Below the pieces are notes generated by a model, which had not been told where the DNA came from, made no database searches, and was given only the letters and a program-made list of their open reading frames with translations. The position numbers were made by a program, and so were the translations under genes. Shown here piece after piece: positions 1 through 39,105 of a DNA stretch of 39,105 bases (the first letter of the stretch is position 1; each line of letters begins with the position of its first letter). The stretch is from Verrucomicrobia bacterium UBA3222 (GTDB lineage Bacteria; Verrucomicrobiota; Verrucomicrobiia; Opitutales; UBA9783). Location: the NCBI GenBank assembly GCA_002363035.1, contig DEWA01000005.1:1-39105 (forward strand), written 5' to 3'.

Positions 1-1088
1 CCGAACTGCGTCGATTGACGATAAATCGGACGTCGCAAATCCATTTGTTCGATAATCGCCGCCACACGACCGTCGAATACCTCCGTAACGGCCTTATTTA
101 AGCGATCCAAATCGCAATGTTCCGTGCCGTACGTCGTTAAATCGTAATGAATGGGATGCGTTCCGCCGATGGTGTACGCCAAACGCACTTCCACGCGATC
201 CGCCAGTTGCGCCGCAACAATATTCTTGGCAACCCAACGGCAAAAATACGCGCCCGAACGATCCACCTTCGACGGATCTTTACCCGAAAACGCCCCGCCG
301 CCGTGATGCGCCCATCCGCCGTAGGTGTCGGCGATGATTTTGCGCCCCGTCAAGCCCGTGTCGGCTTCCGGACCGCCGTAGGTAAATTGACCGCTCGAAT
401 TGATAAAGTATTTGGTATTCGCCGTCAACCATTTGGCAGGAATGACCGCCGGAATAACGCGTTCCCTGCAAAACGTCTCAATCTCCTTTTGCGAAACCGA
501 CTCGGCGTGTTGCGTTGCGATGACGATATTTTCGATTTCAATCGGCTCCAAACCTTCGTAACGCATCGTCACCAACATCTTGGAATCGGGACGCAGCCAA
601 TCGACATTTCCTTCTTTGCGCTCCGTTGCCAACTTTTGCGCGATTTTCTGCGCCAACAAATAGGACGCCGGCATCAGCTGTTCCGTTTCGTTGCAGGCGT
701 ACCCGAAGAAAAATCCCTGGTCGCCGGCACCGACCTCCGCCGCTTCCTCTTTTTCTTTCACCACCGCACCGTTAATCTCGCCCGACTGCTTCGTCAAAAG
801 ATTGGTAATAAACACCGTATCGGCATTGAAAAGCATCTCGGGATAGGTATAACCGATCTCGCGGATTGCCTGCCGAATAATCGCGTTGGTATCAAAAACC
901 GCGCTCGTCGTAATCTCCCCCGCCACCACGACGTGATTGGACTTCACGAGCGTCTCGCACGCCACATGCGCCTGCGGATCCTGCGCTAAGCAGGCATCCA
1001 AAATCGAATCCGAAATATAATCCGCGACCTTGTCGGGATGCCCCTCGCCGATACCCTCCGACGAAATATGCATTGTCTGTTTTGTCAT
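1..1088 (-). CDS. metK: S-adenosylmethionine synthetase, 3' end outside window
   Basis: Makes S-adenosylmethionine from methionine and ATP in the cytoplasm. On the minus strand an open frame runs without a stop from an ATG at 1088 to the window edge, 362 codons of an enzyme normally about 385-400 residues long, so only the last few dozen residues are missing. The N-terminus has the methionine/ATP-binding motif EGHPDK followed by a VADYISDSILDA segment. The phosphate-binding loop GGGAFSGKDPSKVDRSGAY lies around positions 225-290. A second ATG five codons in (MHISSEG) is an alternative start; I chose the first because it gives the usual spacing before EGHPDK. It is divergent from the MTA/SAH nucleosidase gene, which recycles products of the same cofactor. 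The family is certain; the start is moderately sure. Confidence 0.95.
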   Translation of the reverse strand, partial: MTKQTMHISSEGIGEGHPDKVADYISDSILDACLAQDPQAHVACETLVKSNHVVVAGEITTSAVFDTNAIIRQAIREIGYTYPEMLFNADTVFITNLLTKQSGEINGAVVKEKEEAAEVGAGDQGFFFGYACNETEQLMPASYLLAQKIAQKLATERKEGNVDWLRPDSKMLVTMRYEGLEPIEIENIVIATQHAESVSQKEIETFCRERVIPAVIPAKWLTANTKYFINSSGQFTYGGPEADTGLTGRKIIADTYGGWAHHGGGAFSGKDPSKVDRSGAYFCRWVAKNIVAAQLADRVEVRLAYTIGGTHPIHYDLTTYGTEHCDLDRLNKAVTEVFDGRVAAIIEQMDLRRPIYRQSTQF

Positions 1089-1354
1089 TTTTTGCTTGTT
1101 ATCTCTAACAAAAGCATAATTTTCGGAAAAGCAAGCCTTAAAACGACCTTTTGGCAATCGCCATCCGTTTTTTGCCTTAAAAAACGTGGAAACAACACCC
1201 ATGAGTACAAAATAAGACTCGTTTTGTCACTACCGAAGCGTTTTTTTAAGCAATCGGTTCTCCGCACACGGAAAATCATTGAAAAATCTTCATTTTTCCG
1301 TAAAATCTTAAGGAAGGAGGAAGGATTTTCCTCATACACGTAAAAAACGAACCT
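1089..1354. other. Divergent intergenic region between metK and mtnN
   Basis: This 266-base gap must hold the promoters of both flanking genes. A very purine-rich Shine-Dalgarno-like run (AGGAAGGAGGAAGG, 1311-1324) lies 30 bases before the mtnN ATG, too far to serve it directly. It is flanked by AAAATCTT (1302-1309) and AAGGATTTT (1321-1329), which can pair with one bulge and place the run in a loop. The open frames on either strand here look non-coding (Lys/Phe/Arg-rich, no recognisable motif). Confidence 0.4.
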
Positions 1355-2038
1355 ATGAAAAACATCGGATTATTGGTGGCGTGTGAAATCGAAGCCGTTC
1401 TCACACAGTATAAGTCGGAATTGCAACGCGTTCGGCAAAACGGCTTTAACGTTTATATCCTTGAACGCAAGGACTGCAAACTGCACTTTGTACACTCGGG
1501 CGTCGGACTGATTAAAGCGGCGGCGGCGGTTCAAATGCTCTGCGACTGTTTTAAGATCGAATTTTTGCTGAATTTCGGCGTCGTCGGAGCTCTGACGGAA
1601 CAACTGAAAACCGCCGATACCTGCTTTGTGTCGAAGGTCGTCCATTACGACATGGACACATCGGCATTGGATCATTGCGAAGTCGGTCGGTACTTGGAGT
1701 ATTCGGATATTTATCTACCCGCTTCCGCCGACGTTTTGGGAACCGTTCGTGCGCTTTACCCGAACATTCCGACGGCAGTGTGTGCCTGCGCCGACAAATT
1801 TGTGGATGCACCCGAGAAAAAAACAGCTCTTCATCGGCAGTTCGGCGCGGACATTTGCGACATGGAAAGTGCCGCGGTGATTCTTGTTTGCGATTTGAAT
1901 CATATCCCGAATTTGCTGATTAAAACGGTTTCAGACAGCATCACGGGCGGTGCCGACGAATTCCAAAAACGCCTTAAAACTACTGCCGAAACGTGCATGA
2001 CCATCGTCGATAAAGTGCTTGCGGCGGGTGTAATTTGA
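1355..2038 (+). CDS. mtnN: 5'-methylthioadenosine/S-adenosylhomocysteine nucleosidase
   Basis: Hydrolyses the N-glycosidic bond of methylthioadenosine and S-adenosylhomocysteine, clearing by-products of SAM use. The 227 residues match the family length (about 230). Visible landmarks are the N-terminal glycine-rich strand ending in Glu13 (equivalent to the catalytic acid of the E. coli enzyme), SGVGLIKAAAA (48-58), NFGVVGAL (73-80), the ribose-binding DMESAA with Glu171, and KTVSDS with the catalytic-type Asp194. ATG at 1355 fits the family N-terminus, but no good ribosome-binding site lies within 12 bases; a strong purine run lies about 30 bases upstream. Its divergent partner metK makes SAM, so the two genes bracket the methyl cycle. 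Confidence 0.92.
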   Translation: MKNIGLLVACEIEAVLTQYKSELQRVRQNGFNVYILERKDCKLHFVHSGVGLIKAAAAVQMLCDCFKIEFLLNFGVVGALTEQLKTADTCFVSKVVHYDMDTSALDHCEVGRYLEYSDIYLPASADVLGTVRALYPNIPTAVCACADKFVDAPEKKTALHRQFGADICDMESAAVILVCDLNHIPNLLIKTVSDSITGGADEFQKRLKTTAETCMTIVDKVLAAGVI

Positions 2039-2325
2039 AGTGCGCAAAGAAGCGAAATCCGTCATTTTCCAACCGTAATAAGGTACAGTATTGGCGGTTC
2101 GCACTCGGTCGACTGTCTTTGAAAAATCATTGCCCGTCTTTCTCGCAGGCGGTGTTTATGTCGGGTGCGTATTTAAATACCGTTTAGAAAACTTTCGTCG
2201 TCATCCTCGCAACTTTCTTCGTTACTGCTCGATTTACCACAGGCGGTCGCGGTGAAGACCAAATTTTCCATTGTTTGGTATCATCACCGTCATTCCTCGA
2301 ACATCAGGCAGTTCAACGATATTCT

Positions 2326-2949
2326 TTACTTTCCAAGCCGCTCAAAGGTTGCTTTTTCGTTTTCGATCGTCGTAGAGAGCCCGTGTCCGGGATAAACGCA
2401 AGTACTCGGCGGCAACTGCGACAGGCGCGCCAGGGAGGTTTTCATTTTCTCCGACGAACCGCCCAAATCCGTTCGCCCGATCGTCTGGTAAAATAACGTG
2501 TCTCCGACAAAAAGTTGGTTGTTTGCTTTATCATAAAAGCCAACGCTTCCGAACGTATGCCCCGGTAAATGCAAAACTTCGAACGACCAATCGCCGCATG
2601 TCAGCGTTTCTCCGCCATTTAGAAGAACATTCGACTCAAACGGTTCATACGGCTGATCTCCTGCAATCATTTTCTGCAAGGGAACGTTATTAACCAACAG
2701 CACATCGTCCCGATGGAGATAAAGCTTTGCCTTTAAATTCTCTTGAAAGGCTTTCGCATCCGCAACATGATCCCAATGCCCGTGCGTCAAAAATACATGC
2801 ACCTCCAAACCGTTTAATTTCGATTGAAGTGCCTTAAAGCTTCCCGGAGCCGCATCGATGACGCAGGCAATTTTTCGATCCCGAGCGATGCAGTAATAAA
2901 CATTCGTCCGATACGGCGGGTCACAAATCAATGCTTCAAATCCGATCAT
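2326..2949 (-). CDS. Metallo-beta-lactamase-fold hydrolase (glyoxalase II-like)
   Basis: A 207-residue single-domain MBL-fold hydrolase. The metal ligands are visible in order: THGHWDH (His56, His58, Asp60, His61), LPGHTFGS, GDTLF and a late YPGHG. This set is typical of the small YcbL/glyoxalase II-like group that hydrolyses thioesters such as S-lactoylglutathione; the substrate here cannot be read from the sequence. Its ATG overlaps the dprA stop by four bases (ATGA), so the two are translationally coupled on one message, as MBL genes often are with unrelated neighbours. Downstream, 2039-2325 holds nothing I can identify. Confidence 0.85.
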   Translation of the reverse strand: MIGFEALICDPPYRTNVYYCIARDRKIACVIDAAPGSFKALQSKLNGLEVHVFLTHGHWDHVADAKAFQENLKAKLYLHRDDVLLVNNVPLQKMIAGDQPYEPFESNVLLNGGETLTCGDWSFEVLHLPGHTFGSVGFYDKANNQLFVGDTLFYQTIGRTDLGGSSEKMKTSLARLSQLPPSTCVYPGHGLSTTIENEKATFERLGK

Positions 2950-4061
2950 AATTCAAACAACCCGTCGTTTCGGCGCACAATCCAACGGTTCAGTTCCAGC
3001 GAAAACAAAACCCGTTGCAACACTTCGGGTTCCAATTCGCAATACACACACAATTCCGAACTTCCGAGCGCTCCCTTCGTTTTTAAAGTTTCATACACCC
3101 GCAACTCCGCGCCCTCCAAAGAAGGTTCCTTTTCGCGCCGAACATCCCGCATTTTTGCTTCGAAATCCAGCTGTAACGGTAACGGCGGTGCCGCTTTTAA
3201 ATCTTCCAGCACATCATCGACGCACGTCGCCAACGTCGCGCCGTCGCGAATAAGCGCATGGCACCCGCAGCTCAGCGGCGAATCAATCCGCCCCGGTGTC
3301 GCAAACACGGGTCGATTTTGATCATTGGCAAACGCCGCCGTCAGCATACTGCCGCCTTTAACATCGGATTCAATGACCCACGTTGCCTGCGACATGCCCG
3401 ACAAAATCCGATTTCTTCGCGGAAATGTCATGCGATCGGCACGCATCCCGAGCGGAAATTCCGACAGCAGGCACCCGTGTTGTTTCACTTGCGCATACAA
3501 ATCGGCATTCTCTGGAGGATAAATGCGATCCAACCCGCATCCCAACACCGCTACGGTCGCACCTTTGACACGCAACGCCCCGCGATGGGCGGCGGTATCG
3601 ATGCCGCGCGCAAATCCGCTCGCCACGCACCAACCGCGCTCGGTGCATTCGGCACCGAACCGTTCCGCCAGTTGTAACCCGTACGCCGTCGCATACCGAC
3701 TGCCCACAATGGCAATCGTTCGATCCGACGGTCGCAACGCACCGAGCAGATACAACCCGATCGGCGGATCGTAGATATTTTTCAACAGCGGCGGATAATC
3801 CGGATGCTCAAAGGAGATAAAAACAGCCCCCATCGCGGCTAAGCGCTTTTTTTCCGCCGTCGGATCAAACAACGACCGCCACTGACACAAATTTTTACAA
3901 GCGGCAGTCGTAATCCCGACGCGCTTAAAATCCGCCTCTGTTCCGTTCAGTATTGCCTGCGGATCGTTGCCAAAATTTTGCAATAAACGCTGCAACGTCA
4001 CCCACCCGACTCGCGGAAGCGCATTCAAAATTAAGTAAGCGTCTTCGCGCGACAGGGACAT
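2946..4061 (-). CDS. dprA: DNA-processing protein DprA
   Basis: DprA binds incoming single-stranded DNA and loads RecA during natural transformation. The 371-residue frame has the expected order: an N-terminal helix-hairpin-helix/SAM-like region (1-70, with LPRVGWVTLQRLL), the Rossmann-like core with VGSRYATAYG, ASGFARGIDTAAHRGA, AVLGCGLDRIYPPEN and FPRRNRILSGMSQ, and a C-terminal winged-helix region from about 310. All core motifs are intact, so the protein is likely functional. With the ComEC gene at 37624 it suggests competence, although uptake pilus genes are not in this window. The start is the ATG at 4061. It is co-transcribed with the downstream MBL hydrolase through an ATGA overlap. 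Confidence 0.94.
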   Translation of the reverse strand: MSLSREDAYLILNALPRVGWVTLQRLLQNFGNDPQAILNGTEADFKRVGITTAACKNLCQWRSLFDPTAEKKRLAAMGAVFISFEHPDYPPLLKNIYDPPIGLYLLGALRPSDRTIAIVGSRYATAYGLQLAERFGAECTERGWCVASGFARGIDTAAHRGALRVKGATVAVLGCGLDRIYPPENADLYAQVKQHGCLLSEFPLGMRADRMTFPRRNRILSGMSQATWVIESDVKGGSMLTAAFANDQNRPVFATPGRIDSPLSCGCHALIRDGATLATCVDDVLEDLKAAPPLPLQLDFEAKMRDVRREKEPSLEGAELRVYETLKTKGALGSSELCVYCELEPEVLQRVLFSLELNRWIVRRNDGLFEL

Positions 4062-4540
4062 AACCAGGAACTACACCTGCAGTATGCCATGTTTTTAATG
4101 ATTACGGAATCGATTTTTGAAAATATAACATCTGAGGGATGGTAGGGGAAAGTTAGGCTTTTGTGTACGAAAGGACAAAAGGTTCAACTTTTGTTGCGAA
4201 CACATGAAGCAACAGCAATAGTAAAACTAACCGAAGGGACAAAAGGATGCGATCTAAAGAGGTTTTGAAAACACCTTTGGACGAACCTAACGACACGATG
4301 TCATGGAGACATGAATAACATCAGGTGTAATGAAGTTTGTAAAAGCTAAAATTTTCGAGATAAAGGATAATAACAAATCAAGGAAGTCTACTCACGCGAA
4401 AATACCCTACGCAACTACCACACATGCAAAAAAACTAAACAACAACCACGTAGCAAAATTACAAAATCAAACACCCTGCTCCCTAGAACAGAGCATCGCC
4501 ACCGGAAGAGGACACTATCTCTACCGAATCTGATAGAGAT
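4062..4540 (+). other. Gene-free stretch with nested complementary segments (possible structured RNA)
   Basis: No convincing gene lies here; the region is A-rich and T-poor on the plus strand from about 4330. The first part has dense pairing potential. GTTAGG (4152-4157) can close on CCTAAC (4286-4291). Directly adjacent, CTTTTGT (4158-4164) and ACAAAAG (4175-4181) pair; the same two heptamers recur at 4188-4194 and 4239-4245, so alternative pairings exclude one another. TGTTGC/GCAACA (4192-4197/4209-4214) and TCATG-GAGA-CATGA (4301-4314, a GNRA loop) add hairpins. ACACCT (4271-4276) can pair with AGGTGT (4323-4328), pseudoknot-like. Further hairpins are at 4477-4495 and 4517-4540. I could not match it to RNase P RNA, tmRNA, 6S or SRP RNA, so its identity is unknown. 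Confidence 0.4.
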
Positions 4541-4786
4541 TTACGCCCTTACCACCCCCACCCTTCGGTGCTCCTTATCCCACTCAACCACTCCGTCAAT
4601 CAACGCAAACAAGGTAAAATCCCGTCCCAAGCCGACATTCTTCCCGGGATGGTACTGCGTGCCGCGCTGGCGCATGAGGATTGTTCCGGCGCGCACTTTC
4701 TCGCCGCCGTAACGTTTGACGCCCAAATTCTTGCAACGACTGTCCCGTCCGTTCCGCGATGAACCTTGTGCAGCATGATGCGACAT
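4541..4786 (-). CDS. rpmA: 50S ribosomal protein L27
   Basis: An 81-residue L27 located near the peptidyl-transferase centre of the large subunit. The N-terminus reads [16 protein letters not shown], the Gly/Ser/Arg-rich tail typical of L27, without the cleaved N-terminal extension found in Firmicutes. Further on are [20 protein letters not shown] and [19 protein letters not shown], which are diagnostic. It is the second gene of the usual rplU-rpmA pair, 32 bases downstream of rplU. Confidence 0.96.
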
Positions 4787-4818
4787 AACAAATGATCCTT
4801 CCCTTAGTTTTTAAACTC

Positions 4819-5146
4819 CTAATTTTTGAACTCAACGGCTTCCACCTTAATGATCGATATCGCCTGGCGAAAGCCCTGCTTGCGCTGAAAACCGCCGCGA
4901 CGACGATGCTTCAGTATGGTAACTTTTTTGTCGCGTTTATTCTCCAAAACCTTCACGCGCACCGTCGCATTTTCCAAAACCGGCTGCCCGAAACGGACGC
5001 CCGCGGCATCTTCGTACATCAGAACGTCTTTGAGCTCCAACTCGCTTCCTGCTTCCGTATTCGGATAACGCATCACCTTTAAAACATCACCCGTCCGCAC
5101 GCAAAACTGCTGCCCCTGTGTCTTAACGACCGACTTCGCACTCCAT
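4819..5146 (-). CDS. rplU: 50S ribosomal protein L21, start codon out of frame
   Basis: The L21 body is clear: VVKTQGQQFCVRTGDVLKV, then a central beta region, then the basic C-terminal KHRRRGGFQRKQGFRQ. It lies directly upstream of rpmA, its normal partner. The 5' end is odd. The L21 frame has no ATG, GTG or TTG between the coding body and the antisense of the tRNA gene. The only candidates behind an AAGGAG element are ATG (5146-5144) and GTG (5141-5139), both in other frames. The ATG frame stops after seven codons. A tandem GTCGGTCG lies at the junction (5134-5127); removing one GTCG would join the ATG to the L21 body as M-E-C-E-V-V-K-T-Q. The end given here is that putative ATG. This is a true frameshift, a non-standard start or a sequence error. 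Confidence 0.85.
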
Positions 5147-5201
5147 CTCCTTTTATCTTGCCTATTTCGGATAAAAATTCCCGTATAAGAGTGTTCTTCT
5201 T

Positions 5202-5287
5202 GCCCGGATGGCGGAACGGTAGACGCTGAGGACTTAAAATCCTCTGATCGTAAGATCGTGCGGGTTCGAGTCCCGCTCCGGGCACCA
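5202..5287 (+). tRNA. tRNA-Leu (anticodon UAA)
   Basis: An 86-base class II tRNA with encoded CCA. The acceptor stem GCCCGGA (5202-5208) pairs with TCCGGGC (5277-5283), followed by the discriminator A and CCA. The anticodon stem GAGGA/TCCTC encloses loop CTTAAAA with anticodon TAA (5235-5237). A long variable arm (TGATCGTAAGATCGT) and the T loop GGTTCGAGTCC follow, as expected for leucine. It is transcribed away from rplU. Confidence 0.97.
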
Positions 5288-5446
5288 GGTTCCGAAGCGA
5301 TTTGTATTGTACCGCGTTCGAATGTGCTCCGAATGTATAAGATTCGAAGGTTAGGGGATGGATTGTAAGTATTTATGTGACGGGTTCCGAGCATTTGAGT
5401 GATGCGCTTTGCGTTGTCGCGGAATGGGCTTCAAGCGTCGCGTCGC

Positions 5447-5554
5447 GGAATATACTCCGAATTTTGTGGAATATGTTTCGAACATCCGGAAATGTGCCCT
5501 GAATGTTTGCGGAATATCCTCTGAATATTAGAGGATATGCTCCGAATGATGAGA
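5447..5554. repeat. Degenerate ~22-base tandem repeat, five units
   Basis: Five consecutive units of 20-23 bases begin at 5447, 5468, 5488, 5511 and 5533. Each opens with GGAATAT or a close variant and carries a CTCCGAAT-like core: GGAATATACTCCGAATT, GGAATATGTTTCGAAC, GGAAATGTGCCCTGAATG, GGAATATCCTCTGAAT and GGATATGCTCCGAATG. Related words occur upstream (GTTCGAATGTGCTCCGAATG near 5315, GGAATGGGCTTCAAG at 5421). Unit length is not a multiple of three, so coding is unlikely. Function unknown; it lies about 430 bases before the giant gene. Confidence 0.6.
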
Positions 5555-5914
5555 GGCTTCGGGTATCGGACGGTTATTTGTGAGGGCCTTGAGCATGTAA
5601 AGGCTTTAAGGATGTAAAAAAGGAACAGATTGCGGCTACCGAAAAGATAGGAACCGCATGTCGGGAGAAACGGATCCCGAACGTCAAATTTCCAAAAGTT
5701 CTTAATTTATTTCAGCACTATATAGGTTATTTCAATAACCTGCTCCGTCGAATGAGGAACGGCATATCTGCCCGTTTCGTACCGCCAGCCGTTTTTTATT
5801 TAAAAAGCGCAAAAAAGTCCCATTCATTCCCTGACGTTTAATTTCCTCCGAACTTTATCCCTTCTCAATCGTTTTATCTCCTTTTAATACCTTTTAAATA
5901 AAATCCGTAAATTA

Positions 5915-5943
5915 TTGACATGTTTTATAAAAAACGATATTGA
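5915..5943 (+). promoter_or_regulatory. Sigma-70-type promoter of the giant Cys-rich gene
   Basis: A perfect -35 TTGACA (5915-5920) and a -10 TATTGA (5938-5943) are separated by exactly 17 bases. Transcription from here would begin near 5950, downstream of the TTG at 5940, which supports the ATG at 5979 as the true start. AAAGG (5969-5973) lies five bases before that ATG. Confidence 0.65.
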
Positions 5944-5978
5944 AAACCGCTTCGAAAACGCTTAAACTAAAGGCAACT

Positions 5979-8900
5979 ATGAGCCCGATCAGGATGTTAA
6001 AGTTGTTTTCAGCGGCGGCAGTCGTCGGGTTTTCCGCTACGAATGCGCAGGCGTGGTTTTGTCCGAAGTGCAATGTAAAACACGAGGAGGCGATTTGTCC
6101 GAACGCGAACACAACGGATCAATTCGGCATTTGGCAGCCGACCTGGTGGTGCGACGCATGCAACAGCATTCATTTTCCGAAACAGTGGTGGTGGGATGGG
6201 GAGCAACTGCTGGTGACCTGTAAAAACGGGTGCTGGCCGTGTCAAACGTGCAACGCGGTTCATTCCGCCGAAGATACCTTCACCCCAAACGCCTGGTGTT
6301 GTCCGATATGCCGAACGAAACACACCGGAGGTCAGTCGTATTGCGAGCAAACGCAGGGTAATAACACAAAGGAAGTGTGGTATTGCCCGAGCTGTAACAA
6401 ACCGCACGGGACGTACGAACCGTGCGAATCGGCATGGTTTTGCGACGAATGCAAAAAAGGGCATCTTATCGGCGAGACCTGCCCGAACGGTCGTTGGTAC
6501 TGCAGTATTTGTCAAAAGGCTTACGCCGAAAACGATAAGTGTGAACACAGTTGGAATTGTCCCACGGTCGGCGGTTGCGGGAAAACCCATCGATTCAACG
6601 AAATCTGCCCGAAAGGCAATATGTACTGTTTATCGTGCAGGAAGGTTCTGTTAAAGGATGGCAGTTGTGACCATTATTGGGCGTGTTCAGCGTGCAACAA
6701 ACATCACGCGATGAACGAAACTTGCCCGAACAATTACTGGTATTGTACGGAATGCAAAGAAGCAAAGCAGGCGGATGAGGAATGCGAACACGCCTGGTAT
6801 TGTTCCGTTTGCCACGGTTCGTACGCCATCGGGCAACCGTGCGCCTGCGGTAAATTTTACTGCAGAGCGGAAGATAAGAGACTGGCGATCGGAGAAAATT
6901 GTCCGCACTACTGGTGGTGCGCAACGGAGGAAAAACACCACGCGGCGGACTTTGTCTGTACCGCAACGGATCCTCATCGCTGGTACTGCCTGACCTGCCA
7001 AACGGCGGTTGATGTCGGGAAAGCCTGCAACGATTTCTGGTATTGTACCGCCTGCGCGCAACGGCATGCGTTGAATGACGTTTGCCCGAACGGACGTTTT
7101 TATTGTTCTTCCTGCAACGGTGTTCTGGAAAAAACGCAGCATTGCGGGCATTACTGGGCATGTCCGATCTGCGAAACGCACCACACGATGAATGACGTTT
7201 GCCCGAACAATTACTGGTTCTGCGCGACCTGTCAACAGGCATATGCGACGGATGGGCATTGTGAGCACGGCTGGCACTGCGAAACATGCAAAAGAATTTA
7301 CGCTTTGGATGCCTGTTGCGAACACAGCTGGTATTGTCCTGGCGACGAAAGCAAGCACCCCCGATCGGATACCAATGTCGACGGCTATTGTGTATGTGGG
7401 ACGTGCAATAAGATCCTCGCACCGAACGAAACCTGCGAGCACTACTGGGCATGCGCAACACATAATACGCATCATGCCGCGGATGCCGTGTGTCCCGAAA
7501 GCAATTTATGGTATTGCGAAACGTGCAAAACAACCTACGCTTTGGATGCCTGTTGCGATCATTCCTGGTATTGCCCGGGAGATCAACAAAAGCACCCCCG
7601 ATCGGATACCGATGTCGCCGGCTATTGCGTGTGCGAGACGTGCAAAAGGATCCTCGCGCCGAACGAAAACTGCCCGCACTACTGGTATTGTACGACGGAA
7701 AGCAAACACCACGCGGCAGATGTTGTGTGTACCGCGACGAATCCGCATCGCTGGTATTGCCCGAATGAAGCATGTCGAAAGGCTTACGACGTCGGGAAGG
7801 CGTGTGCGCATTCCTGGTACTGCACCGCCTGCGCGCAACGGCATGCATTGGATGAAGAATGTCAAAACGGTTGGCGATACTGCACAAATTGCGAGAAAAT
7901 TTTGGAACGAGAAGAAAATTGCGGCCATTACTGGTGGTGTGCAACCTGCACAACCCACCATGCCGTCGGTTCCGACTGCCCACAGGATCACAGCTGGTAT
8001 TGTTCCGATTGCCCTGGTGTGTACGCCGCAACCGCAAGCTGTGAACATCGTTGGTACTGTTCCGATCATTTGACACATCACACGACCCAGACGGATCCAC
8101 ACTGCGAGTACGGCTGGTATTGCCCGAAGTGCAATGAACGGCATACGTTCACGGAAGCCTGCGCTGAAGGTTATTGGTATTGCAAAGAAGACGGCTGTCG
8201 GTGTGCGTATAATTCGTTAAATCAAACGTCCTGTACGCATTCCTGGTATTGTTACGTCGATAACGACCATGCGGGACATCGCTACAGCCATTTGAAGACG
8301 GCGACCTGCTCCGACAAGTATCGTTGGTGCGGCGAAGACGGTTGCGATCGTGTTTATGCGCCGGAACAGCATTGTGCCCACAAGTGGTGGTGTACAACGC
8401 ACACCGATTGGCACGCATATGACGCAACCTGCAACGGCAACTGGTTCTGCGAAAACTGCCTGACGGTTCAGGATGCCGATACCGCTTGTAGTCATTACTG
8501 GTATTGTCCGGGATGCACAAACAAACACACGACCTCTACGGCAAACTGCCCGAGCAGCGGCTATGGTTATTGTGCAACGGATACCGCCCGTCTCGCGCCG
8601 AACGAAAACTGTGCCCATTTTTGGTATTGTACGACGGAAAACAAACACCACGCGGCAGATGACATTTGTACCGCAACGGATCCGCATCGCTGGTATTGCC
8701 CGAACGAAGCGTGTCGTACGGCTTACGACGTCGGCAAGGCGTGCGCGCACTCCTGGTACTGCGACGGATGTAAAACAAAACATGCTTTGGACGAGACTTG
8801 TCCCAACGGCTACATGTATTGTTCGAACCAGGGCTGTAAAAAAGTTCTAAGTCCGACCGAAAGCTGTGTGCATTATTGGGCATGCCCCGAGTGTGAAAAA

Positions 8901-11900
8901 ACACACCATGCGGCGGTGGAGAGTGACCCATGCCCGCAGCATTACTGGTTCTGCATTGATTGTTTCCGGGCGGATCCAACGAAGGGAATTTATGCGCAAA
9001 CGGACGGTTGCCCGCATCATTGGTGGTGCGGTGATTGCAACGGCGGCAGCGGTCAACGTTACGCCGAAAATAAATCCTGCGAACATCGTTGGGGGTGTTC
9101 CAACGATGCAACGGGACACGCTTACAACGAAGCCTGTTCTGTCGGCAACTGGTACTGCACCGATTGCGAAGGCGGCACGCGTTACGCTTCCGGCACGCAA
9201 TCTCTCTGTGCCCACACCTGGTATTGCCCCGATTGCCACTACGGGCATAAGATCGCCGACGGTTGCGCAACGCGTTGGTATTGTCCTCAGTGCGACGACG
9301 AAAACAAGGTACATGCGGTTGAAAATGAGATGTATTGCGACCATTCGTGGTACTGCATAACGTGCCAAAAAGGGCATTTATTCACGGTACCGTGTCCGAA
9401 TGGTTATTGGTATTGCAAAGACGAAAACTGTCGGTGTGCCTATAATTCGTCGGAACGAACATCCTGCGATCACTCCTGGTATTGTTATGTTGATGAAGAA
9501 TATCCCGGGTGCAAATTCGGACATTTGAAGACCGAAACCTGCCCGAATCACTACCGTTGGTGCGGCGAAGACGGTTGCGAATGTGTTTATCCGCCAGATA
9601 CGCCGTGTGCGCACTGCTGGGAATGCCCGACGTGTCAAATCACGTATGGCCCGAACGCAATGTGTCCGACCGACAACACCTGGTGTTGCGGATGCCCTGC
9701 CGTTGATAGTTCTGAAACAAAGCCTTTCTGCACGGGCTGCAAACGATGGGTTTGTTCCGATTGTCCCGCGATCGTTGCGGTTAAAAACGGCACTGATGTC
9801 TGTGCGCACAAGTGGTTCTGTGCCGACCATAACCGACTGAACACCGCAAATGAAAAATGTGCCGAAGAGGGCTGCGAGTTTTTCGGTTGTGCAACATGCG
9901 GAGTGTGGAAGGGGATCACGAAGGGCTGGTTCTGCTGTAGGCATTATTGGTTTTGTGAGCTATGTACACCCTATACGCTCCACCCCGCGAACGTTGACGT
10001 TTGCCCCGACTGCCGAAACGGATGGTTCTGCCAGATCTGTACGAGAGTCTACAGGAATTGGGATTATGAACAGGAATCCGACCCCGTCCATTACTGGTTT
10101 TGCCGCAAGGATCACGTGAGGAACCCCGTCAATCAACCCTGTCCGGAATGTAACGGGTGGTTTTGCTCGATCTGTAAAGTAATTTGTTCGAATGAAACCG
10201 ATTCCAAAGGGCACACACGCCCCGAATCGCTCCAAAATGCCCCGCTTTTGCATGCCAAAAAGGCATTTTTCAAGGAATCGCCGTTTATTAACGATATTCC
10301 GTTGTTGGATGTTTTTAAGGAAAACAACAAGCCGTTCGAAGAAGTGCATTCATCCAATGACGTGCCCGAAGAGAAAAATCTCATCAATACCGTCGAGCGA
10401 TCGGTTCATTCGGAAGGAGACGAACCGAAGCAACGGCTTTTACATGTGGTGGAAAAGCTCAAACGGAAAAAGCTCAAACGGAAAAAGGAAAAACTGTTCC
10501 GCGAGGATTTGAAGAAAGAATACAAACATTCGTTATCGTCTTCCTCTTCTTCAAAGGGCAAGGATGCCAAACCGCATAAGAAGTTTATTATAAACATGCG
10601 CAAAAAGTATTCCAATGACGAAGACCCGAAAGAATTCGATCCAAAGCATCCGTTGCGCAATACGATCCGTGCCGGAGAACATCCCGAGTTTAAGTACAAC
10701 GGCTGCAAACATACGCATGCAAAAAATCTGAACATCGATGTTCACACAACCGCTTTGAAGAAGACGACCCCGAACGGCTCGAAACGGGAAGGGTACAAAC
10801 CGATAAACGCTTCGAAGGTCGAATTCAAATTACCGAAGCAATCGGATTCCGACAAGTACCCGCAGTTGACGCAGTCGCACATCAAATACTCAAAGCAGGA
10901 AGATGTGAAGCGGTTATCGTCGGAGAAGAAAGAGGAGAAAAAAGTACCTCAATCTTCGAAGGGCGAAGGACCGAAATTGGAGTACTGCTTCGATATCGGT
11001 AAGCATATGCGCAACATTAATGTCGATCCTTCAGGTTTGAGCGACCTCGAGGATAGGGCGAAAAAGATAGAAGAATTGCGGGTCTGCGAACTGAAACGCG
11101 AGCTGATCCAAGCTTCAAAGGCGCAGTCGTCAAAGTCCAAAAAGGACGGCATTTCGATCGTTCCGTCGCTGTCGAAGGTCATTAAAAACAGCGAAAGGAA
11201 GAAGGCAGCTCCTTCGTCCGTGCCGTCCGACAACAAGGAGTCGAAGAAGCAATCGACGTTTAAACCCTCTTCTTCGAGTTCCGATTCGGACGAATCCGAA
11301 ACGCCGAAAGGAAATGCAAAAGATTCGAAGATATACACCAATAAGCCGACGGATGATTTGCAAAAAAACGTCTCTAAGAAGACCTGTAGGGAGGACGAAG
11401 GGAACGAAACGCCGCCGAATTCGCAGACAAGTTCAGGGTTTAATCTTTTGAAATCTCCGGAAAACCAACATGCCGCTCCGAACGCTTCCGCCTCGAAACA
11501 GAACCTGACCGGATTCCCGTCATCACAAACCGAACCGCAACAGATTGGTTTCAAGACGATTGAAGGACCGAAGGAACCGTCGAAATCTCTGAAGTCGGAC
11601 GAGGAGACACCGAAAGGCGATACGCCGAACGGTGAGATGCCCAAGGGTGAAACGCCGAAGTCGAACGCGAAGAACAACAAATCCGACGGCAATTTCTCTT
11701 TGGATGAGGAAAAGAAGTTGTCTCACTCGAAATCTTCGAAAAAATCTTCGAAGAAGTCCGTAAAGACGTATTCGCGCGACAATCACTCCGAAAAGCATTC
11801 GGATAACGGATATTATTCATTGTCCGATAAGGAAAATAATAAAGAAGGTTCATCCTCGGAAGATGCCGTCTCGTCTCACTCGAAGCGTTCCTCGAAAAAG

Positions 11901-12044
11901 TCCGTGAAAAACGATGGTATTTTCGACAAATCCCTCGCCGAAAGCATCATCGTTAACAACAAACCTTCAGACGAGGAAAAACAGAAAAACCCGGACGAAG
12001 AGAGCGACGAAAGCAAAGAAGATTCGGAAACGCCCGGAAAGTAG
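5979..12044 (+). CDS. Giant exported Cys/His/Trp-repeat protein, unknown family
   Basis: 2021 residues from the ATG with a good AAAGG site. Residues 1-25 form a signal peptide (basic MSPIRMLK start, hydrophobic core, ATNAQA cleavage context). Residues 26 to about 1404 are some 65 modules of about 20 residues. The core is aromatic-x-C-x2-C-x3-H/Y-x4-8-C, as in WFCPKCNVKHEEAIC or YWACSACNKHHAMNETC, close to a CCHC zinc-knuckle spacing; some modules lose the second Cys (WYCTTESKHH) or replace His by Tyr. Nearly every module carries Trp-Tyr or Tyr-Trp before its first Cys. Larger blocks are themselves duplicated. From about 1405 to the end the protein is charged and low-complexity (Ser, Lys, Glu, Pro), with poly-Ser and KSSKKS-type runs. 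I see no membrane anchor, sorting signal or enzyme domain. The gene appears monocistronic. Metal binding or a disulfide-rich extracellular fibre are inferences; I recognise no family. Confidence 0.85.
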   Translation: MSPIRMLKLFSAAAVVGFSATNAQAWFCPKCNVKHEEAICPNANTTDQFGIWQPTWWCDACNSIHFPKQWWWDGEQLLVTCKNGCWPCQTCNAVHSAEDTFTPNAWCCPICRTKHTGGQSYCEQTQGNNTKEVWYCPSCNKPHGTYEPCESAWFCDECKKGHLIGETCPNGRWYCSICQKAYAENDKCEHSWNCPTVGGCGKTHRFNEICPKGNMYCLSCRKVLLKDGSCDHYWACSACNKHHAMNETCPNNYWYCTECKEAKQADEECEHAWYCSVCHGSYAIGQPCACGKFYCRAEDKRLAIGENCPHYWWCATEEKHHAADFVCTATDPHRWYCLTCQTAVDVGKACNDFWYCTACAQRHALNDVCPNGRFYCSSCNGVLEKTQHCGHYWACPICETHHTMNDVCPNNYWFCATCQQAYATDGHCEHGWHCETCKRIYALDACCEHSWYCPGDESKHPRSDTNVDGYCVCGTCNKILAPNETCEHYWACATHNTHHAADAVCPESNLWYCETCKTTYALDACCDHSWYCPGDQQKHPRSDTDVAGYCVCETCKRILAPNENCPHYWYCTTESKHHAADVVCTATNPHRWYCPNEACRKAYDVGKACAHSWYCTACAQRHALDEECQNGWRYCTNCEKILEREENCGHYWWCATCTTHHAVGSDCPQDHSWYCSDCPGVYAATASCEHRWYCSDHLTHHTTQTDPHCEYGWYCPKCNERHTFTEACAEGYWYCKEDGCRCAYNSLNQTSCTHSWYCYVDNDHAGHRYSHLKTATCSDKYRWCGEDGCDRVYAPEQHCAHKWWCTTHTDWHAYDATCNGNWFCENCLTVQDADTACSHYWYCPGCTNKHTTSTANCPSSGYGYCATDTARLAPNENCAHFWYCTTENKHHAADDICTATDPHRWYCPNEACRTAYDVGKACAHSWYCDGCKTKHALDETCPNGYMYCSNQGCKKVLSPTESCVHYWACPECEKTHHAAVESDPCPQHYWFCIDCFRADPTKGIYAQTDGCPHHWWCGDCNGGSGQRYAENKSCEHRWGCSNDATGHAYNEACSVGNWYCTDCEGGTRYASGTQSLCAHTWYCPDCHYGHKIADGCATRWYCPQCDDENKVHAVENEMYCDHSWYCITCQKGHLFTVPCPNGYWYCKDENCRCAYNSSERTSCDHSWYCYVDEEYPGCKFGHLKTETCPNHYRWCGEDGCECVYPPDTPCAHCWECPTCQITYGPNAMCPTDNTWCCGCPAVDSSETKPFCTGCKRWVCSDCPAIVAVKNGTDVCAHKWFCADHNRLNTANEKCAEEGCEFFGCATCGVWKGITKGWFCCRHYWFCELCTPYTLHPANVDVCPDCRNGWFCQICTRVYRNWDYEQESDPVHYWFCRKDHVRNPVNQPCPECNGWFCSICKVICSNETDSKGHTRPESLQNAPLLHAKKAFFKESPFINDIPLLDVFKENNKPFEEVHSSNDVPEEKNLINTVERSVHSEGDEPKQRLLHVVEKLKRKKLKRKKEKLFREDLKKEYKHSLSSSSSSKGKDAKPHKKFIINMRKKYSNDEDPKEFDPKHPLRNTIRAGEHPEFKYNGCKHTHAKNLNIDVHTTALKKTTPNGSKREGYKPINASKVEFKLPKQSDSDKYPQLTQSHIKYSKQEDVKRLSSEKKEEKKVPQSSKGEGPKLEYCFDIGKHMRNINVDPSGLSDLEDRAKKIEELRVCELKRELIQASKAQSSKSKKDGISIVPSLSKVIKNSERKKAAPSSVPSDNKESKKQSTFKPSSSSSDSDESETPKGNAKDSKIYTNKPTDDLQKNVSKKTCREDEGNETPPNSQTSSGFNLLKSPENQHAAPNASASKQNLTGFPSSQTEPQQIGFKTIEGPKEPSKSLKSDEETPKGDTPNGEMPKGETPKSNAKNNKSDGNFSLDEEKKLSHSKSSKKSSKKSVKTYSRDNHSEKHSDNGYYSLSDKENNKEGSSSEDAVSSHSKRSSKKSVKNDGIFDKSLAESIIVNNKPSDEEKQKNPDEESDESKEDSETPGK

Positions 12045-12071
12045 GATGCCGCTTATCAAAGCAAACCGCGG

Positions 12072-12100
12072 CGGACGATCATGAAGGTCGTCCGTTTGTT
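12072..12100 (+). terminator. Hairpin terminator after the giant gene
   Basis: CGGACGA (12072-12078) pairs perfectly with TCGTCCG (12088-12094) around a nine-base loop and is followed by TTTGTT. It lies 28 bases after the giant gene's TAG, so it probably ends that transcript. Confidence 0.65.
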
Positions 12101-12217
12101 GGGAGGGCGAAAATGTCAAACGCAGTTGTCGCCCGGAGACAAACTTGCGACTGTCGGGATCCTTGTCGAAAGAATTCGCGAATTTTTTGATGATGTGCGG
12201 GAAGACGGCGCCCCGCT

Positions 12218-12853
12218 TCAGAAATTTTTTTCTGACTCAGTTGTACCATAGAGATACGCCGCCGCACCCGTATGCTCCGACAAAAACCGCACACTCCCGT
12301 CTCTGAAAGCGACTAGTCCGCCCTTTGTGCCGTAAAGAGCATCCTCTCCGGTCCATTTCCCCTCTTTCTGTAACCCGCGTGTGCAAAATAAAACGTCACG
12401 ACCCGTCGGGTCGTTGTTCGGTTTTACGGCGATAAAATCAAAATCCGCATTTTTCAGTTTTTTATTCGCCTCTCCGTTGACGAGAATATCCATAGTGCTT
12501 CTACCGTGTCTTTTCAACGACTGATACGAAGCAACGTTATTCGGACCACCGGCTTTTGCCAATGCAACCGCAAAGCTCTTCATATCCGTTACACCCGATA
12601 AATCCACATCTCTTTCGACAGTGTTATAATCCGCTACCAGAGTCGCCAAGGATATCTTATCGATGAACTTGTAGCAAAAATCAAAAAGTCTTTGTCCTCT
12701 ATTAAAAGCAACGATGGTGAGTACGCTTATAATCGCAACTGCCAGAATCAGTTCCATCAGGGCAAACCCCGCCGTGCGATTTTTGTTACGATGTACTGCG
12801 CTGCCGTCCGAATACCGCACCATATTCGTTCCCATTCCGATATTGTACGACAT
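12218..12853 (-). CDS. Type IV pilin-like / pseudopilin with H-X9-DG-type C-terminus
   Basis: A 211-residue protein with a prepilin signal, TAGFALMELILAVAIISVL, at about residues 27-45. The Gly-Phe cleavage site is followed by Glu at +5 and a hydrophobic N-terminal helix. The C-terminal GGLVAFRDGSVRFLS resembles the H-X9-DG motif of pseudopilins common in Planctomycetes, Verrucomicrobia and Lentisphaerae. It would be processed by a prepilin peptidase and take part in a type II secretion-like or pilus system; no other component is in the window. Three Met codons (12853, 12835, 12823) could start it and the choice is uncertain. It follows dnaE on the same strand after 101 bases. Confidence 0.75.
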   Translation of the reverse strand: MSYNIGMGTNMVRYSDGSAVHRNKNRTAGFALMELILAVAIISVLTIVAFNRGQRLFDFCYKFIDKISLATLVADYNTVERDVDLSGVTDMKSFAVALAKAGGPNNVASYQSLKRHGRSTMDILVNGEANKKLKNADFDFIAVKPNNDPTGRDVLFCTRGLQKEGKWTGEDALYGTKGGLVAFRDGSVRFLSEHTGAAAYLYGTTESEKNF

Positions 12854-12954
12854 AATGTCAATTTTTTAAGAAAGAAATACCCTCAGAAGTTTTGAGGTCG
12901 GAAAAGTTTTTTTGTTTTCACCTTCCGCCTCCGCAAAGCACCGCGCGCTGTCTG

Positions 12955-15900
12955 TTACGAATACGCCCGCTCAAAGCGTTTCTTCGGGAACGGCGTCATT
13001 TCGACGGGTGTAACCTCCAATCCCGCAAACGCCGAATGAGCGCGCAGGGAAGAAATATCCTCCAAGGTCAGCGTCGTACGCGCACCGTACGGCAGTTCGC
13101 CTTCGAGAGCGTAATCGTCGTTGAGTATAAAGCTGACCTTTTGTTGCATTGAACCCTCGCGTTTTTCAATCAATCCGCGCAGTTGTTTAAAAAAATCCGT
13201 CGCCGCTTCGTTCGGATGCACCAGCCAATGGAGTTGTTTGATGAGCATTGGGAATTCTTTGCGAAAATCGCGCACCCGCATCACATTCAGAGAGAAATCG
13301 TTTTCTTTCTTTCGAACGGTACCCTCAATCAATAATACCGCGCCTTCCGTGACGCACGCACCGTAGGTTTCGTAAGGTTCCGCAAACAGCGTCAGTTCGT
13401 AACGTTGATCTTTCGCGGAAAGCGTGAACAACAGCCACGGGCGGTTGGTCTTCTTTGAAATGCGCTTCGAAACGCTCTCGACCGCACCGCACAAACGAAA
13501 TTCCTCGTTATTTGGCACCAACGGCAATTCTTCGGGCTGAAAGGTCTGAAAAAAACGTTCCAGTCCGTGAAGTTCGTCCAACGGATGCCCGGAAAGATAA
13601 AACCCGAGCAGTTCATGCTCGTGTTGAAGCTTTTCGAACAGCGGCATATCGGCATTCGAAGAGGAACTTTCGCCGTTTCCCGCATCCGACGACGTGTTTT
13701 TTGGTTCGTCCGAAGCTGTCTTTTGTTCAGAACCCGTTCCGAACAGATCATCAAAATCGAACAGCGAACTTTGACCGACGGCGGCGTCTTTCTGCGCCAA
13801 TGCGGCGGATTTCATCAACCGTTCGAGGTTATCGAGCAGATAACGGCGGTTTTCGCCCAATCCGTCAAAGGCACCGACTTTGATGAGGGCTTCCAGAACG
13901 CGACGATTGTTGGCTCTCAAATCCACGCGTTGCGCGAAATTGAGAAACGACTTAAACGCGCCGTTGCGTCGCCGCTCCGCCAAAATGTCCGCCGCCGCCA
14001 CGTCTCCGACGCTTTTAATTGCCGCCAGCCCGAACCGAATGCAACGTTTGCCGGCGATCGGCGCAAAGGACGACAGGGATTCATTGATGTCGGGACCCGA
14101 AATTTCAATCCCGAGCCGCGAACGGCAGGCTTCAATGTAAAAGGATAATTTGTCGGCGTTCCCAAGCAGCGACGACAGCAATGCCGCCATGAACTGCGTC
14201 GGGTAATGTGCCTTCATGTACGCCGTGCGATAGATGATAATCGCGTAGGCGTCCGAATGGGATTTGTTGAAACCGTAGCCGGCAAATTTCGCAAGAACGT
14301 CGAAAATTTCGTTCGCTTTACCTTCAGAAATGCCGTTTTTCTCCCACGCGCCCTTGACAAACACCGCGCGCTGGGCGTTCATCACATCGACCTTCTTTTT
14401 GCCCATGGCGCGACGCAGGATATCGGCTTCGCCCAACGAATAGCCGGCAATGACGCGCGCCGCCTGCATCACCTGCTCCTGAAACACCAAAATCCCGTAG
14501 GTGCCGCGACAAACGGGTTCCAACAACGGATGGATGAAGCGAATTTGATCGGGATGCTTTTTGCCGTTGATGTACTCGGGAATCCATTCCATCGGTCCGG
14601 GGCGATTGAGCGCGCTGAGGGCGGAAATTTCGTCAATCGAGTGAAATTCGAACTGTCGGCAAATTTTTTGGATATAATCCGATTCCAGCTGAAATACGCC
14701 GATCGTTTCGCCGCGATTGAGCATTTGGAAAGTTTCTTCGTCCTCAAAGGAAATTTTGTTAATATCAAAATCCTTATCGACCTGCTCGCGCACCATCTGT
14801 TGCGCATCGCCGAGGATGGTCAGCGTTGTCAGACCCAAAAAGTCCATCTTCAACAGTCCCAATTCCTCCACGTAGTCCTTGGTAAATTGGGTTGTCAGCG
14901 CACCGTCCTGCAAGGTCGTCGGAACGAATTCCGCAATCGGGCGGTCGCTGATAATCATCCCGCAGGCGTGCGTTCCCGAATTGCGCGCAATGCCTTCCAG
15001 CACCAAGCCTTCGCGGACGATTTTTTCCGCCGTCGGATCCGTTTCCGTTGCCTGTTTCAGCTCCGACGAACGTTGCAGGGCATCCTCGAGGGTAATTTTC
15101 AGGTCGTCGGGCACCATTTTCGCCAAACGATCGCCGTCGGCGAAGGATAAATCGTAGACGCGCGCCAAATCACGCACGACCATTTTCGCCCCGAGCGTTC
15201 CGAAAGTAATAATGTTGCCGACGCTTTCTTCGCCATACGTTTGGCGCACGTAACGAATAACCTCATCGCGCCGCCGCATGCAGAAATCGATATCGATATC
15301 GGGCGGCGAAACGCGATCGGGATTGAGAAAGCGCTCAAAAAGAAGGTGAAAGCGAATGGGATCCGTGTCGGTAATATGGAGAACATACGCCACCAGCGAA
15401 CCCGCCGCCGAACCGCGCCCCGGACCGACCGAGATGCCTTGTTCTTTTGCCCAGTGAATGAAATCCCAGACGATAAGAAAGTAATCAACGAAGCCCGTTT
15501 TTTCGATAACGCTCCATTCGAACTTCAGACGTTCGACCATCTCTTTCGCCGATAAACCGAATGCATCGGGACCGGATTGGGTCTCAAAATCAATCCCGTA
15601 ACGTTCCTTTAAGCCCTCTTTGCATAAACCCTGAAACAGCTCGCGGTTGGTCGGATAATGCCGTTGCAACGTCTCCGGCAGGTGCGTCATGCGGAATACG
15701 GGATAGTGATTTTCGCCGAACGGCAGTGTGACGTTGCAACGCTCCGCCAGAAGGAGCGTATTCTCTAACAACTCGGGGTTGCTCGGGAACGCCTGCGCCA
15801 TTTCTTCGGCGGATTTTAAATAAAACTGCCGCGTCGGCATACGCATGCGCTCTTCGTCTTTGACCTTCGACGCCGTTTGAATGCACAGCAACGCATCCTG

Positions 15901-16569
15901 CGCTTCCCAATCTTCCGCGCGAATGTAATGTACATCGTTGGTGGCGATACCGCGCACACCCAATTCGCTTGCCAATTTCAACAGTTGCGGATTGAGATCG
16001 ACCTGCTCCGGCATGCCCTGGTCTTGGAGCTCAACGTAAAAATCTTCTTTGCCGAAAATTTCCAAAAAAACCTCCAACGCCCGTTTGGCTTTGTCATACT
16101 CGCCACGCATCAAAAACTGCGGCACGACGCCGTTGATGCATCCCGACGAACACATCAGACCTTCATGGTACTTCCGCAGCTGCTCCAAATCCGTTCGCGG
16201 TTTATAGTAAAATCCGTGCACGTGTGCATCCGAAACCAACTGCATCAGGTTACGGAAGCCGTCCAAATCTTTCGCCCACAAACAGGCGTGTGCCAACTTG
16301 AGCCCTTCGACCCCCTGCCGACGTTCCTTCTCTAAACGCGTGCCTTCGTATAAAAGGTAAATTTCGCATCCCAAAATCGGACGAATGCCGGCTTTCTTGG
16401 CTAATTTATAAAACAGCGGAATGCCGAACAAATTCCCGTGATCCGTCAATGCCAGCGCGGGCATTTGCAGTTCCGCCGCGCGCGCCACAAGCTTCTCCAT
16501 CTTGCAGGCACCGTCGAGCAAACTGTACTCGGAGTGTACGTGCAGGTGGACGAAGGAAGGTTGCGACAC
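12955..16569 (-). CDS. dnaE: DNA polymerase III alpha subunit
   Basis: The replicative polymerase subunit, 1204 residues, the usual size for DnaE1-type enzymes. In order: PHP domain with [13 protein letters not shown] (8-20), palm with [14 protein letters not shown] (382-395) and PPDIDIDF (422-429) carrying two catalytic aspartates (Asp424, Asp426), [14 protein letters not shown], the [18 protein letters not shown] region, [18 protein letters not shown], then helix-hairpin-helix and OB-fold regions ([11 protein letters not shown] and after). A Ser/Asn/Asp-rich linker lies at roughly 950-985. The start is a GTG only seven residues before the essential PHP histidines, and an OmpA-like gene precedes it on the same strand after a terminator. 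A possible promoter sits so close to the GTG that the message could be leaderless. Confidence 0.96.
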
Positions 16570-16903
16570 ACCGTTATTGTGGCGATGTCGGAAGAGGGGT
16601 CAAAAGTAAAGTCAGAGCATCGGAGACGGAAAGACGGGGAAACGTCGATGAAAGGAAATAGGATTGAGCGAATTCAAAACGGAAATCGCAACGGAACCGC
16701 GACGGTATTCCGCCCGCATTCGAAACGGGTAAATAAGTGCTCTCAAAAGACAAATGTATCGATACCGTTCAAGTTGTACTCCGTATTCCGAAGAGAATTT
16801 CCGAAGCGGTACACGCATGTACCGGAACACCCGATGCGAATGTCTGTTTTCCGCTCCGAAACAAACATACGGATGACAAAACGTTCCCCGCTTAAAAACA
16901 AAA
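16570..16903. other. Intergenic region upstream of dnaE
   Basis: About 330 bases without a gene. On the minus strand TTGACC (16603-16598) and CACAAT (16581-16576), 16 bases apart, form a plausible promoter whose start point would fall on or near the dnaE GTG at 16569. A short perfect hairpin GGTACA-CGCA-TGTACC is present near 16813-16828. No protein in either strand looks real. Confidence 0.35.
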
Positions 16904-16932
16904 ACGGGCACCATTCGATGCCCGTTTTTTTT
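16900..16932 (-). terminator. Strong bidirectional hairpin terminator
   Basis: ACGGGCA (16904-16910) pairs with TGCCCGT (16919-16925) around an eight-base loop, and flanking A and T runs extend the stem. There are eight T on the plus strand (16925-16932) and an A-rich run on the other side, so it can end transcription in both directions. It lies about 22 bases after the stop of the barrel gene at 16955 (minus strand) and insulates dnaE. Confidence 0.8.
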
Positions 16933-16954
16933 GCAATCCCCGTAACGGGATACT

Positions 16955-17725
16955 CTAAAACTGATATGTCAGACCGATTTCGGCGGCGTGGCTCATGTTT
17001 TGTTTTACCTTCCAATCCCACCGGTAATTACCACCCCATTTCTTTGAACCATCGACATCTCCCGCCAAATACCGCAAACGGTAACCGGCAGTCAACGACC
17101 AATTTTCATTTAAACAAACACCTGCTCCCGCAAAAGCCTGCAACAAGAACCGCCACTTGGCTTTGAAATCAATCTTTCCGGTTTGAGCTACACCGGCATC
17201 GTCAAACTTACAGTTAAATTCACCAAAATCCGAACGCGCCATACCGGCACCGACACCGCCGTACAAAAATGCTCGTTCGCCGACATCCTTTTTCAACGTC
17301 ACATTAGCGGCGGCAAAAAGATTTTTGCATTTCCCGTCTGCAACGGCATAGCTATCGTTTAGCCAATTTATAATGGAGTGAGGAGCCGCATATTTTGCCC
17401 CCTCGTTAGCATCAAATTCATGTTTTGCTTTTCCCGTAAAATATCCCAGTTCCAATCCGACCAATATGCGATCCTCATAAACTGAAACGCCGAATTCAGC
17501 AGAACCCGACCATGCTCTTTTAAGGCTTTCTTTACGATCGCCGTTAATTTTGTGAACACCGTCGATAAAACAATCGTTATACTTCGTCTTTCCTCCGAAC
17601 AGCCATCCGCCGCGCAACGTCACGTACGGGTTCCACTCCCGCTCGTAATCAACGTCCGCTCTCGACGCCACGCCCGACGACAGCACCCCGACGATGCCTG
17701 CCGTAAAAAGAAACCTGCTTCTCAC
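16955..17725 (-). CDS. Outer-membrane beta-barrel protein
   Basis: 256 residues with a signal peptide (MRSRFLFTAGIVGVLSSGVASRA, cleavage after about residue 23) and an alternating-strand barrel pattern: YVTLRGGWLFGG, AEFGVSVYEDRILVGLELGYF, AFLYGGVGAGMARSDFG, FLLQAFAGAGVCLNENWSLTAGYRLRYL. It ends in Phe (AAEIGLTYQF), the usual recognition signal for BAM-mediated insertion. It resembles the general OmpA-like/OMP_b-brl superfamily; the ligand or role is unknown. The start is a GTG with GGAG eight bases upstream. A (GTAT)3 tetranucleotide run lies just before that site. It ends at a strong terminator and appears monocistronic. Confidence 0.8.
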   Translation of the reverse strand: MRSRFLFTAGIVGVLSSGVASRADVDYEREWNPYVTLRGGWLFGGKTKYNDCFIDGVHKINGDRKESLKRAWSGSAEFGVSVYEDRILVGLELGYFTGKAKHEFDANEGAKYAAPHSIINWLNDSYAVADGKCKNLFAAANVTLKKDVGERAFLYGGVGAGMARSDFGEFNCKFDDAGVAQTGKIDFKAKWRFLLQAFAGAGVCLNENWSLTAGYRLRYLAGDVDGSKKWGGNYRWDWKVKQNMSHAAEIGLTYQF

Positions 17726-17929
17726 AACGACTGCTCCAGTGTATGTATGTATGTGTCAAGTGGGATTTTGAAAAATTTGAAGCAAAAAATCGCAAAAAAG
17801 AAATATATGCCGTATTTTGCCACGCTTTCGTATGCGTTTTTCGGGTGAAGGCAGAGCCGTTGTACCTCCAAAGTCATTGCCGTTGCATCGTGTCGGATGT
17901 CGCTTTCGGGTTGAGTATTTTTATGTTTT

Positions 17930-18301
17930 TCAACTCACCGCCGCCACCGCTACGGCGTAGGCTTTGCAATGCGACAAAGAAAGTTCGATGTTCGTACCGC
18001 CACATTGTTTTAAATAAAATGTGCCGTTGTCGTCCAAACAAACCCGCGGCATGCCGTTGGCGTCGTTGCGAACTTCAATCGATGTCCATTTGAGTTTCGA
18101 ACCGAATAAACCGACGCCGAAGGCTTTCGAAACCGCTTCCTTTGCCGCAAAGCGCGCCGCGAACGACGGCCATGGGATTGGTTTTGACATGCAATACGTC
18201 CATTCGTGTTCGGTGAAAATCATTCCGCGCACACGATCGCCATGCCGTTCAACCAGGTGGCGGATGCGTTCGATTTCAACGATGTCGGTTCCGATGTGCA
18301 T
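17930..18301 (-). CDS. acpS: Holo-[acyl-carrier-protein] synthase
   Basis: Transfers 4'-phosphopantetheine from CoA to acyl carrier protein. 123 residues, the family length. MHIGTDIVEIERI carries the metal-binding Asp6, FTEHEW follows, and FAARFAAKEAVSKAFG supplies Glu55. The C-terminal IELSLSHCKAYAVAVA is the family end motif. It is the last gene of a three-gene run behind a glycosyltransferase and a nucleotidyltransferase, with a six-base gap to the latter. Confidence 0.95.
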   Translation of the reverse strand: MHIGTDIVEIERIRHLVERHGDRVRGMIFTEHEWTYCMSKPIPWPSFAARFAAKEAVSKAFGVGLFGSKLKWTSIEVRNDANGMPRVCLDDNGTFYLKQCGGTNIELSLSHCKAYAVAVAAVS

Positions 18302-18307
18302 TGTTAC

Positions 18308-19285
18308 TCATTCACATCTTATGCCGTTTGAGTTGCTGCCGAAGCAGTTTCCCCCGAACGTCTTCGGATAATATCCCGCCGCCGTCTGTTCCGTCAAAAA
18401 TTTTTCGACCGCTTCCGTGTCGTTTGCATACGTCACTCCCAACCATTGACCGCGGGGGTTGTTTAAAAGGTGTAGGTCTTTATGTTGCTGTTTCAGCACT
18501 GTTTGAACGGCGGTTGGCAGAAAAAATTCCTCGTTCTTCGGATCAGTTACGTTTTTTAGAAATTGTTCCCACAGTGCCTTTAACGGCGAAAGAATAGTTT
18601 TCGGAAGCACAAAAAAGTTCAGCGATGTCGGTTGTTTTGGATCAAGTGCGACAATGGCATCCGCCGTGTCTGCCGAACCCGCAGAGGACGTTTCGAGAAC
18701 CTGCGACGAACAAACTTTGCGCTTCCCGACAATTTCGCTGCCCCGAATTCCACACGTATATTCATCCAATCGGAGCACATTGTTGTTTTCGACGGTGCAT
18801 AATGCGCGCGAAACGCTTCCGTTCGGCGACAGCGTCGCTTCCAACGGATAGGCGACCAAAGCCGCTTCCGATGGGTATTGATCGATAAAATCCGCCGCAA
18901 GTTGATACGCTTCGCGACCGTAAAAATCATCGCCGTTCACCATCACGAAGGGTGTTTCGATAAAGGCACTTGCGGCGACCAATGCCTGCCCCGTTCCCCA
19001 CGGTTTGGTGCGTTCGCTTCGCCATATTTGCGGAACACCATCGTCCGTTTGCAACACACAGCGGGCAACATCTTCCAAATGACGTTTCTTAAAAAGCGAT
19101 TGAAACGCCTCCCGTGTATCGGAGCTGACGATGGCGACAAAACGTCGAAATCCCGCTTCCCAAGCATCAAAGAGCGCGTATTCCGCCAAAAAAGCATTCT
19201 GCGGTCGAAAGCGATGCAGTTGCTTCAAACCGCCGAAACGACTGCCGCGCCCCGCCGCGAGAAGAACGAGCGTTTTTTCAATCAT
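18308..19285 (-). CDS. NTP-transferase-family nucleotidyltransferase
   Basis: A 325-residue sugar-phosphate nucleotidyltransferase-like protein. The N-terminal LLAAGRGSRFGGLKQ (8-22) is the nucleotide-binding signature; TKPWGTGQALV and VNGDDFYG (metal-binding Asp region) follow, as in glucose-1-phosphate thymidylyl- or uridylyltransferase-like enzymes. The C-terminal part lacks a left-handed helix repeat. Substrate not assignable. Its start overlaps the end of the upstream glycosyltransferase by eight bases and acpS follows after six, so the three are one operon. Envelope polysaccharide or lipopolysaccharide synthesis is a reasonable inference from the partner. Confidence 0.82.
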   Translation of the reverse strand: MIEKTLVLLAAGRGSRFGGLKQLHRFRPQNAFLAEYALFDAWEAGFRRFVAIVSSDTREAFQSLFKKRHLEDVARCVLQTDDGVPQIWRSERTKPWGTGQALVAASAFIETPFVMVNGDDFYGREAYQLAADFIDQYPSEAALVAYPLEATLSPNGSVSRALCTVENNNVLRLDEYTCGIRGSEIVGKRKVCSSQVLETSSAGSADTADAIVALDPKQPTSLNFFVLPKTILSPLKALWEQFLKNVTDPKNEEFFLPTAVQTVLKQQHKDLHLLNNPRGQWLGVTYANDTEAVEKFLTEQTAAGYYPKTFGGNCFGSNSNGIRCE

Positions 19286-20024
19286 CGTTTCGTTTTAATT
19301 CCAGGGCTAACAGGTATTTCAAAAAGCAAAAAAACGCCTGCATAACGGAAACATAAAAACCCGCAAAGCCCTTCAAAAAAAGTCTCTTTCGGAGGTAAAA
19401 AGAGAAAAAATTCAGCCCGGGATGCATTATGCATTTTATCATAAGACCACGTTGCGAGTATTTTTTGGCATAATCGGCGGCTCTTGTACGCGCGTAACGT
19501 ACGTTTTTCTCTAACGCATGCAGGACGTTTTTCTCCGTGTAATGCCGCAAATAACCCTTTAATACTTGCGTTTGTCCTTGAAAACAGGCACGTTCGTGCA
19601 CCGCACCTTCCCAATGCACTGCCGCTTTTTTTACCAGAAACAAACTGCGATCGACGGAACACCAGCGACCGAACTGACGATTGATGCGCTTGACGAAACA
19701 AGCCGTCGTTTGCTCGCACAGAGGGCTTTCGAAAAACGTTTCCGCCGACATATACAGCTCGGGTGTGACTTCTTCGTCGCTGTCGACGCACAACAGCCAT
19801 GCTTCGTTTGCTTGTGATGCGGCAAAATCCCTTTGTTCGCCGAAACCTTTCCACGGGTGTTCGATGACGCGCGCCCCGAAACTTTCGGCAATTTTCCGCG
19901 TATCGTCCGTGCAATCGTTAATGACAACAACAATTTCCCGCACCCGACCGCGCAACGATTGCAGACAGATCGAGAGGGTATCCGCCGCATTGCTCGCGAT
20001 GATAACCGCCGATACCGGAAGCAT
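19278..20024 (-). CDS. Glycosyltransferase family 2, KdtX/WaaE-like
   Basis: A 248-residue GT-A fold transferase. MLPVSAVIIASNAADTL starts the Rossmann core, INDCTDDT gives the nucleotide-binding loop, and GFGEQRDFAASQA plus VDSDEEVT (DxD-like) are typical of the WaaE/KdtX branch that adds a sugar to the lipopolysaccharide inner core. The C-terminus (FFSFYLRKRLFLKGFAGFY) is hydrophobic and basic, suggesting membrane association. It overlaps the downstream nucleotidyltransferase by eight bases and is 81 bases after the STAS gene, all on the minus strand. Confidence 0.85.
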   Translation of the reverse strand: MLPVSAVIIASNAADTLSICLQSLRGRVREIVVVINDCTDDTRKIAESFGARVIEHPWKGFGEQRDFAASQANEAWLLCVDSDEEVTPELYMSAETFFESPLCEQTTACFVKRINRQFGRWCSVDRSLFLVKKAAVHWEGAVHERACFQGQTQVLKGYLRHYTEKNVLHALEKNVRYARTRAADYAKKYSQRGLMIKCIMHPGLNFFSFYLRKRLFLKGFAGFYVSVMQAFFCFLKYLLALELKRNDD

Positions 20025-20105
20025 GACGGTTTTATGCTACCTCATCGTGAAGAAACGTCAATTTTGAAGGAAAAAGTTCCCGAACATGCGTCGTTTTGGA
20101 TGTAA

Positions 20106-20444
20106 TTATTGTTTCTCTAAAGCTTTTTTTGCCTCTTCAAGTGTATCATAGTACGTAAAGCATTCTGAAAATCCTGAAATGCCGAAAATCTGCTTCACCA
20201 ACGGCGTCGGATGCGCCAAGGCGACGGTTGCCCGTCCTTTGAGTTCCTTCAGCAGCGTCAGGAAAACCCGCAATCCCGCTTCACTGACAAAATCCCAATG
20301 CGTCCCATCCAAAATGATGTGCTTCGGGCAGTTGTTTAAAAATTCGCGACACGTTGCTTCAAACGTCGGCGCATGAACGGCATCCAGGGAACCTTCCAAG
20401 GTCATAATCATCGTATTGCCGTTCCGCTCCTGCCGAATGTTCAT
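20106..20444 (-). CDS. STAS-domain anti-sigma-factor antagonist-like protein
   Basis: 112 residues forming one STAS domain: MTLEGSLDAVHAPTFEA, then HIILDGTHWDFVSEAGLRV, where Ser54 occupies the position phosphorylated in SpoIIAA-type antagonists, then the C-terminal helix. Such proteins bind anti-sigma kinases in partner switching. No kinase or sigma factor is nearby, so the partner is unknown. It lies upstream of the glycosyltransferase operon and may share its transcript. Confidence 0.85.
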   Translation of the reverse strand: MNIRQERNGNTMIMTLEGSLDAVHAPTFEATCREFLNNCPKHIILDGTHWDFVSEAGLRVFLTLLKELKGRATVALAHPTPLVKQIFGISGFSECFTYYDTLEEAKKALEKQ

Positions 20445-20666
20445 GCAATTTTCCTTTTACGGTCGCCGTTACAGGGTGACGTACCACGTATATCGGACAT
20501 TTTTGTCGTTTTTTCGACCCGATACTTCGAATTTTGCAATAAACGCCTCAGATAAAGGCTTGTCATCGTCTGTGTTACATATATTCGGAGTCCGTTTGGT
20601 TCATTTCAGACATTCGGAAATGCATTACGGTTGAAAGAATGCAAAAAAAACGCCATCCTATCAGCG

Positions 20667-21356
20667 ATGTTCCCTAAATGTCTTAAAGTAATCGGCGTAT
20701 TTCTCATCACCCCCCTGTTGCTTTCGCTCGGCGGCTGTCGTTATCGCGCCGGCTTTCCCGTCGACTCGTACAACATTAAAACGATTTACGTTAAGCCGAC
20801 CGTGAAGGAAGCTCTGACGGCACAACTTTCGGGCGATTTAACGCGGCAGTTGGGCGAAGAAATTCTGCGCAACGGTTTTCTGCGTCTTGCACCGTCAAAC
20901 AAAGCCGATGCGACTCTCGAAACGACGGTGAGTAATTACAATCGCGGCATCAGCGTGGTGGATGAAGATGACGACGAAAAAGCAAAATCCTTATCTCTCA
21001 GTGCCACCTGCAAATACACATTACGGGACAATCGCAACGGCGGAGTAATCTCGGAAGGTTCCGTTTCGGCGAGCGTCGGCATTACGGCAACCACCAATGC
21101 GCAGGCGATTGAATACCAGCGCGCACCGCAACTGACGCGCGCCTTGGCGAAGCAGGTCGCGTCGCAACTGTTGGCGGCTTCGGGCAAGAAAATTCCTTCG
21201 AAAACCGCCGATATAAAAGCCGATACAAATGCAGAGGGAAAATCCGAAGGCGGAACCGAGGAAGAACTTTCCGCGGAACCGACACCGTCGGATCGCTTCG
21301 AAAGTACGGATGGGAGCGCGCCGTCAACCGAAGTATCGGAGGAAGAGCGGGAATAA
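20667..21356 (+). CDS. lptE: LptE-like LPS-assembly lipoprotein
   Basis: 229 residues from the ATG at 20667. The lipoprotein signal MFPKCLKVIGVFLITPLLLSLGGC has the lipid-modified Cys at 24. The following CRYRAGFPVDSYNIKTIYV and the GDLTRQLGEEILRNGFLRLA / ADATLETTVSNY pattern match the LptE/LPS-assembly family that plugs LptD in the outer membrane. An acidic Glu/Ser/Thr-rich tail (about 180-229) extends beyond the fold. An in-frame TTG at 20631 would add twelve residues; I prefer the ATG because the lipoprotein signal is then compact. It is divergent from the STAS gene, and rpe follows after 67 bases. Confidence 0.75.
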   Translation: MFPKCLKVIGVFLITPLLLSLGGCRYRAGFPVDSYNIKTIYVKPTVKEALTAQLSGDLTRQLGEEILRNGFLRLAPSNKADATLETTVSNYNRGISVVDEDDDEKAKSLSLSATCKYTLRDNRNGGVISEGSVSASVGITATTNAQAIEYQRAPQLTRALAKQVASQLLAASGKKIPSKTADIKADTNAEGKSEGGTEEELSAEPTPSDRFESTDGSAPSTEVSEEERE

Positions 21357-21423
21357 TCGCGCGAAAAGATCGTGTCTGAACCGTAAAGCTGCTCCTTTCA
21401 TATTCCGTACCCATCGCAAATTT

Positions 21424-22062
21424 ATGACGGATCCCCTAAAAACTCCCGAAATCATTCCTTCGCTGTTCGCCGCCGATCCGTTGCGTTATTGCGATGCCCT
21501 CAAAGCTGTTGAACGTTCCGAATGCCGTCGCATCCATTTGGACATCATGGACGGACATTTTGTTCCGAACATCAGCTTCGGCGCGAGCGTTGTTGCCGCC
21601 GTTGCAAAGGAATTCCCTCGGTTGTTTCGCGAAATCCACCTCATGGTACAAAACCCGCAACAGCACTTCGAAGCCTTCATCAAGAGCGGCGCGCAACGAT
21701 TATTCATCCACATTGAACTTGCGCCCGAAGTTTTGGCGGGAGCCGTACATTGCCTGCAATCCAAGAACATCGATTGGGGTTTTGCCGTTAATCCCGAAAC
21801 TTCAATCGAAACGCTGCAAACGTATCAAGATTGGATTTCGAAAACGCAACATCTGCTGTTGATGAGCGTGCATCCCGGTTTTTGCGGGCAAACTTTCATT
21901 AAAGAAACCTACGAACGCGTAAAAGAACTTCGTGGACATTTCCCGCATTTAAAACTCTGCATTGACGGCGGTATTCGAACGCCGGAAGCACAACGTTTGC
22001 AGGAATTGGGAGTCGAAAGCGTCGTTATGGGGGCGGCGTTTTTTAAAAAAGTTTCGGTTTAA
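21424..22062 (+). CDS. rpe: Ribulose-phosphate 3-epimerase
   Basis: Interconverts ribulose-5-phosphate and xylulose-5-phosphate in the pentose phosphate pathway. 212 residues from the ATG at 21424, normal for the TIM-barrel enzyme. IIPSLFAAD, HLDIMDGHFVPN (metal and catalytic Asp), EIHLMVQNP, MSVHPGFCGQTF and CIDGGI are all present. The same frame is open for 65 codons upstream, but that stretch matches nothing in the family. It runs convergent with the exonuclease gene, 61 bases away. Confidence 0.95.
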   Translation: MTDPLKTPEIIPSLFAADPLRYCDALKAVERSECRRIHLDIMDGHFVPNISFGASVVAAVAKEFPRLFREIHLMVQNPQQHFEAFIKSGAQRLFIHIELAPEVLAGAVHCLQSKNIDWGFAVNPETSIETLQTYQDWISKTQHLLLMSVHPGFCGQTFIKETYERVKELRGHFPHLKLCIDGGIRTPEAQRLQELGVESVVMGAAFFKKVSV

Positions 22063-22123
22063 TGATGATTGTCACAGAAAACAACCAACGATAAAAAGAA
22101 ATCCTTAACACCTCTTTCAATGC

Positions 22124-23020
22124 TCAAAACAGCTCACTCTGTTGCGGTGTCGGTTGCGTGCGATCCCGTAATTTTCGCGCCAACTGTTTCAATCCCAATT
22201 GATGCAACAGTTGTTCCAACGCGTCCGTATCAGGGTGCAATGTTTCCAACGTCGGAATTTGGTCCTGGATAAGTCCCGTGCCTCGCTCCAATGTCGCCAG
22301 GGCTTGGTTGCGACGCAATAAATCGCGCGACTGTTCCAAAATCGATCGAAAACGTTCCGGCTTTAATGTTTTGAGATTTTTAAAAATCCCTTCAATCGAA
22401 CCGTAACATTGCAGCCAGGAAGCGGCGGTTTTCGGACCGACGCCCGCAATCCCCGCGTAATTGTCCGCGGTATCGCCGATCAGTGCCAAAAAATCCGCGA
22501 TTTGGTTCGGCCAAACACCCGTTTTGTCAAATACGCCCTGTTCGTCCAACGATACCCAACCGTGGTGCGAGGGTATGTGTTGCGAAACATTTGCGCCGAC
22601 GCACTGCATCATATCCTTATCGGCACTGGCAATAATCGCTTTATCGCCCGCTTCTTCCGCAAACGCACACCAGGAACCGATCAAATCATCCGCCTCGATG
22701 CCTTCTTTTTCGCAACACAACATGCCCGACAAGGTCGTTGCCTGTTTAATATACGGCATTTGCACCTTGAAATCGTCCGGCGTCGGCGCGCGATTGCCCT
22801 TGTAATCCGCCGCCAGTTGAAGCCGTTTTTCGCAACGTCCGCCGTCAAAGCATACAATCGTTACATCGGGCTTCGATTGAACTTCCAACATTCGCAACGA
22901 ATGCAAAAAGCCGTAAATCGCCTGCACCGGCATCCCCTGCGCATTGGTTAACGGCATCACGCCGTAAAAGCACCGAAACGCCAAATTGTTGCCGTCGACC
23001 AGAAGAAATGTTTTTACCAT
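22124..23020 (-). CDS. 5'-3' exonuclease (FEN/PolA N-terminal type)
   Basis: A stand-alone 298-residue 5' nuclease related to the N-terminal domain of DNA polymerase I. LLVDGNNLAFRCFYG starts the metal-binding fold; EADDLIGS and SADKDMMQ supply acidic ligands; GDTADNYAGIAGVGPKTA is the helix-hairpin-helix (H3TH) motif that grips the DNA. There is no polymerase domain attached. Expected role: removal of RNA primers and flaps. The ATG at 23020 fits the family start. Confidence 0.9.
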   Translation of the reverse strand: MVKTFLLVDGNNLAFRCFYGVMPLTNAQGMPVQAIYGFLHSLRMLEVQSKPDVTIVCFDGGRCEKRLQLAADYKGNRAPTPDDFKVQMPYIKQATTLSGMLCCEKEGIEADDLIGSWCAFAEEAGDKAIIASADKDMMQCVGANVSQHIPSHHGWVSLDEQGVFDKTGVWPNQIADFLALIGDTADNYAGIAGVGPKTAASWLQCYGSIEGIFKNLKTLKPERFRSILEQSRDLLRRNQALATLERGTGLIQDQIPTLETLHPDTDALEQLLHQLGLKQLARKLRDRTQPTPQQSELF

Positions 23021-23151
23021 TACTGCTTCTATAAATAATCGGACAGCGTCTTTTGTGCAATCGTTTCTCCGTTGTCACAGTAGTTGCGAACCGTCCTCAA
23101 AGCCGAATACACTTGACGAAATCGTTGTATTCGACAGAATAAAGCCTGTTG

Positions 23152-23454
23152 ATGGGTGAAGAGAAGTTGGAGCTTGAAGGCAAAGTCATTGCAGCGTTAT
23201 CGGGAAATACTTTTCGGGTGCAATTAAATCACAATCAACATGAACTTCTGGCGCGTTTATCGGGAAAATTGCGAAAGAATTTCATCCGCATCGGCGTCGG
23301 AGACCGCGTCAAAGTCGAAATGAACCCTTATGATTTGACGCAGGCGACGATTTGCTTCCGTTTAAAAGAGATGACGACGAACGTGAACCCGCCGAAGCGC
23401 AGTTTCGGACCGCGACATGGGGCTGCGCGCAAACCGAACGCGCCGAAACGGTGA
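23152..23454 (+). CDS. infA: Translation initiation factor IF-1 with basic C-terminal extension
   Basis: 100 residues from the ATG at 23152. The S1/OB-fold core is clear: LELEGKVIAALSGNTFRV, ELLARLSGKLRKNFIRI and GVGDRVKVEMNPYDLTQATI. Standard IF-1 is about 72 residues and ends near FRLK. This one adds about 28, rich in Pro, Arg and Lys (NPPKRSFGPRHGAARKPN). Whether the tail touches rRNA is unknown. It stands alone rather than in a ribosomal-protein operon, and the 560 bases downstream hold no gene. Confidence 0.9.
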   Translation: MGEEKLELEGKVIAALSGNTFRVQLNHNQHELLARLSGKLRKNFIRIGVGDRVKVEMNPYDLTQATICFRLKEMTTNVNPPKRSFGPRHGAARKPNAPKR

Positions 23455-24021
23455 GTGTGGTCGCCGATTTTTAGACTTTTCTAAAAGTGCGGTGCCTGTC
23501 TCGCAATTTTACGTCGGCGGTTTCTGTATTTTGACCTGTTTAGGAAGGTAACAACGCATCGTTTTCTCAATTTTCAAAGCTCGAGAGGAGTTTTTTTAGG
23601 TTTTATTCGAATTTTTTTTGCTTGACTTTATATATCAGATTTGATAAAATTTTCTGCTTGATGAGAATTCCACTGGTAAAATGAAACAGTAAAGCGTTAC
23701 ATTTATTTAATGCTTGATGAATTGTGTATTGGTTCGGCACGTTTCGTATCAGGAGTTGATCATTCCGCACCCGTTTTTAAGAAGCACAATGTATTATTCT
23801 TTCTTAATTTTCCGAGTATAACAAACAATTCCAAAAGCCTGATGGATTTTTTAGCTTGATTTTATGTGTTAAATTTGATAGACGTCAGCACTTGGAGGGC
23901 TTTGGGATAAGGCAACAATGCGTCATGCGTATGTGATGTTTAGCGTTTGGAGCATATATCTTTTTTAAACTTCCTGTCTGGATTTTGAGAAAAAGCGGCA
24001 AAAATCCAAAGTAAAAGAACG
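23455..24021. other. AT-rich gene-free region with two diverged promoter-like copies
   Basis: No convincing gene. Two related 35-36-base segments, 23611-23646 and 23846-23880, share a T-run followed by GCTTGA and TTTGATA. Across the last 27 bases they differ at five positions, all transitions. GCTTGATGA recurs at 23656 and 23712. Words resembling AACAACGCATCG occur near 23549 and 23914. The region may be a decayed duplication or a small-RNA locus; I recognise neither. Confidence 0.4.
23622..23650 (+). promoter_or_regulatory. Promoter-like TTGACT-17-TAAAAT with no gene downstream
   Basis: A near-consensus -35 TTGACT (23622-23627) and -10 TAAAAT (23645-23650), 17 bases apart. A weaker copy, TTGATT-17-TAGACG, lies at 23856-23884 in the diverged repeat. 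Neither faces a plus-strand gene: gmhA ahead is on the other strand. Either would drive an untranslated or antisense RNA. Confidence 0.4.
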
Positions 24022-24705
24022 TTAGCGCGTGCGCTTTTTCGGGCGTACCGCCAACCGTAACGAAGTCTCCTCTTTCTTTTGTTTTTTTGTCGGATGCTTG
24101 TCGGAGCCAAAAAAATGCCCTTCAATCATGCGACACCAGCAGTGATAAATCGGAAGATGCAATTCCTGTATTTTGTAGGTTTCGTCTTCGGGTGCACACA
24201 CGCAAACATCGCAAAGTGCTTTCAACGCACCGCCGGATCGTCCCGTCAAACCGAGCACTTTCATGCGTTTGGCGCGCGCCACACGAACGGCATTTAAGAT
24301 ATTTTCCGAATTTCCCGATGTGCTGATCGCCAACAAACCGTCGCCTTGTTTGCCCAATGCATACGTTAACTGTGCAAACGCCCATTTCGGGTCGCAATCG
24401 TTACCGAAAGCGGTATGAAGACCGATGAAATTTGCCAGCGGGATCGCCGGGAGCGCGTGTTGCAGGTGACACGCCAACTCCTCGGGTACATCGGCAGGTG
24501 CTTGCTTAATCATGAATGCCTTTAACCACTCGCCGGCGATGTGATCCGCATCTGACGCACTGCCGCCGTTGCCGGCAATCAGCCACTTTCCCGATTGCTG
24601 GAAGCCTTCGCGCAACAGATGAAATCCCGCTTCCAAAGACGTTCGCAGTGACTTCAGTGACGGATAGCGCTTGATGAGATCAAGCAACAACGCCTGCGGC
24701 TTCAT
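24022..24705 (-). CDS. gmhA: Phosphoheptose isomerase-like SIS protein
   Basis: Converts sedoheptulose-7-phosphate to glycero-manno-heptose-7-phosphate for the lipopolysaccharide core. The SIS domain shows GNGGSASDADHIAGEW, with the zinc-type ligands His55 and Glu59, and IQELHLPIYH with Gln180 and His188 at the GmhA spacing. ISTSGNSENI is the sugar-phosphate loop. At 227 residues it is longer than the usual 190-200 because of a basic C-terminal tail (SDKHPTKKQKKEETSL and on). Its ATG overlaps the trxA stop by four bases. Confidence 0.88.
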   Translation of the reverse strand: MKPQALLLDLIKRYPSLKSLRTSLEAGFHLLREGFQQSGKWLIAGNGGSASDADHIAGEWLKAFMIKQAPADVPEELACHLQHALPAIPLANFIGLHTAFGNDCDPKWAFAQLTYALGKQGDGLLAISTSGNSENILNAVRVARAKRMKVLGLTGRSGGALKALCDVCVCAPEDETYKIQELHLPIYHCWCRMIEGHFFGSDKHPTKKQKKEETSLRLAVRPKKRTR

Positions 24706-25016
24706 AAAGACCGAATTTTACTCAATAAATCTTCTTCCGAAAGCGCGCCGACGTGACTGCCGACCTGTTGTCCGTTTTTGAAGAAAAACAACGCCGGAAT
24801 ACTGCGGATGTTATACTGCTTTACTAAAGCTTCCGTATCGCCTTCTTCCACGTTGACTTTACCGATCGCAATGTTTTGCTCCTGCGCCACTTTCTCCAAA
24901 ATCGGCGCCAGCGCACGGCACGGACCGCACCACGGCGCCCAAAAATCAACCACCGCCAGCGGTTGTTGAATGAAAGCTTCGAACGTATCGGATGTTAAAA
25001 CGGTTACGGTTACCAT
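24702..25016 (-). CDS. trxA: Thioredoxin
   Basis: A small redoxin of about 104 residues from the ATG at 25016; an in-frame TTG at 25028 could add four. The active site WCGPC sits in VDFWAPWCGPCRALAP, and IRSIPALFFF carries the cis-proline. It overlaps the downstream gmhA start by four bases and is divergent from nrdD, across a 300-base gap. The neighbouring reductase carries its own fused redoxin domain, so this protein may serve general disulfide reduction. Confidence 0.94.
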   Translation of the reverse strand: MVTVTVLTSDTFEAFIQQPLAVVDFWAPWCGPCRALAPILEKVAQEQNIAIGKVNVEEGDTEALVKQYNIRSIPALFFFKNGQQVGSHVGALSEEDLLSKIRSL

Positions 25017-25316
25017 AAAAAGAATCAAATCTCACCGCCTCTTCTATACAGGAAAAAAGATGTATGCAAGATTTTTTAAAAAAACAAATGAACCCAGAGG
25101 ATATTGTCCCTGTATCTTGCAACACAACCTTCATTGTTCCACACATTTTCCCCGCATGTTCATTGTTTTTGTCCCAGCTTGTTTAAAAATTATGCCCATC
25201 TTTCAATCATCGAAAAATCTTTTCATTATCTCCATCTCTTCAAAAAAACTTTCACTTCAAAACAACTTGCATTTCTTTTCCGAACATCGGACAATAAAGA
25301 AAATCGATCATCAGCC
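25017..25316. other. Divergent trxA-nrdD control region
   Basis: This must hold promoters for both genes. GCAAGAT (25066-25072) and ATCTTGC (25114-25120) are inverted copies 41 bases apart. The nrdD frame stays open from 25104, but that Ser/Phe/His-rich stretch precedes the conserved ATP-cone start and has no family similarity. I found no convincing NrdR box. Confidence 0.35.
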
Positions 25317-27842
25317 ATGCCCGTTCAAACCATTATCAAACGCGACGGTATGTTTGTTCCGTTCCAAAAAGAGCGCATTTTCAATGCCCTGCAACAGGCG
25401 TTTTTGGCAACGCAAAGCCCGCATTCGAAGGAGACGCTGTTGCGTCTCACGGATCAGGTGACGGATGCCGTCAATCGTCGCTATCACGCCCGCACCATTC
25501 CCGCCGTCGAAGAAATTCAGGACATCATCGAACAAACGCTCATGGAGGAACATTTCGGAGATGTGGCGAAGGCGTACATTTTGTACCGTCATCAACACGA
25601 ACGGTTGCGCGAAGGCAAAGCGTTGGTGCTGGACATCGAAAAAACGATGGACGGCTATCTGAACCAAAGCGACTGGCGCGTCAACGAAAACAGCAGTATC
25701 AATTACTCGGTCGGCGGGCTGATTTTGCACAACGCGGGTGCGATTACCGCCAACTACTGGCTGCATCGGGTGTACGACAAAAAGATTGCCGACGCGCACA
25801 AGAACGGCGATTTTCACCTGCATGATTTATCGATGTTTTCCGGTTATTGCGCCGGATGGAGTTTAAGGCAGTTGTTGGAAACGGGCTTCGGCGGCGTTCG
25901 CGGGAAAATCAATTCCAAACCGGCGAAACATTTTTCGACCGCCATCTGGCACATCATTAACTTCCTCGGCACGATGCAAAACGAATGGGCGGGTGCACAA
26001 GCGCTGTCGAGCTTCGATACCTACCTGGCGCCGTTCGTTAAAAATGACGGTTTATCGTTCGACGAAGTCAAGCAACACATTCAGAGTTTTGTGTTCAGTG
26101 TCAACACGCCGTCCCGCTGGGGCACGCAACCGCCGTTCACCAACATCACGCTCGATTGGGTCTGCCCGAACGATTTGGCGAATAAAAAAGCGGTCATCGG
26201 CGGGAAAGAGAGCGATCTGTGTTACAAGGATTGCCAGGCGGAAATCGATCTCATCAATCGCGCGTTTTTGGAAGTCATGCTGGAAGGCGACGCCGACGGA
26301 CGCGGTTTCGCCTATCCCATCCCGACGTATAATATTACAAAAGATTTTAATTGGGACAGCGAGAATGCGGATTTGCTGTTCCAAATGACCGCCAAATACG
26401 GCACGCCGTACTTCCAAAATTTCGTCAATTCCGACCTCAATCCGTCGGATGTGCGCAGTATGTGCTGTCGGTTGCAGCTGGATAAGCGCGAACTGCGGCG
26501 GCGCGGCGGCGGGCTGTTCGGCGCGGACGAATTCACCGGTTCCATTGGCGTGGTGACCCTCAATATGCCGCGCATCGGTTATTTGAGTCGCAATAAAGAG
26601 GATTTTTACCGACGTTTGGATGATTTGATGGAGCTTGCCAAAGACTCGCTCGAATGCAAGCGGCGCACCATTGAAAAGCTGATGGAACAGGGTTTATTCC
26701 CCTACACGAAGCACTATTTGAAGCACTTCAACAATCACTTTTCGACCATCGGATTGGTCGGCATGCACGAATGTTGCCTCAATTTCCTGCACCAGTCCAT
26801 TGCCACTCCCGAAGGACATGCCTTCACGGAGGAAGTTTTGATGCACATGCGGGAAAAATTGAAAGATTTTCAGGAAAAAACCGGCAATTTGTACAATTTG
26901 GAAGCGACGCCCGCCGAAGGGACTTCCTATCGTTTGGCGAAGATCGACAAGGAAAAATTCCCGAACATGATTCAATCGGGAACCGTCGACCCCTACTATA
27001 CGAATTCTTCCAACCTGCCGGTCGATTATACGGCAGACGTCTTTGAAGCGTTGAAACAGCAGGAAAGTCTGCAAACCAAATACACCGGCGGAACGGTTTT
27101 TCATGTGTTTTTGGGCGAATCGCTGCCGGATGCCAAGTCCTGCCGTACGTTGGTGCGCCAAATCGTCGAAAACTTCCGCATTCCGTACGTTTCGATTTCC
27201 CCGACGTTTTCGGTGTGTGAGAACCACGGACGTTTGGCGGGACGACAGGATTTTTGCCCGAAGTGCGGCACCGAGATGGAGGTCTACAGCCGTATTACGG
27301 GCTATTACCGCGCGGTCACGTTCTGGAACAAGGGCAAAAAGGAGGAATTTAAGCAGCGCGTTACGTACGATGTCGCGCATTCCGTTCCGCCCGGCGAATG
27401 CGCGCCGTTTGCCTGCGGATGCGGCGGACATGAGCAGGGTTCATGCAACGCGGAAGCCTCGGAAGGTAAAACTTCAAAATGCGCCTGCGGGACATCCGAC
27501 AGGGCGTGCGGAAACGATGCCTGCGGGAAAGCGTCTTCCGAAGGAATGCTCTTTTCGGAGGATGCCGTCAAAGGGAACGAAAACGCCTTGAATACCACCG
27601 ACAAACCGTCCGATGTTTTGTTCTTTCACAGCGATACGTGCATCAAGTGCCAAGCAATGAAACCGTATCTTGTCGAACAACATTTCGCGGGTACCTGTGT
27701 GAATACCTCTGAGGAAGAGGGATTGGATCTTGCAAGAAAATACAATGTTCGCAATTTACCCGCACTGGTGTTGGTCGGAAAACATACGGAAGTGATTTAC
27801 GATACGGACAAAATGAAGGAACGTATCCGCATGGCAAGCTGA
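25317..27842 (+). CDS. nrdD: Anaerobic (class III) ribonucleotide reductase fused to a C-terminal redoxin domain
   Basis: Reduces ribonucleotides to deoxyribonucleotides with a glycyl radical. 841 residues from the ATG at 25317. Residues 1 to about 95 are the ATP-cone (TIIKRDGMFVPFQKERIFNA). The barrel shows LSMFSGYCAGWSL with the thiyl-radical-type Cys178, then NTPSRWGTQPPFTN and MCCRLQL. The C-terminal zinc site lies in CENHGRLAG...DFCPKCG, followed by RITGYYR with the glycyl-radical Gly662. After the normal end come a Cys-rich linker (about 690-735) and a redoxin-like domain (about 763-841) with TCIKCQAMKP (Cys775, Cys778) and NVRNLPALVLV. The fused domain suggests a redoxin-dependent rather than formate-dependent enzyme; that is inference. 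nrdG follows after a terminator. Confidence 0.95.
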   Translation: MPVQTIIKRDGMFVPFQKERIFNALQQAFLATQSPHSKETLLRLTDQVTDAVNRRYHARTIPAVEEIQDIIEQTLMEEHFGDVAKAYILYRHQHERLREGKALVLDIEKTMDGYLNQSDWRVNENSSINYSVGGLILHNAGAITANYWLHRVYDKKIADAHKNGDFHLHDLSMFSGYCAGWSLRQLLETGFGGVRGKINSKPAKHFSTAIWHIINFLGTMQNEWAGAQALSSFDTYLAPFVKNDGLSFDEVKQHIQSFVFSVNTPSRWGTQPPFTNITLDWVCPNDLANKKAVIGGKESDLCYKDCQAEIDLINRAFLEVMLEGDADGRGFAYPIPTYNITKDFNWDSENADLLFQMTAKYGTPYFQNFVNSDLNPSDVRSMCCRLQLDKRELRRRGGGLFGADEFTGSIGVVTLNMPRIGYLSRNKEDFYRRLDDLMELAKDSLECKRRTIEKLMEQGLFPYTKHYLKHFNNHFSTIGLVGMHECCLNFLHQSIATPEGHAFTEEVLMHMREKLKDFQEKTGNLYNLEATPAEGTSYRLAKIDKEKFPNMIQSGTVDPYYTNSSNLPVDYTADVFEALKQQESLQTKYTGGTVFHVFLGESLPDAKSCRTLVRQIVENFRIPYVSISPTFSVCENHGRLAGRQDFCPKCGTEMEVYSRITGYYRAVTFWNKGKKEEFKQRVTYDVAHSVPPGECAPFACGCGGHEQGSCNAEASEGKTSKCACGTSDRACGNDACGKASSEGMLFSEDAVKGNENALNTTDKPSDVLFFHSDTCIKCQAMKPYLVEQHFAGTCVNTSEEEGLDLARKYNVRNLPALVLVGKHTEVIYDTDKMKERIRMAS

Positions 27843-27858
27843 GCGGTTGCGCGAACGG

Positions 27859-27900
27859 AAACGCACGCGTGAAGTTTCGCACGTGAAGAGGTGCGTTTTT
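27859..27900 (+). terminator. Hairpin terminator after nrdD
   Basis: AAACGCAC (27859-27866) pairs with GTGCGTTT (27891-27898), with an inner CGTG/CACG helix in the loop, and the stem runs into five T. It lies 17 bases after the nrdD stop, so nrdG probably has its own promoter or depends on read-through. Confidence 0.7.
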
Positions 27901-28058
27901 CTCAAAAGGAATGTTCCCGTTAATACCGTGTAACGTGGAGTAATCGAAGAGCTCCGAACGTTGTTCGCGGTTGTCGAACGGCTTCGAACGGGGGCGTTGT
28001 TCTTCTCTCTCAAAGATAATGACCGCAATTTTCTCTTAAACCATAGAATAAAGGGAAT

Positions 28059-28748
28059 ATGAAATTCGGCTTTCTGAAACATTCACTGGTGGATTATCCC
28101 GGCGAAGTTTGTGCCGTTGTTTTCATACCCGGATGCAATTTTCACTGTTCCTATTGTCACAATCAAAATCTGGAAGCGGATGTCGAGCACAACGGTTGGA
28201 CGTCGGAACAAATTTTATCTTACCTGCGCGATGCACGACGACTTTTAACGGGTGTGTGCATCAGCGGCGGCGAACCGACGTTACAAGAAGATTTACTTTC
28301 CCAGCTCATCGAACATTTCAAGGCTCTGAATTTAAAAATAAAGCTCGACACCAACGGCAGCCGTTCGGAGGTTTTGAAATCGGTTGCGCCCGAGGTTGAT
28401 TACGTTGCGATGGACTTAAAGACTTCGCCGAAACGTTATCTCAAATTGGCGCATCCGAACGAAGCCTCTTCCTTGCTCACGAACTTGAACGCTTCCGTGG
28501 AATTGCTGTTACAACGTCCTCCCGAGACATACGAATTTCGCACCACATTATCCCCGTTTTGGGCGGACGAAAACGCACTGCACGACATCGGTCGGATGCT
28601 CAAGGAAGAAAGCCGTTGGTACCTGCAACGGTGTCGCGGAGAAGCAGAACCGCGGAATGCCTTCGAACGTCTGAAAGAAGAACATCGCCTTCAACGGGCG
28701 GTCGATATTGCCAAAGGTTACTCAAAGTACGTTGATTTACGACGGTAA
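28059..28748 (+). CDS. nrdG: Anaerobic ribonucleotide reductase activating protein
   Basis: A radical SAM enzyme that puts the glycyl radical on NrdD. 229 residues. PGCNFHCSYCHN holds the cluster cysteines Cys26, Cys30 and Cys33. ISGGEPTLQ is the SAM-contacting GGE motif and LDTNGSRSE follows. The N-terminus MKFGFLKHSLVDYPGEVCAVVF is typical of this activase branch. It is 216 bases downstream of nrdD with a terminator between them. Confidence 0.92.
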   Translation: MKFGFLKHSLVDYPGEVCAVVFIPGCNFHCSYCHNQNLEADVEHNGWTSEQILSYLRDARRLLTGVCISGGEPTLQEDLLSQLIEHFKALNLKIKLDTNGSRSEVLKSVAPEVDYVAMDLKTSPKRYLKLAHPNEASSLLTNLNASVELLLQRPPETYEFRTTLSPFWADENALHDIGRMLKEESRWYLQRCRGEAEPRNAFERLKEEHRLQRAVDIAKGYSKYVDLRR

Positions 28749-28836
28749 AGATATTCGTTCGAACAACAAAAAACAAATTTCTTTTATTTCTTCACCAAAT
28801 CTGTATTCGGCAGGAATAAACGAAACAACGGCTTTC

Positions 28837-29316
28837 TTAATTCATCCCCTCCCGCAGGAAGATACTTTCACCGATTTTATCAAAAATTTCATTGTACACG
28901 CTCGGATCCAAAATCACGGTTTCTTCGGTCGTATCCTTACTGAACCAATGTTCCGAAACGTCATTGACGACGAAATTCAAACGAACGGTCGTTTTTCTCG
29001 GGAACTCATCCACGAAGGCACTGACGCCGGTTCGTTTGGAGCTCTTGTTCCACGTCAGATAATTGCGGCTGACTTCCAACGGGCTTTCCGCCGTAATCAA
29101 TCCGCCTTTGTAATCCACCGTTTTGATCAGGTAGCCCAAATCCTGCAAGACCGACACGGTACTCGCAAACACCGTCTTTTTGTTGCTTTCAAACTCGCGC
29201 TCCTGCAGGGATTTCAGTTGCAACGACGTCATCTTCGGCGCACCGCCGCATCCGCCGAGCAAACAACAAACGACCGTCAACGCAAAAAACTTCAAATAAG
29301 ATTTCCTATTCCTCAT
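28837..29316 (-). CDS. Lipoprotein of unknown function
   Basis: 159 residues. The signal KSYLKFFALTVVCCLLGGC ends in a lipobox, with the lipid-modified Cys at 23. The mature part contains LQEREFESNKKTVFASTVSVLQDLGYLI and YKGGLITAES, an alpha-beta pattern resembling small periplasmic lipoproteins that fold like BamC or LolB fragments, but I recognise no named family. It lies on the same strand as, and 119 bases after, the BamE/SmpA-like lipoprotein, so the two may be co-expressed. It runs convergent with nrdG. Confidence 0.75.
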   Translation of the reverse strand: MRNRKSYLKFFALTVVCCLLGGCGGAPKMTSLQLKSLQEREFESNKKTVFASTVSVLQDLGYLIKTVDYKGGLITAESPLEVSRNYLTWNKSSKRTGVSAFVDEFPRKTTVRLNFVVNDVSEHWFSKDTTEETVILDPSVYNEIFDKIGESIFLREGMN

Positions 29317-29435
29317 GCTTTATTTTCGTGTAAAAGCCACCGTGTTCACAGGCAACAGACGCACATCCACCGACGGTTTCGGTTCGCATTTTTACCCTCG
29401 ACTCCCGAACTCATCGTTGTGCTTTCGGAAAAGAC

Positions 29436-29927
29436 TCAGAAATTGCTCGTGCGAAAGCGATATTCGACCAAAATGCCGCGATCGTTGAATTTCAAAATCA
29501 TGGTGCACGTTTTTGACGATTGCGTCGACGTATGTTTGCCGCCCTGAAAGCCGCCGTTACCGCCGAGGTTACCTTTTACACCTGCCTGAGCAAGCCGACC
29601 GCCCATCACGTTCCCCGAAACTTCGTTTATCAACGCCGACAAATTCAAACCCCCGCCGAAGGCACTCTCGATTTTGGACGTCGACATCTTCTGGTACACC
29701 CACATATCCAAGCCTTCGCTGTCGGTCGAAGTAATATTTGGCGGACCAAATGTTTCCAAAACCTCACTCTTGTGCGTCTTGCCTTTTTCCAAATGCCACT
29801 TCATGTTGCCGTACGTGAACTCGGAATTGCGATACGGTCGCGATGTCTCGCCGCATCCGGATAAAAGAAAACAAAGTGCGACGATAATACAAAACCCGCA
29901 CTTCCTCACGACTGCGTTGTCTTCCAT
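29436..29927 (-). CDS. SmpA/BamE-like lipoprotein
   Basis: 163 residues from the ATG at 29927. The signal CGFCIIVALCFLLSGC ends in a lipobox (Cys25). The mature part has HLEKGKTHKSEVLETFGPPNI, the helix and loop signature of the SmpA/OmlA/BamE superfamily, and a C-terminal TCTMILKFNDRGILVEYRF strand pair that matches the end of such domains. A Gly-rich insert (about 85-125) separates the halves, which is unusual. A frame upstream adds ten residues, but these are read partly from the leader, so I prefer the internal ATG. A 13-base tandem repeat occupies most of its leader. Confidence 0.72.
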   Translation of the reverse strand: MEDNAVVRKCGFCIIVALCFLLSGCGETSRPYRNSEFTYGNMKWHLEKGKTHKSEVLETFGPPNITSTDSEGLDMWVYQKMSTSKIESAFGGGLNLSALINEVSGNVMGGRLAQAGVKGNLGGNGGFQGGKHTSTQSSKTCTMILKFNDRGILVEYRFRTSNF

Positions 29928-29945
29928 TGTTTTTACCAACTTTTT

Positions 29946-30006
29946 CAACGCACGCACTCAACGCACGCACTCAACGCACGCACTCAACGCACGCACTCAA
30001 CGCACT
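29946..30006. repeat. 13-base tandem repeat, four copies plus a partial
   Basis: CAACGCACGCACT repeats perfectly at 29946, 29959, 29972 and 29985, followed by a nine-base partial copy (29998-30006). It lies between a minus-strand promoter and the start of the BamE-like lipoprotein gene, making up most of the untranslated leader. Perfect copies suggest a recent or mutable array. Confidence 0.9.
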
Positions 30007-30008
30007 TG

Positions 30009-30037
30009 AGATTGTGGGTGTAAAGAACGTCTGTCAA
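30009..30037 (-). promoter_or_regulatory. Promoter of the BamE-like lipoprotein gene
   Basis: On the minus strand TTGACA (30037-30032) is followed after 17 bases by CAATCT (30014-30009). Transcription would start at about 30002, at the edge of the 13-base repeat array, so the array would be transcribed as leader. Confidence 0.5.
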
Positions 30038-30073
30038 GTTTCTTTAAGGTGTTTTTGTAAAATTCCGCCGCTC

Positions 30074-31174
30074 TCAGAGCAGTTCCGACGCCAAGCCGTC
30101 CGCCAACAGCAGACCTTTCGTCGTGCAGCGCACGCGATTGTTTTCAAAAACCACCCATCCTTCCCGTTCAAAGCGTTCCCACAGCGGTTGATAAATTTTT
30201 AAATCCACTTCCGGGAAACGCCGTTGCAGTTCATTTAAATCCACGCCGTCGCACATACGCAATCCGAAAATAAGACAATCCTTACACAAATCCTCCTCCG
30301 TCAAAGAGACGTTTTCGACGGTTTCGCCGAAAGCATAGTCTAAAGAACGGGAATTTTGAAAACGTTTCAAATGAAACTGCGACGCCGCGGCGGGTCCCCA
30401 ACCGAGCCACTCCTGCATGCGCCAGGTATTGACATTATGTCGGCATTCGTATCCGAGGCGCGCAAAATTCGAAACTTCATAATGTCGATAACCGTTTTGC
30501 TCCAAAAATTCCCATGTAAAGCGATAAAAATCCGCCTCGTGATCGTTGTCAACGCGTTGATACGCCTCGGGCGTGAAAGAACCCGCTTCATTCTCATACG
30601 CTAAACAGTACGTTGAAAGATGTTCGGGACGCAAGGCAATCGCCGCCTTTAAATCCGCTTTCCAGGCCTCAAGGGACGTAAAGTCGGGCGGAAAGATTAA
30701 ATCCAGATTGATATTCTTAAAGCCGACGGCACGCATTTTTTCAAACGCGTCATAAACCTGTTGCGGCGTTTGTTTGCGTCCCAGTTTTTGCAACGTTTGA
30801 ACGTTAAAACTTTGCACACCCAGAGAGAGACGAGTGACACCGAGCTCCTTTAAAACATGAAGTTTTTCCTCCGTAATCGACGTCGGGGAAACTTCCACCG
30901 TCCATTCTTTCAGATGTTCCGTCGTCGGGCATAAACGTCCCAAGGCGCGTAAAGCATCAACGTCCAAACAGCTCGGACTGCCGCCGCCCCAATAGAGGGT
31001 TTCAAAAGGTCGCCCCTCCCAAACGTTCTGCCAACGTTCGTACTCAAGAGAAATTTGTCCCAAAAAGCGTTTTACCGATGAAGCGGTCGGTCGGCATTTA
31101 TAAAAGTGACAGTACCCGCAGGCGTTCGGACAAAACGGCACATGAACGTAAAGACCCAAACTTAACGCTTGCAT
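30074..31174 (-). CDS. hemW: HemW-type radical SAM protein
   Basis: A 366-residue radical SAM protein of the coproporphyrinogen-oxidase-like HemW group, thought to be a haem chaperone rather than an oxidase. VPFCPNACGYCHFYK supplies cluster cysteines 15, 19 and 22. WGGGSPSCL replaces the more usual GGGTPS. LSLGVQSFN and HYEVSNFARLGYECRHN are diagnostic, and the C-terminal HemN-type helical domain is present. It is divergent from the IPT-domain lipoprotein gene, across 47 bases. Confidence 0.92.
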   Translation of the reverse strand: MQALSLGLYVHVPFCPNACGYCHFYKCRPTASSVKRFLGQISLEYERWQNVWEGRPFETLYWGGGSPSCLDVDALRALGRLCPTTEHLKEWTVEVSPTSITEEKLHVLKELGVTRLSLGVQSFNVQTLQKLGRKQTPQQVYDAFEKMRAVGFKNINLDLIFPPDFTSLEAWKADLKAAIALRPEHLSTYCLAYENEAGSFTPEAYQRVDNDHEADFYRFTWEFLEQNGYRHYEVSNFARLGYECRHNVNTWRMQEWLGWGPAAASQFHLKRFQNSRSLDYAFGETVENVSLTEEDLCKDCLIFGLRMCDGVDLNELQRRFPEVDLKIYQPLWERFEREGWVVFENNRVRCTTKGLLLADGLASELL

Positions 31175-31221
31175 GAAAGGGGCGTTTTAGAAAAAAATAA
31201 GCTATGGAACGGTTTCGGTCT

Positions 31222-32193
31222 ATGAAAAAACATGCTTTACGTCTTATCGCGGTTGTTGGTTGCGGTCTGCTGTCGGGATGCGGATCGCAGTACGTCACCA
31301 ATCTGACGCCGCAAACGGCGAAGCGCAATCCGTCGAATTTATATCGTTTTACGGTACAGTGCGCCGTGAATCTACAAAAGTTGGTTCCAGATACGTTTAA
31401 GCCGCTGTTGGTCATCGACGGGCAACAGTTTCCGTTACGGCAGGACGCGGATATGGAGGGACTATACTATTATGACCATGAGTTGGATGCGTCGCGGACG
31501 GACGCCAAGTATTATTTTCAGGTCAGCTATGAGCAGTATCGCTCCGGGCGCATAAAGAGTTATGTGCGCAAAACCCCGCTGGCGTCGTTTTCGATTTCGG
31601 GCTTCGGCAATTTGTCGCTGGAAATTGACCGCGCCCCCGTGGGAAGCGAAGTGCGCGTCCTCGGGAGCGGCTTTACGGCAAACAACCGCATCCGCGTCGG
31701 CGATTACGATGCACCGACGGAATTGCTTTCGGAAAACGTGCTGTCGTTCCGCGTCCCGGCGGTGACGGTCGGGAAAATGTATCCCGTGTCTGTAACGGTC
31801 GGCGAAGAAATGCATTTCGTCGGCAATTTACTCATCGACAGCGGTCGTTTTGCGGCAGAGCCGACGGAAATTTCGCTGCACGTCGGCGAAAAAACGGACT
31901 TTACGCTTCGCGCCAACAGACCGTCCCCGAGCGACTTGTATATTAACGTTACCACCGACATTCCGAACAGCGTCATCATGCCGGAAGTGCGCCTCGCAAC
32001 GGGCGAAGATACTGCGACAGTCTCCATCGAAGGCGGCGAACCGGACAAAGGTCACTTATACGTTTCGGCGCAGGGATTTGATGAACTGACGGTACCGATT
32101 GAGGTTGTCGGAGAAAAAAGAGAGAGAGAAGCGGGAGAAGCGACGACGAGTGAGGATGCGGAGAAAGGGAAGAGCGAAGAAGCGCAGAATTAG
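31222..32193 (+). CDS. Lipoprotein with an IPT/TIG-like domain
   Basis: 323 residues from the ATG at 31222. MKKHALRLIAVVGCGLLSGC is a compact lipoprotein signal with the lipidated Cys at 20. The first part (about 30-125) has beta strands of no recognised family. FSISGFGNLSLEIDRAPVGSEVRVLGSGFTANNRIRVGD is a typical IPT/TIG immunoglobulin-like start. A second beta domain follows (ISLHVGEKTDFTLRANRPS). The last 30 residues are a Glu/Arg/Lys-rich tail. An upstream ATG at 31204 would add six residues. An outer-membrane or surface role is likely; the function is unknown. Confidence 0.72.
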   Translation: MKKHALRLIAVVGCGLLSGCGSQYVTNLTPQTAKRNPSNLYRFTVQCAVNLQKLVPDTFKPLLVIDGQQFPLRQDADMEGLYYYDHELDASRTDAKYYFQVSYEQYRSGRIKSYVRKTPLASFSISGFGNLSLEIDRAPVGSEVRVLGSGFTANNRIRVGDYDAPTELLSENVLSFRVPAVTVGKMYPVSVTVGEEMHFVGNLLIDSGRFAAEPTEISLHVGEKTDFTLRANRPSPSDLYINVTTDIPNSVIMPEVRLATGEDTATVSIEGGEPDKGHLYVSAQGFDELTVPIEVVGEKREREAGEATTSEDAEKGKSEEAQN

Positions 32194-32554
32194 GCTCATC
32201 GCGGAAAACACGCCGTTTGATATAGCTTCAGGATTTTCGAAAGAGTATCCTTAAGTATGGGGGTGGCTTGAGCTCTCCCGGTTGTTGATGTTTTAAAATT
32301 ATTGCCGTCTTTTGACAAGGCACCTGCATATAGATAAAAAACGAAAAACCTTGCTTGGAGAGAGGTAGGGTTCGAAGTCGTTCCACGGTTATTTAGTACG
32401 ATAAAGAAATACAAAAACGCTTAAAGGCGGAGCAGGTTGTTGTAAAAATCGATAAAAATCCACCCTCCAGCCGTTCTTTTGGCATGTGATTAAAGCAATT
32501 TTTCCCGAAAAACAGAAAACTTTATCCTTACAATCCCGCAAACCTCCCGCTTTT
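32194..32554. other. Intergenic region between the IPT lipoprotein and glgA
   Basis: 361 bases, convergent genes on both sides. A TTGACA word at about 32319 is followed 17 bases later by TAAAAA, a weak promoter match. I see no hairpin terminator with a T run, no RNA gene and no protein motif. Confidence 0.35.
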
Positions 32555-33991
32555 TTACTCACCCCTTCTCCGTTCCACCGCCCACTGGTACACTTCTTCG
32601 TACGCTTGCACCGAGCGTTCCCAGCCGAAATTGCGTTTCATGGCGTTTTGTTGCAGGGTTCGGAATAATTGCGGACGGTCAAAATATGTCGCGCATGCCC
32701 AGCCGACGGTATTGTAAAGTGCATCGTTCGTCAAATCCCGAAAGACGAACCCGCAACCGCGACCGTTGATCTCGTCGCAATTTTCAACCGTATCCGCCAA
32801 ACCGCCCGTTTCGCGCACGATCGGCAACATGCCGTAACGCAGGGCATACATTTGATTAAGCCCGCACGGTTCAAAACGGCTCGGCATCACGCAAAAATCG
32901 CAACCGGCGTAAATTTTGTGCGCCAAATCCGCCTCATAACCGATTTTGACGCGCAGACGGTTCGGAAAATTGCGTTCCAAATCGCACAAGCGCGCTTCCA
33001 ACGACGGTTCGCCGTTTCCCATGACGATTAACTGCATCGACAAGTTCCGCAAAAGGTACGGCAAAATCTCCAAAAGCACATCGAGCCCTTTTTGTTCGCA
33101 CAGACGGCTCACGACGCCAAACAAGGGCACGGGTTCATTCGGCAGTTGCAAAATCTGCCGCAATGCCCGTTTGCAGGTTTCTTTCGGCTCCAAATTGTGA
33201 CATGTGTAATGCGCTGCAATCGACGGATCGCTTGACGGATCCCAACGCGCCGTATCGATACCGTTCAGAATGCCGATCAAATCCGCCGCTTTAAAGCGCA
33301 AAACATCATCCAGACCGCAACCGAAGGAAGGCGTTTGAATTTCCTTTGCGTAATGCGGGCTGACCGTCGTCAATTTCGTGGCGTGATACAGCGCACCTTT
33401 AAGAAAATTAACATATCCCAACGCTTCCAGACGATCGGAACGAAATTCGGACATCGGAATTTCCGCCCGATACAGCAGAGACGGCAAAAAAAGCCCCTGG
33501 TAGTTCAAATTATGGATGGTAAAAACCGTCGCCGTTTGACACAACGGCGTGTGCGATAGGGTTGTATTCAGGTACACGGGCAACAGTGCCGTCGTCCAAT
33601 CGTGCGCATGAATCACATCGGGAATCCAACGGAACGTTTCGCACATTGCAAGCAAAGCGCGGCAAAAGAACGCGAAACGTTCGCCTTCGTTTTCGCCGCC
33701 GTAGACATTGCTTCCGCCGAAATACGCATGATATTCTATAAAATGATACGTTACGCCTTCGGAGCAATGCGTCCAAACGCTGCACAAACGTATCCCGCCG
33801 CCAAACGGTACCGCGATATTATCGGTCTTTGTCCAATCGCCATTCGGGCAAACGCTCCCGTACAGCGGCAATCCGACGTGCACCTCGTGTCCGCGTCGTG
33901 CCAGTGCTTTTACGAACCCGCTCACCATTTCTCCCAAACCGCCCGTAGTAACGAACGGGAAACACTCGGGAGTTGCGATCAAAACGCGCAT
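32555..33991 (-). CDS. glgA: Glycogen synthase
   Basis: Extends alpha-1,4-glucan from ADP-glucose (GT5 family). 478 residues, normal length. The N-terminal PFVTTGGLGEMV is a variant of the KTGGL nucleotide-sugar loop, with Thr where Lys is usual. DVIHAHDW, FTIHNLNYQGLF and NGIDTARWDP follow. The C-terminal domain shows VSRLCEQKGLDVL and PSRFEPCGLNQMYALRYG, the catalytic-site signature. The Lys-to-Thr change at the loop is worth noting because the Lys contacts ADP-glucose in characterised enzymes. No other glycogen gene is in the window. Confidence 0.9.
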   Translation of the reverse strand: MRVLIATPECFPFVTTGGLGEMVSGFVKALARRGHEVHVGLPLYGSVCPNGDWTKTDNIAVPFGGGIRLCSVWTHCSEGVTYHFIEYHAYFGGSNVYGGENEGERFAFFCRALLAMCETFRWIPDVIHAHDWTTALLPVYLNTTLSHTPLCQTATVFTIHNLNYQGLFLPSLLYRAEIPMSEFRSDRLEALGYVNFLKGALYHATKLTTVSPHYAKEIQTPSFGCGLDDVLRFKAADLIGILNGIDTARWDPSSDPSIAAHYTCHNLEPKETCKRALRQILQLPNEPVPLFGVVSRLCEQKGLDVLLEILPYLLRNLSMQLIVMGNGEPSLEARLCDLERNFPNRLRVKIGYEADLAHKIYAGCDFCVMPSRFEPCGLNQMYALRYGMLPIVRETGGLADTVENCDEINGRGCGFVFRDLTNDALYNTVGWACATYFDRPQLFRTLQQNAMKRNFGWERSVQAYEEVYQWAVERRRGE

Positions 33992-34088
33992 ACGACATCT
34001 TTATTATAATTTCACTTGCCGACAGACGCAACCGTTTCGCGCGAACGGAAACGTTGACGTACGGCACGGGTTGTGCTAGAAGAAAGGC

Positions 34089-34772
34089 GTGAAAGAGAAA
34101 AAAAAGCCGTCGGTTCTTCGCTTTCCGGAAGCGGGACAAAATGCGGAATTCGAACAAAGTCCGCAACAGGATGTCACGGTTCGCGAGCGAAAAATTTGGA
34201 ATTGGCTGGTTCGACACGCGCAGTTGTGGGTTCGCATCGCCTGCGCCGTTGTTGTCATTGGCGGAGTTGCCGTTGTGTTTCGTTGGATGAACGATCGCAA
34301 GGCTCAAAAGTGTCTGCGGGATTACCAAAGCAAGGCAACGCTTGCGGAACGCGTCGCCTGGGCGGAGAGCGCTTCTTTACCGTCAGGCGTCGGGAATGTA
34401 CGCGGTTTGGTCTTTCTGGAACAGGCGAACGAGAGCATGAAGGCAAAGGAATACGAAAAGGCGTTGCGTTATTATCAAAAAGCCAAAACGCACTTAAAGA
34501 TCCAACCTTTGTGCGACGAGGCGTCGGTCGGTTGCGGATTTGCCGCGTTGCACGTCAACGATTTGGAAGCGGCGGAAAAGGAATTTCATCCGCTCTGCAA
34601 AAGCACCTCCAAATACATTCACTCGCAGGCGTTGTACGGTCTGTGTTACGTCGCCGGGAAGCGCGGAAATGCGCAAAATTTTTCTCACTATAAAACGCAA
34701 CTGCTTGGATACGACCCGAGCACCGGACTTGCAACGCAGATCGAAGTTTTGTTCCCGGAGATGGGGAAGTAA
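34089..34772 (+). CDS. Membrane-anchored TPR protein (YfgM-like)
   Basis: 227 residues starting at a GTG behind AGAAAGG. A cytoplasmic N-terminus (about 45 residues) is followed by one transmembrane helix, LWVRIACAVVVIGGVAVVF (about 46-64), and a periplasmic helical domain with tetratricopeptide-like repeats (LEQANESMKAKEYEKALRYY, DLEAAEKEFHPLCK). This layout matches YfgM-type ancillary SecYEG or envelope-chaperone proteins; the assignment is by architecture. The next frame downstream is a truB remnant. Confidence 0.6.
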   Translation: MKEKKKPSVLRFPEAGQNAEFEQSPQQDVTVRERKIWNWLVRHAQLWVRIACAVVVIGGVAVVFRWMNDRKAQKCLRDYQSKATLAERVAWAESASLPSGVGNVRGLVFLEQANESMKAKEYEKALRYYQKAKTHLKIQPLCDEASVGCGFAALHVNDLEAAEKEFHPLCKSTSKYIHSQALYGLCYVAGKRGNAQNFSHYKTQLLGYDPSTGLATQIEVLFPEMGK

Positions 34773-34805
34773 AGAGAAACGCATCGGCTAAAAGGTAATT
34801 CGGTC

Positions 34806-35009
34806 TTGCTTTTTTTGAGGCAAGCCACCGATGTTTTCGTATTGGCACATGATATCGGTTCCAAGCTTAACTGTGGCGGGCATTTAGCGCAATTACGCCG
34901 CACGCACAGCGGTAATTTCTCCCTTGAACAAGCCGTACCGCTCGATGCATTGCTTGAAGAGCCCGCGTTATTAAAGCAGTATCTGGTGAAGGCGAAGGGC
35001 GAGGAATAA
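34806..35009 (+). pseudogene. truB: truB C-terminal remnant
   Basis: About 67 codons encode the end of tRNA pseudouridine-55 synthase: VLAHDIGSKLNCGGHLAQL followed by RRTHSGNFSLEQAV, which matches the TruB signature around AHDLG...GCGAHL..LRRT. The first 200 or so residues, including the catalytic aspartate motif, are absent: the frame meets the TPR gene's stop at 34770. The C-terminus has its own TAA at 35007-35009. In many bacteria truB lies directly before ribF; here ribF lies 1.8 kb further on, with an unrelated gene between. Confidence 0.78.
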
Positions 35010-35121
35010 TTCGTTTTGTTCATACAGCCTTCCTTAACATTCCGAGCGGAGGATAGCCATCCCCTCGTTTTGCACTTGTTTTTAATCGTTTCTTAAATTT
35101 TTTCAAAAAAAACGCTTGACG

Positions 35122-35135
35122 GGGGTGGGGGGGGG
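35122..35135. repeat. Poly-G tract upstream of the two-domain gene
   Basis: GGGGT then nine consecutive G (35127-35135) directly follow the TTGACG at 35116-35121. Such homopolymers slip during replication. It lies 15 bases before the ATG at 35150, so length change could alter promoter spacing or, if translation begins at the TTG at 35116, the reading frame. Confidence 0.6.
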
Positions 35136-35149
35136 ATCCAAAGTAAAGA

Positions 35150-36459
35150 ATGAATGTGAAGACTTTATAAACAAAATAGCATATACACACATAATGGGAT
35201 GCGCGGCGGCTTTAACCGTCGGTGCATGGGCGGAAAACGCGAAAGCGGAGTATACGAATGCAAATGCCATGAAAGTGCATTGGAAGGTTTCAAACAATTT
35301 GTTCCCGAAGGCATTCGACGACAGTTTCCGGCGTTCGGATTTTTATTGGTTGTGGAGTGCAACTTTTTCGCAAAATTTTAAGCATGAAAAGGGCGATCTT
35401 TACAGCATAAGGAAAGCCACCGATTCCGTTTCGTATCATAAATTTCACACCGCGGATGATTTGAAAAAGCTGCCGATCGATGCTTCATTGAAAAAAATCT
35501 GCAAAGCTCTCGGGAGCAGGAATTTTCTCATGTGGATTTTGGATGAGGTAACCGTCAATACCGTTCGCGACAGAAGCATGCAGCCTAATCGAGAGACGAC
35601 CGTTACGTTTACGCCATGTTATGACGGAGAAACCTTTTTTGATGCATACGGTAAGGGAAGATTGATGATGAGCATTTATCAATCTCCGAACGGAGGAACT
35701 GCGGATCTTTGTTGCAGCTTTGATTTTACATTCAAAAAAGAAGATGAAAATGTATCCATGATAGGATATGACGCATATTACCGTGTCGGTCACGATTCGG
35801 TTAATTTCCGTTTTTATCCAAGACCGTAGGCATTGGCGGGTCTGCCTTACTCTTCGATTGGTAAAAGCGGATTGAGAATAATTGATACATATCGGGACTT
35901 GCGCAATGTGCTTTACGAGCGTGGTCACAAGGGTTTTGAGAAACATTGGGCGGTGCGTATCAACGGCGAAGAACCGAAAGAATTTAGGGTGCCTCTTTTT
36001 CTTTTTGACGGAGATCGGGCACATTGGGCAGGTGTCTACACGCGTACGTTGTGTAAAATTCTTCCGTCGGAAGCATTTTTGAAGAGGATTTTTGGGGAAG
36101 ATGTGTGGAAGATCCTTGAAAAATATAATCGAGTCAATCGGAGAGCCGGTGACTTTAGAATTGATTATACCATCAGGCCTCTCAAAGACGGTAGATATTG
36201 GCAGCATCAGGATCCGGATCAGTTTGAAGTTTATTTAAGGATTTCGGATAGGGTTCGGTATTCAAAAAGTAATAAGCCTTCCTTTGGATATAACGATGGT
36301 GATTTTAAAGAGGAGGATTTTAATTTCATCGGTTTCCGTTTTATTTTTGATATCGAAAAAAACAAAATCCGCGATGTAAAGTTCTGTGATAAGGTATGTG
36401 TGGACGGCGAGCTCATCGCACAGGGAGAAACAGAGGAAACTACATGGGATTTGTACTAA
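35150..36459 (+). pseudogene. Exported two-domain protein of unknown family, interrupted
   Basis: An ATG at 35150 opens M-N-V-K-T-L and then stops. Shifting by one base at the TTT of 35164-35166 gives a very good signal peptide (NVKT, then INKIAYTHIMGCAAALTVGAWA, then AENAKA) joined to a long frame. That frame runs to a TAG at 35827-35829 and continues in the same frame without another stop to TAA at 36459. The two halves look homologous: LPIDASLKKICK / LPSEAFLKRIFG, then WILDEVTVN / KILEKYNRVN, then TVTFTPCYDGETFF / RIDYTIRPLKDGRYW. Each half is therefore one copy of an unrecognised domain of about 200 residues. In-frame alternative starts are ATG 35194 for the first half and TTG 35833 for the second. 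Neighbouring base composition is lower in GC. Confidence 0.65.
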
Positions 36460-36483
36460 TAACTACATGGGATTTGTACTAAT
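36438..36483. repeat. 23-base perfect tandem duplication at the gene's 3' end
   Basis: 36438-36460 is repeated exactly at 36461-36483. The unit begins AACTACATGGG and ends TTGTACTAAT; it carries the last codons and the TAA stop of the interrupted two-domain gene. The second copy lies outside the coding frame. This is a fresh-looking duplication. Confidence 0.95.
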
Positions 36484-36502
36484 CCGAATAAACATTCATT
36501 GA

Positions 36503-36549
36503 AAAAAACTAACTGCCCTGTTGCATCGTTCGGTGTCAACAGGGCAGTT
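36503..36549 (-). terminator. Hairpin with T run on the minus strand
   Basis: AACTGCCCTGTTG (36511-36523) pairs perfectly with CAACAGGGCAGTT (36537-36549). On the plus strand the stem is followed by GAGCGG, but on the minus strand it is followed by seven T (complement of 36502-36508). It is a minus-strand terminator without a minus-strand gene beside it, perhaps left from the rearrangement. Confidence 0.55.
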
Positions 36550-36602
36550 GAGCGGTCTATAAACCGAAAGATCTTTGTTACAAAGAACATTCGGGATCGT
36601 TG

Positions 36603-36646
36603 AGCTTCTTGCCTGTGGGTATCAATCGACGGCAGGAAGCTTTTTT
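36603..36646 (+). terminator. Hairpin terminator, plus strand
   Basis: AGCTTCTTGCC (36603-36613) pairs with GGCAGGAAGCT (36631-36641), one G-U pair included, and runs into six T (36641-36646). It would end the transcript of the interrupted two-domain gene and isolate ribF. Confidence 0.75.
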
Positions 36647-36825
36647 GTTTGCGGAGCGGTAAGCATCGAGGAGGGAATTGCCTGCAATATCTTTAAATGC
36701 GCATTTAAAAATGAAAGAAGCGAAATCATTTTCTTACCCCCTTTATTCCGATATCCGTCTTTGAATTGCCGAAACGCATATCTTGTTTTACCCTCGGAGA
36801 CAAGGGGGGTATTTAGCCCGAAACC

Positions 36826-37623
36826 ATGCAGGCGGTTCATTTGGCGATCGGGAATTTTGACGGTATCCATCTCGGGCATCGGGCGTTGTTGCAACGGGCG
36901 GTCGAAAATGCGCATATCCGTCGGGAAATCGCCGCCGTTTTGACGTTTCATCCGCATCCGAAGCGCATTTTAAAACTGCCGAATGCACCGCAGTTGATTT
37001 ACCCGATTCACCACCGTTGTTATCTGTTACGAAAATCGGGTTGCGATGCGGTTTGCGTTCAACCGTTTGACGAAGCATTCGCCGCTCTGGCACCCGAAGC
37101 ATTTTTCGATCATTTATTGCGACAATTCCCGACGCTTGCCGCCGTATATGTCGGTGAAGATTATCGCTTCGGAAGCTGTTGCGCCGGAAATATACATACG
37201 TTGGAAGAATTGTGTCGAAGGCACGGGATTGAGTTTCATGTTTGCCCGAACCTGAAGGATAACGGTGAGAAAATTTCCAGTACGCGCATCCGAAAAGCTC
37301 TGCGCGAAGGTTCGATCGACGTCGCCAATCGCCTTTTGGGTGCGCCTTATCACTGCATCGGTTGGGTGCAAAAACATCCGCACGATGTATGTACTCCTTT
37401 AACGAAAACAATCGAAAATGCAGGAGAGAACTCGGAAACGCTTTTCTTTCACACACACAACGAACTGAACCCCAAAAACGGTTCTTATTTTTGTACGTTG
37501 CACAATCAACACGGGCAACAAACGCTTTCGGTACGTTTGGAGGACGGACGGATACGGTTTTTATCGTCGATACAGGCTGTTTTGCGACGCGGCGGCGTGC
37601 TTTCCTTCGAAAAAAGCCTTTAA
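36826..37623 (+). CDS. ribF: FAD synthetase / RibF with eroded riboflavin-kinase half
   Basis: 265 residues; bifunctional RibF is about 310. The N-terminal FMN adenylyltransferase domain is intact: IGNFDGIHLGHRALL (8-22), TFHPHPKRIL, VGEDYRFG and ISSTRIRKALREG. After NRLLGAPYHCIGWV the family should show a riboflavin-kinase domain with a GFPTAN-type substrate loop and a conserved C-terminal helix. Here that loop is absent, and about 85 residues of low similarity end in VLRRGGVLSFEKSL. The protein may therefore make FAD from FMN only. ComEC's ATG directly follows its TAA, so the two are coupled. Confidence 0.85.
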   Translation: MQAVHLAIGNFDGIHLGHRALLQRAVENAHIRREIAAVLTFHPHPKRILKLPNAPQLIYPIHHRCYLLRKSGCDAVCVQPFDEAFAALAPEAFFDHLLRQFPTLAAVYVGEDYRFGSCCAGNIHTLEELCRRHGIEFHVCPNLKDNGEKISSTRIRKALREGSIDVANRLLGAPYHCIGWVQKHPHDVCTPLTKTIENAGENSETLFFHTHNELNPKNGSYFCTLHNQHGQQTLSVRLEDGRIRFLSSIQAVLRRGGVLSFEKSL

Positions 37624-39069
37624 ATGCGTTACCCGCTCGGTTTTTTCGGTTTCGTTTGCGGTTTTACGCTGATCGGTGCCCGCGGATTTTTAACAAAAAT
37701 TTCGGCAACCGAGTGGTTAATCTATCTCGGTGCCTGGTTTTTATTTTTGCGACTTACGCGCGTACGGATTTTTTCAAAGAAATTCCTTTTAAACTTCCTC
37801 GTCAGCCTCGCCGTTGCCGCACACATGTTTTTCACCTGTACCCGCCAACCGACGCGCGGTCGCTATGTACGCGGGGTGTTTCAATTTGATAAGTTATTCC
37901 GTACGCAACCGAAACGCATCGGCGGCATCGGGCAACTGACGCTGTCGAACGGCGAAACCTTTCCGCTGTACCTGCATGCATCGACGAAAAAAGACGTCCC
38001 TCTCAACGACACGGAACGTTACCGTTTCTCAGGTTATGTGAAACCGTTGCGAAATCCGTTTCGCAGTTCGCAAAATTTTTCCTTCTATCTGTGGTCGCGT
38101 TCGGTGCGACAACACAGCACGCACGCGCGCCTAGCACCGTTGGCGCAACAACCGCCGACGTTCTTGCAACGTTGTCGAAAAAGTCTTTTTGCGGCATTGA
38201 CCGTAAAGGACGAACATTTGTCGCACATTTGGAGAGCGATTTTAATGGGGAAAAAAGAAGCGCTTTCGAAAGATCAAATCCAGCACTTCTTTTACACGGG
38301 CACCATGCATCTGTTCGCCGTCAGCGGTCTGCACGTCGGGGTGATTGGGACGTTTTTCTTTTTCCTCGGTCGACTTTTATGCCTGCCGAAGCTGTTGCGC
38401 CTGATGCTGACGGGCGGCGGAGTTTGGCTCTATGCCGCCGTTGTCGGTTTCGGTCCGTCCACGTTGCGCGCAACCCTGATGATTACGTTCGTGTTGCTGG
38501 CGCAACTAATTTCGCGCCCCGTAAGCGGTCAAAACGTCTTCTTTAACACCGTCGGGCTGACATTGTTCTGCAATCCGTTCGGGCTTTGGGACGTCGGCTT
38601 TCAGCTGTCCTACGGAACCGTCGCGAGCATTTTGTGCATCGGCGTACCGCTGTCATTGCGATACGCCGATCCGCGACAACGTTTTTCTTCCCTGAAAGCC
38701 ACCGTCATCGTTTCTTTTTGCGCCAGTGTCATCAGCAGTCTGTTTTCGATGCGCTACTGGGATTTATTCAGTCCGTGGGCATTTGTCGCCAATTTATTCC
38801 TTATTCCGTTCGCAAGCTTGATCGTCGTTCTCGGTATGCTCTCCTGGGGAATTCTTCTCCTCTTTCCGCCGTTGCTGACGGTAACGGAACCATTATCCCG
38901 ACTCTGCCTTGAAATTTTGCTGAAAAGCGTCGAAGTTCTTGAAAATCTTCCCGGCGCGATTTTTAAAATCCCCATGTCTTCGGGTGTATTCGCGCTGTGT
39001 TTGTGGATGTTTGCGATGATGATTGGGAAAACGGAAAGGAGAAAAGCAGTTGCAACGAAAGAGCAATAA
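37624..39069 (+). CDS. comEC: ComEC/Rec2-family DNA-uptake channel core
   Basis: 481 residues with two or three N-terminal transmembrane helices, a soluble segment (about 75-190) and a C-terminal multi-helix competence domain: FAVSGLHVGVIGTFFFFLG, VVGFGPSTLRATLMI and WDVGFQLSYGTVASI are the family signatures. It would form the inner-membrane channel that takes up single-stranded DNA. Full-length ComEC (about 700-800 residues) adds a C-terminal metallo-beta-lactamase nuclease domain; this protein ends before it. It starts at the base after the ribF stop. Together with dprA it suggests a working transformation pathway. Confidence 0.88.
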   Translation: MRYPLGFFGFVCGFTLIGARGFLTKISATEWLIYLGAWFLFLRLTRVRIFSKKFLLNFLVSLAVAAHMFFTCTRQPTRGRYVRGVFQFDKLFRTQPKRIGGIGQLTLSNGETFPLYLHASTKKDVPLNDTERYRFSGYVKPLRNPFRSSQNFSFYLWSRSVRQHSTHARLAPLAQQPPTFLQRCRKSLFAALTVKDEHLSHIWRAILMGKKEALSKDQIQHFFYTGTMHLFAVSGLHVGVIGTFFFFLGRLLCLPKLLRLMLTGGGVWLYAAVVGFGPSTLRATLMITFVLLAQLISRPVSGQNVFFNTVGLTLFCNPFGLWDVGFQLSYGTVASILCIGVPLSLRYADPRQRFSSLKATVIVSFCASVISSLFSMRYWDLFSPWAFVANLFLIPFASLIVVLGMLSWGILLLFPPLLTVTEPLSRLCLEILLKSVEVLENLPGAIFKIPMSSGVFALCLWMFAMMIGKTERRKAVATKEQ

Positions 39070-39105
39070 AATCAAAACCTTCCGTCAAAAATTTAATCAT
39101 TTTCA

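What the first reader, a model, noticed from the sequence alone, without database searches (positions are those of the whole stretch)
5979..12044. 2021-residue exported protein built from about 65 Cys/His/Trp knuckle-like modules
Each module of about 20 residues follows aromatic-x-C-x2-C-x3-H/Y-x4-8-C, close to CCHC zinc-knuckle spacing, and nearly all carry Trp-Tyr before the first Cys. A signal peptide sends the protein out of the cytoplasm, where zinc knuckles are rare. I know no bacterial family with this architecture. It could be a metal-sequestering or redox-sensitive surface fibre. It has its own strong promoter and terminator. This is the best candidate for an undescribed system in the window.
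Basis: partly seen in the sequence, partly recalled or inferred. Interest (0 to 1): 0.9.

Follow-up and report, generated by a model that had tools for sequence, protein, structure and literature searches.

The report
Giant exported zinc-module array protein
A tiny-genome Verrucomicrobium, probably living inside a microbial eukaryote, makes a giant exported protein strung from about 64 small units that each appear to hold one zinc atom, a kind of bacterial fibre that we did not find described.

Summary
The ORF is real (5979-12044, 2021 aa).

The key new result concerns the metal site. Among 155 distinct canonical modules from seven related proteins, a His sits either at the knuckle position (CxxCx3H) in 68 or at the end (CxH) in 51, never both (22 expected; p=1e-17). 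Cys or Asp fills the end slot in 20 of the other 36. No other offset tested shows significant exclusion. That is the logic of one four-ligand (zinc) site per module with a movable fourth ligand. AlphaFold2 models four modules as repeated beta-hairpins (pLDDT 92.6).

No significant Pfam, NCBIfam, PHROG or PDB match. Among genomes searched, only its own genus has it (2 of 372 in the order). Array length varies more than threefold while the tail stays 583-707 aa.

The 0.96 Mb genome has two ATP/ADP translocases and type III injectisome parts (SctV, SctC), but no DsbA or VKOR hit: probably a protist endosymbiont.

Best reading: an exported, zinc-folded, length-variable stalk facing a host cell's reducing interior. 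Zinc site likely; export likely; function inferred.

The parts
5202..5287 (+). tRNA-Leu(UAA), conserved neighbour upstream
   Evidence: ARAGORN, Rfam; the block 5194-5333 is 91% identical to L015 6661-6800, also just upstream of the relative's gene
5679..5978 (+). conserved upstream region with a TTGACA box
   Evidence: part of an 83% identical DNA block (5679-6502) shared with L015; alignment. Promoter activity not shown
5979..6053 (+). putative Sec signal peptide, residues 1-25
   Evidence: conserved in relatives. By inspection, no SignalP run
6054..10235 (+). array of about 64 Cys/His/Trp modules, residues 26-1419; residues 1-1419 have net charge -56
7038..7271 (+). four-module segment modelled at high confidence (pLDDT 92.6, pTM 0.75)
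10236..12041 (+). Lys/Ser/Glu-rich tail, ~602 residues, net charge +22; the tail of relative P0005 models with low confidence
12066..12102 (+). 3' hairpin, possible terminator
   Evidence: fold; a similar hairpin lies after the gene in L015
12218..12853 (-). convergent neighbour with a type IV pilin-like N-terminus; not shown to belong to the system
   Evidence: Pfam N_methyl 20.8 bits, just under its cut-off of 21.2

Best explanation
It is an exported, single-copy, length-variable stalk or fibre made of about 64 tandem beta-hairpin modules. Each typical module is held by one zinc-type site of three Cys and one His: CCHC, or CCCH with the fourth ligand moved to the C-x-H end, sometimes replaced by Cys or Asp. 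It ends in a net-basic, probably disordered tail of ~600 residues. The bacterium appears to be an anaerobic, intracellular symbiont of a microbial eukaryote. Sec export (inferred from the signal peptide), possibly followed by the type II-like secretin, places the protein on the cell surface or in the host compartment. There a thiol-reducing, zinc-containing environment lets zinc, not disulfides, fold the array. The array serves as a spacer whose length changes by gain and loss of module blocks; the conserved first modules and the constant tail are the working ends (binding or anchoring). Shown by computation: modules, ligand exclusion, model of four modules, length variation, genomic context. 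Inferred: zinc itself, location, host, stalk role.
For: Ligand logic: 155 distinct canonical modules, knuckle-H 68, C-x-H 51, both 0 (22 expected), neither 36, p=1.4e-17; 'both' is 0 in each of seven proteins, p under 0.05 in six of seven. It holds after clustering at 70% identity (knuckle-H 37, C-x-H 37, both 0, neither 27, p=2e-10), no other of eight offsets shows significant exclusion, and C or D fills the end slot in 20 of 36 'neither' modules against 2 of 68 knuckle-H modules. Fold: repeated hairpins, pLDDT 92.6, pTM 0.75. Conservation: C/W/H invariant at 41 of 42 sites against 58 of 125 others in five N-termini (P0005 left out as a near-copy), dN/dS 0.19 over the first 192 codons. Architecture: in relatives with a signal peptide the array ends at residue 651 (P0003), 701 (P0004), 1419 (P0001) and 2220 (P0007), with tails of 558-618 aa; one clean 152-residue block separates P0004 and P0005, otherwise 1095/1127 identical. 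Context: two ATP/ADP translocases in G000 and in 9 of 9 family genomes, SctV and SctC above cut-off, no DsbA or VKOR hit in 3 of 3 genus genomes, anaerobic ribonucleotide reductase in the window. Literature: Opitutales families LL51 and UBA9783 listed as protist endosymbionts (PMC11257099, passages).
Against: No metal was measured. AlphaFold2 places no metal, and I could not see coordinates to check ligand geometry. With a looser definition (His anywhere between the second and third Cys) 9 of 106 modules have both His. 16 of 36 'neither' modules have neither C nor D in the end slot, and only 35 of ~64 modules of P0001 fit the canonical form that was counted. Two inherited module types would also give the exclusion pattern. 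The full-length model of P0005 is poor (mean pLDDT 42.2; only about residues 101-340 at 70-87), and its later modules are nearly as uncertain as its tail, so disorder of the tail is not cleanly shown. Assignment of this genome to LL51 or UBA9783 is not established, and PMC12306168 proposes that UBA9783 could be free-living scavengers. No anchor motif was recognised, and the way out across the outer membrane is unknown. G001 of the same genus has no hit, though it is only 76% complete.
Confidence: 0.45

Rival explanations
1. Zinc store or metal-sequestering protein: the array's purpose is to hold ~64 zinc ions, in competition with the host or for the symbiont's own use.
For: Very high density of apparent sites; export signal.
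Against: Ordered hairpins with conserved Trp suit a structural role better than a labile store. Pfam matches of the 17 window neighbours scanned (not every ORF of the window) name no metal transporter or metal regulator; distant genes were not surveyed for this.
Confidence: 0.15
2. Disulfide-linked rod: the Cys form disulfides in the envelope, as in many extracellular Cys-rich repeats, and the His are incidental.
For: Exported Cys-rich proteins are usually oxidised (general knowledge).
Against: Three Cys per typical module, and a fourth ligand His/Cys/Asp that is usually present once. No DsbA hit (control: 8 of 14 genomes ring) and no VKOR hit (control: 3 of 14 ring) in the three genus genomes; other disulfide enzymes were not sought. 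Anaerobic setting.
Confidence: 0.15
3. Secreted nucleic-acid-binding effector acting in the host cytosol or nucleus, by analogy with CCHC knuckle proteins and with the endonuclear relatives of this bacterial group.
For: The best, non-significant sequence match in the PDB is the AIR2 zinc-knuckle protein (E 0.021). Basic tail. The 'Nucleococcus cluster' of Verrucomicrobia includes nuclear endosymbionts (PMC8204192, passages).
Against: The array is acidic in all five proteins measured (-7 to -128). The basic-cluster pattern found in the P0001 tail has no match in P0006 or P0007. Sec-type N-terminus by eye, not a type III signal.
Confidence: 0.12
4. Iron or iron-sulfur electron-carrying array (rubredoxin-like sites with aromatic ladders).
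For: Cys-rich sites spaced ~20 residues apart with Trp/Tyr between.
Against: His/Asp as fourth ligand and a movable ligand position are typical of zinc sites (general knowledge); no rubredoxin-type family match; PMC12306168 reports no respiratory chain in UBA9783, if this genome belongs there.
Confidence: 0.04

Closest known systems
CCHC zinc-knuckle proteins (AIR2, ZCCHC4; retroviral nucleocapsid knuckles recalled)
   Same: Tandem ~20-residue modules with C-x2-C ... H ... C ligands; AIR2 is the top, non-significant PDB sequence match (E 0.021) and ZCCHC4 the top, non-significant fold match (E 0.18)
   Different: Spacing C-x2-C-x3-H-x4..9-C, not C-x2-C-x4-H-x4-C (recalled); a third of canonical modules (51 of 155) carry the fourth ligand at C-x-H; export signal; Trp before the first Cys; acidic array; ~64 copies instead of a few; no Pfam match
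Zinc-ribbon and double-zinc-ribbon arrays (DZANK-type, LysW-type)
   Same: Beta-hairpin built round a CxxC knuckle; weak, non-significant fold matches include LysW and phage double zinc ribbons
   Different: Usual zinc ribbons use two CxxC knuckles (recalled); here one CxxC plus C or C-x-H; no significant match by sequence or fold
Giant repeat adhesins such as SiiE of Salmonella (53 BIg domains with calcium sites; start of abstract in a search listing)
   Same: Very long exported array of like domains with metal sites; variable repeat number in such proteins (recalled)
   Different: Unrelated module, Cys/His sites instead of calcium sites, ~20 residues instead of ~90 (recalled), no type I secretion or anchor signature recognised

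Membership tests
Pfam-A / NCBIfam / PHROGs families in general | profile match over the curated cut-off or at a significant E-value | tested here: not met
   Pfam: P0001 best SH3_9 E 0.31; 0 families for 7 of 7 members at E 0.1. NCBIfam: none for P0001; P0007 only TIGR00927 at 11.4 bits against a cut-off of 710, over the tail. PHROGs: none for P0001, P0007
CCHC zinc knuckle | C-x2-C-x4-H-x4-C spacing (recalled) | tested here: not met
   His lies 4 residues after the second Cys (C-x2-C-x3-H) in 68 of 155 modules, and 51 carry C-x-H instead; His 5 residues after the second Cys (the classic spacing) in 9 of 155
CCHC zinc knuckle | binds zinc | not testable with these tools
   one-fourth-ligand pattern supports it; needs metal analysis
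CCHC zinc knuckle | binds nucleic acid through basic and aromatic residues | not testable with these tools
   array net charge -7 to -128 in five proteins argues against
Multihaem cytochrome | CXXCH motifs | tested here: not met
   His directly after the second Cys in only 12 of 155 modules
Polymorphic toxin | C-terminal toxin domain that varies between relatives | tested here: not met
   no Pfam domain in 7 of 7 members; six of seven keep the same kind of tail end, P0002 alone ends differently
Giant repeat adhesin | export signal and a long array of like domains | tested here: met
   array; signal peptide by inspection and conservation only
Giant repeat adhesin | surface anchor or dedicated secretion signature | tested here: inconclusive
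   none recognised by eye or by Pfam; secretins resembling type II GspD and a type IV pilus protein exist in the genome
Giant repeat adhesin | adhesion shown | not testable with these tools

The most novel reading that the evidence does not exclude
A new class of exported protein polymer: an intracellular bacterium builds a giant zinc-folded fibre that works in the reducing interior (cytosol, vacuole or nucleus) of its protist host, where disulfide-based surface fibres could not form, and tunes its length by recombining modules whose fourth metal ligand has changed place.
Probability: 0.3. Interest if true: 0.87.

Novelty: new variant of a known kind. Interest (0 to 1): 0.74.

Why it matters
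Zinc modules of this size are known mainly inside cells, in short arrays, and mostly for nucleic-acid binding (general knowledge). An exported array of ~64 (94 in the relative P0007 by the same parse) would show zinc used as a cheap replacement for disulfides in building an extracellular bacterial fibre, probably because 'outside' is another cell. It also gives a natural series of modules in which the fourth ligand sits in two alternative places, which makes the evolution of metal sites directly testable. Finally, it points to an unstudied host-interaction surface in tiny-genome Verrucomicrobiota, a group whose lifestyle is described differently in two papers (PMC12306168, PMC11257099).

Tried and rejected
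Chance or low complexity: rejected by shuffles, purifying selection and C/W/H conservation. Phage origin: no hit in phage records or viral contigs; plasmid records were not searched. Multihaem cytochrome: rejected, few CXXCH. Polymorphic toxin: rejected, no toxin domain; the passages of PMC3482391 that I saw describe nothing like it. Nuclear-targeting idea: weakened, because the array is acidic and the basic-cluster pattern is not in every relative. Strong promoter: not supported. Foldseek and VIA-align: no significant PDB match; many of the weak rows are zinc-binding proteins as I recall them, which I did not count or test against a control. The first module alignment A2 lost register (329 columns for a target of 97 residues), so a smaller in-register set A3 (18 rows) was used for the fold; A2 was used once more, in the family search. 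The full-length model of P0005 was too poor for a fold search. One search printed no self-repeat pairs of P0001, so intra-protein duplication rests. The matched letters of the basic-cluster pattern printed blank; only positions were seen.

Rows dropped: in the ligand count only modules of the form C-x2-C...C starting before 85% of each protein's length were used (35 of ~64 in P0001); P0008 was not included; repeats were collapsed to 155 distinct. In the N-terminal conservation count, P0005 and columns with gaps were left out. P0002 and P0006 lack a signal peptide (probably incomplete), so their array lengths are not compared.
Full report
What is there. The window holds one ORF at 5979-12044 (+), 2021 residues. 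A TTG start at 5940 would add 13 residues; four of six database relatives are called from that position, so the start is not settled. Residues 1-25 (MSPIRMLKLFSAAAVVGFSATNAQA) read as a Sec signal peptide by eye, and relatives with a complete N-terminus keep it. Residues ~26-1419 hold 64-65 modules at a median spacing of 21 residues. The motif aromatic-x-C-x2-C occurs 37 times against 3.5 (max 12) in 2000 shuffles.

The metal-site evidence. Scanning seven relatives for C-x2-C-x3-X-...-C-x-E gave 155 distinct modules: X is His in 68, E is His in 51, both in 0, neither in 36; under independence 22 'both' are expected (Fisher p=1.4e-17). Within single proteins 'both' is 0 in seven of seven, with p under 0.05 in six (P0001 5.9e-5, P0007 2.5e-6; P0002 0.081). 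Clustering modules at 90, 80, 70, 60 and 50% identity leaves zero 'both' each time (p from 4e-15 to 0.036). Of eight offsets after the second Cys, only the knuckle position shows significant exclusion; the next lowest p is 0.06. In the 36 'neither' modules the end slot is Cys or Asp in 20, against 2 of 68 in knuckle-H modules (p=9e-10). The plain reading is one four-ligand site per module, with the fourth ligand in one of two places. Caveats: an earlier, looser count (His anywhere between the second and third Cys) found 9 of 106 modules with both, still with depletion (p=2e-10); two old module types inherited by descent would give the same table, so it shows that each type has one such ligand, not how often the switch happened; 16 modules lack Cys, Asp or His there; modules with C-x4/5-C or C-x2-H were not counted.

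Who else has it. Database search: 5 proteins among 727 candidates, the same 5 among 1996 with the alignment, and one 260-residue, probably partial protein among 140; their organisms are not named. Genomes, own included: 2 of 50 relatives, 2 of 3 in the genus, 2 of 9 in the family, 1 of 384 in the class (own only; G002 was apparently not in the draw), 2 of 372 in the order. One record in genome contigs, an uncultured Verrucomicrobia MAG; none in viral contigs or phages. All listed matches in each of the two genomes lie at one locus. So it is a genus-level invention on present evidence.

Evolution. In five N-termini C, W and H are invariant at 41 of 42 sites against 58 of 125 for other residues (p=2e-10); dN/dS between window and L015 is 0.19 over 192 codons. 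Later parts of the array resemble its first 407 residues at 37-50% identity, so modules spread by duplication. Among proteins with a signal peptide the array ends at residue 651 (P0003), 701 (P0004), 1419 (P0001) and 2220 (P0007); P0006, without a signal peptide, ends at 754. In these five the rest is 558-618 residues with net charge +21 to +27, and the array side is acidic, -7 to -128. Measured from the last aromatic-x-C, the tail is 583-707 residues in seven of seven. P0004 and P0005 are identical at 1095 of 1127 aligned residues but differ by one clean 152-residue block cut between equivalent places in two modules; P0005 comes from a source labelled lgn, and misassembly is possible. P0002 ends in a different, possibly coiled-coil C-terminus.

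Locus. The tRNA-Leu and the upstream region travel with the gene in L015, while genes further upstream differ (L21 here; an O-antigen ligase-like protein there). A 3' hairpin is present in both. Promoter-like and terminator-like sites are not above chance in the region.

The organism. The genome is 0.96 Mb in 46 contigs, 90% complete; 9 of 9 family members held are 0.7-1.1 Mb. ATP/ADP translocases (PF03219), a hallmark of energy parasites inside eukaryotic cells, were sought in 16 genomes that I chose: two copies in each of the 9 family members, one in each of 5 other small genomes, none in the 2 large ones, none in 14 control genomes. The FHIPEP family (type III or flagellar export gate) is present in 7 of 11 genomes, own included, and absent from 4; in G000 it is SctV (916 bits, cut-off 692), and one of three secretins is SctC (339 bits, cut-off 238). 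The other two secretins resemble type II GspD and a type IV pilus protein, below cut-off. No DsbA (8 of 14 controls ring) or VKOR (3 of 14 controls ring) hit in 3 of 3 genus genomes, which are 76-91% complete; other disulfide enzymes were not sought. The window encodes an anaerobic ribonucleotide reductase. PMC11257099 (passages) lists Opitutales families LL51 and UBA9783 among protist endosymbionts and notes such translocases in Opitutales; PMC8204192 (passages) describes a 'Nucleococcus cluster' with nuclear and cytoplasmic endosymbionts. Against this, PMC12306168 (whole text) judges UBA9783 from farm-animal faeces to be possible free-living scavengers. I did not place this genome in either family; order Opitutales and a gut habitat are my inference from the MAG title, the genome-size mix and these papers.

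Mechanism. Most likely: Sec export, zinc-folded modules stacked into a stiff, length-variable stalk, with conserved end modules and a flexible tail for contact or anchoring, facing a host cell interior where thiols stay reduced. Likelihoods by step (my judgement): exported 0.85; zinc-type site per module 0.75; intracellular life 0.7; stalk or fibre role 0.45. Rivals are listed with their refuters.

Novelty. Four literature searches on the protein's themes and six on the organism or its sample listed no paper whose title or abstract start describes such a protein; I saw only the listed rows (at most 15 per call), and the library holds only open-licence PMC papers. The nearest kinds are zinc-knuckle and zinc-ribbon arrays inside cells, and giant metal-stiffened adhesins outside cells; this looks like an undescribed combination with a new module.

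Noticed in passing
G000:C17 (L079:1417-3516) and G000:C4 (L092:4475-6640): SctV and SctC of an injectisome in a ~1 Mb Verrucomicrobiota genome with two ATP/ADP translocases; a weak SseD translocon-like hit (25.7 bits, cut-off 130) lies at L089:5979-7238. Bears on the disputed lifestyle of tiny-genome Opitutales.
   Followed up: partly
L079:3594-4341: A HepT/MntA-like gene pair beside SctV; both under the curated cut-offs.
   Followed up: no
P0002, last ~90 residues: One relative has a different C-terminus, possibly coiled-coil, after the shared tail; could be recombination or a second form.
   Followed up: partly
window 29945-30005: 13-bp perfect tandem repeat, 4.7 copies (TCAACGCACGCAC).
   Followed up: no
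window 36438-36483: Perfect 23-bp direct repeat, two copies.
   Followed up: no
window 16955-17725 (-): 256-aa ORF with a weak outer-membrane beta-barrel match (PF13505, E 1.2e-4, under cut-off), a possible surface protein near the locus.
   Followed up: no
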